From Amyelois transitella (taxonomy: Eukaryota > Arthropoda > Insecta > Lepidoptera > Pyralidae): a DNA stretch of 64,000 nucleotides. The notes below the pieces were generated by a model, which searched no databases, was not told the DNA's origin, and saw nothing but the letters and a program-made list of their open reading frames with translations. Position 1 is the stretch's first letter; every line of letters begins with the position of its first letter. The position numbers and the translations under genes were made by a program. This document shows, piece after piece, positions 1-64,000 of the stretch. The DNA is taken from contig NC_083535.1 in NCBI RefSeq assembly GCF_032362555.1, forward strand, positions 868,001-932,000. The letters are read 5' to 3'.

Positions 1-60
1 CAAGATTGTTAACATAAGGAGGAGGACAAGGCTTAATAAGTACATTCAAACTCAAAAACT

Positions 61-293
61 TGCCGTGTGGTTCCCGGCACCATTACAATAGGACCACTCC
101 ATCCCTTTCCCACGGATGTCGTAAAAGGCGACTAAGGGATAGACTTATAAACTTGGGATTCCTCTTTTAGGCGATGGGCTAGCTACCTGTCACTATTTGA
201 ATCTCAATTCTATCATTAAACCAAACAGCTGAGCGTGGCCTACAGTCTTTTCAGGACTAGTGGCTCTGTCTACCCCACAAGGGATATAGACGT
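61..293 (+). repeat. SINE-A copy, nearly full length, in IFT122 intron
   Basis: Family description, used for all SINE-A entries: about 260 bp, starts GTGCCGTGTGGTTCCCGGCA (a GTGCCG/CGGCAC hairpin), contains CATGGATGTCGTAAAAGGCG, TGGCTCTGTCTACCCC and a 3' stem-loop around CCCGCAAGGG, and ends in (ATGT)n. No RNA polymerase III A/B boxes seen. This copy has lost the ATGT tail. Confidence 0.85.
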
Positions 294-391
294 TTCATTT
301 AAATATTTAAAATAAAATCCTCCTGATGAATAACAAGATGGAAGGCTTACTTAGTACATTCAAACTCAAATTACACTTTCTTGTGAAAACG

Positions 392-546
392 AGAATAAAT
401 AAATATATACGGGACAAATTACACAGATTGAGTTAGCCTCGAAGTAAGTTCGAGACTTGTGTTACGAGATACTAACTCAACGATACTATATTTTATAATA
501 AATACTTATACAGATAAACATCCAGACCCAGGGCAATTAGAGAAAG
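392..546 (-). repeat. SINE-T1, 5'-truncated
   Basis: Carries the 3' two thirds of the tRNA-type SINE whose full copy is at 20142-20398, including the CTAACTCAA/TTGAGTTAG hairpin and the (TTTA)n tail on the minus strand. Confidence 0.8.
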
Positions 547-571
547 TTCTAAAGTTCAAAACGAGAAGATT

Positions 572-716
572 GATACTCGTAGAGCTTGCATGAAGAAAGT
601 TATGAATGTGGATGAAGCGAAGGAAGTATGCAGAGATCGTGGCAAGTGGAAAGAGGTAGTCTCTGCCTACCCCTCCGGGAAAGAGGCGTGATTTTATGTA
701 TGTATGTATGTATGAT
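572..716 (+). repeat. LINE-B 3' end
   Basis: GAGCTTGCATGAAG start, then VMNVDEAKEVCRDRGKWKEV-type coding remnant, CCCCTCCGGG hairpin and (ATGT)n tail. Same sequence as the end of the element at 61775-63027. Confidence 0.85.
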
Positions 717-734
717 ACTCGTAAATACACTCAC

Positions 735-889
735 CACAGTATTAAAAGTGGGCGACGGCGCTGTCGCCCACACCCACTCTTGGGGGGTGGTCAGTATGGG
801 AACCCCCTCTGACGTCAGCACGGCCCAGCCCCCCACTCCCCCCACCAGCACCAAGGCGCCCAGCATAGATATTGACAGGGCCGCTATAC
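735..889 (-). CDS. IFT122: IFT122 exon 5
   Basis: Acceptor GACATAG|GT at 891-890, donor GTG|GTGAG at 735. Encodes [20 protein letters not shown], equivalent to the family's FTKDGVRLG...NSWVW segment. GC-rich against an AT-rich surround. The next exon is not in the window. Confidence 0.9.
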
Positions 890-3654
890 CTATGTCACAA
901 ACAATCGGTAAAATATAATTTGTTGTTCTGAGGTATTTGCTACATTTTCGATTTACATAAATATAAAATAAAATAAAAATAAAATGCGGTAGGTAATAAT
1001 TTGAATTATCATTTCACCAATTTTAAATATTTTTATTCTATCATCAAGCCAAAAAGCTGAACGTATTTCTTCTATCATTCTTTTCAAGACTGTCGGCTCT
1101 GTCCACCCCGCGAGGGATATAGACGTGACCATATTTACATGTATGTATTTCTTCTTCTTCTTTCTCCTGGCTATAGTCCCAATTTATTTGGGGTCAGCCC
1201 TCCTAGTATTTCTGCGCTACACCACACGGTTGTGGGTTGTCTGTTTGTTAATGCATGTACTCTTCAGGTCATTCTTTATTGTCTGCATCCAGGTCATTGG
1301 ACATTGGACATTTACATGTATGTATTTATATATATATATATAAACATCCAAGACCCAGATCAATCAGAGAAACTTAGTTTCTCATCATGCCCTGACCGCG
1401 GAATTTGAACCAGACGTATATGTATGCACAAAATAATATGTTGAATACATACATACCTACATAAAAATCACGCCTCTTTCCCGGAGGGGTAGGCAGAGTA
1501 AACAGTAGAGAGTCAGGCAATATGTTGAATAACGAACCTATATCCCTGTCCTTGGACACCTGCTGCCCCTGCACATTGTAGAAGGACAGGGTGTCACTCC
1601 AATCCGTGACCAGCAACGTTGACTTGTGGAATGTGACCGCCCACACGGCAGCGTCGCGTGATATACGCTGTACTTCGTCGCCCATCTACAAAATATTATT
1701 TAATTTTTTTTCTTATACTAAACTAACTGTCCCGGCAAACGTTGTTTTGCCATATATAAATAATTTTTAAGTAATTTATAGTAAAAAAAAATAATAATAA
1801 TATTGGGCAACACTTTTCACTAAGGGGTATGAAAAATAGATGTTACCCGATTCTCAGACCTACTCGATATGCTCACAAAATTTCATGAGAATCGGTCAAG
1901 CCGTTTCGGAGTAGTACGGGAACGAACATTGGGAAACATTGTGACACGAGAATTTTATATAAGATAAGATTTGTTTGTTTTGTTATGTCTTTATTTCAAA
2001 ATTTACAGAGTTACATAAAATAAGGTCGTCGGCGGTTGAAAAATAATAAGGTGCCCGGTTTACAGAGACAACAAACAAATAAACTTACTTTCGCATTTAC
2101 AATATTAGTTAGGATTATGTGAAGTACATAATTCTCTGCCACAAATACTGCATTTTCCTAAACTTCATCCTCATTCATAAATCCATTCATGCAGGCACAC
2201 ATGTTTTTAAATTGCTTTAAATTTTTCATTCGCTTCTTCTTAAAATATATATGGGACTAGAGGCCGCCCGCGACTTCCGCCGCGTGAAATCATTCCCGCG
2301 GGGACTCCGGGATAAAAAAGTAGCCTATATGTTATTCTGGGTCTCCAGCTACCTACATACCAAATTTCATCATAATCGGTTCATTAGTTTTTGCGTGAAA
2401 GAGTAACAAACATCCATACTGACATCCTGACATACTCACAAACTTTTGCATTTATAATATTAGTATAGATAAATTAAACTGATTGAGTTAACCTTGAAGT
2501 AGTTAGTTACTTCGCTTATGTGATCTGCCTTGTAATCATTGGCACTATTAAAATAACTAAAAGTGGAAGAAATTTCTCACCCTATCTCTGATGGAAACCG
2601 CCCCAATGGCTAGTCCAATAGCAAGGTTTTGCCCGTTGGGGGACCATGCACAAGATGTTATCCGACCGGCCACGCGGTGTTTCTGAACCGCCTTAACATC
2701 AGCAGACCAGAATGCGAAGTCTGACAGCGCACAGGAGGCCAGGTGCATCGTTACCGGGTTGTAGGAGAGGCATTGGATTGCTTCACCGTGACTGAAAAGT
2801 TGCAGTTACGTATATATTTGTGATACCTTTTGTGTTACTCGCATATCATTGTCCAATGCAATAAATGAAATGATTTTACAAAGAAGTAATACTAACTGTA
2901 TTTTTTTACAGTATGTAAATAAATATTACTCGCAATATCTTCTTTATTTTTGAGGAATCTTTTTTGATTAACTGTGGGTAATAGAATTTCGATATTCCGT
3001 TAATATTGATATCATCTGACTGTCAGAAGTTAAAATAATATTTTGTAATGAAGGAAAGAAAGACCTTTCCAACAGTGTAATGTTACCTTGTAATTACAAG
3101 TTCAAGAATCATTCTGTCACTGGTTAATACTTACGAATACTTCAACACTCCCTCCATCTTGGAAGTCCAGATTATAACATTTTTATCAGCACTGCCACTC
3201 GCAAACTTCTTCCCATCCCCGCAGTAAGCAACCGCGTGCACGGCTCCTTTGTGAGCTTGTAGTAGTTGCACCAGAGCTCCATCACGAGGGTCATACACCA
3301 TTACCTTCTCACCAGCTCCGACTACCAGTTGAGTGCCATCAGGACTGAAGCATATTGTATGGACACTGAAAATTTCATATGCTGTAATTATTCGATTACA
3401 AAACATTTATTTGTTTTTGAACATAATTGTTTTTTTATATTTTCTAAGATGATTATAGCTGAACATGCCCGATCAGTCTTTTCAAGACTGTTGGCTCTGT
3501 CTACCCCACAAGGGATATAGACGTGACCATATGTATGTATGTTTCTACGATGGACGCGGACACTGTAATGACGATATTGGCTTTAACCTTACCTAGAAAA
3601 CTCAACTTTATCCGCTTCATGAATTTTATTCACCCACTTCGGCACTGTTCTCAT
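735..3654 (-). CDS. IFT122: IFT122 (Oseg1) intraflagellar transport protein, N-terminal WD40 part, five exons, 3' end outside window
   Basis: Core IFT-A subunit needed for retrograde ciliary transport; in insects it acts in ciliated sensory neurons (family knowledge). Minus-strand coding exons are 3654-3593, 3365-3135, 2791-2581, 1685-1538 and 889-735. All introns are GT-AG and the phases fit without a stop, giving 269 codons. WD-repeat blades are visible as [86 protein letters not shown] and [11 protein letters not shown]. The line-up with vertebrate IFT122 (MRAVxxW start, [39 protein letters not shown]) is from memory but runs through all five exons. Full-length family members have about 1,200 residues, so roughly three quarters lie left of base 1. 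Exon 4 joins like the short vertebrate isoform, with no acidic insert. Confidence 0.93.
1034..1146 (+). repeat. SINE-A 3' fragment
   Basis: Begins ATTCTATCATCAAGCC, ends GACGTGACCATATTTACATG; lies in IFT122 intron 4. Confidence 0.75.
1330..1420 (-). repeat. SINE-T1 fragment (tRNA-like body)
   Basis: Minus strand carries GGTTCAAATTCC (decayed B box) then CATGATGAGAAAC and TTGGATGTTTAT; the A-box half is missing. Confidence 0.7.
1444..1512 (-). repeat. LINE-B 3' end fragment
   Basis: Plus strand reads ATCACGCCTCTTTCCCGGAG then GGGTAGGCAGAG, the complement of the LINE-B tail hairpin. It sits 26 bp past the exon 4 donor of IFT122. Confidence 0.75.
1538..1685 (-). CDS. IFT122: IFT122 exon 4
   Basis: Acceptor TTTTGTAG directly before [17 protein letters not shown]. 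The donor ATAG|GTTCGT is weak, but using it keeps the frame open into exon 5 and gives KDRDIG, matching the family's GKDR motif. Confidence 0.88.
1723..1970 (-). mobile_element. Non-autonomous Helitron-like repeat H2
   Basis: Minus strand ends in CTAA-type CTRR after GCCGGGACAGTTAG. A second copy is at 21344-21514, sharing CCCGGCAAACGTTGTT and TCGGTCAAGCCGTTTCGGAG. Lies in IFT122 intron 3. Class is inferred from the ends. Confidence 0.6.
2257..2469 (-). mobile_element. Non-autonomous Helitron-like repeat H3
   Basis: Minus strand starts TCTATACTAATATTATAAAT and ends GGCGGCCTCTAG, with a GC-rich hairpin (CGCGGCGGAAGTCGCGGGCG) just before CTAG. Second Helitron-type insertion in IFT122 intron 3. 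Confidence 0.65.
2581..2791 (-). CDS. IFT122: IFT122 exon 3
   Basis: Acceptor ACTTTTCAG before 2791, donor AGG|GTGAG after 2581. Starts in phase with exon 2 to give [20 protein letters not shown]; ends SIRDR in phase 0. Confidence 0.93.
3135..3365 (-). CDS. IFT122: IFT122 exon 2
   Basis: Acceptor TTTTCAG at 3368-3366 and donor TTC|GTAAG at 3135. Encodes the first two WD blades, ending MEGVLKYS. Confidence 0.93.
3456..3543 (+). repeat. SINE-A 3' fragment
   Basis: TAGCTGAACATG to GACCATATGTATGTATG; lies in IFT122 intron 1, antisense to the gene. Confidence 0.8.
3593..3654 (-). CDS. IFT122: IFT122 exon 1 (start codon)
   Basis: ATG at 3654-3652 opens [20 protein letters not shown], followed by AG and the donor GTAAGG. 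The first residues match the IFT122 family start. Too short for an ORF scan; found by extending upstream of exon 2 in phase (AG|T = Ser). Confidence 0.9.
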
Positions 3655-3800
3655 TTTGTTGAACTTTTTTTAATCGCGGGAACCAACAGAAGCTTAGGCT
3701 AATTTTAAATACATTTTGTATTCCTTTGTCTTAGTTTTTAAGTATAGTATCCCTATTTTCGAGGATGTTTTTACTTATACTTTTTACGAACATTTGTGGT

Positions 3801-3826
3801 GGTTTTCGTTGAGTTGACAACGAAAC
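3801..3826. promoter_or_regulatory. Inverted repeat with X-box-like half site upstream of IFT122
   Basis: GGTTTTCGTTG / CAACGAAACC, 10-bp arms with one bulged T and a 6-nt centre, 147 bp upstream of the IFT122 ATG. GTTGAGTTGACAAC at 3808-3821 has one perfect RFX half site (GACAAC) and a degenerate partner. RFX factors control IFT genes through X-boxes in the proximal promoter (family knowledge); that this is one is inference. Confidence 0.35.
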
Positions 3827-4805
3827 CAAAAATGTAAACAAAAGTTTTAGGTTAACACCAAACCTCAAATCACTTGGGTTATAATACCACCAACACCCAG
3901 ACTTTGTCCAGTCATAAATACAACATTAATAAGCCTAATCATTCAAATATGTAATTTATTTTAGAATTCCTAATGTAATTTCAAAAAAGCCAAACTTTGA
4001 AACAACATTGTAGTGATGTCATGTCAATGTCCACAAAATCTTGGTGTTAATTTAGTCGCAATGCTTAAATTCATTCGATTCTCGATTTCAACCAGATTAT
4101 TCATATTCATGTTCATTTATTTGCAAACTAAGTGTATTAGGCAGGAGCTTATAATTTAGCAACCTTGTAACAGGCATAGCAGATTAATTATATTGAAGAC
4201 TATGGGCGTGTAATGCGCATGCCAAAGTTAAGGCTCATGAGACTTTACTTGGCATTACAATACCTGGAATATGCATAAGTACCGCGGCATATCTATCACG
4301 CAGTCAGTATATTTCACCTATTTAAGTCAATAGGACAAGTAATTCAAATGAATAGAGTTCATTTATAGATGTCGCGTCACTCACTATTCTAATCGATATT
4401 TTCCCACCCCATTCCGATCAAGGTACTTCCCTTTCCTTTGTATGATTATGTTCTTCATGTTGGCACCAAAACAAAATCGCGCGAAATTTAAACAGCACTT
4501 GCAGATTTTATACAATTTAATTTTAAACAAAATTAAAAAAAAGATATAATCGCTATGTACCCGGGTATTTAGACGAGGTTTCGTCCAAGAAAAGTAAACA
4601 TCAACAATCTATAGAAAGGCTACGTTGCGCCCCTTAGGCCAGCCTACAGAACGGAATAAAAAAAAATTACTGTACTTACTGTATTCTGTAGGGCAGGCTA
4701 ATACATATTATGAGAGAGGTCTAAATTTAATATTAATTTTTTTATTTGTTTTATAATTATGTGCGTTATCATGTTTTGTTCTATCCTTTTTGTGGCATCC
4801 GTTTT

Positions 4806-5011
4806 ATGGCACTTCAGAATAGGACCACTCCATCTCTTTTCCATGGATGTCGTAAAAAGCGACTAAAGGATAGGCTAATAAACTTAGGATTTTTCTTATA
4901 GGCGAGGGGCTAGTCACTATTATATATAATTCCATGTTTATTCCATATAGTTGAACGTGGCTTTTCAGTTTTTGTGAAACTGTTGACTTTGTCCACCCCG
5001 TAAAAGATATC
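4806..5011 (+). repeat. SINE-A copy, old
   Basis: AGAATAGGACCACTCCATCT through a decayed CCCCGTAAAAGATAT; about 25% shorter than full length, with no ATGT tail. Confidence 0.8.
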
Positions 5012-5408
5012 GTTGGCTACCTATAATGGGCTAAGGTGACTATTTTCGTCAAAACCGTAATTATCTGTTTTCTTTTAAGTTTGCATTTATACATAATTTC
5101 ATAAAAGCGTCTAAAACGCTGACTTTTTTCTTGAGGTGACGCTAACATTCGAAAGCTACGCTGAAAAAGTAATTAATGGCTTGTGACACATGAAACGCTA
5201 CCGTCCACCCCTCGCTGTCTTAACTTCATAAATTATAAAAATAACCAAAAGTTAAATCGTACGAAAAGATTCTTGATGTCTATGTCATAGAGGTGTTATT
5301 ACTAAAAGTTTACATCAAAATAACTTTGTATCCTGTCTTTGATGGTCATTAGAATTTCGTTTGAAAATGGAATACTACAGCTAATTTTTTTTTCTTTGCC
5401 GCTTCCAG

Positions 5409-5559
5409 CCAGACTGCCTGTCGCCGATACCTGCCGGAAGTTGAAGAACACAAGGCAAAGAAATTACCCATCATAATGTCTTCATTCATATAAAAACAAA
5501 ATTTCAGAGGATTTTCTATTTGGATACTTTGTTCCGGACAGTATGGATCTGTTTAGAAG
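5409..5559 (+). other. Candidate 5' exon of the gene at 8737-10062
   Basis: A strong acceptor (TTTGCCGCTTCCAG) and a strong donor (GAAG|GTAAGTA) bound this segment; an internal acceptor AAATTTCAG sits at about 5508. Read in the frame ending LFRTVWICLE-G, the segment after 5448 is open and joins in phase to the open 5' part of the exon at 8737. That frame has no ATG here, so it is either an internal exon or 5' UTR. Weak evidence. Confidence 0.3.
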
Positions 5560-5724
5560 GTAAGTACTTACGTAACGTGCGTGTTCATTATAGGTATAAT
5601 GCCACGCCTATCTATAAAGACTTAGATAATTATTAATGCACTAGTACATTGTTACTTGCAAACTTAAATAAATTAACCTGGTACGTACCCAATTTATAAA
5701 AGCATTCACATAAAATTTTATGGG

Positions 5725-5909
5725 TAATTTTGTATTGAATAGACCATTTATCGAGGAAGGCTTTAGGCTATATAACATCACGCTGCAACTGTTAGGAACG
5801 AAAAAATAATGGAAAATGTGAAAAAAACTGGGGAAATTATTCATCCTTGAGGGCTTCAATGATGCCCAAAATAACTATTCCACGCGGACGAAGTCGCAGG
5901 CACAGCTAG
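5725..5909 (+). mobile_element. Helitron-like H1, 5'-truncated
   Basis: H1 family: TCTATACTAATATTATAAAG ... GCACAGCTAG with a short hairpin just before CTAG; probably Lep1-type non-autonomous Helitrons. This copy keeps TTTATCGAGGAAGGC and the CTAG end at 5906-5909. Confidence 0.7.
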
Positions 5910-5991
5910 TAAAAAGATATAATGCAACGCGAAAGTTTAAAATCAGCCATGGAATTCCTCGTGATGTTTTTCCTCACCATAAAAAGGTTTT

Positions 5992-6150
5992 TAAGGAGGA
6001 GCCAATGCTGGTTAGTATTCAAACTAACGTTAGGTAAAGACTCTTTCAGATGTAAACTTGATGATGATGTTTCTTTAATGTCCACGCTAGGATTCGAACC
6101 TGTGTGCACTTTGCAACAGGCTCGCGCTTCTGTGATTCTGAGGTACATAT
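5992..6150 (-). repeat. SINE-T2 fragment
   Basis: Plus strand has GGTTAGTATTCAAACTAACG then AGGATTCGAACCTGTG, the complement of a tRNA-like B box (CAGGTTCGAATCC). Confidence 0.55.
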
Positions 6151-6359
6151 AAAGTCACGTTATTTTATATGTCTAGTGGGGTAGACAGAGCCAACATCGT
6201 TGACAAAATTAAAGGTCACGTTCAGCTGTATGGCTTTATGATATTTAAATAGTGACAGTTTTCTAGCCCATCGCCTACAAGAGGACTCCCAAGCCTTAGT
6301 CGCCTTTTGCAACAACCATGGGAAAGATATAGAGTGGTACTAATGTCTACTGGACACCA
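6144..6359 (-). repeat. SINE-A copy
   Basis: From the ATGT tail remnant (TACATATAAAGTCACGT) to AGAGTGGTACTAATG. The CCCGCAAGGG loop is replaced by CCCCACTAGA on the element strand. Confidence 0.75.
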
Positions 6360-7110
6360 AATGATAATAATAGATTAAAATGGCGATAAATCTGAATTTT
6401 TAATTTCCGAACTGCACCTAAAATGCGAAAACCACACGGCGTCATTTGATACAATGCTCCCGCCGTGACAGATTTGGCGAAAATTCTAAATTTTCAATCT
6501 CCAAACTGCACTGTCTATTTTTTTATACCTAGTCTATTTTTCCAAAGCATCTAGGTATATTTTATGAAAACTACTCACGTTATCTGCAACTTTGGGTAAT
6601 GTGATAATTTAAATTCATAGATTCATTTGTAACGCGGAGTTTAACTGAATACGTCTCGAGTACATCCAATTCCAAGGGTTGCCAACTAATTTTGCTCTCT
6701 ACACCAAACACATAAGGTCTAAAATTAGTTATTAAATTGGTAGCACATTGATCGTTTTGTGTCGAAATCCGCTTGTGGCGCCATCTCTAACATGCCCGGG
6801 GCGCGGCGGACATTTACATTTTAATTGGGGCCCGGGGGGAGCCTGCACCGGAATAATTGCCAAATGGATTAATTGTGTTTCCCTCGGGACCCTACGTCAT
6901 GGCTGGATCAACTTAACAACCATAAAAGCGGGTAAAAGTGTTGTCAGAGGCAAATGGAAAATAGGTGTAAGAGGCATCACGGAAAAATGGATTCTATTAA
7001 GTTTTTCTTTTTGGATCTTGTGCTGTTTTGTTGCTTTGTACAAAATAAATAAATGTAGGTATAGGAAAAATCTTATAATTCAATTGAGCTAACCCCCGAG
7101 CAGGTAGGCA
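6360..7110. other. Unique intergenic DNA with a GC-rich island
   Basis: 6775-6965 is markedly GC-richer (GGGGCCCGGGGGGAGCC, CCCTCGGGACCCTACGTCAT) with TAATTG cores. A 114-codon ORF crosses it but shows no domain, so I read it as non-coding, possibly regulatory. Confidence 0.35.
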
Positions 7111-7361
7111 TATCTACATATAATCACGTGTACATCCCTTGCGGGGTATACATAACCAACAGTGTCGGAAAAACAAATAGGCTACTGATTGGCTTAATGA
7201 TAGAATTGAGATTCAAATAGTGACAGGTTGCTAGGACATCACCTACAAGAAAAATACCAAGTTTATAAGACTTTCCCTTAGTCGCCTTTTACGATATGCA
7301 TGGGAACGAGATGGAGTGATCCTATTTTTTTATTCAATTGTCGCCGGTAACCACACGACAC
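7111..7361 (-). repeat. SINE-A copy, nearly full length
   Basis: Both ends present: TACATATAATCACGTG (tail side) and GGTAACCACACGACAC (head side). Confidence 0.85.
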
Positions 7362-7866
7362 TAGTATCGTAGTAGTAGTATACTAGTGTTTTATTTTTAG
7401 TTAAATTGATGTTACCTAAGTATCAATACCTACATGTATTAGAAAAAGTTTATAGTGGGTGAAACTACAATTAATAAATTTTTTATTTCAAATATGTAAA
7501 TATTTTAAGCAACAATTTCACCTTTTATTTATAACGCGATTAACATTTTTTCTTAAATTTTTCCTTCAACACTTAACTATCCCCTTTTGCCTGAAGAGGC
7601 TAGTTATTAAAAAAAAAGTTGTGAGGCAAGCCGGAAGTGCCGAATCAATAATCTAAACGCCAGACAAGGATAGAGGGATGAGAGGGGCGGGACCCGCGCC
7701 CCACCCCCTGGTCCCTGGCTCAGATTATAGAGAATAATAATATATATTCTGTATCTACCCTTAGGCCCACATCACCTCGTTACAACAATTGAATTTAGCA
7801 TAGGTAAGGTTTATTTCTTCATTTCATATCTACCTACTAAGTTTTTCGTGAAAGATCTCATGCGGA
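7362..7866. other. Unique AT-rich intergenic DNA
   Basis: No gene seen. A 60-bp C-rich patch at 7680-7730 (GAGGGGCGGGACCCGCGCCC) stands out. Confidence 0.4.
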
Positions 7867-8124
7867 TAAATAAATAAAAATAAATAAATGTATATCTAGG
7901 TACGGGACAAAATACACTGATTGAGTTAGCCTCGAAGTAAGTTCGAGACTTTTCGAGGTACTAACTCAACAATACTATATTTTATAACAAATACTTATTT
8001 GATAAACATCCAAAACCCAGGTCAATCAGAAAAAGTTATTTTCTCATCATGCTCTGGCCGGGATTCGAACCCGGGACCTCCGATGTCACAGACAAGCTTA
8101 CTACCGCTGCGCCACAGAGGCCGT
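7867..8124 (-). repeat. SINE-T1, full length
   Basis: Minus strand starts TGACGGCCTCTGTGGCGCAG, with intact A box TGGCGCAGCGG and B box GGTTCGAATCC, and ends in (TTTA)n. A retroposed tRNA-derived SINE, not a tRNA gene: the acceptor ends do not pair. Confidence 0.9.
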
Positions 8125-8460
8125 CAAAACCGTCAGACTACCGTTTTTGATGAAATTCGCTGTGCAAAGAGTTGGAAGTCACGAGTTACAAATCGTTATT
8201 AGAATTAAAAATAAGCACCATTAAATAAACCACCTGTACAGTATAAAATACTTATAATTTCTCTTAATAATGATTTATTGCCTAATTAAGATTAAAATAG
8301 CGTAAAGAAATAAACGGTTACGAATCGAATTTATGTTTTCGTATAGGTTTTACTTAAAAACATCTTTAATATGTGGTGTACTGCATTTTACTGTATAGTT
8401 ATATTTTCAAGTGAGAATTAAACTATTATACTTCTTTTTACCTTCTTGTGTCGATGGAAC

Positions 8461-8711
8461 ATACATATATACGTACATATAGTCACGTCTTTCACCCTTG
8501 CGGGGTAGACAGAACTAGCAGTCTTGAAAAGACTGATAGGCCAGCTTTAGGCTTGATGATAGAATTGAGATTCAAATAGTGACAGGTTGCTAGCCCATCG
8601 CCTAAAATAAGAATCCCAAGTTTATAAGCCTATCCCCTAGTCGTCTCTTACGACATCCATGGGAAATGAGATGGCGTAGTCCTATTCTGTTTTACATTAG
8701 TGCCGGGAACC
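8461..8711 (-). repeat. SINE-A copy, nearly full length
   Basis: Ends (GTGCCGGGAACC complement) only 26 bp before the exon that starts at 8737. Confidence 0.85.
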
Positions 8712-8736
8712 TATGAATGAATTAATTCGTTTCCAG

Positions 8737-10062
8737 GTTTATATGAAGAGTGCGATGCGGTATATTCAATATATCAAACTCAAAAAATAAAACGGAAGAT
8801 TTTCAAAATGATCGTGGATCTTATTTTCGACGCTAAATCCAAGGTCCAACATGCGCAATACATCAAAAAGTCATACACTTTCGCGAGGGCGTACGATTAC
8901 GGCGCCGCCATATATGACATACGCAGTAAATACACGAGAATGCTATTCATCCATAAAATGTTGGTGACCGAAATTTTCCAACCGTACACAAATAATTATA
9001 GGGACACAAAGACTGTTTGGGTAAATTTATTTGTTATATTTTTTTTTGGCTAACTGTTGGTATAGTTTATTCGTTTGATGGTTAGTCTATGACATTTGCG
9101 TATGTGTTTTACAATTTTCGGGTTAACTTTACATACATACATATATATATGGTCACGTCTATATCCCTTGCGGGGCAGATAGAGCCAACAGTCTTTAAAA
9201 TACTGAATGGCCACGCTCAACTATTTGGCTCAATGATAGAATTGAGATTCAAATAGTGACTGGTTGCTAGCTCATCGCCTAAAAAAGAATCCCAAGTTTG
9301 TAAGCCTATCCCATTAAATGTAATATAATAATATAGTACAAATCGTACACAATATAAAATTATTATAAAACATTAACAATTTTGATATGTAGGTGCCGTG
9401 TAAATTAAAGCACTGCACCTATTTTAAAGCGGCAAGGTATGTATGTATGTGGGTACGATTTAGTTTAATTCTTGTTTATGTAGCAGAGTTTAAAGCGAAG
9501 TTGGATTAGAAGTCACAAAAGTTGTTAGGTATGTATTATATTCCCTATTAACTTAAAGAAAAACAGAGAGGGAAAGTAAGTTAATTGCAAAACATATAAA
9601 TAAATAAATAACAACTTTTTTGAGCAGTCTTTCTGTTTTTATTCAAAAGAAACCGCCGCCGATAAATGTCATTTTTATATTTTTTTTTAGTACCAGAAAC
9701 TTATGTTAGAAGCGATACACACTGGATTGGAGATCGACAAGCTCATACAAGCCATTGAGCAGCACGAGTACAAGCCACATTCCTTCATAAAAGAGATCAT
9801 TGATCTTAATATTACAACGACAAAGTTTGTGAAAACCAAACCCACTACCACAACCAGGAGCCGGCGTGTGAGAAACCCGCCTAAGCTGAGAGGTGGCCGT
9901 GCGCAATTAGATTATTTCTCGTTCGGACAAAAAGAATGGAAAAATACAGATAACGAAAACACAAAGAAATGGAACAGCGGGAGAAATTATAACAAGGATT
10001 ATGGCAACATGAGGAAAACTTTAAATTTGGAAGGCATGGGTTTTGAATCTGATATGGAATAA
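8737..10062 (+). CDS. Uncharacterised protein gene, two exons, about 194 aa from the first ATG
   Basis: Exon A 8737-9020 (acceptor TTCGTTTCCAG, donor TGG|GTAAAT); exon B 9691-10062 (acceptor after a T-rich tract, stop TAA). They join in phase 0 (TVW-YQKLMLEA). The ATG at 8808 has a good insect context (TTCAAAATG) and gives 71 + 123 residues, but 23 codons upstream of it are also open (LYEECDAVYSIYQTQKIKR), so the real start may lie further 5', perhaps via 5409-5559. The N-terminal 110 residues look helical and charged; the C-terminus is basic and Asn/Lys-rich (TTTTRSRRVRNPPKLRGGRA). No signal peptide, no membrane segment, no family recognised. AATAAA at 10192. The intron holds a SINE-A. Confidence 0.7.
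9132..9314 (-). repeat. SINE-A copy, 5'-truncated
   Basis: Stops at the TAAGCCTATCCC point; lies inside the intron 9021-9690, antisense to that gene. Confidence 0.85.
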
Positions 10063-11366
10063 GGTAGGTTTTGTGATATTTTTAAACGAACTTTTTTTTT
10101 TTGCATATTAGCATTACATGTTGGTACCAAGGGATATTATTGTTTTTTGTAAGTAAAGTTCAAAACGTTGATTCAATGCTGTGTTGTGCAAAATAAAAAC
10201 CATTATAGTTATTCGGCTAGAAGGAGGTAGGTATATTTTACTGTCTTTTTCGGAAATACATAGTTGTAAAGTTGACGTTGTTGAAGAAAATTCTGCAGTG
10301 TAGTTTGTTTTTTTCAATAGATAGAGTGATTCAAGAGGAAGGTTTATATGTATAATAACATCCATTAAATAGTGGAGAAATACTGTTATTTTTGAGGTTT
10401 CTAATGTAATGTCGTTAATTATCATATTTTTTCCACTTACATTGCAAACGCAGGCCTACGAGATTTATCAAAATTATGTAGTTATTATTTGTACACATTG
10501 AAAACGTCTACAGAAACACTGCGATGGTATATGATGGTACTAGTTAATTATAAACTAAGTCATTTTCGACAAGCGTAGCTAGAAAGTATATATTATCAAG
10601 TAACAAGTTTTTTATTTCCAATTAATTCAACTTTATAATTCCCTAGAGCTACCCAATATAGGGTTATTATTCCTATTTTTAAAGGTATATCCCATTTTTT
10701 CTCAAAATACCTACGTAAGGATGTCCTACGTATTGATAGCATGTGTCCCATTGTTTAACGATAGCTTTTAATTTCGTCGCTACAAAAAAAAAATGAGTAC
10801 CACGCCGCGCCCATATGGCTAAAGAAAACAAATGCTTAACCAAAAGTAAACCAATGTGTATCCTCGCGTTTTAGTGGGCCTGCGTACGCGCAGCCAGCGT
10901 CGCAATAAGTTGGATGAGTGCTTTTGTTTCATCCTCGAAGTGCAACAGATAAACATATAACTTACAATATTTATACAGTTTATTTGGGCGAAATTTGTGA
11001 CAGTTTGAAATAAAATATAAAACATTTTTGTTTTCTTAATACTTTTTTTCATATTTGGAATTTTTTACGTTTTTTTATATTTGGAATTTGAGTGCGTTTG
11101 ACCTCAATATGCCTGATGGTAGATTATTTTGCAAGATGAGGTCTAAATGGAGGCTCAAATGATGTCCATCGCTAAGTATATTGTAATTTTAATGCCATCA
11201 CTATCCAGATATCTCTCTTATTTCATTTGGGCTCTCTATAACCATGAGTCAGGAGTCTAACTTTCATATGACAATGTAAAACAGACCTTAATCCTTTTTG
11301 AACCATGATCGATAGGTTAAGTCAATAAGTAAATCTTTCACGATCAATAGATGTTTTAATACTTAC
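10063..11366. other. Intergenic DNA downstream of the gene ending at 10062
   Basis: 3' UTR to about 10215. 10255-10300 is a fragment of Repeat-C (GTTGACGTTGTTGAAGAAAA). The rest is unique and AT-rich, with a small GC patch near 10860-10900. Confidence 0.45.
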
Positions 11367-11552
11367 CTAATTTTAATTCAGCATCAAAATTTAAGTCAGT
11401 CAGTCTTTGTAATCTTCGACGAAGTATTTGTAAAATCCACCGTAATATCTGAAACTTCGGACGTTCAATGAATATTTTAGATTTAAGGTACGATTCTTTA
11501 GCGTGCATTCTGACATCGGTCTTTTTGCACCTTAGAATGACCACACATATCA
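11367..11552 (-). CDS. Orphan candidate exon, minus strand
   Basis: Acceptor TATCTTTTACAG and donor TTAG|GTAAGT bound 186 nt that stay open in one frame: two leading bases, 61 codons (including RCKKTDVRMHAKESYLKSK and RWILQILRRRLQRLTDLN), one trailing base. Basic and amphipathic. No partner exon found on either side and no family recognised, so it may be chance. Confidence 0.3.
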
Positions 11553-11761
11553 CTGTAAAAGATAGTAACAGGATAGGAACACTTACGGTATACTTAGACA
11601 GAGCCTATAAACACAAGACTCAAACACCCACGTTTTCCTCGTGGACCAATTGATATGCACAACTAGTGTCATCCCAGATCACGTTTAATTATTTACGGAT
11701 TAAGAGATATAATAATGACCGTTTGTTAGCCAACCGTATTAAAGAAAAATAACTACATATA

Positions 11762-11845
11762 GGTACAAAATGACGCCTCATTCTTGCAGGGGTAGGCTGA
11801 GACTACATCTTTTCACTTGCCACAATCGATGCAAACTTGTACTCA
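11762..11845 (-). repeat. LINE-B 3' end fragment, old
   Basis: ATGACGCCTCATTCTTGCAG then GGGTAGGCTGAGACTACATC; diverged complement of the LINE-B tail. Confidence 0.65.
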
Positions 11846-13009
11846 TTAACTTTCTTATATAAAAATGGAGAAATGTTAATTGCTAGCTTATTGCCTTAAA
11901 GTGAAGTCCCAAGTATTACCTTCCCTTAATTGGCTTTCACATTTTCACAAAATAGTGTACAAAGTCAAGATCTCCCGCTGAAACAGTCCTAACTGTTTCT
12001 ATTTATGAAAATTTTGCATACGCGCTGTGATTGGTCGGTGTCGTGTGACGTTTAGAAATGTGGCCACAAATAGCAGCGGACCTTTGCCTTAACGCCATGG
12101 AAACTAGCCCTGGGGTCATTGCGGGGGCCACCTCTGAAAGGGATCGTCTTCATCTCCAATCGATATCTCATTATGCCGGCTGCTCCACTCCGGATTAACT
12201 TAGGTTTGTATTACTAAGTTCTGTTAAATATATTAACTCGAATTTTAGCTTGAAGCTTTCATTGTTTTAGCGTTTAAATAAAATCATTAGTGTAGTGACT
12301 TCGACTTTATATATCACCTAAGTTTTGGGTTGATATTTAATAAGTTATGAATGAAAATTGTATAGATGACTTAGCCTTTGTCTACTTCATGTTGGATAGG
12401 ATTTGATGTTAGTATACTCAAATACACAGATCAATCAGAAAATGTTCAGTAATTCATCGTGTCCTGATTTAAAAACCCGTCAGTTATCACCCACACGCTG
12501 AATTCGAAAAAAGAGCTTCAAAACTGATCAGCCACTACAAAATTTAAAGGCAAGCGTGGGTTTCAATCGAGTGACAATGTAGAAATATCACACATGGTAA
12601 AATGAACTCTATACATAACGGGACAACTGCCAGTTCCCCACGACCATTTAGTGATGTACTCCACCACAAATGTCACGGATCAAATCGACAATAAACTTTA
12701 GGTGTTTGCTTAACATTTACGCCTTAATTGTGCTACTATGGAGGTTCGATCCTATGACAGTGCACCTTCGTCAGGATGTGTTATTTTACTATAAGTTTTC
12801 GACAAGGAGCAATATAAAAAAAAAACTTGGTAACATTAACGGGCGGACCAATTTCTTTCTTAGCTCACTTCACTAACATTATGAATAGAATCCTCGGTAA
12901 TAGTGCAAAGTCATCATAGAGTTATGTTATTTGCCATAAATTAAATTTACTGTTTATTTAGAGCAGCAGTGACCATGCATAATTTCCGCGCATATATTTT
13001 TTTTTCGAT
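11846..13009. other. Unique intergenic DNA with a GC-richer island at about 12015-12190
   Basis: The island contains CCAAT (ATTGG), TGTGACGT, GTGGCCAC, ATCGAT and CCGGATTAA sequences and no repeat; possible enhancer. 12420-12478 resembles decayed SINE-T1. No gene seen. Confidence 0.35.
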
Positions 13010-13790
13010 GCTCTCAGAGCGTCGGTGTTATGTGAATGCCCAAGTAATGCGTGTGGGGTTCAAATCCTACTTCGACCATGTACTATATATAATATCCAAA
13101 ATACTTTTCTTAGTTAAGAGTACCTACATTAGTTGAATTGCTAACCCACGCTCTTACGTCAAGGGAAAACATCGTGAGGAAACCTACACATTCTAGCAAC
13201 TGAATGTGTAAATCTAAATTCCCGTTCTCTTCACTCTTCAGACAGCCTGACTCTGCGTACTCCTCTGTTCCGGTCTACTTTTTTGGAGAAATCATTCCAG
13301 GTTCAGGCTCTAAGGCTCTGGAATGCTCTTCCTGAAATGATTAGGAGAGCTCCTAGTCGCTCTGCGTTCAAACATGCTGTGAAGGGGTTCTTTCTTCGGC
13401 AGATTAATAATGGATCATCCTAATTTGATATTTTATGTTACGGATTTTTTATTGTAATGTATGTATTTTGTCAGTATGCATGTGCACATTATCGCACCAA
13501 CTTAAAGTTTTTCTGTTTGGTCAGCTGGTTGACTGGTTGAGAATGCCAAACGGCATTAAGTCCGCCTTTTGTACATTTTTGTTTTTGTGCAATAAAGTTT
13601 AAATAAATAAATAAATGTGTGACCAAGAGTGAGGTCTCCTGCAAAGGTTGCAGAGGTCAGATGGTACTGTAAGAACCTGACTCATACAATCCAAGACCAT
13701 GATCGTAAAGGCGCATCCCGTGCTCTCCAGAAAGGTGAGGATGTAACCAGAACTAAAACCAGGAGGAAGAAGCTCATAGTCATGAAAATA
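13010..13790 (+). repeat. SINE-T2, split by a LINE insertion
   Basis: 5' part 13010-13215 (GAGCGTCGGTG, B box GGGTTCAAATCC, GGGAAAACATCGTGAGGAAA, GCAACTGAATGTGT); 3' part 13617-13790 (GTGTGACC, TCCTGCAAAGGTTGCAGAGG, AACCTGACTC). The two halves are continuous in the other SINE-T2 copies, so 13216-13616 was inserted. Confidence 0.75.
13216..13616 (+). mobile_element. 5'-truncated non-LTR retrotransposon (CR1/Jockey-like) inserted in SINE-T2
   Basis: 13257-13423 encodes a reverse-transcriptase ORF C-terminus (PLFRSTFLEKSFQVQALRLW, NALPEMIRRAPSRSAFKHAV, KGFFLRQINNGSS, stop), then a 3' UTR with GAATGCCAAACGGCATTAAG and a GTGCAATAAAGTTTAAATAA end. Flanked by the short direct repeat AATGTGT. Clade not certain. 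Confidence 0.7.
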
Positions 13791-13799
13791 CGTAAGAAC

Positions 13800-14213
13800 C
13801 TTCTAATTTATTAAACTATTTAATCTGAACGTTAATTATCTGGGCAGGTTACATTGAACACAGTAACATTATAGATTAACATATACCTATGTGCTTTACA
13901 TACAATTATATACACTCGAAATTCAAGACAAGGGAGGTGGGTTTGGGTCAATAGTGGGGTTAGAACTGCGCATGCGTCGCCCCGCCCTGATTCTGGGACA
14001 CCCGATGGTGTTAACTGCAAATAATATAAAGTACAGGTAAGGCCCAAGATAACAAAGCACAGAGGTAAAGGGTGCAACTGGGGACATAAAAAAGGTGACA
14101 GTATGATGATTCTGCTGGTAAAGATGGATGCTGTGCTGTATCTAACTTAAGGTTTAGGGCTTGCAAGCGGCTACAAATAATATAAAGTACAGGTAAGGCC
14201 CAAGGTAACAAAT
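13800..14213. repeat. Unique DNA with a 40-bp direct repeat
   Basis: About 14015-14056 and 14171-14212 share AAATAATATAAAGTACAGGT then AAGGCCCAAG(A/G)TAACAAA, spaced about 155 bp. Unknown origin; no gene seen. Confidence 0.6.
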
Positions 14214-14361
14214 GTGCCGTGTGGTTTCAGGGACCACTCCATATCTTTCAGATGAATGTCGTAAAAGGCGACTAAGGTATGGGCTTATAAACTTGGGATT
14301 CTTCTTTTGGGCAACGGGCTAGCAACCTGTCTCTATATGGATCTCATTTCCATCATTAATA
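14214..14361 (+). repeat. SINE-A copy, 3'-truncated
   Basis: GTGCCGTGTGGTTTCAGGGA to TTTCCATCATTAAT; lacks the 3' hairpin and tail. Confidence 0.8.
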
Positions 14362-14619
14362 ATACTTACCAAAAATAAAATATACAACGCAGACACAAAA
14401 TGATTACCTTTCTGTAATCGTTTTTATTTTGTCAACCCATTCGTTAAGCTTCTCACAAACCTTTGTTAATAACGAAAGTGCTTACTCAAATTATAGTAAT
14501 TATATTTCACTATTATTTAATTTTCCATGATGGCGTTAAAGGTTTGGTCCGCCGTGGAATGACCCCAGGATACATAATGGAATTAAAAAAGAAAATTAAA
14601 CAAATTACAATACAAAATT

Positions 14620-14876
14620 CATACATACATATAATCACGTCTATATCCCTTGCGGGGTAGACAGAGCCAACAGTCTTGCAAAGACTGAAAGGCGACGTTC
14701 AGCTATTTGGCTTTAAGATAGAATTGAGATTCAAATAGTGACAGGCTGCTAGACCATCGCCTAAAAAAGAATCCCAAGTTTGTAAGCCTTTCTCTTAGTC
14801 GCCTTTTACGACATCCATGGAAAAGAGTTGGAGTGGTCCTATTCTTTTTTGTATTGGTGCCAACGGACCACAAGGC
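14620..14876 (-). repeat. SINE-A copy, full length, left arm of an inverted pair
   Basis: Starts at an (ATGT)n complement (ATACATACATATAATCACGT) and ends with GTGCCAACGGACCACAAGGC, the mutated head. Confidence 0.88.
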
Positions 14877-14903
14877 AAATTTGGATTCTTTTGCACTCTT
14901 TGC

Positions 14904-15064
14904 ACTTGGGATTCTTTTTTAGGCGATGGGCTAGCAACCTGTCACTATTTAAATCTCAATTCTATCATTAAACGAAATAGCTGAACGTGGCCATTCAGTC
15001 TTGAAAAGACTGTTGGCTCTGTCTACCCCTCAAGGGATATAGACGTGACCATATGTATGTATGT
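14904..15064 (+). repeat. SINE-A copy, 5'-truncated, right arm of an inverted pair
   Basis: CACTTGGGATTCTTTTTTAG to GACCATATGTATGTATG. With the minus copy just before it, about 160 bp can pair in a hairpin. Confidence 0.88.
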
Positions 15065-15519
15065 AATAATTACCAATTCTCTTTTGATTACGGTCACACT
15101 GTAATAGTTAAAAGGTCACCCTCTTAGCCGCAATGATAAAAATAGATACATAAAATTTCCTCGCAAATAAATCTGATTACATTAATGCTACGAAAGTCTC
15201 GTCTACGACTCTGCTACGGCGTAGCATTCGTAGCGGTGCCGCGTCGTAGACCCATACCCTAATATAAAAGAAAATATACGACCGTTACTTATATAAATAG
15301 ACATGATTTGTATTTTTTTTTTGTTAATAAATAAACTCATTTTGATGGTATTTCGCACAGAGGCTAATACAACCTTCAAGTGTTTTTTTTTATTCTTAGG
15401 CAACGGAACGCGCAAAAGCCTAACTATAAGAGTTTTGAAAAGACTGTAAAGCCATACCTCGATGACTGATGGAATTAACATTCAGATTGTAACAGCTTTC
15501 TTGCTTAAAAGAAGAATTA
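15065..15519. other. Unique DNA with a dense CTACG inverted-repeat cluster
   Basis: 15201-15251 has GTCTACGAC ... GTCGTAGAC arms enclosing TGCTACGGCGTAGCA (15212-15226). Otherwise no gene or repeat seen. Confidence 0.5.
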
Positions 15520-15751
15520 CATACATACATACATGTCGTCACGTCTATATCCCTTACGGGGTAGACAGAGCCAATAATCCCGAATAGACTGAATGGCCAC
15601 GTTCAGCTGCTCGGCTTAATGATGGAATTGAGATCCGAACAGTGACAGGTTGCTAGCCCATCGCCTAAGAAAAGGACCGCAATTTCATAAGCCTATCCCT
15701 CAGTCGCCTTTTACGACATCCATGAGAAAGAGATGGAGTGGTACTAAAAAG
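15520..15751 (-). repeat. SINE-A copy
   Basis: Head missing (stops at GAGATGGAGTGGTACTAAAA); the tail side has three ATGT units. Confidence 0.85.
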
Positions 15752-16705
15752 AATTTCGAGTTTAAAAAAAGGATATATGTACTTTCCGGGACCCAATGTG
15801 GTTACGGACACTTATACATACAGACGTACAGACAGAAAATTCGCCTCACTACATAATACGATATAATTGTAATGTTTACACAGCCGATACGTCGATGAAA
15901 CGTTTTGTGACAGTTTCGACTACGAAACTCCTAATAAAGGCCGCTATTGTATTCCTTATAAAAATAAAAAATAAAAATATTTAAGTACTCATCACATAAT
16001 AGATTCTCTCGATGAGATTTTAACTCTATTAGTGTTGTATTAAGGTTCACTTTATGCATAGTTGTGGGATCAGGGCGTCATCCCTTTTATACAGGGTGAT
16101 ACGGCAATATTGTAGTAGCAAGACCCCCCGGGGTGATGTGGTCAGATATATTTGTTTCTTTATTAAAGTGAGCATACGCCCGTTCTGATGGTAAGCGGTT
16201 ACCGCTGCTTATAGACGCCAGTCAGGTTATCACAAGATATATAGAAATCTGATTACATAAGACAATAAAATAACTTAGTTTATGTTAAACTTTAGAATTT
16301 AAATGCAATGTGAAATCTTTATGATGTTACAAGTTCTAATTCAAAATTTTTATTCATTATTATAGGATAATTCATATCGCTTAATAATTGTCAAAACGTT
16401 TGGTTTCACAACATTGGTTGACGTCAAATAAACTACTTAAAACTAAGTTTACTGCCGCTTCCAAGGCGTCAGTGCAGAAGAAGCGGTAACATACTGCACT
16501 GCAGCATTTTCTTCAACAACGTCAACTTCATAATTATCCAAACTTAGAATAGAATGTGGACGAGAGAATACATTGTTCAGATTAATATATTTATATGAGG
16601 CAAGATTCTGACGAGGTCATGGCGACGTCACGTCCTATAGAACTAACCAATTCTTTACTTTTTTTTCCAAATAGGTATAATAAAAAACATTACACACCTT
16701 AGGCG
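15752..16705. other. Intergenic DNA with diverged repeats
   Basis: 16375-16560 is a diverged minus-strand Repeat-C (GACGTTGTTGAAGAAAATGC, TGACGTCA). 16160-16240 (GATGGTAAGCGGTTACCGCT) resembles a common lepidopteran LINE fragment. No gene. Confidence 0.45.
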
Positions 16706-16858
16706 GTTAGGCGACGGGCTAGCAACCTGTCACTATTTGAATCTCAATTCTATCATAAAGCCAAATAGCTGAACGTGGACATTCAGTCTTTTCAAGACTG
16801 TTGGCTCTGTCTACCCCGCAAGGGATATAGACGTGGCAATATTTATGTATGTATGTAT
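16706..16858 (+). repeat. SINE-A 3' part
   Basis: GGCGACGGGCTAGCAACCTG to ATTTATGTATGTATG. Confidence 0.85.
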
Positions 16859-17623
16859 TACACACCAACATGTTTAAATGCGCATAAAAAATCCCGCCTA
16901 ATTTATTAAAACGAAAGTTTGTTTTGTTTATTTGTCACCTCTTCACTTGTTATCTACTGAATATTCTTCTTGAAATGTAAAGACTGTAGAAGGACATACC
17001 TTTCATCCCGATCAAAACTATAGCTCCCGTGGGATTTGTGAAAAACCTGTATTCTTTTGTATTTATTTGTCACTTTTTATAGATTATCAAATTACCCAAA
17101 ATATTGCTCCTAATTATTTCTGTTTTATTTCTGTGTGTCTTAATTGTTCGAAATATATAAATAAAAATATTTAAAAAATTAGTCACGTTAAGCTGGTTAT
17201 ACAATCACGGTGGAAGTCACATCCGTATAAAGACTTTTCCCACAGAGCACCGTCATTTCAACAAATAACTCTTAATCCTCATTGTGACCACGTCTCAACA
17301 CTGTCCGAAATTCTTAAACCACAATGGAATTAGAAGTATGCGTCTTTGTCGCAAATTGGTCTGCCTTCGACCGTGAAATGACAGCGGGCGTTAATAAAAA
17401 CATGACAACATGTCAAAACTGATCAGATTTGGTAGGCGACAAGTGAAGCGCATTGTGTGAACGCTTTAGAAATCTGTGTGGGCTTATCGACAACTACGTG
17501 GGGCCAAACGGGATTTGAATGTGAGGTGGGAATATAGAATGAACAGGGATAGCGACGCCAATTCGTACCGGGCAAAGCAGTGATTGAGAGAAACTTTATT
17601 TAGCAGGTTACTCACTTACGAAA
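16859..17623. other. Unique intergenic DNA
   Basis: 17195-17580 is repeat-free and moderately GC-rich; several exon-like words, but no open frame with usable splice sites found. Confidence 0.35.
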
Positions 17624-17830
17624 TCTATACTAATATTATAAAGCTGAAGAGTTTGTTTGTTTGAACGCGCTAATCTCAGAAACTACTAGTTCCAATTCAA
17701 AAATTATTTTTGCGTTGAATATACCATTTATCGAGGAAGGCTTTAGGCTAAATGAAAACACGCTGCAACTATAAGGAGCAAAGAAATAATGGAATATGTG
17801 AAAAAAAACGGGGAAAATAATCCATCCTTA
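17624..17830 (+). mobile_element. Helitron-like H1, 3'-truncated
   Basis: Intact 5' end TCTATACTAATATTATAAAG, runs to CGGGGAAAATAATCCATCC; CTAG end missing. Confidence 0.75.
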
Positions 17831-18070
17831 ACCGAAATGGAAGAAGCTCATTTGTTCAATCGTTATTTTATCACCATGATGATCTCTCAGTGACTGTGTT
17901 TGCGCATCGCATTGTGCGAGATAATCGGCAGCCCTGAAATTCGAGCACGATTCTAATTCATAAATTTTTACGTTCATTCATTCTACGTGGACGTATCTAA
18001 TGGACCCGTAATTATTGTGGGTTTTTATCAATATTCCGGGTCAAAGTCACGTTTCTTATTACAGAGATAT

Positions 18071-18319
18071 AACATATAATCACGTCTATATCCTTTGCGG
18101 GGTAGACAGAACCAATAGTCAAAGACTGAAAGGCCACGTTCAGCTGTTTGGCATAATGATAGAATTCAAATTCAAATAGTGACACGTTGCTAGCCCATCG
18201 CCTAACAGAGGATTCTCAAGTATATAAGCGTATCCCTTAGTCGCCTTTTACGACATTAATAGGAAAGACATGGAATGGTCCTTTAATTTTTTTTATTGGT
18301 GCTGGGAACCACACGGCAA
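18071..18319 (-). repeat. SINE-A copy, full length, left arm of an inverted pair
   Basis: AACATATAATCACGTC to GGTGCTGGGAACCACACGGC. Faces the copy at 18385 head to head across 65 bp. Confidence 0.9.
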
Positions 18320-18384
18320 TATTCCATACGGTAAATCAAATAAGTACCTACATATGTGGAATTTTTATTTTATATGCTTTTTGT

Positions 18385-18647
18385 GCCGTGTGGTTCCCGG
18401 CACCAATACAAAAAAGAATAGGACCACTCCATCTCTTTCCCATGGATGTCGTAAAAGGCGACTAAGGGATATGCTTACAAACTTTGGATTCTTTTTTAGG
18501 CGATGGGCCAGCAACCTGTCGCTAGTTGAATCTCAATTCTATCATTAAGCCAAATAGCTGAACGTGGCCATTTAGTCTTTCATGACTGTTGGCTCTGTCT
18601 ACCTCGCAAGGGATATAGACGTGACCATATGTATGTATGTATGTATG
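18385..18647 (+). repeat. SINE-A, full length with perfect 14-bp target duplication
   Basis: TATATGCTTTTTGT occurs at 18371-18384 and again at 18648-18661, directly bordering the 263-bp element, which ends in five ATGT units. Long perfect duplications are the mark of target-primed retroposition and a young insertion. Confidence 0.95.
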
Positions 18648-18694
18648 TATATGCTTTTTGTACTAAACATTTTTTCTGTTTTATTTAATGCTAT

Positions 18695-18969
18695 CTAGCT
18701 GTGCCCGTGACTTCGTCCGCCTGGAATAGTTATTTTGGGCATCATTAAATCCCTGAAGGATGAATCATTTTCCCCGTTTTTTTTAAATTTTCAATTATTT
18801 CTTTGCTCCTTATAGTTGCAGCGTGATGTTATATATCTAGCCTAAAGCCTTCCTCGATAAATGGTCTATTCAACGCAAAAAATATTTTTTCAATTCGAAC
18901 CAGTAGTTCCTGACATTAGCGCGTTCCAACAAACAAACAAGCTCTTCAGCTTTCTAATATTAGTATAGA
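18695..18969 (-). mobile_element. Helitron-like H1, full length
   Basis: Minus strand TCTATACTAATATTAGAAAG ... GGCACAGCTAG; hairpin next to the CTAG end. Host dinucleotide A/T flanks, as Helitrons have. Confidence 0.8.
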
Positions 18970-19266
18970 TAAGTTATGCCAGGTTTTTACACAGGGGAAC
19001 TTAATTCATATCTGAAACAAACTCACATTATAAATGGAAAGACCTAAAAGAAATCATCTTGAATAAATCAAGGATTTTCTGGTGCATAGTCAGTTCTAAA
19101 GAACCTTACCAAAAATGAAGTCGAAATTACGAATGAAGAGAAGAATATCGGGAAGAGGAAAGATGAAGTTTCTGTCTACTCTCCAGGAGAGCGTATGTGA
19201 ATGTACAGAGGTCTACTTTCTGTGACTCTATATATGCCATGTGGTTCCCAGCACTTGAGAATAGAA
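18970..19266. other. Unique DNA
   Basis: 19120-19240 is purine-rich (GAAGAGAAGAATATCGGGAA); no frame or repeat recognised. Confidence 0.35.
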
Positions 19267-19432
19267 CTTTGTAAATTGACGCCCGATGAAAATGCTGCAG
19301 TGTTAGATTGTTCCGCCGCTTCTTCTACACATGCGCTTTGGAAGCGGCAGTAGTTATAATGAGATTTAAGTGATGTGACGTCAATAAGTGCTACTTTGTA
19401 TCCAATTTTGATAATAAATCTATTCTATCCTA
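19267..19432 (+). repeat. Repeat-C copy (CRE-containing 160-bp repeat)
   Basis: Family: GATGAAAATGCTGCAGTG, TTCCGCCGCTTCTTCTACAC, ATGCGCTTTGGAAGCGG, TGACGTCAATAAGTG, end AATAAATCTATTCTAT. Likely the 3' end of a retroposon. A perfect TGACGTCA is at 19376-19383. Confidence 0.8.
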
Positions 19433-19433
19433 A

Positions 19434-19627
19434 CTACTCCATCTCTTTAACAGTGATGTCATATAAGGCGACTAAGGAAAAGACTAATAAACTTGTGATG
19501 CTTCTTGTAGGCGATAACTTTTCACTATTTCAATCTCAATTCCATCATTAAGCCATACAGCTGATCATGGCCATTCAGTCTTTTCAAGACCGGCTCTGTC
19601 TACCCCGCAAAGAAAATAGACGTATGC
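19434..19627 (+). repeat. SINE-A copy, old
   Basis: Lacks the head; diverged. The younger copy at 19640 landed next to its 3' end. Confidence 0.8.
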
Positions 19628-19639
19628 AGTATATACAGC

Positions 19640-19898
19640 GTGCCGTGTGGTTCCCGGCACCAACACAAAAAAGAATAGGACGACTCCATCTCTTTCCCAT
19701 GGATGTCGTAAAAGGCGACTAAGGGATAGGCTTACAAACTTGGGATTCTTTTTTAGGCGATGGGCTAGCAACCTGTAACTATTTGAATCTCAATTCTATC
19801 ATTAAGCCAAATAGCTGAACGTGGCCATTCAGTACTTTCAAGACTATTGGCTCTGTCTACCCCGCAAGGGATATAGACGTGAACATATGTATGTATGT
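19640..19898 (+). repeat. SINE-A, full length with perfect 12-bp target duplication
   Basis: AGTATATACAGC at 19628-19639 and 19899-19910 borders the 259-bp element. Confidence 0.93.
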
Positions 19899-20141
19899 AG
19901 TATATACAGCCGTCGTCTCTCTAACACTATCAATCTTCCTACCTCAACCAGCATCGTCCAGTCATAAATATTGGCCACAAAAATGCGGTATCTGTTTGAA
20001 CAACTTAACTGACTCGGTTCGGCGCCGGCGCACGTGGTCATGTTGTTGCACTGTCTTCGCGGCTAATTACTGATTTATGCTGAGCACGAGGATTGAGCGA
20101 GTGTGCCGTGTTTTATGAGCGGAAGCGGGTAGCTTAAGGTT

Positions 20142-20398
20142 TGACGGCCTCTGTGGCGCAGCGGTAATACGCTTGTCTGTGACATCGGAGGTCCCGGGTT
20201 CGAATCCCGGCCAGGGCATGATGAGAAAAGAACTTTTTCTGATTGGCCTGGGTCTTGGATGTTTATCTATATTAAGTATTTATTATAAAATATAGCATCG
20301 TTGAGTTAGTATCTCGTAACACAAGTCTCAAAGAACTTACTTCGAGGCTAACTCAATCAGTGTAATTTGTCCCGTATATATTTATATTTATTTAAGAC
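20142..20398 (+). repeat. SINE-T1, full-length reference copy
   Basis: tRNA-like head with A box TGGCGCAGCGG (20154-20164) and B box GGTTCGAATCC (20197-20207); body TGATTGGCCTGGGTCTTGGA; nested hairpins GTTGAGTTAG/CTAACTCAA; tail rich in TTTA. The 5' and 3' tRNA ends do not form an acceptor stem, so this is a SINE. Confidence 0.92.
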
Positions 20399-20534
20399 AT
20401 CGGGAGGTATGCATGTTAGCGACAAACTTCCCAACACCAGCCATTAATCTACCAACCTTCCGGCTATACGAGCCGAATCATGTGAGATGTGTGGTCTACT
20501 TCGTTTGCTCTTTAAAGGGGCATCCTTAAGAAAG

Positions 20535-20751
20535 AAGAATAGGACCACTCCATCGCCTTTCCATGGGTGTCGTAAAAGGCGATTAAGGGATAAACTTATA
20601 AACTTGGTATTCTTCTTATAGGTGATGAGATAGCCACTATTTGAATCTCAATTCTATGAATAGGCCACACAGCTGAATGTGGCATCAGTCTTTTCAAGAC
20701 AATTGACTCTGCATACCTCGCAAGGGATATAGACGTGATTATATGTATGTA
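20535..20751 (+). repeat. SINE-A copy, lacks head
   Basis: GAATAGGACCACTCCATCGC to GATTATATGTATG. Confidence 0.82.
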
Positions 20752-20759
20752 GTATTCTT

Positions 20760-20893
20760 TTTTATTTTGCGCAGTGCAGTTTGTTTCGCCGCTTCTTCGA
20801 GTTCGAGTAGTTATAATCAGATTTAAGTCATGTGACGTCAATAAGTGATAACTTTTATCTAAATTTGAAAATAAATCTATTTTATTCTATTGG
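20760..20893 (+). repeat. Repeat-C copy
   Basis: GCAGTTTGTTTCGCCGCTTC, then TGACGTCAATAAGTG and AATAAATCTATTTTATTC. Confidence 0.75.
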
Positions 20894-21115
20894 TAACCGC
20901 ATTCTCTCGTCGTATATAACACCTCTACCGCTCGCAACTTGGACCACACTCGACTAAAGCATCCGCCGTCACACACTCTCCTTACAAAAACATGACGTAC
21001 TAAGTTTAATCGCGGCTAAGCTCGGTACTTCATCGTGCCAGTGAATTTAAATAGCCCTATATATGAGTACATAAACCTAGCGCCCGCCCGCGGCATTGCT
21101 CTCGAGATCAATTTA

Positions 21116-21312
21116 CATACATATATACATATAATCACGTCTATATCCCGGCTTTAAGATAGAATAGAGATTCAAATAGTGACAGGTTGCTAACCCATCG
21201 CCTAGAAGAAGAATCCCAAGTTTATAAGCCAACCCCTTAGTCGCCTTTTACGACATCCATGGGAGAGAGATGGAGTGGTCCTATTCTTTCTTTTGGTGTT
21301 GGGAATACACAC
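21116..21312 (-). repeat. SINE-A copy with internal deletion
   Basis: The 3' hairpin to mid-element segment (about 60 bp) is missing: ATATCCC is joined directly to GGCTTTAAG. Confidence 0.82.
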
Positions 21313-21343
21313 ATCAATCATTTGTTGAAAATTATATAATATA

Positions 21344-21514
21344 CTAGCTGTCCCGGCAAACGTTGTTGTGCATTTTGTGAGTATGAAAAATAGATGTTGG
21401 CCGATTCTCAGACCTACTCATTATGCTCACAAAATTTCATGAGATTCGGTCAAGCCGTTTCGGAGGAGTACGTGAACGAACATTGTGACACGAGTATTTG
21501 ATATATGTATAAGA
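21344..21514 (-). mobile_element. Helitron-like H2
   Basis: Minus strand ends GCCGGGACAGCTAG. Shorter partner of the copy at 1723; the two differ mainly by an A-rich internal segment. Confidence 0.65.
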
Positions 21515-21532
21515 TATGTGTCTTTTTCACCC

Positions 21533-21775
21533 TGTGGCGCAGCGGTAGTACGGTTGTCTGCGGCACCGATGGTCTCGGGTTCGATGCCCGGCCAGGGCAT
21601 GATGAGAAACGAACTATCTCTGATTGGCCTAGGGCTTGGATGTTTATCTACATATAGATATTCATAATAAAATATAGTATCGTTGAGTTAGTATCTCGTA
21701 ACACAAGTTTCCAAATTACATCAAGGCTAACTCAATTTGTGTAATTTGTACCGTATATATTTATATATATTATAT
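21533..21775 (+). repeat. SINE-T1 copy
   Basis: A box intact (TGGCGCAGCGG), B box mutated to GGTTCGATGCC. Confidence 0.88.
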
Positions 21776-22070
21776 ATACTATGCTGTGTAACTTTCTAAC
21801 ACCCCGCCGCGACTGCACCTATAACAGTTAATGATCTTTTTAAAGGTGAAAGTTTGTTCATTAGTTCAGTATTACCCAATTGTAACACAATAAAATGAAT
21901 CATTAGAATTAACCCAAAGAGAAAAAATATATGAATCAAAAATTTAAATTATGGGTTTGGGCAAAGTGCATGATTGAATGCAAACTAATTCATTTCAGGG
22001 GAAACATAGTGATTAGACTTGTGTTACTACAATCGTACAAAAGCCAAGACTTAATCTACTTATCTTTAAA

Positions 22071-22326
22071 CTAGCTGTGCCCGCGACTTCGTCCGCGTGA
22101 TATAGTTATTTTGGGCATCATTGAAGCCCTCAAGGATGAATAATTTTCCCATTCCATTATTTCTTTACTCCCAATAGTTGCAGCGTGATGTTATATAGCG
22201 TAAAGCCTTCCACGATAAATGGTGTATTCAACACAAAAAGAATTTATCAATTCGAACCAGTGGTTCCTGAAATTAGCGCGTTCAAACAAACAAACTCTTC
22301 AGCTTTATAATATTAGTAAGTATAGA
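22071..22326 (-). mobile_element. Helitron-like H1, full length
   Basis: CTAGCTGTGCCCGCGACTTC at 22071 through AATATTAGTAAGTATAGA. Stem CGCGAC/GTCCGCG with one bulge and a TTC loop next to the CTAG end. Confidence 0.82.
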
Positions 22327-22551
22327 TTCTTAGCAAAATCTTCGTTGACCAAATGTTCTCAACGGGTCCAAGATTTAAACAGTTGATGACATTTTGCCAA
22401 ATCGCGTCTGCCTCGCTTCCTTCTGAGAAGTAGTTAAATAAACAAAAGTTGTGTTTATTGGAACAGATAGACAAACAAACAAGATGACCGAGAGCGGGTT
22501 ATCGCCGGTGTGTTTACTCACATTATTTTACTAAGTATCATCTAGGTACTT

Positions 22552-22811
22552 ACATACATACACATGATCACGTCTATATCCCTAGCGGGGTAGACAGAGC
22601 CACCAGTCTTGAAAAGACTGATAGGCCACGCTCAGCTATTTGGCTTAGTGATAGAATTGAGATTCAAATAGTGACAGGTTGCTAGCCCATCGCCTAAAAG
22701 AGGAATCCCAAGTTTATAAGCGTATCCCTTAGTCGCCTTTTACGACATCCGTGGGAAAGAGATGGAGTGGTCCTATTCTTTTTTGTAATGGTGCCGGGAA
22801 CCACACGGCAC
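22552..22811 (-). repeat. SINE-A copy, full length
   Basis: Both ends intact (ACATACATACACATGATCAC and CCGGGAACCACACGGCAC). Confidence 0.9.
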
Positions 22812-23016
22812 GAGGTACTTATTAAAAACCTTGTTTTATAGTTATAGCTTATGAGGTCAACTGTTAAATAAGTTATGAAAGAGCGGAGCTTCCTGGCACA
22901 AGCACATTTTGCTTAAAAGGAGGTTCACACAACCTGATCTAATGTAATTTGTAGTTGCCCAATAAATTCTTTTAATTCTTTTTTTTTAATTCTTTTTTAA
23001 ATCCAATTTCGTTTCT

Positions 23017-23135
23017 TCTACCTCCTGACTAAAGTCCCGGTTGCATCTTCACCTCTCTGGAGAGGAGCCTGGGGTATGGCTTTGACTATGGCAACTAGAT
23101 TGGGTGAATTCGGGTTTTTAAACGAAGCGACTCTC
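23017..23135 (-). repeat. SINE-T2 3' fragment
   Basis: GACTAAAGTCCCGGTTGCAT, CTCTGGAGAGGAGCCTGGGG; 3' end of the T2 family. Confidence 0.65.
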
Positions 23136-23194
23136 ATCTGACCGTCTTTTTTTCTCAAAATTTTTTCGCAAAATTTTCCTAATTTAAGTACTTA

Positions 23195-23476
23195 CTTCTT
23201 CCACCTTCGGTTGCATCCTCACCACTCTGGGGAGAAGCCTTTGACCATGGATCCTGGATTGGGTGAGTCAGGTTTTTACTCCATCTGTCTTCCGCAACCT
23301 TTCAGGTTAACCTGACCCGTATTGGACCAATAATGGTTATGAATGCGCAAGTTTCCTCACGGTGTGTTCCCTAAGCGTAAGAGCATCGGTTAGTATTTAA
23401 ACTAACGTACATATAACTTAGAAAATAGTCAGTGGTACATGACCTAGGTGGGATTTGAACCTGTGCCTTAACTTGG
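23195..23476 (-). repeat. SINE-T2 copy
   Basis: GGTTGCATCCTCACCACTCT to GGGATTTGAACCTGTGCC; second copy in the same direction, 60 bp after the last. Confidence 0.75.
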
Positions 23477-24123
23477 AATGTAGAATTATACTCCACCTCT
23501 TTCCCATGGACGTCGTAAAAGGCGACTAGGTGAACTATAGCGCATTCATCTGGTACAAGCTTTAATTCTGGTCTAAAGATAATGCGGCCTATTCCACATA
23601 GACTGTATAAGTCAATCAAGGGAAAAGATTATAAATTTGACATTTATAAGCACTAATTTTAGTACCATTTTCATCTTTTATTTTTTTTCATAATTTCTAT
23701 TTTTATTCGTTGATAATTAATTTGATTTCGTAATTGTCATAAAAATCTAAAGATATATCTAATTATAATATCAAAATTTCAATTAATGATGACGAAATTA
23801 ATTTCACTTAGTCTATTTCAGGTGCGTTAAGTGCCAGCGCTTACGCATGTTTACAGAGATTTACCGGGCGATAATTACGTGAGTGTTAAATAAGTACGAA
23901 GTAATCTATAAAGGCGAGGTGGTGGTTAAAAGGATTCGGGACAAAACATCTTGTTTAACATGGAATGGTCGACATGTGCTTACCACATTGTCCGTATTGA
24001 AAGGCAAAACAAACATGGTGCTGAGATTTTCAAGATTTTTAACGATTCCCGCCAATTCTGGTCTTTGTAATTAGGTTAAGTTCTTGATTGTTTATCTGAT
24101 AAATATGTCAACAGATATGATAG
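23477..24123. other. Unique AT-rich DNA
   Basis: A 63-codon plus-strand ORF (23883-24074) has a faint piggyBac-like look (GEVVVKRIRDKTSCLTWNGR), too weak to call. Confidence 0.3.
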
Positions 24124-24215
24124 TGCCGTGTGGTTCCCGATACTTTGGAATAGGACCACACCATGTCTTTTCCATGGATGTCGTTAAAGGCGACTATAGA
24201 GGCTTATAAAATTGG
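24124..24215 (+). repeat. SINE-A 5' fragment
   Basis: GTGCCGTGTGGTTCCCGATA to ATAGAGGCTTATAAAATTGG; 3' half missing. Confidence 0.8.
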
Positions 24216-24813
24216 GTTGTTTGTTGGAAACTTATGGCGCCGTAATAGAGGCGAATTAACAGTGAATTTGGGTAGGTTAATATGATGTTAACTGTATATT
24301 TTCACTTGGTTCTAGAAGAAAGTTGAATGGATTAATGATATTTTCAGAATCTCCCTTTTTAACCCCCGATGAAAAAAGACGGGGTGTGAAATGATTGACT
24401 AAGGTATCGTATCTCCCAAACGAGAATGTTATGACAAAATTTTGCAGAGTATATTGTTGCAAATAAATTTTAGAGCAAAGAATCTTAATATGAAATTGTT
24501 TCTAGCACAATATACTTAAATCCCGTTCAAGCACGAATACCAGCTTATACTTCATAAAATAAAGTCGATATTCACACAAAAAGTTTGAAGAGATACGCCA
24601 TTATTACACCAAAGCTTTTATAAGGGGCGATGTGTTTATGTAAGGGATATTTGTGTGTGTGTATTTGTTAAAATAAGTCTACCGAACCAAATTAGGCGAG
24701 GAGGATAAATTCAAGTTGCAGCTGTTAAACTTGGGATAACTGCATGTTGTCTATGCCTATTCTGGACTCTGTCTATTGCTCTTACCATAGAGTACATAGT
24801 CCCTCAATCATCT
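24216..24813. other. Unique AT-rich DNA
   Basis: No gene or repeat recognised; a GT-rich run near 24650. Confidence 0.35.
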
Positions 24814-24915
24814 ACATACATAAATACATAAAATCACGCCTTTTTTATAGAGAGTCGGGCAGAGACTACATATATCCACTTGCCACAATCTCTACATACT
24901 TCTTTCACTTCAACA
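24814..24915 (-). repeat. LINE-B 3' end
   Basis: ACATAAAATCACGCC..., then GGCAGAGACTACATATATCC; abuts the SINE-T2 fragment that follows. Confidence 0.75.
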
Positions 24916-24925
24916 ATGCTTGTAC

Positions 24926-25135
24926 GGTGAGGGAAGACATCGTGGGTAAACCTGCACATTCAAGCAACTGGATGTGTTACCATGATCGATCCAAAACGGG
25001 TTAAGTTTTCTTGCAAAGGTTGCGAAAGTCAGACGGGAGCCGCCTCGTGTAAAAACCTCACGTAATCCGTGGTCAAATGCATACACCGGGTTTCTTCAGA
25101 GAGGTCAGGACCTGGACTAAAGCCAAGAAGAAATA
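24926..25135 (+). repeat. SINE-T2 3' part
   Basis: GAGGGAAGACATCGTGGGTA to AGGACCTGGACTAAAGCC. Confidence 0.7.
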
Positions 25136-25734
25136 AGCCTAATTTTTACCCACCTAGCTAATTGTGGCATGGATGTCTTGACCTCTGCCTAAACCTTACC
25201 GAATTAAGACGTGCTGTGTATAAGTAGGTACATTACAATTAACGGTACAAACTTCAAATTTAATGAGCAGCAGATATAAAATATAATACGTTTTCAAGTC
25301 AATATTGAAAAAATAACATAATAGTCGATTAAGTACAAACTCTATTGAGACGTAGCGGCTCTAATGGTCCTTAGAAACGCAAGTGTCACGTCAAATTGGC
25401 CGCGGCGACGCCGGCGCATGACGGAGCGCGAAGACTTTTTTTAGTCTTAATCGTCTAATACCTTTGATGTTTAAAAGTTCATGGAAGAAATGATGGGTGT
25501 CAGGGTATCATCACATCCTTGATAGCTCAATAAATTATGAAGCTTCTGTCATTTTACTCCTGGATAGTCCCGGTGGAGGGGAGACCGGCGTCCATCAAGA
25601 ACAGGATCCTGGATTTTAAACGATAAGTTTCTTTTCCAAGTTTTTAAACGAAGCGACTCCCGTTTGACCTTCGTAACTCACGTCACCTTAAGACCATTTA
25701 GCAATTAGACCGAATGTAAGTACGTAAATACAAT
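25136..25734. other. Unique DNA with a GC-rich island and a SINE-T2 trace
   Basis: 25345-25440 (GGCCGCGGCGACGCCGGCGC) is an isolated GC island. 25556-25680 resembles minus-strand SINE-T2. Confidence 0.4.
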
Positions 25735-25950
25735 GACGGCCTCTGTGGCGCAGCGGTAGTACCTACGCTTGTCTGTGACACCGGAGGTCCCGGGTTTGAA
25801 TCCCGGTAAAGGGCATGATGAGGAACGAACTTTCTCTGATTGGCCTGGGTCTTGGATGTTTATCTAAATAAGTATTTATTTTAAAATATCGTTGTTAGTA
25901 TCTCGAACTTACTTCGATGCTAACTCTAATCTATGTAATTTGTCCAGTAA
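25735..25950 (+). repeat. SINE-T1 copy
   Basis: TGACGGCCTCTGTGGCGCAG; B box GGTTTGAATCC; shortened tail. Confidence 0.88.
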
Positions 25951-25965
25951 AAAAAAAAAAATTAG

Positions 25966-26277
25966 AGCGTCGATAGTCTCTCTAAGGTAGGCTACTCGGT
26001 AAGGTGCCCGGTTAAAAGGCGTGATGCGGAGAAAGGCACAGATTCAAATCCCACCTCGGCCATGTACTAATGACTATTATAAAGTTATGTGTACATTAGT
26101 TTCAATACTAACCAATGCTCTTACGATGAGGGAAAACATCGTTAGGAAATCTGCACATTCAGGCAACTGGATGTGTAACCATGACCGATCCAATACGAGT
26201 CAGGTTTTCCTGCAAGGTTGTGGAAGTCAGATTGAGTAAAAACCTGACTCCCAATCATGGTCAAAGGCTCCTCTCCA
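25966..26277 (+). repeat. SINE-T2, reference copy
   Basis: tRNA-like head (GGTAAGGTGCCCGGTTAAAA, B box AGATTCAAATCC), body GAGGGAAAACATCGTTAGGA, end TCAAAGGCTCCTCTCC. Promoter boxes mark it as a tRNA-derived SINE distinct from T1. Confidence 0.8.
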
Positions 26278-26352
26278 AATGGACTGCATATTTCTTTCGC
26301 TTCATCCACATTCATAACTCTCTTCATCCAAGCTCATCGGTTTCGGGTACTG
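26278..26352 (-). repeat. LINE-B coding-end fragment
   Basis: Minus strand encodes MKRVMNVDEAKEICS. Directly abuts the SINE-T2 end, in opposite orientation. Confidence 0.7.
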
Positions 26353-27682
26353 TCGACCTAATGATTTGTTAGAAAAAAAAAAAAAAAATTAAAAAATTAC
26401 CTTTTCATATGGCAAAATTAAATTCAAAAAACGAATGTACCTTTTCGCAGTAAGTCTCTTTGAACGTGTGATATATATTTCCGATTGAGTCACATGTCAT
26501 CGTCATAGGAAGCTGCCGTGGATTCAGGAGACCGGGATCACAGTGACATAGACATGTTACCGGGTAGACACGTCAAATAATATATTGTATAAAATTTTAT
26601 ATTATAATACGACGCATGTTGCAGAATATATTTTTTATTAAATTTTTGACAAAACATGGATAAATCAGTCGAATATTAAAAACACATTATAGATTTCTTT
26701 TTAATAATAACTGGAGTTTATGGATAAGTTTATTTTTCTATATTTACAATTTACATTTATTATTAAGTTGTAATAATACTTACCATCTTATAAAGATGTT
26801 TATTAGTACAAACTTACTACCGGATATTTCAATGTTCCAAGAAAATTAAAAAAAAAAGAATACAAAATCCTTGAGATCAATATGTCACATGAAGTGTTTC
26901 TCTTGGTTATGAACGAATTTGAAGATGCCTAATCTATTTAATAGTATATCTGCGGCGGGGACGTTTGATCACGGCCCACTGACAGATTGACGAGGACCTG
27001 AAGTAATCGATCTCCAGTTTCCGCCCGCCATTATATTATTATTTACGATATTATTTTGCCAAACGCGCCATCCGCCCAACCAAAAACAATATTGACGGAG
27101 CGATATCCTTCAAACTTGGCGAATTAATTTTCTAAGAACGGATTGAATAATTAATGAGGTTATATCAACAGTATGCAAAAGTTCAAAGTGAATAACGGGT
27201 ATCAGATAGCGTTTCGGTTAACAAAACGTAAAATATGCTGATCCGAATTGAAATTCCGTTGGGAATGGAATGAAGGGGTGTTGCGTTGTGATAACCGGCG
27301 GCGGCGGACGCGTGCAGTGTGATCAATTGTATGCAGCACAATGGTAGACAAACCTGCGGTAATCCCCTCTTTGTGCGCCCAATCGGCCGGCAGACAGTCA
27401 TGCGTGCGGAAACGTTTCAATTTGCGGGGTACACTGCCCTTTTTAAACAATCGTATTTTTAGCAGTCCCGAGGTTGTATTGTGACTTAGTTTTTATTCTA
27501 CTGAATTTGTCTGAAGATCTTTGGAACTAAATATTGGGACCACGAAAAAACAGCAAAGATAGGTCGCATCGAATAAAGTTTTTTTTGTCCAGCCAGAGAT
27601 CACGAACAAAATATCTGTTATAATTTTTATTACAATGAGAAATGTTTATTTGGAAAAATGCATAATGAGACAAGTGGGTGTT
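26353..27682. other. Unique DNA with two GC-richer islands
   Basis: A 16-base A run at about 26371. Islands at 26935-27120 (TAATCGAT, CGATATCC, TTAATT words) and 27290-27470 (GGCGGCGGCGGACGCGTGCA). No splice-compatible frame found; candidate regulatory DNA. Confidence 0.35.
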
Positions 27683-27825
27683 ACATACATACATGCATAA
27701 AATTAACGCCTTTTTCCCGGAGCGGTAGGCAGAGACTACATCTTTCCACTCGCCACGATCTCTGCATACTTCCTTCGCTTCATCCACATGCATAATTCTC
27801 TTCATGCAAGCTCGGCGGTTTAGCA
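27683..27825 (-). repeat. LINE-B 3' end
   Basis: Minus strand encodes RRACMKRIMHVDEAKEVCRD and RGEWKDVVSAYRSGKKA, the ORF end of the element, then (ATGT)n. Confidence 0.85.
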
Positions 27826-29351
27826 ACAACACAATTATGGTAACACTATACCACTTTTCATTAAAATTATCAATGAAAAATATTACCTTAGCTAAAACAC
27901 CTCTATAAAAACATTACAGACTAGTTATATAAAAACATAACATTAGCACTAATTAAATCCTTTATTTCCGTCGTAACGGCGAAAGCTGCCCGAAATTAAA
28001 TAACTTTTGACGAAGGTCGTTGTTTACTCAAGAAATGACATGAATGGCTGCCAGGGGAATTCATTAAGAAATGGTGCTGAGAAAAAAAAAACCTCCTTGG
28101 CTCTTCGACTATACCATGCAAAAATCGAACTGAACTTTACTGCTTTGGATTAAAGCTTGTTTTACTTTGAAAGTGAAATTGTTAGTAGAAATAAATAGAG
28201 ATGCGAAAAGTCGACTTTCTTGTTTCGATTTTAGAGTAAATTTTCGTTTAAAAGTGATGAGGTTTGTAACAAAAAAAAGCGGGGGTCCTCGGCGGCATGA
28301 ATGGTGTCAATACGACATGACAGTTGTGATTTTTTCCAAATTTTTTGCGAGCTCTCCGACAGACACGCTGGCGTTATTTTATTACCTCGGACGTCCGCTC
28401 GCCATCCTTAGAGATTATTGATGAATAGAGCGATAAAAAATTACTAGATAATCATTAAATAAATCACACAGATTGAGCTTATTTCAAAATTACTTTACTG
28501 TTATAACAATATTGTAGTATTACAAAATTTGTAACAAATACAATTTATAACGGAAAGTAAAGTAAAAGAAAAAACAAAACATTTTTTATAATAAAACATT
28601 TCACTAATTGATAAAATAGTTGTTGACTAGAAATTTTAATGGAATCAGCCATTCTGAATTAGGTTGTTTTTCATAACAAGCTTTCGTAGCTTTATATGAT
28701 GGCATAATGAAAAAGTTACTACCAACAAATAAGATAAAATAAAAAAGACGCCACATTCTGACGTCTGTCCGTGGGTGTTCACACAACTCAAAAAACAGCT
28801 TCGGTAGCATTATTATACCTGAATATTTGCACCAACAATAGATAAAAATAGGCCGTTCAATTGTTAACAAATTGCATTAAATTGGATGGATTTGATGTTT
28901 CGTTTTTTCAGACAATTGGGCATTAAAAAAGTAAGTCTTTTTTTGATTATCCTTGAGGGTACACAGATCGAAATAGTTGGTGGTTTTTATTGTAATGGTG
29001 ATATTGTTAGTTTTTGCGGATTAATGGGAGTGCATTGTGATGGCGGCCGCGGGCAGAAGCGACGGCGCGCGAGCCGGATTATCCGCCCTCGCCCGCCGAC
29101 TGCGCAGATCTAGAATGCGGGTGATGACGGCGCTACCATATTTGGAGCCCGTGTGCTCTCTGAGTTGAGATATCTTTCCAAATTAATAATAATATTTTTT
29201 TTTTCAGGTCAAAATCTATAATATTTTTAAAGGGGACACTGCCTAACTGACAATTGATTTTAAAGGCTTGTAGATTCTTTGATGTGATCTAGTCGTGCAC
29301 TAAGAAAGAATGTGACGGGGTTCTCGTGGAAAGGACAAATAACCGTAATTT
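27826..29351. other. Repeat-free intergenic block
   Basis: 1.5 kb without a recognised mobile element. GC patches at 28285-28410 and 29040-29125 (GGCGGCCGCGGGCAGAAGCG). No gene seen. Confidence 0.4.
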
Positions 29352-30029
29352 TCTTACAGCGAGGTAAACATCTTGAGGAAACCTACACATTTAGGCTGAT
29401 GTGATTGTGTTATAATATAAAGATCCAATAAGTATTGCAGGCATTTTAGCCGAGTGGATAAGTTAATGTCTCCTTCCTTCAAATGTACTGGCAACATAAG
29501 AAAACTGGGAAGCTATCTAACGAAAAATATTATTTTACCTATTTTCTATAAGAATTAGGTATATATGTCTTTCATCTAGGTATACTCAACAGTTTTAGCT
29601 ATACTTTCATCAGTAAATCACTCAGCAACGAAGAAGAAGAACGAAATCTTCTATTTAAAGGTAATGATTTAACGACAAGTACAAAAATTTCTATTTAAGC
29701 TGAAAGAGTAAATACTCGGCGCCCCTTAACTACCCCACGCCCGTGACATCGTGCACCCCACAAAATAGGTACGGCCGTCTCCATGCGGGCGGATCATTCC
29801 AAATTGAAAATTGTTGCGCATTTCGATTTTTTGCTCCAGCAAACAATTTAAACCAATACCTGTCGACGTCACATGTTCTATTTTCAAAATTTAACAGATA
29901 ATTATATTGTGATGTGTTCACACAGTATTTAGCAACGAATTAATAGACTGTGGTAGGTAAGTAGATGATTTTCGTACCTATTTAGTTTTACAAAGACAAG
30001 TGACATAGGGTGTTTTCAGAATGGACAAG
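29352..30029. other. SINE-T2 trace and unique DNA
   Basis: 29355-29440 is a plus-strand T2 fragment (AACATCTTGAGGAAACCTAC). 29715-29860 is a repeat-free GC-richer patch ending in an AT-rich AAACAATTTAAACC. Confidence 0.4.
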
Positions 30030-30265
30030 TAAATTTTTGGAAGAAGTGCGTAAGAGTATCGGTTAGTATTCAAACTAATGTAAAAGTACATAACTTCAAA
30101 AAGAGTCATTGGTGCATGGCCGAGGTGGTATTCGAATTCTAATTCTGTGCCTTTTTGCGCCAAACGCATTTTAACCGGGCATCTTACCAATTCGACCACC
30201 GACAATCTAATGGTAGGTACTACTACCCTATTCTTATTGACGAATAGCTTCTGCAGAAGTCCAAG
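30030..30265 (-). repeat. SINE-T2 5' half
   Basis: GCGTAAGAGTATCGGTTAGT, CATGGCCGAGGTGG, CCGGGCATCTTACCAATTCG. Confidence 0.75.
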
Positions 30266-30557
30266 TAAAGATCGGAAGATGATTGATTTTTCATATACAC
30301 AATCTATGGTTTACAATCTATGAGTTTTCTCAGGAATCCATAATGTCAAACTATCCTCAGATCGTACCCAGGACCTCTAACCTATTCCTCACTCATACCC
30401 CACTAATATGCGGTACCACACAAGTAAACACAAACAAGTTTGTTTTTGAGAAGCTGCCATAGTTTACATCGTAATATTTTTATAGCTAACTGACGTATGC
30501 CCGAAAATCCGCCACCGTGGGAGATAAGGCGATACTTATGAGAGATATTTTTTATTA

Positions 30558-30822
30558 TTATTACGTCTTTATCCCTTGCGGAGAAGACAGAGTCAGTAGT
30601 CATAAGACTCAACAAAGTTCAGCTGGATGGTGTAGAAGTTCATTCATATAATCACGTCTATACCCCTTGCGGGGTAGACAGAGCCAGCAGTCTTAAAAGA
30701 CTGACAGGCCACGTTCAGCTGTAAGACTTAATGATAGAATTGAGATTCGTATAGTGACAGGTCTCTAGTCCATCGCCTAAAAGAAGAATACCAAGTATAT
30801 AAGCCTATCCCTTAGTCCAACA
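30558..30822 (-). repeat. Two SINE-A fragments in tandem
   Basis: 30558-30615 (old tail half) and 30643-30822 (TATAATCACGTCTATACCCC to AAGCCTATCCCTTAG). Confidence 0.78.
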
Positions 30823-30941
30823 ATTAAAACAGGAACAAAATCCTTTCACAACTTTTAGAGATTAGCGCATATCAACAGACAGATAAAATAGTGGAATTTG
30901 CTTTATAATATTACCTATGTGAATATACTTTTCATTCAACA

Positions 30942-31217
30942 CTAGCTGTGCCCGCGACTTCGTCCGTGTGGAATAGTTATTTTGGGCATCATTGAAGCCC
31001 TCATGGATGAATAATTTTACCCGTTTTTTTTTCACATTTTCCAGTATTTCTTTGCTCCTTATAGTTGCAGCGTGATGTTACGAGTATATAGCCTAAAGCC
31101 TTCCTCAATAAAAGGTCTATTCAACGCAAAAATAATTTCCACCAACCAGAACCAGCAGTTCCTGAGATTAGCGCATTCAAACAAACAAACTCTTCAGCTT
31201 TATAATATTAGTATAGA
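30942..31217 (-). mobile_element. Helitron-like H1, full length
   Basis: CTAGCTGTGCCCGCGACTTC at one end, TATAATATTAGTATAGA at the other. Confidence 0.83.
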
Positions 31218-31719
31218 TGTTAACATAAATATCAAAGATTTAAGCTAATCAAAAAAGATTTTTTCATTATAATGATACTTAAATGATCAATCCTATTGAC
31301 TCACTCACTCTCACCCACTCCTGCGCCAAATAAGCCGAGGAGGTAAGTACATACGAGTAGTTCAATATTTTTTTTTTGCAATTACCCCATTTGAAAATCG
31401 AACAGGAACCTAGAAAACGCAACGTCTCCACTAGCATTAGCGAACGACATAATTCGGTGCATTCGATTTACGACTTCCAGATTGCGTAAAAACTGGCCGG
31501 TAACAAAATAAAAAAAAAACAAACAGTTGCACGCAGCCGCCTATAAAGAGCAAGTTATCCACAATTTAATTACATTCGGTATTTTCGTTAGAGTGGCAAG
31601 ACCGCCGGCGGCGGCGCAGCGGTGGCCGTTTCCACCAATTAGATTGATGGAAAAAGCGGTAACGAGACTCGAATTCATCGTTTACCTGGATGACATATTG
31701 ATGTAATTTCATTAGTAGG
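31218..31719. other. Unique DNA left of the pogo element, with a GC-rich island
   Basis: 31430-31690 is repeat-free (GACCGCCGGCGGCGGCGCAG, CCAATTAGATTGATGG with two ATTA/TAAT cores). Candidate regulatory DNA. Confidence 0.35.
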
Positions 31720-31721
31720 TA

Positions 31722-31763
31722 GGGTACGGCCACCAGTAGTCAGCCCCGCACCAGTGGTCAGCC
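31722..31763. repeat. Left terminal inverted repeat plus second motif copy
   Basis: Motif copies at 31733-31745 (CCAGTAGTCAGCC) and 31751-31763 (CCAGTGGTCAGCC). The right end has only the first, so the left end carries an extra unit. Confidence 0.9.
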
Positions 31764-31805
31764 TTTTCCGGCTAATATCCTATAAGAATAGCGTTCTATT
31801 GCAAA

Positions 31806-31987
31806 TAATCCAATCAGGTCACTTTTGAAAAAGGCTTTGGCTTCTTATTGGTCAGTTCGGAAGATCAGAATGACGCCACGCGGTTGCAAGAAATAGTATT
31901 CGGGTTCCATTTCAACGTTGTCACTTGGCGAGTGAAGAGGCGGCGTGCGCGCTAAAATTTTCTTAGTGGGAGGTGTCCGTGAAGAAG
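31806..31987 (+). promoter_or_regulatory. Probable transposase promoter and 5' UTR exon
   Basis: CCAATCA at about 31810 and an inverted CCAAT (TTATTGGTCAG) at about 31855 precede a segment ending GTGAAGAAG|GTGAGT, a strong donor at 31987/31988. Transcription start not determined. Confidence 0.5.
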
Positions 31988-32458
31988 GTGAGTTATTGTG
32001 ATTTCTTATTAACTTTTATATCATGTCTTATTAAAATATACTCGATGTACATTTTTCACGTCAAAATCAAATAAGTAATATAACAGTTTCTTTATAGTTA
32101 TTTAAATAATGAGGTGGCTGACTACTGGGTATGCGTTTCTTTTACCTTATCCAGTATTCAGCCACCCCCGGCTGAGTACTGGAATTTACGCATATTTTTA
32201 AATTAAAGTCTTATTGGTATCATTTTAAAATCTGAAATTCATATTTTTATTTAGTATTAACATGCCATACAACATTTCATCAAAAATCCAGTAGTCGGCC
32301 GCCTAACTAGTTTTGTTTAAACCACGGCCGAGTACTGGGAATGGTGAATCCAGTGTTCAGCCATCCGTAACTCACGCTGCTTAATTTATTGGTTTATTTA
32401 ATAAGCCCTTAAATACTAAGTATTTCATTAATTTGTTGGTATTGTTTATTTTTTACAG
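31988..32458 (+). other. Predicted 5' UTR intron of the transposase, containing six 13-bp motifs
   Basis: Donor AAG|GTGAGT, acceptor ATTTTTTACAG six bases before the ATG. Motif copies (consensus GGCTGASTACTGG): 32116-32128 (+), 32151-32163 (-), 32170-32182 (+), 32288-32300 (-), 32326-32338 (+), 32350-32362 (-). Orientation alternates strictly. Confidence 0.6.
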
Positions 32459-32464
32459 TTCCAT

Positions 32465-34906
32465 ATGTCTCTTTCGAGACCCATATTACAATACCCCGAA
32501 GAGAAACTTACTCAAGCTTTAGAAGCTATTAGAAATGGCATGTCTATTAGAGAAGCTAGTAGAAACTATGGGGTTCCTCGAGGCACAATTCAAGATAGAC
32601 TTCATCTACGAGTTCCTGAAGGGCCTAGAAAAATGGGTCCAGACTCCGTCCTTAACAAATTAGAAGAAGCAGAAATTGCAACGTGGTTGAAAGAGATTGC
32701 AACTTGTGGTTTCGGAATGAAACCTGACAACCTACTTAATACTGTCCAGGATATGATGATAGAAGACGGCAGGCCTAACCCGTTTGTAAATGGAAGACCA
32801 GGCAAGAAGTGGATGAATTCTTTTTTCAGACGTAACAATATGTTTTCAATGAGAACACCTGAAGCTATTTCAAAGGGAAGGGCAGTAATAACTGAAGAGA
32901 GTATAAGAAAGTGGTTTGAGAAACTCACAGATTATCTAAGGGAAAATCAAGCACTCGACGTGTTAGAGGACTCAAAAAGAATTTTAAACGGTGACGAAAC
33001 AAGCTTCATGCTATGCCCAAAAACTGGAAAAGTGATAGCGCCCAGAGGATATAAAAATGTATACCAAATAGTAAAGGGCAAAGAAAAGGAAGCAGTCACG
33101 GTTTTAGCTTTTTTTTCCGCTATGGGCGATATTTTACCTCCCTGTGTAGTTTTTCCGTACATCAGACCCCCCAAAGATGTTATAAATAGTATGCCTGATG
33201 GTTGGTTTCTCGGCAAATCTGACACTGGTTGGATGAAGGCAGACATTTTCTTCGATTATATTTCTAAATGTCTATCCAAGTGGATAGATGAAAACAAAAT
33301 GAAAAAACCAGTGCTGGTTTTTGTCGACGGTCACAAAACTCACATGACAATGAAGCTGAGTAAATACTGTCATGAAAATAACATCATTTTGTACGCACTA
33401 CCACCTAATACAACACATATGATGCAACCAGCAGATGTTAGCGTTTTTAAACCACTGAAATCTGAATGGGCAAAAACGGTTCATGAGTGGTGTTCACAGC
33501 CACAAAACGCTAACACTGTGTTGACAAAATCTTCATTCTGTCCATTATTGGAAAAAGTATTAAGCAAAGAATCTCTGAATCAAGCCATCAAAAATGGATT
33601 CCGTAAGTGTGGCCTTTTTCCATTCGATCCAAATGCAGTCGACTACTCAAAATGCGTGCAAAATATTTTAGAGAAAATTCATGCACCTGCCAGAAAGACA
33701 ACTTCACCAAGGCAGTTCAAAAAAAGAGATTTCGACATAGCATCAAAAATTATAAAGCATTTGGGAAATGATTTGACTGCAAGAGGAGTTGATGTGAATA
33801 TTGTACTCGAAATCGTTGAAAATGCGAAACAGGTTGAAGCATTAAATAATTCAGTAAGTAGTAATACTACAGAGAGAACAGTTGGAGATAATGAACAAAG
33901 CGTAATATTTGAGGAAAGAACAGAACCTGGATTGACAGTAACGAATGCCAGACCTATTATCAATGAAACTGAAATAAATGGAGCCAAAGAAGAATTACAC
34001 GTTATAAACACTGAAGAAGAAAATAAAAACAAAAAAAAGACTGAAATAAAAAGTGATATAACTAGGATATATAATAAAGAAGTAGATAAACGTAGAATAA
34101 GTACATCACCGTCCGAAGTACTAGATACTAATAGTTTAAATAATATGACACTTGGCGATCTTACTTTTATCAACAATAATTTACTGGACGATGCTATTCA
34201 TGTAAGCACATTTGAGGTCAAAGATAATACAATATTAGTACCCATTGGAGACAACTCTCCGATGTCAAGAAGTGAACCGACGTATTACCAAAAACCTAAG
34301 ACTGATTCTGTGATACTCATTCGATCACCGAAAGTATCACCTTTTGTTCGAAAGCATCTTATTATTCCATCACCTATAAAGAAAACCGCATCTCCTAGAG
34401 TAATGAACAGAATTGGAGCAATATCGTCTGAAGAATGGAGGCAATTTGAAATTATGAAAGAGGATGAGAAACAAAAAAAGAAACATGCCATTGAAGAAAG
34501 AAAGTTACAGAGAAAGAAAAATAAAGAAGAAAAGCAAAAGCAGAAAAATGAAACCAAGAAAAATAAAGCTGTGAATTCTATCAAACGTAAAGTAAAAGAA
34601 CTTAATACAAAAAAGAAAATTGATGACTCTGATCCAGAATTCATAATGAAAAGTATTAAAAAAAGAAAATTAAATGATATGAAAGAAAGAAAAGGAGAAG
34701 AAGCAGAGCAGACTAAATGTGATCCAGAGAAAGCTAAACCAAATAAGATTAAAATCCTCAGTGATATAGACATAACACCTGGAACTTCTGTGAAAGAAAC
34801 TAATAAAGAAAATATAGTTCTGAAAAAAATGGTTAATCGTAGAGAAACCTTTAGAAATGAAGAAGAACTTCAGAATTTTTTAAATAGTGATTTTAATGAT
34901 GAATAA
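32465..34906 (+). CDS. pogo-type transposase, 813 aa, intact
   Basis: Cuts and pastes its own element through terminal repeats. Residues 10-47: pipsqueak-type helix-turn-helix (ALEAIRNGMSIREASRNYGV). 60-130: CENP-B/Tc5-type DNA-binding domain ending GKKWMNSFFRRN. 172-345: DDE_1 catalytic domain; the triad is D177 (NGDETS), D288 (FVDGHKTH) and D324 (QPADVSVFKPL), with 35 residues between the last two (DD35D). 378-391: family motif GFRKCGLFPFDPNA. 400-813: long tail, basic and Lys/Glu-rich at 655-745 (likely coiled coil, nuclear signals KRKVKELNTKKK, KKRKL). Longer than typical pogo/Tigger transposases (about 500-600 aa). All catalytic residues present. The start is the first ATG after the predicted splice acceptor. 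AATAAA at 35156. Confidence 0.95.
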   Translation: MSLSRPILQYPEEKLTQALEAIRNGMSIREASRNYGVPRGTIQDRLHLRVPEGPRKMGPDSVLNKLEEAEIATWLKEIATCGFGMKPDNLLNTVQDMMIEDGRPNPFVNGRPGKKWMNSFFRRNNMFSMRTPEAISKGRAVITEESIRKWFEKLTDYLRENQALDVLEDSKRILNGDETSFMLCPKTGKVIAPRGYKNVYQIVKGKEKEAVTVLAFFSAMGDILPPCVVFPYIRPPKDVINSMPDGWFLGKSDTGWMKADIFFDYISKCLSKWIDENKMKKPVLVFVDGHKTHMTMKLSKYCHENNIILYALPPNTTHMMQPADVSVFKPLKSEWAKTVHEWCSQPQNANTVLTKSSFCPLLEKVLSKESLNQAIKNGFRKCGLFPFDPNAVDYSKCVQNILEKIHAPARKTTSPRQFKKRDFDIASKIIKHLGNDLTARGVDVNIVLEIVENAKQVEALNNSVSSNTTERTVGDNEQSVIFEERTEPGLTVTNARPIINETEINGAKEELHVINTEEENKNKKKTEIKSDITRIYNKEVDKRRISTSPSEVLDTNSLNNMTLGDLTFINNNLLDDAIHVSTFEVKDNTILVPIGDNSPMSRSEPTYYQKPKTDSVILIRSPKVSPFVRKHLIIPSPIKKTASPRVMNRIGAISSEEWRQFEIMKEDEKQKKKHAIEERKLQRKKNKEEKQKQKNETKKNKAVNSIKRKVKELNTKKKIDDSDPEFIMKSIKKRKLNDMKERKGEEAEQTKCDPEKAKPNKIKILSDIDITPGTSVKETNKENIVLKKMVNRRETFRNEEELQNFLNSDFNDE

Positions 34907-35013
34907 GTTGATAATGTTTCTTGTGATATTAGAGTACCTACTAAGGTCTTATTATTTAATTAATTTGATTAAGTTCCTACATAATTAAGCTTAAAACAAT
35001 CGATCTCAGGAGA

Positions 35014-35069
35014 GGCTGAGTACTGGTAGCTACATGGCCGAGTGCTGGCTTGTGCCGGCTGAGTACTGG
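35014..35069 (+). repeat. Right subterminal motif cluster
   Basis: GGCTGAGTACTGG 35014-35026, GGCCGAGTGCTGG 35036-35048, GGCTGAGTACTGG 35057-35069, spaced 22 and 21 bp (about two helical turns), all in one direction. Confidence 0.88.
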
Positions 35070-35155
35070 GGAAAAGTGCCTTATTTTGATAAATATTTTA
35101 TTTTCCATACTTATTAAGCAAAATTAAGTTATTTGTTAATTGCTTATCAAAGTTT

Positions 35156-35161
35156 AATAAA
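35156..35161 (+). terminator. Transposase poly(A) signal
   Basis: AATAAA 250 bp after the stop codon and inside the element. Confidence 0.6.
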
Positions 35162-35247
35162 TGATTAAGTATATAAGTACAAAAGGTTTTTTATTACTAT
35201 TTTCAATAATTTTCTATACATATTTAAATTTACACTTTTCGCTAAAA

Positions 35248-35271
35248 GGCTGACTACTGGTACCCGTACCC
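35248..35271. repeat. Right terminal inverted repeat
   Basis: GGCTGACTACTGGTACCCGT then ACCC; the motif copy is at 35248-35260. Confidence 0.9.
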
Positions 35272-35273
35272 TA

Positions 35274-36327
35274 CTAATTAATTTAGCACAATTTTGAATT
35301 TTTACAAAATTGTGAATAATTACAATAAGTCATCATGCTTAACTTCCAATTGCCACGATATCTGCATACTTCATTCGCTTCATCTCCACATTCATAACAG
35401 TTTATTAAGCTTATATCCCTTTATTAACTTCTACAATTCGCAAGCAGCTATCTGAAGCGACTGTTTAAGTTAATCATCCCATTCGTTTTTATTCGTCCCA
35501 CAAACTATATTGTGACATGAAGATAAGCCTGGATTAAATATGGCGGCTAACGTTTCCACGATGTTTTACATTAGATAGATTAACTCGTTGACAATGTTTT
35601 GATTTGGTTAAGCAAACATCTGTACTGTACAAGACTATTTAACTTTTTTTCTTCAATGATAATTTATCAAAAAGAAAGTATCTATAACCTCTCTCTACAG
35701 TGCAATAACTTTCATATCAACAAAACGTAAAATCGATCGGGTATCTCCGTAACATAGCTACGTACTATTACTATATAATATACGTACATATATAACGATG
35801 GAGAAATTTACTTACGGCTGGGTACATAAGGGTGAGTTGGCAAACATCACGGTTCCCTACGCACAAGGCGGCTTCAACTAGGGTTGGCGGGAATCGGCAA
35901 ATATTTGCCCTTAGGGCCGGCAAGCCGCCGACTAATTGTTCTTTAAATACCTCAAACCCACCCTACAACAAACACATCTCAAATCGATTATACCAACTCC
36001 TACCATTTTTTTTATAAAGGCAACACCGTTCAGCTCACTGAACTCGTATTTCGAATTTATCACCAAATATTTGTCCGGCGGAGTTATACGCCTGTGCTAA
36101 CAATTAGACCGCATTTTTTGTTTATTAATTGGTTTGGCTTGTTAACCCAAGCCTTGTTTGTGAAGGCTGGGCACTGCTCTATATATTTAAAATGTCGGTT
36201 AGTTACGACATGTATACGTCAGGTAGGAAAGAATACGAGTGAACCTAGTAATAAGTACCTAATATAGAATTATCTAAGTATATATACGTTGTCCGATAAT
36301 CGTACTTAATACTTAACTAACGTAATA
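35274..36327. other. Unique intergenic DNA right of the pogo element
   Basis: 35346-35399 is a minus LINE-B fragment (CACGATATCTGCATACTTCA). 35820-35945 is a GC-richer patch with TTGGCGGGAA and a perfect 14-bp palindrome GGCAAATATTTGCC (35896-35909). No gene. Confidence 0.4.
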
Positions 36328-36486
36328 CGTAGTACGTCCGATGAAAATGCTGTAGTGTAGTTTGTTCCGCCGCTTCTACTACACATGCGCTTTGGAAGTG
36401 GTAATAGTTATAATTGGATTTAAGTGATGTGATGTCAATAAGTGATACCTTGTATCCAATTTTGAAAGTAAATTTATTCTATTCTA
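36328..36486 (+). repeat. Repeat-C copy
   Basis: ACGTCCGATGAAAATGCTGT to AAATTTATTCTATTCTAT; CRE core mutated (TGATGTCA). Confidence 0.8.
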
Positions 36487-36937
36487 TACCAAAATCAAAG
36501 TTGTATTATGGAATACAAACTCAAAGTAAATTCATAATGTGTAAGTTTGTTTGTTCTTCTTTCACATCATAACAATTTTCTCATCCATGTGGTGTTTAGA
36601 ACGGAGAACGTATTAAAATACTCTTATAGCGAGTGAATCCGCTGCCGAAAAAGAGAGTATTTTTGTTTATTAAAAACTTGTGAACAAGAAAAATCACTTT
36701 AACTCCCGCGAGAATTTGGGGATATACTCTCTTAGACCATATTATGAAGACCCTACACCCCAAATTTCATGTCTCTAGACACAACGGTTTGGGCTATGTA
36801 TTGATATGTCAGTCACTCAGTCACTTTATCTTTATTATTAAGATTAGTTTTACTAAATTCTATTTTTTTATTGCATTTGCGATAAAACTGCCTTCGTACC
36901 ATTTACCTATATTTATACTTTTGTTTATGTCAATTCT
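36487..36937. other. Unique AT-rich DNA
   Basis: Nothing recognised. Confidence 0.35.
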
Positions 36938-37023
36938 TAAGCCAAACAGCTGAACGTGGCCTTTCAGTCTTTTCAAGACTGTTAACTGTCTATCCCGCAA
37001 GGGATATAGACATGATTATATGT
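36938..37023 (+). repeat. SINE-A 3' fragment
   Basis: CTTAAGCCAAACAGCTGAAC to GACATGATTATATG; a SINE-T1 follows immediately. Confidence 0.82.
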
Positions 37024-37254
37024 TGATGGCCTCTTTGGTGTAGCGGCAGTACGCTTGTCTGTGACGCCGAAATTCCCGGGTTCGAATCCCGGCCGGAGCA
37101 TGATGAGAATTGGTCTTAGATGTTTATCTAACTATATAAGTATTCATTATAAAATATAGCAACGTTGAAGTCTCGTAACACAAGTCTCGGACTTACTGCG
37201 AGGCTAACTCAATCTGTGTAATTCGTGACGTATATATTTATTTATTTATGTATG
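37024..37254 (+). repeat. SINE-T1 copy
   Basis: TGATGGCCTCTTTGGTGTAG; A box decayed, B box GGTTCGAATCC intact. Confidence 0.88.
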
Positions 37255-37667
37255 TATATTTATGTTCTACTTACCTACTCATGTGTTATCTTATTGGTGC
37301 AATTTATACAGTGATTCTTTTGTCAGTACAATAGTAATTGTTGCCCAAGAAACAGATTCACTCGGCCGCACTCGCATACAGCTTGGTCGTCTATAAATAG
37401 ACAAACACACTATTTTTACTTTAACATGAAAAATGGAATTTGAAGCCGCTTTTACCTCTGCGAACAGATCGACTTGTGTTCGTGTGTCAGTGACGCTATT
37501 TCCGGGGAACTATTTGTCACGCCCGCTTGTCTAATTTGTGTTCACGTTCCGAGTTAAATTTATTGTCTTGTTCTGATACTTACATTGTCTTGAAATTTTT
37601 TAATATAAAATAAGGTTTCTAATGTTATCATTTATAGGCTAACACAATCTGTGTGATCTGTCACGTA
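37255..37667. other. Unique DNA
   Basis: 37360-37560 is moderately GC-rich and repeat-free; no frame with splice sites found. Confidence 0.35.
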
Positions 37668-37909
37668 TATACATACATACATATAATCACGTCAATATCC
37701 CTTGCGGGGTAGACAGAGCCAACAGTCTTGTACAGACTGATAGGCCACGTTCAGCTATTTGGCTTTAAGATAGAATTGAGATTCAAATAGTGACAGGTTG
37801 CTAGCCCATCGCCTAAAAATAAATCCCAAGTTAGTAAGCCTATCCCTTAGTCGCGGAGACGTGGAGTGGTCCTATTCTTTTTTGTATTGGTGCCGGGAAC
37901 CACACGGCA
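37668..37909 (-). repeat. SINE-A copy, small internal deletion
   Basis: Misses the CTTTTACGACATCC segment (TTAGTCGCGGAGACG junction). Confidence 0.86.
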
Positions 37910-38468
37910 TTCACGTATATATTTGTTATTTATCATCCTATACGTGGCGTTGACGTCGCATTCACATATTGGGGTTCTCCAAGTCTTTTTATGTAGTCTT
38001 TAGTAAATATAGTTTTTCTGTCAATATTTTTTCTCAAATCGTTTCAATTTGTAAAAGGAGATGTTTTCAATAGGTTACTGTCATCATCCTTTGGAATTTT
38101 TCCGATTGGATCTTACCTAAAGAGGTCTCTAGGTTACCTGTTCCAAGTGGGTAAGGTATGTAAGTACTAAACGACTCCCGCCTGACCTCCGCTACCTAAA
38201 CTACAGATGTACTTATTCCGACGATTGTGGGCACAGACGTTCACACAATCTTAATCTGTTCGAAAAATATCACTTAGCTGCGTTTCACTGAATTGTCTTT
38301 CTTTCAATCGAAAAATTTAAATGCGAATGCAATTCAAAAATACAATCGAAAATTAAAATTCAAATTTTTAAACGAAGTTTCCTTTAAAAGAATTCTGTTT
38401 TCCAATTTCAAAAAGTTTGACGTTTAGCGGGTTGAGGTTCACCACGCGTAGGTACTAATAAAGCATAA
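37910..38468. other. Unique DNA with SINE-T2 trace
   Basis: 38090-38225 resembles minus SINE-T2 (GACTCCCGCCTGACCTCCGC). Confidence 0.35.
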
Positions 38469-38661
38469 AGCCGGATTTACATTACGAAATTAGTTGCATG
38501 ACATTTGTTTTACAAAAACTATGTGCATAGCACGAAACTACTCCGGTTTCACAAAAGTAATGCATGCATTGTAAAGCTGAACGTTAACACGAGAAATTAC
38601 TGGTCAAATTAGTTTTATCAAACTAATTTCAAGCCACTACTTTCGTAATATAAATCCGGCT
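38469..38661. mobile_element. 193-bp MITE with TAA target duplication
   Basis: Left end AGCCGGATTTACATTACGAA; complement of right end AGCCGGATTTATATTACGAA (one mismatch in 20). TAA flanks both sides (38466-38468, 38662-38664). TAA duplications suit PIF/Harbinger; no coding capacity. Confidence 0.75.
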
Positions 38662-38664
38662 TAA

Positions 38665-39111
38665 CAATTAAGTTATCATAAACAAAACTATCCGATATAT
38701 TTTTTTAATCTGTCTATCGATCTGACTATACCAAATGGGTGTTGGAAGAAAAGAAATTAAAACGGGCCACAAGCACTCGGCTCCATATGCGCCGTGTCAG
38801 GCAAGTCAAGACAAGTCTTACCCTTTCCGCCTATTTCCGTAGTGACGCGACACAGGCGGTCTTCAGGGAAACACCTAATTGTAATACTGAATGGTATTCA
38901 ATATTGAGAATTCGAATTGAAAGTCTAAGTAAGTCGAATTACTGAACGGATTTCAGTGGTGATAATTAGGAATGAAACTTAAAATAAATTGGAGAATGCG
39001 AAACGGCATCACCTAATTGACCTTTGGACTTTTTTTTTGTGCAACAAAATATTTTTAATAAATTTAAATACTAGGTACCTATGTATTAATTTATGTTAAT
39101 TTTTATAATTG
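38665..39111. other. Unique DNA
   Basis: 38750-38880 GC-richer patch (GGGCCACAAGCACTCGGCTC). 38990-39070 resembles the 3' UTR of the LINE at 13216 (GAATGCGAAACGGCAT). Confidence 0.35.
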
Positions 39112-39366
39112 TGCCGTGTGGTTTCTGGCACCAAAACAATACAAAAAAGAATAGAAACCACTCCATCTCTTTCCCATGGATGTCGTAAAAGGCGACTAAG
39201 GGATAGGACGCTTACAAATTTGGGATTCTTTTTTAGGCCATGGACTAGCAACCTATTTGAAACTCAATTCTATCATTAAGCCAAATAGCTGAACGGGGCC
39301 TGTCAGACTCAAGACTGTTGGCATTGTCTAACCTGCAAGTGATAAAGACGTGATTATGTATGTATG
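39112..39366 (+). repeat. SINE-A copy, full length
   Basis: GTGCCGTGTGGTTTCTGGCA to GTGATTATGTATGTATG. Confidence 0.88.
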
Positions 39367-41504
39367 AAAAAATACATTTAATTTATTACAATAAAGACGT
39401 AATCTTCAACAAGATACCAAATCTAGCTTAACCATCTCGTTTCATGGTTTGATGACAGCGTGTTACTACAGAATAGAGTTTATTTTAACGAACTTTTATT
39501 TATTTACTCTAAAAGTGCTTACTAACATAAACGTAATGGCGGACACCCGAGCCGACCGCCTACACCTACGCGGATGTCGTTCAGACATATGTTGTATTTT
39601 TTTTTTACTTAAATCATAAGTACTTACTTGTTTCTGTTGGTCGATAATAGTTTAGTCATATTTATATTTGTTTTAGGTAGGTATTTAAATAATAGTCCTA
39701 CTTCGCATAAAAATGAGACTAGAATATGTAAAATTTAATATTTTATGTCCATATTTTTACGAAGGACTTAATGTTCATTTAAAGTATCAATAAAGCAAAT
39801 TAACTGTGCGCTATTCCGAAAACACAGATATAAAAAAAAGAAAAGTAACTTTTTTTTAAATTGTGGAATCCGAATATTCCCGAATCAAAAAGATATTCCA
39901 AATTCAAATTAACGCGGAGAGTTAAAAGGGCTACCAGTGGCATGGTGGCCGGTTGCATGCCAAATTAGACTCGATAAAGTAAATATTTATTTAAGTTTCA
40001 ATATAAACGTAGGAGGTGAGATCCGTCAAATCGAATTGCTTCCCGACTGGACTGCGGGTGGCTTCATTCCGTATTTCTCGGATTTCGACGGCGCCGCATT
40101 GAGTTTTAATCCATTTTAAAAGTGATCGGATTGGTCGCCGATATCCGCGGTTGTGCAAACGCTAACGGCGATTCGAAACTAACGGCTGAATTAATAATAT
40201 TCCATTTTTAAATTCAAATTAACTGCCTTCTAAAAGCAGACTTAAACTAATCTGAGGAACTTCATACTTAGATAATCATACTTGTGAGTGATCGAGGACT
40301 TAAATTTAAGTTAAATTAACTTATTTATTAAAATATTATTAATTTTAGAAATATATTTTTAAACCATAGCTTAGTTTAGTTAAAATAATTATATACTATC
40401 GTTCATTGTCATAAATGTCACATTACCTTTTAGTCTTAACTAGACTTTTGGCTTTTTCTACCTCGTGAGGGATGAAAACGTGGTTATATATGTACAATAG
40501 GTACTAATTAAGTACGCATATACTGCGTAGAGATGATAGAATAATGAAAGGAGTGATTGAATATTTGTCAATAGTAATTACTTGATTACATTCTCGTATG
40601 AATTAATTACAAAACAACAATTAACATGATGTTCCCATTAGACCATGTAATTAATTAGTGCCAAAAGTCTAGACTAGTTTTATTATTATTTATATACTAG
40701 CTCTGTATATGTTCTCGGCGGTACGTACCAACATTTACTTATTTTTGTTTTCAAGATATGTGCTATATTTTGTGTGAAAAACCCACAAAATTGAACAACT
40801 ATAGTTTCATCAAATGACGGCTTATAAAAATAATATTCAACATGTCTTATATATTCTATATCAACAATACGTTTCACTATTAATAATTCGTATTAATAAT
40901 TGTGGTTTTACCTTCCACCTTCACCGGGACCCCAATATAACAGGAGCGAGTCGGAGGGGCGCGGCGTTGGGGCGTGGACGCCATTTTGACAGGCCGTTGT
41001 CAACCCCAATTTTCTCCTTTATTAGCTGGGGCGGCGTGTTTTGACACCTTGCCTTTTCTGCAAACAATTATGTTTGACTCACTTTGCCTTGTGGCTTCGT
41101 CTGTATTGATATTTGTACGAAGTTTTAGGACGGAATCGATATCTTAATCGGTTGTTAGATCGAGATGCGTGAGTTAGTTAAAGTCACTTTTCAGAAAAGC
41201 TAACTGAAGACGTATATTGTCTATGAAATTAAAAAAAGAACTAGTTAGTTTTTTAATCTATAAAAAACAAGACGCCATACTTACCATCAGGCTATTATAA
41301 CCCAACCAGCCGGTTCAGTTAGTATACGCATAGGTATATGTAGACTTATATTAGTTTTTCAATCAATAGTGCTTCTTTCTCCGGTGTCAAATTACATCTA
41401 AGATATCGAAAAGAAGAATTTAAATACTTTTAAGGTACATAACACGTAACTAAAAAATTCAAACGTTTTATAAGACTTAGTCATTAATTCAAGATGATAC
41501 CTAT
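39367..41504. other. Unique intergenic DNA with two candidate regulatory islands
   Basis: Islands at 39905-40200 (GATATCCGCGGTTGTGCAAA) and 40915-41045 (GGGGCGCGGCGTTGGGGCGT, TTTGACAGG). 40435-40480 is a SINE-A tail trace. No gene. Confidence 0.35.
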
Positions 41505-41636
41505 CACTATGTCAATCTCAATTTCATCTTCAAGCCATACAGCTGAATGAACTTTTCAAACTGTTGGCTTTGTCTACCCCGCAAGGGGTGACAAAGCGTA
41601 TAGACGTGACTATATTTACGTACCTATGTATGAATT
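41505..41636 (+). repeat. SINE-A 3' part
   Basis: CTATGTCAATCTCAATTTCA to GACTATATTTACGTACCTATG; the hairpin loop holds an insertion (GGGGTGACAAAGCG). Confidence 0.75.
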
Positions 41637-42189
41637 ACATGAGTTACTAAATCATTTAGGACATCTCAATTTAATCAAGTGGAAGACGAGGTTTTAAAGG
41701 AAGTTTAATAATCCTCCTGCCATTATGTCCCAGTCGCATTCTTCCTTGGGGAGGTTCCCTGGGATCGCCCTTAGCTACGATCGAAGCACATAGATTTCTA
41801 CTCGTCTGATCAATCTTGATATGTACCTACATAATTTCTTCAAACTATTTTGAACCTTAAAATAATATGTTCAACGCGTAACTTTTTATTACGATTTCAA
41901 CACGGCACTAAAACTCAATCTGCGATGATTTATTACCGGTCTTCCTTTAGGGCGTCGTAATTCAGCTGAGGATTATTTACCTAAATGTATGATACATGGC
42001 TGTTCCACGCCGGTCCCGTTCCGGCGCAGCTGATGTTAAGGAGCATTGGATAAACAAAGGATTAAATTATCGTTAAGAGGCAGATAATCCGACAGATGAG
42101 GTGGTTGTTGACCTTAGTGGTTAGCTGACTCATCGGTATCAGAAATTTTGTTGGAATTTGTTTGGAAACACAAAGTTTTACTTCTTACT
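41637..42189. other. Unique DNA
   Basis: 41700-41790 faint SINE-T2 similarity. 41985-42110 repeat-free GC-richer patch (CCACGCCGGTCCCGTTCCGG). Confidence 0.35.
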
Positions 42190-42791
42190 TACTTAATTCT
42201 CTTCCTAATTGTCGCCTTTTACCTTCTCACTTCTCTTCCTAATTGTCGCCTTTTACGTACTCACTTCTCTTCCTAATTGTCGCCTTTTATCTACTCACTT
42301 CTCTTGCTAATTGTCGCCTTTTACCTACTCACTTCTCTTGCTAATTGTCGCCTTTTACCTACTCACTTCTCTTGCTAATTGTCGCCTTTTACCTACTCAC
42401 TTCTCTTGCTAATTGTCGCCTTTTACCTACTCACTTCTCTTGCTAATTGTCGACTTTTACCTACTCACTTCTCTTTCTAATTGTCGCCTTTTACCTATTC
42501 ACTTCTCTTCCTAATTGTCGCCTTTTACCTACTCACTTCTCTTGCTAATTGTCGACTTTTACCTACTCACTTCTCTTTCTAATTGTCGCCTTTTACCTAT
42601 TCACTTCTCTTCTTAATTGTCGCCTTTTACCTACTCAGTTCTCTTCCTAATTGTCGCCTTTTACCTACTCAGTTCTCTTCCTAATTGTCGCCTTTTACCT
42701 ACTCACTTCTCTTCCTAATTGTTGCCTTTTATCTACTCAGTTCTCTTGCTAATTGTCGCCTTTTACCTACTCACTTCTCTTCCTAATTGCC
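42190..42791 (+). repeat. 34-bp minisatellite, about 17.5 copies
   Basis: AATTGTCG recurs at 42207 and then every 34 bp to 42785 with no indel. Unit: TCTCTTCCTAATTGTCGCCT then TTTACCTACTCACT. A three-unit block (42445-42546) is repeated at 42547-42648 with the same CGAC and TATTC variants, a 102-bp higher-order repeat. Confidence 0.97.
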
Positions 42792-43005
42792 TAAATATAA
42801 AACTTACACTTATTTATAAAAATGCAAGTCCCAGCAGATCGGAGTCTTGGGGTAAAGTGCCCGGAAGGCTGACAGCATTGCCACGTTGAATGGCATGCTT
42901 TAGTCTTTCCTTGATTGATTTTTACAATTTGCGCGGGAAGAGAGAAGCAGGTACACACTATGTTTTTTAAAGTATGAAGTGGTCCACCCTATTCTTCTTC
43001 ATTCA

Positions 43006-43262
43006 GTTGCTGAATGTGCAAGTTTCCTCACGATGTTTTCCCACACCGTAAGAGCATCGGTTAGTATTCAAACTATTGTGCGAAACTTCGAAAATAGTCA
43101 TTGATTACATGGCCGAGGTGGGATTTGAACCTTTGCCTTTCTGCGCATCACGCATTTTAACCCGGAACCTTACCAATTCGACCAACGCTCTAATGGTCCT
43201 ACACTAGATATTCTTATTGAGGAATAGCTTCTGCAAAAGTCCAAATTAAGACCGGACGGTGA
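43006..43262 (-). repeat. SINE-T2 5' half
   Basis: GCTGAATGTGCAAGTTTCCT, GGGATTTGAACCTTTGCC, GGAACCTTACCAATTCGACC. Confidence 0.75.
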
Positions 43263-43281
43263 TTGCGGCAAATGAAAATTC

Positions 43282-43545
43282 GTGCCATGTGGTTCCCGGC
43301 ACCATTAGAAAAAAGAATAGGACCACTCCATCTCTTTCCCATGGATGTCGTAAAAGGCGACTAAGGGACAGGCTTACAAACATGGGATTCTTCTTTTGGG
43401 CGACGGGCTAGCAACCTGTCACTATTTGAATCTCAATTGTATCATTGAGCCAACCAGCTCAACGTGGCCTATCAGTCTTTTTAAGACTGTTGGCTCTGTC
43501 TACCCCGCAAGGGATATAGTCATGATTATATGTATGTATATATGT
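43282..43545 (+). repeat. SINE-A, full length
   Basis: Flanked by the direct repeat ATGAAAATT (about 43272 and 43545). Confidence 0.9.
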
Positions 43546-43992
43546 ATGAAAATTGTACTCTTTACCTATCGCTCCGGGAAACAGGCGTTTTATATTAAAG
43601 GTGTGATGATTACATAGTCATACTACAAATTGTAACTCGCCCACACAACAAAAAGCTGAATGAAGTCATACCTTGTTGGACATAAGGCCATGGTTACATT
43701 GGTTACATAACCTGTTAGCATGGCCATTTAAACAAATATAGTTGGTGCCAATACTAACAGATGTGGTGTAGAAAAACAATAAACATGGCAGGTCGGTGAC
43801 CGCTGCCGGCTGCCAAAGTAAGCACCCTGTCTGATATGAATGTGGAAATCCTTAGTTCTAGACTTAATATAAATGCTAGTCTGTCTGTGAATAGGTACGC
43901 TTTTAGGGCAGAAATAGGTTGGCAAGTTGAAATTTTGTATGCCGAATTGAATTTTGTAGCTCAAACATACATACTTTTGTGAATTATAAGTA
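43546..43992. other. Unique DNA
   Basis: 43790-43830 short GC patch; no gene seen. Confidence 0.3.
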
Positions 43993-44182
43993 AGTACATA
44001 CATACATACATAAAATCACGCCTCTTTCCCGGAGGGGTAGGCAGAGACTACCTCTTTCCACTTGCCACGATCTCTGCATACTTCCTTCGCTTCATCCACT
44101 TTCATAACTCTCTTCATACAAGCTCGGCGGTTTCGGGTACTTTTGAACTGACCCTTTACCAGGACGTCCTTAATTTAGGTAA
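43993..44182 (-). repeat. LINE-B 3' end, best-preserved tail
   Basis: Minus strand runs AAGGACGTCCTGGTAAAGGG through ACCCGAAACCGCCGAGCTTG, the ORF end (MKRVMKVDEAKEVCRDRGKW), the CCCCTCCGGG hairpin and four ATGT units. It is the reference for the deletion in the 62.9-kb copy. Confidence 0.88.
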
Positions 44183-45088
44183 GTATTATAAGTAAAAGTT
44201 ATAAGTAAGTAAAAGTTAAATTATAAGTAAAAGTTTTAAGTTTATAAGTAAGTATTTATGTATATTTATTTAGATTGGTCTTTAATATAATATCATTTGT
44301 TTATTTTTCTCCCGAATTTAAACCTGATTAAGTGTTTGCTATTTTCTTAAAGTTAACTGGTAGAGAATGCTATTAGCATTTACTTCACCTATGTAATAAA
44401 GGCTTTAAGGCCTCTTAATCATACCTCTTTTCCGGCGGGGTAGGCGGGGACTTCATCATTTCAATTACCATGATTCCTGCTTTTTTTTCGTGGAAAATTG
44501 TACAATTTTCCATCAGCAACAGTAAAACCAAAATATAATGCTGTGAATCTGAATCCGTTCAATATCAGTTCAATAAAAGTCCAAGGGTTTGGCTGTTTGA
44601 TGACAGATATCTAATTTTAGTCACATTTTAGCCTTAATAAGCAATAGGCAATGAAATATGCATGTCAAGACACTCTGATAGGTTACATACATTATAGGTT
44701 TCTGGTCCAAAGAATTGTATAAAACCTTGCCAAGTTTCAGACAGTTGTAATAGGTTTATTCTACACCAACTCCAAACGGTCCATAAATTCTCCGTTGTTT
44801 TAATGATTTTCATTTCATACAGGTTACCAAGTGACGATTTTTTTCATTCTTTACATTGACCTAATGATATATATGCTCAAAAAAAAAATAATCATTTAAA
44901 TTTTCATGAAAACAAATTAAAAAGACACTATTTTCATAACATGACATGTAATAAAATCGTGACATCACACAAATGTGAATAATATTTAGATTTCCGTGCA
45001 TGACATCTTCGCGGGTGGTTGGTCAGCGAGGAATCCTGACAGCCATCCACTCAGGAACCGACCTGCCTTACCTGACCTCCCTCTCGTC
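44183..45088. other. Unique AT-rich DNA; possible 3' UTR of the minus candidate gene
   Basis: 44424-44480 is an old minus LINE-B fragment. TTTATT at 44755-44760 (AATAAA on minus) could end a transcript from 45089. TAAGTAAAAGTT-like tandem at 44190-44250. Confidence 0.35.
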
Positions 45089-48000
45089 TCAGCATAACGA
45101 AGATCCACAGGTCAGACCACCCTGGTTATCACTGTTGTCGCTCACGTCAGCCACTTTTTGTCCGTCGGAATGCGCCGACCGAATCGGTAAATCATTCATT
45201 GAGAGCCTACTTGATTCAAGAGCATTCAACAGTTTCGCCTCGTTATCTAAAAAGTTCTGGAGATATAAAAGTGTTTGATGCGTAGGTATACACAACTCAC
45301 ATAAAGTTAAACTCTATTTTACTATGTAATTACTATTAGATAGTTAATCGTAACTTTAGATACAGCTTTAGACAATCATATCATAATAAACTTATTTAAG
45401 TTGACTGTAATAAGCAATCTTACCTACGCCTTTCCAAAAACTACATAGATACATATAATCACATCTACATCCCTTGCGGGGTAGAAAGAGCCAAAAGTCT
45501 TTCTCAAAAAAGACTGATAGCCCTCGTTCAACTATTTGGCATTAAGATAGAATTGATCTATAATTGTCGACTCCCGCCAATACCTGGTATCCGACCAAAG
45601 CGCGGGAAACTGGCCGTTTCTCGGGAAACCGAACGAGAATAACCCTGCCATTTCAAATCGATACATTTTCCTTACAAGTCAGTTCGGCGTCTATCCATTT
45701 CTCATTGGTAAGGATGACCTAATTCTTGTTATTTTTAACTTGAGATCATTTTTTTTGTATACAATACCTATATTGAACTTGATGCTGGCATGTAAGAAAA
45801 AATAATAAGAAATAAAAGAAAATAATTAGTGCTGATGAAAAACAATGTTGAACGTAACCAATTCTTATAATTATTTTATAGATATAAATAGTTAATGTGG
45901 AATTCAAATCAGTTAATATGAGTTTTTAATAAAAATAAGAAGTCAATTTTATTTTTAAATGACAGGGCCTATGTTCATGATAGTACGATTTCAGTGTTTT
46001 TGGGGTGTAAAGAGCGTTGCAAAAAAAAAACTATTTCTGTAGGTATGCTAAATACAAATAAACATTTATTGTTTAAATACATTTATATACACACAATTAC
46101 GGTAATTATCACAAAGTTATTTGCTAATAAATTTAAACTCAAATACAAATATGCACATTAGGTATAGACTGAATACTTTATGTGAGAAATTAAAATGTAA
46201 TTCTGGAGCTTAATAATCAAATTTCTATAGTGTTATTACAATTGTGAGAAACATTTCTCAGTGACTATACGAGTATGAGGCAATTCTCTAAATGCTTTTT
46301 TTTTCAGATTAGGAATCAGAACGGAAACTATGAAGTTTTGTAGTTTTTTTCTTATATTTATATTTACCTACCGATTTAAAAAATACACAATTAAAAATGG
46401 TTAATTATTAAAATATTTATGAAATTTTAAAATAAATACCATATATCTATCTGCGGAAAATATGTTGATAACAACCTAGTTTTACCGTGTATTTTTTGTG
46501 TAATATGTAAAAAGTAAAAAAAAATCCATTCTGTACAAAACATACGGTACCTTTATTTTTTTAATTTAAATTAACAGATTAAATTCCTAATCTGAAGGGA
46601 ACCACAGGTGAAATATATACAAACAAACAGCAACTTTTGATAAAGCACCTATTTTCTTACAAGGACTAACCTGCGAACGTCATAATGTTGCCAGCTGTAG
46701 TGTCAATAATGAATATTTACCAACTTTGACATAACCTGTCAAAAGCGTGTCGGGCCACAGATAATGCTGTCTTTAGTTGTAAACTCTCTAGAAATAGGAT
46801 TTATAGACAGACATAACATGGCGAAAGAAGCTATAAATATTCTTACCAACTCCTATTAAACTTTTTTTATTTATCCATCGCATTAGGTACATCCATATTA
46901 ATACGCCTCATTCCTCGATTGAGAGGCAGACTCTACTCTAAATCTACACCAATAAATATATTCATTTACATTAAAACTGGTTTAAAAAAAAAAAAAAAAA
47001 CAATATTTACTATTGACACTATTTCGCAGGCACATAATACTGTGATCATTTAAAATTATAATTGATCTATTAAATGTTACGATTAAGTGTTAATTAATTT
47101 CTTAATTCACAAACACTACAATCTATTCTAATATTTTATTCTAAACGCGTGTGTACTCATACCTACACGTTGGCCAAGGAATTAGCAAAATCACTGGGTG
47201 AAATCTAAAAACACTATATTAATGATAAATAAATAAATAGTTTTATTAAATGTGAGTAAGCCATTGAAATTATTAATTATTAATCAGGTGCAAATTACTT
47301 ACCAACGTATATTTAAAAAATACTTACATTGGTTACATATTGTACCTACTTATTTACATACGGATTTTTTTAGGTTACATTTTCAAATTACCTATGAGTT
47401 TTCATAGTAATGTGCTTAAACAAGTAAAAAGTAGATAATTATATGAGAATAGCACCTTCTTTCTAAGCCAATTCTCAGGCCAACGTGCTTATATGACGCC
47501 CTATAAGGTGCTTATTACATAGTGAGATTTAAATATACATACGTTACCTATATTTATAGGTACTTGATCCATTTCCAAACAAATATTATAATAGAAAATC
47601 TATACGGTTATATGCGATTGGAATGACAAATATAATAAGTATTTATTTATATACATAATTATTTCGAATAAGTAAATATTTTGTTACATTCACTGAGATG
47701 CAGTAGTAGATGTAGTTAGTTGAGATTTATTTATTTTTTACACCAATTTTGATTTGTCGTTATATTTAGGTTAAGTCAGGTTACTTTTGTTTTTATTTTT
47801 AATGTTTGATGTAAACTTATCTTATGGTGCTGGATAAAGGTTTTACTAACTTAATTTACTATATCTACTACTACACTACGTGATCATCATTGAAACGGAT
47901 TCTAATTATACAATACCTATTATCTTATAAGGACATTTTTAGTATTTATTTATACTACTTGCATAATCATATATATATCATAAAGTGGTCTATGTGCAAT

Positions 48001-49974
48001 AAAATACTTTCGAAAATTATAAGAGTTCGGTAGTTTCGTGTTGATAATATAAAACTTAATAAATTTTATTTATACATATATAGGTACAGTATTTTAAAAA
48101 AATGCCTGAACCCATGTTCGTGAATGCAAAAAGCAATAAAAATACTAACGATTATTGCGCACGCGTTCTTAAATAATACCACGCAATAATTTAGTACTAA
48201 TATCATTATTACAGACAGAGCTTATACATTACTATCCTGTGAAGCCATTTTTTTTTTAAATAAAATGGTGGGTATTTGTAGTAATTAAATATAGGAGACT
48301 AGAATATCGCATAAAACAAACTCGGCTAAGTTACATACATTTTATTACGCCTCGTTCTTTCCACAGAGCTTACAAATTTCAGAATCTAACATACATGTAA
48401 GAAATATCTGGCAGTTAAAATTTGCTATGACCAGTATTTTACCACCGATATATTTTATCGGGTGGGTCATACAGATTCATTATTAAGCAGATACTGGGCC
48501 GTGTAGATGCGCTATGATATACAAACGCACTAACGTATTTTTTTAAATAGGTAGGATATGAATCCGTTGCGCTCCAACAAGATTTTAAATACTCATGTAT
48601 ATTTTCTAATTGGCCTGGGTCTTGAATGTGTATCTAATCCACATAACTATTTATTATAGAATATAGTATCGTTGAGTTAGTATCTCGTTACACAAGTCTC
48701 GTACTCACTTCGAGGCTAACTCAATCTGTGTAATTTGTCCCGTATATATTTATTTATTAATACTGTAAATCTGCTGAGCGACTTTTACCTATTATTGATT
48801 TAAGTATTAGTTTATGTCGCTCGCGGAGGAGGTTCAGGTGATAAAAACGTAAAAGTGGCAATTCAGGGGATGTTTAAAATTGTATAGCGTACTGGCCCCT
48901 AAGAAAAAACGTAAATTTTTAATAAAAGAATAATGGTGATTGTCAATTGTTAATTCTCATGTCATCTGATTTAAGATGAATTCAAGTTAGGATTATTTTT
49001 ATTTTTTAAGTTTTTTATTATAGTTTTCTTTATTTTTATCAACACACAGTATTTTATTTTACATTCCATTTATTTACATCCCATAATTGTCTAAACGGAG
49101 AAGTTACTAGGAAACGGATTCTCAGCTGTCATTTGTGGCAACGGAAGGTGTTAGTAGTGAACACAATTTATTTTATTACAATAGGTGTTATGTTATTTTC
49201 GAAAAACTAGTCCATAGAAATCAGAATAATAAGGAAAATTCAGCATTTCTGTTGCATGGCTGAATGGTGGAATGACTACTACTCGAGTTTAAGAAATAAT
49301 AAGTAAATTTAAACAGTATGGACACATTATTAACAATATTATTATATGTATTTATAAAATATTGTATTTGATAAAATTACAAATTGAAATTTATCATCAC
49401 TCCTCTTTCCGGCGGCGCAAACAAAGACTACATCATTTCTTCTGTTACGTCCAAATTAATCAATCTTTACATTCATTCATTTATTCATATAATCACGTCT
49501 TTAACCCTTGCGGGGCAGACAGAGCCGACAGTCTTGAAAATACTGATAGGCCACGTTCAGCTGTAAGGCTTAATGATGCAATTGGTTTGCAATACACTTG
49601 ACCTGACCTTTCTAACCTAAAATTTATGTAATAAATAAACGAAAGAGGGATAGAGGCGTCTAATTGGAGCGCAGCGAACATCATAATTTAATTATAACAA
49701 TATTTACATAGTTATTACACGGCTGAATTAACAATACTATCTATATTCAACGTATACTTCGCATCGTGTAATCCTACAGGTCCACTGAGAATACATACTA
49801 AAAGTCTTCTGGCACTAAAGTAGTTCCCGTTAGAGATCCGATAGTGTTTTTAAGTGTCCGTTAGTGTCAACTGGTTAGTTTAACACAAACGCAGCAGTAC
49901 CTGTGTGGGCGGGAACCTCTTGTTCCCAGCTCTGGTCGCCATCCGCCTCCCGCTTCTAGATTGTCCCGTCATAC
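45089..49974 (-). CDS. Candidate minus-strand gene: two 3' exons, function unknown
   Basis: Upstream exon 49974-49901 (acceptor GTTTTAG, donor ACACAG|GTACTG): two bases then 24 codons MTGQSRSGRRMATRAGNKRF-PPTQ. Last exon 45256-45089 (acceptor TATATCTCCAG): phase 0, NFLDNEAKLLNALESSRLSM-NDLPIRSAHSDGQKVADVSD-NSDNQGGLTCGSSLC then TGA. Phases agree and composition looks coding, but the exons are short, 4.6 kb apart, and no family is recognised. Further 5' exons were not found. Confidence 0.4.
45441..45560 (-). repeat. SINE-A 3' half
   Basis: ACATATAATCACATCTACAT to GCATTAAGATAGAATTGA. Confidence 0.8.
45561..48600. other. 3-kb AT-rich block almost without mobile elements
   Basis: 45560-45710 is a GC-richer patch (GCGCGGGAAACTGG). 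45.95-48.35 kb is very AT-rich with no SINE-A, T1 or T2; only weak LINE-B traces near 46900 and 48355. No coding frame. Would be intronic if the 45.1/49.9 exons are real. Confidence 0.4.
48602..48755 (+). repeat. SINE-T1, 5'-truncated
   Basis: Starts inside the body (CTAATTGGCCTGGGTCTTGA) and keeps the paired CTAACTCAA arm and TTTA tail. Confidence 0.85.
48756..49483. other. Unique AT-rich DNA
   Basis: 49388-49450 old minus LINE-B fragment; no gene. Confidence 0.3.
49484..49585 (-). repeat. SINE-A 3' half
   Basis: ATATAATCACGTCTTTAACC to GCTTAATGATGCAATTG. Confidence 0.8.
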
Positions 49975-50012
49975 CTAAAACAATAGAAAAATAAATAAAT
50001 ATATAAATAAAC

Positions 50013-50318
50013 AAGTGCCGTGTGGTTCCCGGCAGCAATACAAAAAAAGAATAGAACTCTCTACCATCGCATCCATCCATTCAGATCCATCCAGGATGGA
50101 TTTGGATTCCTTTCCCATGGATGTCGTAAAACGCGACTAAGGGATAGGCGCACAAACTTGGGATTCTTTTTTAGGCGGTGGGCTAGCAACCTGTCACTAT
50201 TTGAATCTCAATTCTATCGTTAAGCCAAATAGCTGAACGTGACCTATCAGTCTTTTCAAGACTGTTGGCTCTGTCTACCCGTCAAGTGATATAGACGTGA
50301 CCATGTGTATGTACGTTT
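50013..50318 (+). repeat. SINE-A, full length with internal insertion
   Basis: About 40 extra bases (CATCCATCCATTCAGATCCA...) interrupt it near 50065-50110. Confidence 0.88.
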
Positions 50319-50399
50319 GTAAAATAAATAAATATATACGGACAGAACATGTGAATCGAGTTTGCCCCAAAGTTTAATATTTCTGTTATGGTAACTTCC

Positions 50400-50520
50400 T
50401 CCGAAACCGCCGAGCTTGCATGAAGATAGTTATGAATGTGGATGAAGCGAAGGAAGTATGCAGAGATCGTGGCAAGTGGAAAGAGGTAGTCTCTGCCTAC
50501 CCCTCCGGGAAAGAGGAGTA
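50400..50520 (+). repeat. LINE-B 3' end
   Basis: CCGAAACCGCCGAGCTTGCA to CCCCTCCGGGAAAGAGGAG; ATGT tail missing, SINE-T2 follows. Confidence 0.85.
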
Positions 50521-50527
50521 ACTTCCT

Positions 50528-50893
50528 CTCGGCTTTAGTCTCCGTGGCATCCTCAACACTGGAGAGAAGCCTGGGGTATGCCTTTGACCATGGATCCTAG
50601 ATTGGGTGAGTCAGGTTTTTACACGAAGCGACTCCCATCTGACCTCCACAACCTTTGTAGGACAACCATACCCGTATTGAATCGATCATGGCTACACATA
50701 CAGTTGCCTGAATGTGCAGGTTTCCTCACGATGTTTTCCCTCACCGTAAGAGCATCGGTTAGAATTCAAACTAATATAAATGAATTCGAAAATAGACATT
50801 GGTACATGGCCGAGATGGGATTTGAACCTGTGCCTCTTTGTGCATCTCACTTTTTAACCAGGCACCTTACACATTCGTCCACCGACGCTCTGG
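50528..50893 (-). repeat. SINE-T2, nearly full length
   Basis: GGCTTTAGTCTCCGTGGCAT to CACATTCGTCCACCGACGCT; longest T2 copy, about 365 bp, B box complement GGATTTGAACCTG. Confidence 0.8.
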
Positions 50894-51245
50894 TATGATA
50901 TGATAACTTCTATCACAAATATTTTATTCTAAATCGTTACTGTAATACTTATTGTAAGTGCGATGAACTATCCTAAAAGCTGTCTATCGATTACACGTTC
51001 AACGCTAAACCGTTGGATCTATTTTGATGGAATTTTGTTTGATTATAATTAATTATCCAAGTCGAACGTAGGATTTTTAAATTCATATGAGTATAGAAAT
51101 ACGGCTAATGCCAATTTATTACATGCCAATAAAAAAATAACCTTAATCTAACTGAATACGATCCTTTATCGTCTTGTCCTCAGCAGGGTTCTGAGTTCTG
51201 AGCTCTCCAGTGTGCTTGGTAACTAGACCACAAAGGTCGCCAAAA
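50894..51245. other. Unique DNA
   Basis: No gene or repeat recognised. Confidence 0.3.
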
Positions 51246-51337
51246 TAATACACACATATAATGACGTCTATATCCCTGCGGGGTAGACAGTGCTAACAGT
51301 CTTGAAAAGACTGAAAGACCACGTTCAGCTGTAGATA
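51246..51337 (-). repeat. SINE-A 3' fragment
   Basis: ACACATATAATGACGTCTAT to CACGTTCAGCTGTAG. Confidence 0.8.
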
Positions 51338-52826
51338 TGGTATGGTAAATATTTTAAGTTCTTATTCAAATGAACGTGTTTCGTGAACGATCATCGTTAC
51401 CGCATTTTTGTAATTTTTTCCTGTTTACTCATCCGAAAAAAAAATCGTTAAAAATGTATACATTAAATAAAAACGATGATAATCCATGGTAATGCCATCG
51501 GTCAACGTTAAATACAAAACAGCTTAAAACCTTAAAGGCGATAATCTTGAAAGTTAATCATTCAATTCTTCCGCTGACATCCGGACGTCTTTTGTCGATT
51601 ATTTTTAAAAGCGGACGCCATCTTCCTTTATCCTGGTTATCCTGCCAGCTCAAACTTTATATTTTATTTATTTTTTGCAAAAATATTTTGTTTATGACTA
51701 AGTTGGTTATTTATTTCAGGAGAATTTTCAGGAATTTAAAAGACGTTTTTTGTCACATAGTGCAATAAAGTAAAAGTATGATCGTATGAACGTGTTCTAT
51801 GTCATGTCTAAAACTTAAATGAGCTGTTTAAGTAGTTTTAGGCAGAATATAAGTAGGTACCTAATGCCCCTCCCATCTAGTTTTTGTAATCCATTAATGG
51901 CCTTCTACGATGTTAACTGACAGATGTCTATGGTCGTTTCCTACTAAAGCCCAAATCAATTAGTGATGACAAATTTGGAATAAGATCAGATGTTTCATTT
52001 GAAATTTTTAGGTTAGATGGAACAATAAACTACCCATTTCTTTTATTTTATTTTACACTGTGACAATATTCTTTCGAAATATATTAACAATGACCAGTTG
52101 ATGGTATATTAAAATATACCTACATATAAATCGGCCTATTATAAGTTTTTATTTACTTTCATATTTCAGATGACGATGCAGAATTATTATGAAAGAAGCT
52201 GACCTGATGATGGAGCTGGAATTTGGGCACTCAGTAATTAAGCGACACAGTGTGTTGATTAAGGACTCAGGACTTGTGTTATCACTACCAACTTTGCACT
52301 CATATTATTCTTATTATAATAAAAACCTGATTAAAAAAAGGCTGTTTGAAAAAGTAAGAAAAAATAAGTTGTTTATTTAATAAATTCGACTACACCCTCA
52401 CGCATTATGACAAAGACAATGCAAATTAGCATTAAGTTTAACAAAAGTGTGTGCAATAAAACATAAACAAATAAATATGTTCTTATTTTATTGTAAACAG
52501 TCTAATATTGTGTGCAATAAACAAGAAATTATAAATAAAAATAAATATGTTCTTATTCAAAGTTAATTTTGTTTATATTGTTCCTAAGTAGTGAGTAAGT
52601 ATGTAAAAATATAGAAGAATTACTTATTTTTATGTTCGTTTTAAATTAATTCAAACAATGAACCACCTTACAAAGTAGGTTTACATAAAAACCATACATC
52701 GAATCACGCCAAAACCAAAACACCTAAGCATTTTGCTATGTCCAATTGGATTCATGCGGACAAGATCAGTTTGCGATTGAAAGGTAATTTATCTACATAT
52801 AATTATGATTATTAATACAATGTATG
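51338..52826. other. Unique AT-rich DNA
   Basis: A possible plus-strand acceptor at 52169 (TTCATATTTCAG) is followed by only ten codons before a stop and AATAAA at about 52456; not called as an exon. 52450-52560 has a direct repeat (AAATAAATATGTTCTTATT). Confidence 0.35.
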
Positions 52827-53070
52827 TGCCGTGTGGTTCCCGGCACCAATAGAAAAAAGAATAGGACCACTCCATCTCTCTCCCATGGATGTCGCAAAAG
52901 GCGACTAAGGGGTAGGCTTATAAACTTGGGATTCTTCTTTTAGGCGATGGGGTAGCAACCTGTCACTATTTGAATCTCAATTCTATCTAAAAGCCAAATA
53001 GCTGAACGTGGCCTATCAGTCTTTTCAAGACTGTTGGCTCTGTCTACCCCGCGATTATATGTATGTATGT
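52827..53070 (+). repeat. SINE-A, full length
   Basis: GTGCCGTGTGGTTCCCGGCA; loses the AAGGGATATAGACG segment of the 3' hairpin (CCCCGCGATTATATG). Confidence 0.88.
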
Positions 53071-53140
53071 TTATCTACATATTTATTAATAATGCTTACT
53101 TAAGGGGGTCTAAAGAAGTAACTTAACTGGTGAGTACATA

Positions 53141-53246
53141 AACATACATACTTATAGTCACATCTCCATCCCCCACTGGATAGACAGAGTTCACGTTCGG
53201 CTGTTTGGCTTAATGATTGAACTGAGATTCAAATAGCAACAGGTAC
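53141..53246 (-). repeat. SINE-A 3' half, old
   Basis: ATAGTCACATCTCCATCCCC to GAGATTCAAATAGCAACAG. Confidence 0.72.
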
Positions 53247-54549
53247 TGGAGACTACCTACGCAACTCCAATTCCGTTAATTTCGGTAAATCTTCTGTTAT
53301 GCCACATTAGTACTTATCTAGTATATCTACTCTAAATAGTTGTCAAATTTTAAATCTCTGAATCTAACGGTTTGTGTTAAGCGAATTAATCATCTGTCAG
53401 TGTCCCTTTTTCAGATCTATAGACCCAGTGGTTGGAGTTATGCGTTACGATATCTACTCATATCAGAGAAGCAGTCAGTCAGTGCCTTTTTATATAAAGA
53501 AGATTTTCGTAGAAGCGTTTTCCTGAGTAAAATTTTTTTTTATATAAAATGTTTTGTTGTATTCATTCTATCATCGATTACGTTTCAAATCCTGCGTGCA
53601 TATTGTCTAAGAACCTAGTGAATACACGAACAGATAAACCTTTCGCATGCTAACGATAAATCCAAGTTACAACAAATTATCACGTCCCGGCAAGATTTTT
53701 TTTTTAAATAATGCTCTTAGTTATACCCAGATGGTCAGCAAATGGTTCAGCACACATTATGTAGAAACCTTTTCAAATATGTTTTTTTTTTTCATTAGTA
53801 CGTCATGTGGATAAAAACAATGCGCGGTATTCCAGCCAGTGTGTTTTGTCTATTGCCTATAGTTTTTTTTTGTGAAATGCAACTTGTAAATCGATTTAAA
53901 AGCGCAAGGGATAATTGATATTTGGTGGCTTCTTTTTACTTATAAAGCCACCCAGATTCGATCTTCTGTCATGGAGGGAAGTGTTCTTTTTTATTAATGT
54001 TAAAATAAAATTTCAGATTAGAAAGTATAGGATTATTTGGCTAAAAATTGGAACAATGGGGGAAACTTATTGGAACGAACAATGTTTTTTTGTCTATGCA
54101 TTTTGATAACACCGGTTTTAAACGGTAATCCATTCTTCATACTCACTTTGTTATAAATTTGAAAATACGTATAGGTAGGTATGAACGCCAACCAGTAAAC
54201 ATAAATAATAATTAGGTACTTATAACTTTGTATTATTCTTGTAACTGTGCAATAAAGATATTACTTACAAAACAAACAAACAAAAATATGAGAGACAAAA
54301 ATAGAGGCCATTTAATTTGACTTGACGATTTTTTCGAAACAATATGAAGTAAAACAATATAACGATTATTGGTAAAACAGATTTTAAAATATTTTGATCA
54401 TGACATAAACCTGCCAGCAAATAGAATAACAAAAAAAATTCATGGAGAACGCTCCACATAATTCCACTGAAAATAAAAACTCTCTTTTCCACTTATAAAT
54501 CAAGCGCAAAAGGAAATATTGAATGAAAAGTTCGTTTTGAAAATGATTA
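53247..54549. other. Unique AT-rich DNA
   Basis: Several T runs; no gene, no recognised repeat. Confidence 0.35.
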
Positions 54550-55894
54550 TCTATATATATAAAACTCTTCCGTTACTGAGTGACTGACTGACAGACAACG
54601 CACAGTCGAAACTACTGGTCGTAGACAGCTGAAATTTGGAATGTAGGTTCCTTGGGATATGTAGGGGAGCACTAAGAAAGGATTTTTGGAAATTCAACCC
54701 CCAAGGGGGGGAAAAGGGGTAAAAACGTTTCTATGAAAAATCTTATTCCTTGGGTTTATAAACTTGAAACTTGGCATGAACACGTACATAGGCAAGTAAA
54801 TATGTTTGACATTATAAGTTTTTTCAAACTACCCTCCAATCGTGATTTAGGGGGTGCGATTGGGTGATTGATTTATTAACGCACAGCCGAAACCGCTCGG
54901 TATAGGAGTCTGAGATTTTGAACAGAGGTTCCTTTAGTAACATAAGTGAGCACTAAGAAGGGATTTTTGAAATGTCAACCCCCAAGGGGGGGAAACGGGA
55001 TAAACTGAGCCGGGGCTGCGGGAAAGTTCTAACGAGATACCGTGGCCCCGGCCCCGGGGCCACGGTAACGCAAAGGGCAACTGAAGGAACGGGGGGTTTT
55101 AGTCAGTAAAAGTCTGACACTCCCTTCCGTTCCACCCAGAGCGGGAGAGGTCATTTGATGATTTCCCATCCTTAAAAAAAAGACTTTGTATGACAACTTT
55201 CAGTCGTCTCTTTAACATACATAATAACATGCATAACATTAATAACATCACGCCTTTAAATCTCTATTTTGTGTTAACACTACCCATACAAACAGCTAAA
55301 AGGAAACAAATGAAGAGACGAAATTTGTCCGCATCCATTTTCACCTAAATTCTTAACGTTAATGAGATTTACTTTTTATTATCAGGTCAACCTAATAGCC
55401 TCACATGTACGTATAACTTCGTAAGAATTTTCTTTCAACTCCTAACCGTTGAGGAGTTGTACCTTCCATCATCAGCTCATTCACATGGGATGATGACTAT
55501 CAGACGCAAATACTTAAACAGATCTATGAAATTGTCAAAAACGTAATTGCCTGTAAATTTGAGGTTTGCCCTTGATTTCCCTGGAATACCATCATCAGAT
55601 CCTGACTAGGTAACAACGGGACCAACTTGAAAGTATACTCTACCGAACAAAAAAAGAATCACGTAAATCGGTCCATAAATCTCGGCGTAATCGGTATGCA
55701 TAGATAAAACACCCGAATTTTATTTTCTATTAACCAACACGAGTTGTCTCGATGCTCGATAGATGGCGTTGGCATCGATATAGATCGCGCTATGGTTTCG
55801 TTACCGTCATTTAGCTAGGTAGCGTAAAATATTTTAATTTATCGTGTAATTTTAGCAGCGCCCCTAGCGGGCGAAGCCGCGGGCGGAAAGCTAG
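54550..55894 (+). mobile_element. Helitron-like H4, 1.34 kb, non-autonomous
   Basis: Starts TCTATATATATAAAACTCTT at an A/T boundary and ends GGCGGAAAGCTAG followed by T, with a GCG(G)GC-GAA-GCCGC hairpin just upstream, the same layout as H1. An internal duplication (about 54590-54710 and 54880-55000, both with AACCCCCAAGGGGGGG) and a nested retroposon-like segment (about 55005-55165) fill it. No Rep/helicase coding. Confidence 0.7.
55005..55165 (+). repeat. GC-rich nested repeat with a 28-bp palindrome
   Basis: ACCGTGGCCCCGG-CC-CCGGGGCCACGGT at 55039-55066, then GGGTTTTAGTCAGTAAAAGT and CTGACACTCCC, GGGAGAGGTCATTTGATGAT. Resembles a common lepidopteran retroposon; name uncertain. Confidence 0.6.
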
Positions 55895-57596
55895 TCATTT
55901 ATATTTCTGTTGCTATGTTTCACTACCAATATAATAAGATTACACATCAAATCTGCTTTAACAAACACGTTCTTTGGATAATGTATGTCCAAAACTAATC
56001 AAAACAAACGCACGGCTTCCGTGAAGCTTCGGATTCGGAGCTAAAGGATTCTCTCACACAAATAACAATTCACTCACACATGTGCAACTCTTATTGTTAG
56101 AGTCATAGACAAATTTAAAAGTAGACACCACATGTTATAATCTGTATTGTTGGGCTGATGGCGGGAACACAAACGTCATGTTGTTGTGACGTAATATTTT
56201 TCAATAATTTGTATTATTACGATTACTAGCTGAACTTAGCTCCATTCTCAAAAAATAGAGGTTTTAGCAAATCCTACGAGAACTATAGTTTTTACCGGGT
56301 TTCTTCCCGGTACCATATGTACTAGACTTCTTCTCTAGACTCTAAATTATATTCGTGATATTTCAAGAAGATTAATTCAGTAGAAGATTGCCCGTGAAGA
56401 GGTAACAAGCAAGTAAATATACTAACTTTTGATTTTTAATAGATATGTATTCATCATTTATACGTGTGGCGATTTATATTTATTATTAAGTGTAAGTATT
56501 CATGGACAAGCGGGGGTGTTAGGAAGTATTACAATAACGGATTTAGTGACTTTTGATGTCCCAAATTTGACAAACTAGTTTTATAAATTAAAAAGTGTTA
56601 GTGACTAAGTCTAGACTTCTTAGTAGTAGTCTTAACGAATTCATTATATAAACTACAGGTGTTTATTAATAATATAAACAAACAAATGATAATGATTACA
56701 TTTTTTCCTATCTATTATGTTACTAAGTAGATTTAACTAAGAAAATGCTTGTTGTTTTAAAGGGATTACTCAGCGACTTTACCCAATAATGAAATTAGTC
56801 TGTACCTATATATTTTCGTATCTTATTAGATAATTGAATGAGAGTTTTATAGATGTGTAAGTACTTAAACTAATACAATCTTCTTTAACATAAATACTTT
56901 ACATGCATTTGAACTTAAATGTGCCATATTAATTATTATTAATAATTCACATAATCTACTTACAAATAAAAACACTCCGGATAGAGAACCAAAAGTTCAT
57001 TCAATTATGTTTTGCTCTCTCAAAAACTTAACGTACGGTAACGGTATAGGGTCATTTTATGCCTTATTTAAATTTACAGAAAATAATTATTAAACTTCAG
57101 TTATATAATTACATCATATAGGTATATCAATTTTTACATATCCGACAAGCAAAAAGGCTTTCAAAGTCACCTACAACGCTTCCAATGTTTTTTTTATGTT
57201 AAACATACGTTGTCTAGCTAGATGTGTATCAATGTAACCAGTACAACTAGCTTACAGATGTGAAGTTTCGACATACCTATAGGTGTGAACGGAGCGGGAG
57301 GCGGCATGCTCGGCCGCCGATCTGTAAACAGTGGTTATCGACGCGCCGCCACTTGCCTCCAGCCACTGGGCTAAATTTATCCGCGCTGGATCTGACGCGG
57401 CGGCTAAATCCGGTCGGCGCCGTGCGATGCCGGCCTCCTGCAACCACAACCTCGTCACCAGGTGCCCAGCACCCTCGGCCTACCCTCCGGCCGCGAGGGT
57501 AGGCCGCTACTCCGACCATTCGCATAGCACAATCGCAGCGCCTAACGAAACTCGCTGAGCAATAATAAGTAAGGCTTCTCACCTGAGGGCGATGTC
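55895..57596. other. Repeat-free DNA downstream of crocodile
   Basis: 1.7 kb with no recognised mobile element. 57277-57560 is strongly GC-rich and probably 3' UTR of crocodile. TTTATT at 56662 (AATAAA on minus) is one possible poly(A) signal. Confidence 0.45.
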
Positions 57597-58601
57597 TCAG
57601 TAGGACTTATGCGCGGGCGCCGGTGCAGCGGCGACGCACGCCTGGTGGTGGTAATATGACGGCGCCGGCGTGCGGTAGTGGTGATGAGGCGGAGAGGCCC
57701 GGTACGCGTCCGGGCCCGGAGACCCGCCTCGGAATCCCGCCAGCTGACAACTGGGCGGCTCGAAGAGATCTCGAAAAGCAGGCGGTAACTGTTCCGCTGG
57801 AGGCTCGGGCGCCGCGTACCAGCCGGAAGTGGCCGCTCGGAACTCCTCGGCCGCGAGAGAATATGGCTGCGGCGAGCAGTACACGGCAGAGGGCGGCAGC
57901 CGATCGCTAAAGTCATCTAGAGTATCGGCTGGTTTTTCATAGCGCGCACATTCAGCGCCCGGTTCTCGTTTCGGTCTACACTCAAATATTCTAGGCTTTA
58001 CGTCGGGCTTCACGTCCCGGGTCTGGCCGAGCGCGTCCGCCGCACTGAGCGCCTCCTGCGCCGCCAGGGCTTCCTGCGCCTGCTGCAACTGCTGCTGTCT
58101 TTTCAGAGCCTCCTCTTTCTCTTTCAAGGCGTCTTTCTTCTTAAACCGACGCCGCCGCCGGAGATACGACCCGTTGTCGAACATGTTATAAGAATCCGGA
58201 TCGAGCGTCCAGTAACTTCCCTTTCCAGGTTTTTTATCGTCTCTCGCCACTTTCACAAAGCACTCGTTTAGGCTCAAATTGTGTCTTATGGAATTTTGCC
58301 AGCCTTGTTTGTTCTCTCTATAATAGGGGAACCGCTCCATTATGAATTGATAAATGCCGTTGAGAGTGATTCTCCTGTCGGGCGCGTTCTGTATGGCCAT
58401 GGCAATGAGCGCTATGTAGGAATAGGGGGGTTTGACCATGTCCTTAGGGGCGCCGACGTGCTGCTGATGCGGGTGTAGGTAGGGAGCTCCATAGCCGTAC
58501 CGATACTGCTCGTAGGCGTAGGGGGTGACTCCTGCGGAGTAGCCGCCGGCGGCTCCTCCGCGGTACGCGTATGGGCTCTGTTCGCCGAACAACGCGTGCA
58601 T
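57597..58601 (-). CDS. croc: crocodile / FoxC forkhead transcription factor, intronless, 334 aa
   Basis: Forkhead (winged-helix) activator; in Drosophila croc acts in head and foregut development (family knowledge). The ATG at 58601-58599 opens [13 protein letters not shown], the FoxC-type N-terminus. The frame stays open for 8 codons upstream but with no ATG (only GTG at 58625), so this start is chosen. In this numbering the forkhead domain is residues 56-150 ([17 protein letters not shown] ... [17 protein letters not shown]), with recognition helix [15 protein letters not shown] at 101-115. A Glu/Gln/Ala coiled stretch follows, then a low-complexity Pro/Ala/Tyr C-terminus. One exon, as in fly croc. 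Stop TGA at 57599-57597. GC-rich against an AT-rich surround. Confidence 0.93.
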
Positions 58602-59758
58602 GCTGCCGGACACGTTCACTGCCACACCATGCCCGAGCGCGGCCGCGGAACCCTCGCGCGTTGCTCCTTCGGCAACAAAATGACGACTGACTGATTTTGT
58701 TTGGATTCACAACAAGCCCCGTTTACATAGCGGACGCTAAACGAGAGACGAATGAGCGGGATTGTGGGCGCGTCCGGGTGACGCAGCCTCGCTCCGCCTC
58801 CGATGTGTGGGCTCATTCGGGCTTCACGAAGCGCCATGTGTCGGTGTCTCGCTCTTGCGGCCCCGATCTTCGCTGGGTGGGACTCCGGTCCGAGGGCGGC
58901 GCAGGCCCGCGTGGCCCTTCCCCTTTGCGGCTGCACCCTAATGTATCCATTGTGGCGACCGCTGACAATAGGACCACAAAGCCGGTGCACTCAACGCTGA
59001 CATACTTATCCATTTGTAGAAATTTATTAATAAGCTGTCAATCAACCCTAGAAACGGGCATCCCTTGAAAAATAACACATTTCGAAACCAAATAATAAAT
59101 AGGTGTTTATTTAACGCCAATGACGAAAATGTGTCGATGTGACATATAATTTGAACTTTGTAAAGCACAATAAATGGTGGTCATTTAAAAAAGAATAACA
59201 ATACCGTGGTTATCCAAAACAATGAAGAAGTAAGTCCTAGGTACTAACTAATCCTAATAGTTGTACCTACTTACCTACGCTGTAAACTAATGAGGTAAAT
59301 TTTAAAATTAATTTTAAGCAATATAAAGTTACTTACTAAATAAACAGCATTTTCTTTTTTACTTTTTTCTTGACACATTTAATATCTATGACTAATGTTA
59401 TCTAGGTAATAGTTATTGCCCAATATTTTAAAGTAAATACTCTGGTTATTAAGACCTAAGAGTAGCTATCTACCTATTAGTATGCTCCTCGACATTTTAG
59501 TTTTGTTGTCTTCGGCCAATATTTTGATTTTTATTAACCAATATCAAAAAAAGGAGATTTCTCAATTCAACCGTTAGGTTGGAGTAGTCGGAGGAACTCT
59601 TCCAATTTTTATATATTATAGTATTTTTATATTTTGATTACCTATATTTTATTAATTACATAGTGATGGTATCAGATTTTTGTATCTGCTCTAGCCATCC
59701 TATGTGAGATCTGAAATAAAAAATACTTGTAAAAAAATTGTATTAAATAAATATTAAA
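58602..59758. promoter_or_regulatory. Upstream region of crocodile
   Basis: 58602-59000 is GC-rich and probably holds 5' UTR and core promoter; transcription start not located. 59000-59758 is AT-rich and unique. No mobile element seen. Frames here (for example 58697-59068) show no domain. Confidence 0.5.
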
Positions 59759-59998
59759 AGTGCCGCGTGGCTCCCGGCACCAATAGAAAAAAGGATAGGA
59801 CCACTCCATCTCTTTCTCATGGATGTCGTAAACGGCGACTAAGGGATAGGCTTATGTACTTACTTGGGATTTTAAAATTGGATGATTATTTGAATTTCAA
59901 TACTATCATTAAGCCAAGCATCAGAGCGGGCCCTTTCCGGCTTTTGATGACTGTTGGCTCTGTCTACCCCACAGGGGATATAGACGTGATTGTATGTT
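59759..59998 (+). repeat. SINE-A copy
   Basis: GTGCCGCGTGGCTCCCGGCA; the middle is shortened (GGCGATGGGCTAGC segment lost). Confidence 0.85.
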
Positions 59999-60113
59999 AT
60001 GTTTAAAAAAATTAAGACTTGGTAACTTAAGTAAGTACTTACCTACTTAATTGGCTTTTTTAAAAGAAATCTATGATGATACCGATGAAAGCGTGCATTG
60101 TTATTGTGACAGA

Positions 60114-60382
60114 TCTATACGAATATTTTAAAGCTGATGAGTTTGTTTGTTTGAACGCGCTAATCTCAGGAACTACTGGTTCGAATTGAAAAAATATTTT
60201 TGTGTTGAATATACAATTTATCAAGGAAGGCTTTAGGCTATATAACATCACGCTGCAACTTTATCGAGCGAATAAATAATGGAAAATGTGAAAATAAAAA
60301 TGGGAAAAATTATTCATACTTGAGGGCTTCAATGATGTCCAAAATAACTTTTCCACGCGGACGGAGTCGCGGACACAGCTAC
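60114..60382 (+). mobile_element. Helitron-like H1, full length
   Basis: TCTATACGAATATTTTAAAG to GGACACAGCTAC; the terminal CTAG has mutated to CTAC. Confidence 0.78.
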
Positions 60383-60989
60383 TGGCAGCAACTACTAGCA
60401 AACAGAAGGTGTTACATTATATTTCATAAAAATTGTATAATACTATAGGTACGAGTACATACCCAATTAAGTTGTACAGACCAAATTAACAATACGGAGA
60501 GTGTTGTTAGTATAGCATTATTGAAAGTCGGTTAAACAAAAAACCAATTGGACCTTTCATCACGTTTATTATGAAACATAGGAAGTCATCACCTAATCTG
60601 TTTACTAAGCCGAGAAAGTATTTTTGTGTTAGTGGCTAGCAAAAAAATGATTTCTTAATATTTTTCCCTTATTTTTTCACTGTCAGTAATTGGAAAGACA
60701 CACAAAAAAATTTACCTAAGTACCTAATGGTTTACCCAAATAATTTTAAACACGCTCACATAAAAATATCGCCATAAAATATTTGTATACTTACTCATAC
60801 TCACTCACTTAATTTTTACATCGATACTAATGCATAGTATGATTTGAAAAATAAAATTAGTGACGGATTAATACAACTACTAAACCTACATTGATGATAT
60901 TATGAAGGTTCAACTGGCAGAGAATGCCTTGTGGCATTAAGTCCACCTGTTGTATACAATTTGCGTGCCTAAAGTTTACGATACTTATA
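60383..60989. other. Unique AT-rich DNA
   Basis: 60905-60975 resembles the 3' UTR of the LINE at 13216 (GAGAATGCCTTGTGGCATTA). Confidence 0.35.
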
Positions 60990-61085
60990 TAGTCACGTCT
61001 ATATCCCTTGCGGGGTAGACAGAGCCAACAGTCTTGAAAATACTGATAGCCAGCTGTTTGGCTTAATGATGGAATTGAGATTACC
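60990..61085 (-). repeat. SINE-A 3' half
   Basis: TATAGTCACGTCTATATCCC to AATGATGGAATTGAGATT. Confidence 0.82.
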
Positions 61086-61497
61086 TAAATAAATATTTGG
61101 ATAAAGATGAATCATACCTTAAGAGGTATCAAAGGTTTCTCTCCTTATATATATTCCCACGGTAACAAATGCTAGGTAGTAGGTACAAAATGAACAACAC
61201 TGTCGGTGAAACATAAAAGTTTGAGTTACCCAAAGATTAAATCATTAATCATGGTGATAAACAAACTAAGAAGTCGTCACCTAATCTGCTGGAAGCGAGG
61301 AGAGCCGGAACGTTTGTGTAGCTAGCAAAAAACTGCGACTCAGTTGTGACTTTAAAATTATCTCTTCCGCTGTTGAAGTTATCTGAGATTTTTTGCTGAG
61401 ACTAATGTTTACAGGTTCAAAGAAGTCAAAAAGTATAGCTCACAAGTCTCTTCCGGTTGTTGTAAATTCGAAAGGAATGAGTCAGTTGGCGTTGTCT
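61086..61497. other. Unique DNA
   Basis: Nothing recognised. Confidence 0.3.
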
Positions 61498-61611
61498 ACT
61501 CTGTATTTCCAAAATCGGATACAAAGCATCACTTATTGACGGCACATGACTTGAATCTAATTATATAATCACGTCTACATCCCTTGCGGGGTAAACAGAG
61601 CCAACAGTCAT
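61498..61611 (-). repeat. Repeat-C fragment joined to SINE-A tail
   Basis: 61498-61565 is Repeat-C (ACTTATTGACGGCACATGAC); 61563-61611 is a SINE-A 3' end. Confidence 0.7.
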
Positions 61612-61612
61612 T

Positions 61613-61757
61613 ATAATAGAATAGAATAGCTTTATTTTCAAAATTGAATACAAGGTAGGTATCACTTATTGACGTCGCATTACTTAAATCTAATTATAAC
61701 TACTACCGCTTCCAAAGCGCATGTGTAGAAGAAGCGGCGGAACAAACTACACTGCAT
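61613..61757 (-). repeat. Repeat-C copy
   Basis: AATAGAATAGCTTTATTTTC through AAGCGCATGTGTAGAAGAAG to CTACACTGCA. Confidence 0.8.
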
Positions 61758-61774
61758 TTATTTAGATATGTATA

Positions 61775-63027
61775 GATTATCAAAAGTTTCAATGGGATGC
61801 TCAAGAGGGATTTCGAAAGGGAATGGGATGTACTGATCAGGTCTTTTCTTTGCGGTGCATAGCCGAAAAGTTTTGGCCAAGAGTCAAAAAGTCTATTGCA
61901 CATTCGTGGATTTGGAAAAGGCCTATGACAGAGTTTAGAGGAATGAATTGTGGTCAGCACTTTCTATGCATGGGGTGAGCAGTCTCTTAATACGAGCACT
62001 GAAATCCTTATATGAGGATTCTAGTACTTGTGTCAGGATAAACGGAGCGCACACTGAGTGGTTTAAGATTGAGAAAGGCGTTAGGCAAGGATGTGTTGCG
62101 TCACCGTGGCTGTTCAACCTAATTATGGGTAGTTGTTTGACAGATTTGAAAGAGTCTGAAAGTGGATTAAGGATGAATGAGTTACTCATCAAATGTCTGC
62201 TCTATGCCGACGATCAGGTTATACTGGCGTCATCAGCGGAGGAGTTACAGGAGATGGTAAACTGTATGCATGAAGTTTTAAAAGAGAAAGGAATGAAAGT
62301 GAACGTAAGTAAAACTAAAACACTGGTTTTTGAAATGGAGAAAGAAATGACAGCATGTAATATTTTGATTGGAGAAGAAAAAGTGTAGCAAATGAAAGAG
62401 TCTGTATATCTAGGATCAAAGTTTACATCAGATGGCAAGTGTGATAGTGGTATTGAAAGAAGAGTGAACGCGGGGAACATGGTGAATGGAGCTTTGCATG
62501 CCTTTATGAGCAGTCAGAAACTATCCATAAAGGCTCGACTGGCTGTGCATTGGGGCGTGTTGGTCCCGACATTAATGTATGGGAGTGAAAGTTGGGTATG
62601 GCAAAAGAAGCACGAAAGCAGAATAAATGCAGTGGAAATGAGAGCGTTAAGGAGTATGTTGGGTGTGAAATTGAGTGACCGAATAAGGAACAGCGTGATA
62701 AGGGAATGTTGTGATGTGAAAGAAGATGTAGTTACAGGAATAGAAAAGGGTATGTTGAGATGGTTCGATCATATGGAGAGGATGAATGATAACAGGTTGA
62801 CCAAGCAGATATACAAGGAGAGTGTGGAGGACAATGTCGGAGTGGGAAGACCTAGACGAACGTATCTTGATCAAATTAAGGACGGACCCGAAACCGCCGA
62901 GCTTGCTTGAAGAGAGTTATGAATGTGGAAGAAGCGAAGGAAATATGCAGAGATCGTGGCAAGTGGAAAGAGGTGGTCTCTGCTTACCCCTCCGGGAAAG
63001 AGGCGTGATTTTATGTATGTATGTTCA
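61775..63027 (+). pseudogene. LINE-B: 5'-truncated, broken non-LTR retrotransposon (reverse transcriptase)
   Basis: Reverse-transcriptase blocks in order: FRKGMGCTDQVFSLRCIAEK, DLEKAYDRV, RINGAHTEWFKIEKGVRQGC, the catalytic LLYADDQVILASS (about 62200), TLMYGSESW, MLRWFDHMERMNDNRLTKQI, VGRPRRTYLDQIKDG. Broken by a frameshift near 61880, an in-frame TAG at 61936, a TAG at 62386, and a deletion near 62884 that shifts the frame before the normal end. The 3' end has the CCCCTCCGGG hairpin and (ATGT)n. The endonuclease half is missing. The layout resembles lepidopteran 'endonuclease-reverse transcriptase' LINEs; clade not assigned. Confidence 0.88.
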
Positions 63028-63217
63028 ATGTTGCTATTACCCTTACAAACTCTAAAGCCTATCGTATAATTGCGAATAAAATTTCCACTGGATTCAATAA
63101 CTTTATGGCGTTTTTTTACGGCACTGTAGATACCAAACATATTCTTTTTTAAATAATGCAGACAATGAGCATTCGTACACGATTTAGATTTAATATAAGT
63201 AGGTATCTATGTATGTT
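63028..63217. other. Unique DNA
   Basis: Nothing recognised. Confidence 0.3.
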
Positions 63218-63378
63218 TGTAAATTGACGTCCGGTAAAAAATGCTGCAGCGTAGTTTGTTCCGCCGCTTCTTCTACACATGCGCTTTTGAACCGGTAGTA
63301 GATATAATTAGATTTAAGTGATGTGACGTCAATAAGTGATATCGTGTATCAAACTTTGAAAATAAACCTATTCTATTA
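63218..63378 (+). repeat. Repeat-C copy
   Basis: AAATTGACGTCCGG to GAAAATAAACCTATTCTATT, with an intact TGACGTCA. Confidence 0.82.
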
Positions 63379-63456
63379 ACAAAAGTAACAAAAAAAAACC
63401 TTTAGATGTATGATTTCTTCATTTTGACAGAATGTCATAGAAATCCGATGCACTAT

Positions 63457-63710
63457 TGTGCCGTGTGGTTCCCGGCACCAATAGAAAAAGAATTACAACA
63501 CTCCATCTCTTTTCCATGAATTTCGTAAAAGGCGACTAGGTGAAAGGCTTATAAACTTAAGATTCTTCTTTTAAACGATGGGCTATCAACTATTTGAATC
63601 TTAATTCTATCATTAAGTCAAACAGCTGAACATGGCTTATTAGCCTTTTCATGACTATTGACTCTGTATACCCCGCAAGGGATATAGACGTGATTATATG
63701 TATGTACTAT
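63457..63710 (+). repeat. SINE-A, full length
   Basis: Flanked by ACTATT (before the head and after the ATGT tail), a probable short target duplication. Confidence 0.88.
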
Positions 63711-64000
63711 TTGCAAATGAAAGAGAAACATCGTTTGTATTCAATCTTTTTCTTTTAGTCATTTTTTCTTTTAGACATCATAATACATAACAATCTGATC
63801 TAGGAAAAAGGACAATTTAGTGTCTTAAAAAATTAAAAAATGTGACTTCCTCGTGTAAAGAATCGGATTTTATTTTTATTTTACATCGAATAGGGTATCA
63901 ATATAAGTACAAAAGCTTTTACAAAAAATATAATAACATTAAGTACATCAAATTTGTTATAAAAAATAATGGTGAAACAAAATTTGTATACTAATAAGTA
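63711..64000. other. Unique AT-rich DNA to the right edge
   Basis: No gene or repeat recognised. Confidence 0.3.

Follow-up and report, generated by a model that had tools for sequence, protein, structure and literature searches.

The window (the whole 64,000-nucleotide stretch of Amyelois transitella DNA analysed) contained a pogo-superfamily (ITm group) transposon, with a DDE_1 domain bearing three catalytic aspartates, a TA target site and a short terminal inverted repeat (TIR; Table 1). The TIR ended after about 24-28 bp, well below the >200 bp of a long TIR; in most families of the pogo superfamily it measures 40 bp or less (PMC7386202). The transposase possessed an HTH_psq domain (residues 12-46; 43.7 bits against a cut-off of 20.4) and a DDE_1 domain (PF03184, residues 217-351; E 5.5e-19), with the catalytic triad D177 D288 D324 (DD35D). 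A homologue, P0001, was 83% identical and started at the same residue. The AlphaFold model was poor overall (mean pLDDT 64.9) and its catalytic fold alone was used; the best Foldseek matches included the transposase structures of Mos1, Sleeping Beauty and SETMAR/Metnase. The CENP-B structure 1hlv matched at chance level only (E 1.3).

The Fot/Fot-like type is characterised by HTH_psq and/or HTH_Tnp_Tc5 with DD35D, and the pogoR/Tigger type by CENP-B_N with HTH_Tnp_Tc5, or HTH_Tnp_Tc5 alone (PMC7386202). Judged by domain content, the window protein had the HTH_psq and DD35D of the former and the domains of neither pogoR/Tigger form, as HTH_Tnp_Tc5 and CENP-B_N were both undetected in it (E up to 1). 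The earlier note had called the element pogo, which stands for the superfamily, though its domains are closer to Fot/Fot-like elements than to the pogo types bearing CENP-B_N. In the ten sister families described below, HTH_Tnp_Tc5 was above cut-off in six and CENP-B_N was found in none (E up to 0.1). A PIP box, the PCNA-binding motif reported for Drosophila pogo (PMC5371812), was not found by pattern among the proteins of the 11 families. Of 7,991 candidate proteins scored, 292 were homologous with E <= 0.001 (the best 120 of the 292 were listed). Scans of viral contig and genome contig collections recovered no transposase relatives outside this genome. Motif-pair scans of viral contigs detected one stretch (L001, motif matches counted only) in one scan and none in the other.

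Table 1. Features of the transposon and its motif array (positions in the window)
Feature	Position	Strand	Remarks
TA target-site duplication, left	31720..31721	.	TA/GGGTACGG at both ends; homology among copies stops here
Whole element	31722..35271	+	3,550 bp between the TAs; full copies elsewhere in the genome
Left TIR	31722..31745	+	24 bp, includes site 1; right TIR matches at 22/24 bp
Site 1	31733..31745	-	in left TIR; exact
Site 2	31751..31763	-	1 mismatch; 18 bp inward of site 1, same orientation
Putative 5' UTR intron	31988..32458	+	contains sites 3-8; donor AAG/GTGAGT, acceptor TTTTTTACAG/; from sequence only
Site 3	32116..32128	+	exact; first left inner cluster
Site 4	32151..32163	-	1 mismatch
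Site 5	32170..32182	+	exact
Site 6	32288..32300	-	1 mismatch; second left inner cluster
Site 7	32326..32338	+	1 mismatch
Site 8	32350..32362	-	2 mismatches
Transposase ORF	32465..34906	+	813 aa
Site 9	35014..35026	+	exact; right cluster
Site 10	35036..35048	+	2 mismatches
Site 11	35057..35069	+	exact
AATAAA	35156..35161	+	sole A[AT]TAAA from stop codon to right end; past the right cluster
Right TIR	35248..35271	-	24 bp, includes site 12; left TIR matches at 22/24 bp
Site 12	35248..35260	+	in right TIR; exact
TA target-site duplication, right	35272..35273	.	

The element carried 12 copies of a 13-bp motif, GGCTGASTACTGG, eight to the left of the ORF and four to the right. All 12 were recovered where the earlier note had placed them, six of them exact, four with one mismatch and two with two. 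The outermost copies lay within the TIRs, as had been claimed, and the second left copy repeated the TIR site outside the 24-bp TIR. The proposed spacing of about 21 bp on the right held for three copies (21-22 bp) and failed for the fourth, the TIR copy, which was 191 bp away. At up to two mismatches, the 64-kb window contained 13 matches, 12 of them within the element. Under the same threshold, 200 dinucleotide shuffles gave a mean of 0.01 sites for the left non-coding part (8 observed) and 0 for the right (4 observed), so that the motif was nearly absent from shuffled sequence. The coding region was free of it, as the earlier note had also stated, against a shuffle mean of 0.025. With three mismatches permitted over the whole window, the count hardly stood out (20 matches; shuffle mean 11.4, largest 22, with 20 reached in 1 of 100 shuffles). 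The motif had sharp edges: nine of its 13 columns were invariant, and the 15 flanking columns on each side were all at or below 0.70 bit.

The array was retained across copies of the element in the genome (family A), with all 12 sites present in five out of five full-length copies. Neither refuting condition of the earlier note held in this genome, be it copies devoid of the array or a motif equally frequent in the ORF or in shuffled sequence. Four of these full copies had an identical length of 3,554 nt including both TAs, and differed from the window copy by 6 (C17), 6 (C20), 18 (C12) and 13 (C32) mismatches. Three internally deleted copies, descended from one shared deletion event, retained 12, 12 and 11 sites. 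A TA was found at both ends in seven of the eight two-ended copies, L035 being without the right one. Purifying selection on the sites was not found in nine copies of family A, in which 5 of 156 site columns and 33 of 956 other non-coding columns were variable (P = 1).

For comparison, 38 regions were taken from 55 genome matches (one of them, L045, cut to 10,000 bases), and 11 families were delimited, all in the same genome: A, to which the window element belongs, and ten others. Two further families, F and N, were scanned only from their left ends, and the coordinates obtained for F are one too low. The limits of L036 could not be placed, and L046 and L047 were truncated copies of family I. 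Because TA(A/G)GGT was the pattern used to find the ends, the common end is partly a result of construction. Comparison of copies confirmed, within a few nucleotides, both ends in families A, B, D, E, G and H, the right one in C and the left one in I. TIR similarity placed the remaining ends: both in J, K and M, the left one in C and the right one in I. The DNA-binding domains were 21-65% identical across all pairs of families.

Each of the ten other families possessed 6-12 non-coding sites, with motifs that differed among families and were also present in the TIR. Altogether, 118 sites were non-coding and 6 coding in the 11 families. In family C the scan missed the left TIR site, where the TIR is one base longer. 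When the non-coding interiors were shuffled, keeping the coding region and the ends (131 replicates), means of 2.0-2.3 non-coding sites and a maximum of 5 were obtained, and these were essentially the TIR seeds. Family H was the weakest case, with 6 sites against this maximum of 5. A cruder 13-mer scan (<=3 mismatches) gave the same, if noisier, picture, with 14 matches in family C (shuffle mean 4.45, maximum 11) and nine coding matches over the 11 families, four of them in C. An unseeded 12-mer count (seven families, six shuffles each) stood out clearly in A, C, D, E and G and only narrowly in B (6 vs 5) and H (8 vs 7).

The sites occupied similar positions in the 11 families, even though the motifs differed and the non-coding ends were unalignable between families, except for D and I. 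At the right end, slots at nt 12 and nt 199-209 were filled in all 11 families; in shuffled elements the latter had a mean of 0.01. The outer (nt 12) and inner (199-209) right sites shared their orientation in ten families and were opposite in G. At the left end, slots near nt 12, 30, 394 and 428 were filled in 8-10 of the 11 families. Filling was partial at left 394 (8/11) and 447 (5/11), and at right 223 (5/11) and 246 (7/11). Measured start to start, the right interval averaged 188.7 nt (SD 5.3, 11 families) and the left 365.4 nt (SD 17 nt, 10 families). The right gap was AT-rich in every family (GC 0.18-0.34). A canonical intron donor was located at nt 203-298 in ten families, with none there in M, and an acceptor right before the ATG in six of the 11.

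Coincidences in position were counted within 6 nt and in the same orientation, leaving out sites at <=45, and compared with 5,000 shifts, for which p = 0.0002 is the floor. On the left there were 50 coincidences against 10.7 +/- 3.8 expected (p = 0.0002), or 36 against 8.3 +/- 3.4 without family D (p = 0.0002); on the right, without D, there were 51 against 5.0 +/- 2.7 (p = 0.0002). Once the 11 families had been scored, the left end of family N was scanned; it matched five of six slots of family A (p ~0.015) and six of six of family K (p ~0.017), and none of six of family E, whose own left sites were displaced by 14-19 nt. The inner left orientations deviated in G, H and M. Motif similarity tracked the identity of the DNA-binding domain (Mantel rho 0.65, p = 0.003). 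It also tracked the catalytic domain (rho 0.70, p = 0.0006), and the former correlation may therefore reflect shared descent only. An explanation by co-evolution specific to the motif and the DNA-binding domain could not be separated from shared descent and was set aside.

Since the outermost sites are in the TIR, the array is kept in internally deleted copies, and the sister families have motifs of their own in similar slots, the array is indirectly supported as a series of predicted transposase binding sites. We consider it likely that these candidate sites for the element's own transposase form a scaffold of fixed geometry for end pairing, perhaps with self-regulation. The transposase would bind the 13-bp motif through a two-part N-terminal domain, composed of HTH_psq and probably a diverged CENPB/Tc5-type helix-turn-helix, which would read a bipartite site (GGCYGA-STA-CTGG). 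The outermost sites would set the catalytic domain beside the TA cut site, and the inner clusters (on the right ~190 bp inward of the TIR site, on the left ~365 bp inward of the second site) would bind more transposase subunits, after which the ends would be folded into a pairing complex of fixed geometry. Bound transposase may also repress its own gene, as six left sites are in the putative 5' UTR intron, which closely follows the presumed promoter. Where the DNA-binding domain drifts in a lineage, the sites would turn over along with it and the positions would be kept. The sequences themselves show the sites, their persistence in copies and, within one genome, 11 families with similar positions but different motifs; binding, synapsis and repression are what we infer for the array.

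It is unlikely, though the most serious alternative, that the inner sites serve mainly transcriptional self-regulation, with the transposase as a repressor acting in the promoter, intron and 3' UTR and the TIR sites alone used in transposition. The location of the six left sites would suit such a role, as would that of the three right sites between the stop codon and AATAAA and a left gap spanning the presumed promoter and first exon. However, copies deleted for part of the transposase still carry the inner sites, albeit from one deletion event, and the right interval is tighter than gene control seems to require. Another explanation, which we regard as improbable, is that the two site-free gaps (~173 and ~349 bp, the mean intervals minus a 16-nt site) accommodate one and two nucleosomes between bound clusters. 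The left gap is indeed about twice the right, but its length has an SD of 17 nt, and the AT-rich right gap disfavours nucleosomes and better fits bent or protein-bent DNA. Binding by a host factor, as in an insulator- or enhancer-type array, is very improbable: dense arrays of short motifs in a transposon may serve as insulator sites of the host, gypsy being an example, but the motif here is part of the TIR, and a common host factor is hard to reconcile with 11 families that have different motifs in the same nucleus. Just as improbable, finally, is a functionless relic of local duplications, as the flanks of the 12 copies are mostly unrelated and positions agree among families with unalignable non-coding DNA, despite one site pair complementary beyond the motif (19-nt arms, 89%), the 18-bp tandem repeat at the left TIR and the undepleted variation at family A sites.

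The end-pairing scaffold can be compared with several known systems. The Drosophila pogo transposase reportedly recognises a 12-bp site inside the TIR, in work by Wang, Hartswood and Finnegan from 1999 (NAR 27:455). In Drosophila pogo each end has two sites, the outer one ~14 nt in, and the element belongs with the types bearing CENP-B_N. It resembles the window element in its two-part HTH transposase and its site inside the TIR, whereas here there are 8 and 4 sites, with inner clusters up to ~640 nt inside. The transposases of pogoR and Tigger carry CENP-B_N (PMC7386202), in contrast to the HTH_psq of the window element. According to PMC2836289, the fungal elements Fot1, Aft1, Tan1 and Trem combine HTH_psq with a CENPB domain, some with a C-terminal zinc finger, and their TIRs consist of two 17-bp direct repeats, suggested to be the recognition sites of these domains. 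The repeats resemble sites 1 and 2 here, which are spaced by 18 bp, but the hosts are fungi, and the passages of PMC2836289 consulted mention no inner clusters for Fot1-type elements. In Sleeping Beauty and Minos (IR/DR), as described in PMC3680223 and PMC7827188, outer and inner transposase sites of the same orientation lie within ~220 bp of the end, each long TIR (~220 bp in Sleeping Beauty) holding two of them, and a multimeric synaptic complex is formed with bending assisted by HMGB1. The families here share the outer and inner same-orientation sites near the end, as predicted sites; unlike Sleeping Beauty, the window element has a 24-bp TIR, up to eight sites at one end and an asymmetric layout.

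Dense, asymmetric subterminal arrays of short motifs that the element's protein binds and that deletion derivatives retain occur in En/Spm, Ac/Ds, P and hAT elements, and Ac transposase is said to bind subterminal sequences. Their transposases, target sites and motifs are unrelated to those of the window element, and we know of no fixed spacing in them that is common to families with different motifs. Subterminal arrays, two sites per pogo end, fungal TIR repeats and IR/DR ends were thus already known; an array of fixed spacing as described here was not found in the open-access literature searched.

The families bear on two general problems: the correct pairing of two ends by ITm transposases, and the origin of new end specificities that do not kill the element. 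Because one nucleus holds many related families in which the scaffold of spacings persists as the presumed recognition sequence changes, both problems lend themselves to direct tests in which DNA-binding domains, motifs and spacers are exchanged. The families also offer many candidates for transposon systems that would not cross-react, and they are relevant to the origin of array binding in CENP-B-like proteins. We give about even chances to the broader proposal that this clade has array geometry (distances and many orientations) as its conserved character, with site sequence free to diverge. One genome would then hold 11 or more transposase/end systems that differ in specificity, and may even be mutually orthogonal, on a shared framework of spacings; the array would act as a rigid architectural code by which a left and a right end are paired. 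If this is true, the families would together document, in nature, how protein-DNA recognition changes while the architecture stays fixed.

Each of the twelve copies of a 13-bp motif that the earlier note had described around the transposase ORF of the pogo-superfamily element (family A) was present at the position assigned to it. Six copies matched GGCTGASTACTGG exactly, four had one mismatch and two had two mismatches. At up to two mismatches there were 13 matches in the whole window, 12 of them inside the element, and the supposed absence of the motif from the coding region was borne out. Eight copies were seen in the left non-coding part against a mean of 0.01 in shuffled sequence, and four in the right against 0. 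Nine of the 13 columns (GGC, GA and CTGG) were invariant in 12 of 12 copies, positions 4 and 7–9 being variable, and the motif had sharp edges, as the 15 flanking columns on each side were all at or below 0.70 bit. The motif is therefore bipartite, GGCYGA-STA-CTGG, which would fit the expectation for two linked helix-turn-helix units. We take the sites of the array to be candidate transposase sites.

Coordinates of the family A element and of other ORFs in the window
Feature	Position	Strand	Description
Whole element	31722-35271		TA on both flanks
TIR			24 bp; TA followed by GGGTACGG(CC/GT)ACCAGTAGTCAGCC
Transposase ORF	32465-34906		single ORF, 813 aa; HTH_psq and DDE_1 domains, DD35D triad
ORF with forkhead domain	57597-58625	minus	342 codons
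Adjacent ORFs	61948-62910	plus	

The domain content of the transposase fits the Fot/Fot-like type rather than the CENP-B_N types, as these are described in PMC7386202. Pfam gave no match to a second, Tc5-type helix-turn-helix in the window protein; this domain exceeded the Pfam cut-off in 6 of 10 sister families. A PHD finger, possibly a chromatin-reading or targeting module, was above the Pfam cut-off at the transposase C-terminus of family C (region L015, residues 855–908), and Pfam found none in the window copy. Many proteins among the relatives listed also have a C-terminal PHD finger. Foldseek placed the catalytic part of the structure model near Mos1, Sleeping Beauty and SETMAR. Among the best 120 of 292 protein relatives (E ≤ 0.001), all those with an organism name were from insects, and the nearest named relative among the matches listed was from the butterfly Brenthis ino (62% identity over 85%). 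With the element removed, the insertion target (window 31711–31721 joined to 35272–35280) is a near-palindrome around TA, ATTAGTA GG TACTAAT; no palindromic target was evident by eye at the other insertions inspected. Elsewhere in the window, the forkhead domain presumably resembles FoxC/crocodile, and the adjacent ORFs look like fragments of the reverse transcriptase of a non-LTR retrotransposon.

The genome (327 Mb, 33 contigs) contained five full-length copies of family A, four without internal stops, and all five kept 12 of 12 sites. Over 3,554 nt, the copies on contigs C17, C20, C12 and C32 had 6, 6, 18 and 13 mismatches to the window copy. Within the family, the sites varied as much as the rest of the non-coding sequence. 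Three copies, L016, L034 and L035, were shorter; they had one common internal deletion in the coding region and kept 12, 12 and 11 sites, respectively (≤2 mismatches). Their genomic locations differ, and two are flanked by TA on each side, so they were probably mobilised in trans. A truncated copy (L014) had the eight left sites.

Ten further two-ended families (B, C, D, E, G, H, I, J, K and M) were delimited from 38 fetched regions. All 11 family representatives possessed a transposase without internal stop, with a catalytic triad spacing of DD35D in ten and DD36D in M. Element ends were searched for as TA(A/G)GGT; they were confirmed by copy comparison in A, B, D, E, G and H, at one end only in C and I, and in J, K and M they were based on TIR similarity. 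Inside the ends, at about nt 12–27, lay family-specific sequence, which also supplied the most repeated 12-mers in an unseeded search of seven elements; families B and H barely exceeded controls in the unseeded scan. A position matrix seeded with two TIR segments alone, run over each whole element with 0.3 false hits allowed per element, recovered 118 non-coding and 6 coding sites in the 11 families (6 to 12 non-coding sites per family). When the non-coding interior was shuffled and the ends were left intact, about two sites were recovered, essentially the seeds, and at most five in 131 replicates, with 20 threshold shuffles against 40 in the main scan. Family H (6 sites) was barely above this control. 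Of 80 trials with single seeds from elsewhere in four elements, 78 gave 1–5 sites; the counts in the remaining two, 11 and 12, are those expected of a seed that landed on a real site. Motifs varied by family, being, for example, CCAGTacTCaGCC in A, CCAatnGtcGACCA in B, GTTTnCGTCCA in C, CCtAatACGGnGGT in E and GGtAataCCGGTC in H, and those of A, D and I were fairly similar. In these comparisons among families, all within one genome, motif similarity correlated with the DNA-binding domain (21–65% identical between families; rho 0.65) but also with the catalytic domain (rho 0.70).

Site position was defined as the start of a 16-nt window counted from each end, with TA as 1–2. At the right end, all 11 families had one site at 12 and another at 199–209; the second was found in a mean of 0.01 families when elements were shuffled. 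Four right-hand sites agreed within 1 nt in A, B and C (12, 202–203, 223–224 and 245–246). Counted within 8 nt and in either orientation, the left slots 12, 30, 394, 428, 447 and 556 were filled in 10, 9, 8, 8, 5 and 5 of 11 families, and the right slots 223 and 246 in 5 and 7. Between families, coincident positions (≤6 nt, same orientation; the TIR site and the first two sites at the left not counted) numbered 50 at the left, where random shifts gave 10.7 ± 3.8. Without family D there were 36 against 8.3 ± 3.4 at the left and 51 against 5.0 ± 2.7 at the right (p = 0.0002 in all three cases, the floor of 5,000 shifts). Exceptions at the left were E, which was shifted, and G, H and M, with other orientations.

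Scoring of the other 11 families preceded the scan of family N, which is known from its left end only; the seeds were the first two sites of that end. The inner left sites of N (394, 426, 445, 561, 580 and 602) fell on the slots of A in 5 of 6 cases, K in 6, J in 4 and I in 3 (p 0.015–0.018 each), and on those of E in none of the 6. Head-to-tail repeats of a family N element, or of a fragment of one, lie at C32:4066000-4080499 (L019, L045); their period is about 3,249 bp, and they are 100% identical across the stretches compared. Family F (L032, L033 and L044) had left-end site positions like those of E; no right end of the common TA(A/G)GGT form was found in these regions, and L032/L033 homology stops near TTATTATAGGATTATAG sequence. 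Between families, the non-coding ends gave no alignment at E ≤ 1e-3 except two short D–I stretches. Given the shared slots, unalignable ends and diverged motifs, position has thus been kept while sequence, including the motif, has not; spacers without constraint would have drifted through insertions and deletions.

Drosophila pogo has two sites per end. Its transposase reportedly recognises a 12-bp sequence within the TIR (Wang et al. 1999). The TIRs of the fungal elements Trem, Aft1 and Tan1 are two 17-bp direct repeats, matching sites 1 and 2 of the window element, and the transposases of Trem carry both HTH_psq and CENPB (PMC2836289). IR/DR elements have two sites in each long TIR (PMC3680223), and Sleeping Beauty requires sites in inner and outer positions at each end, with assistance from DNA bending (PMC7827188). 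Searches of open-access literature yielded no account of multi-site arrays with conserved spacing in the pogo superfamily, which is weak evidence of absence.

Ten of the 11 families had a canonical splice donor at nt 203–298, and six had an acceptor immediately 5′ of the ATG. In the window element, a putative 471-bp 5′ UTR intron contains sites 3–8, and the right cluster sits between the stop codon and the sole AATAAA. From these positions, nine of the 12 sites would be transcribed yet non-coding, with three at the element ends. A nucleosome may occupy the gap between site clusters, although the right gap is AT-rich. A common host factor binding the sites is spoken against by the motifs, which differ between families in one nucleus and are each part of their own TIR. 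For sites bound by the transposase, the fixed right interval of ~190 bp, beyond which the sites of A, B and C lie about two helical turns apart, suggests that the ends are paired in a folded complex that would hold several transposase subunits. Self-repression is likely to be a second role of the sites, as the left clusters lie in the putative intron.
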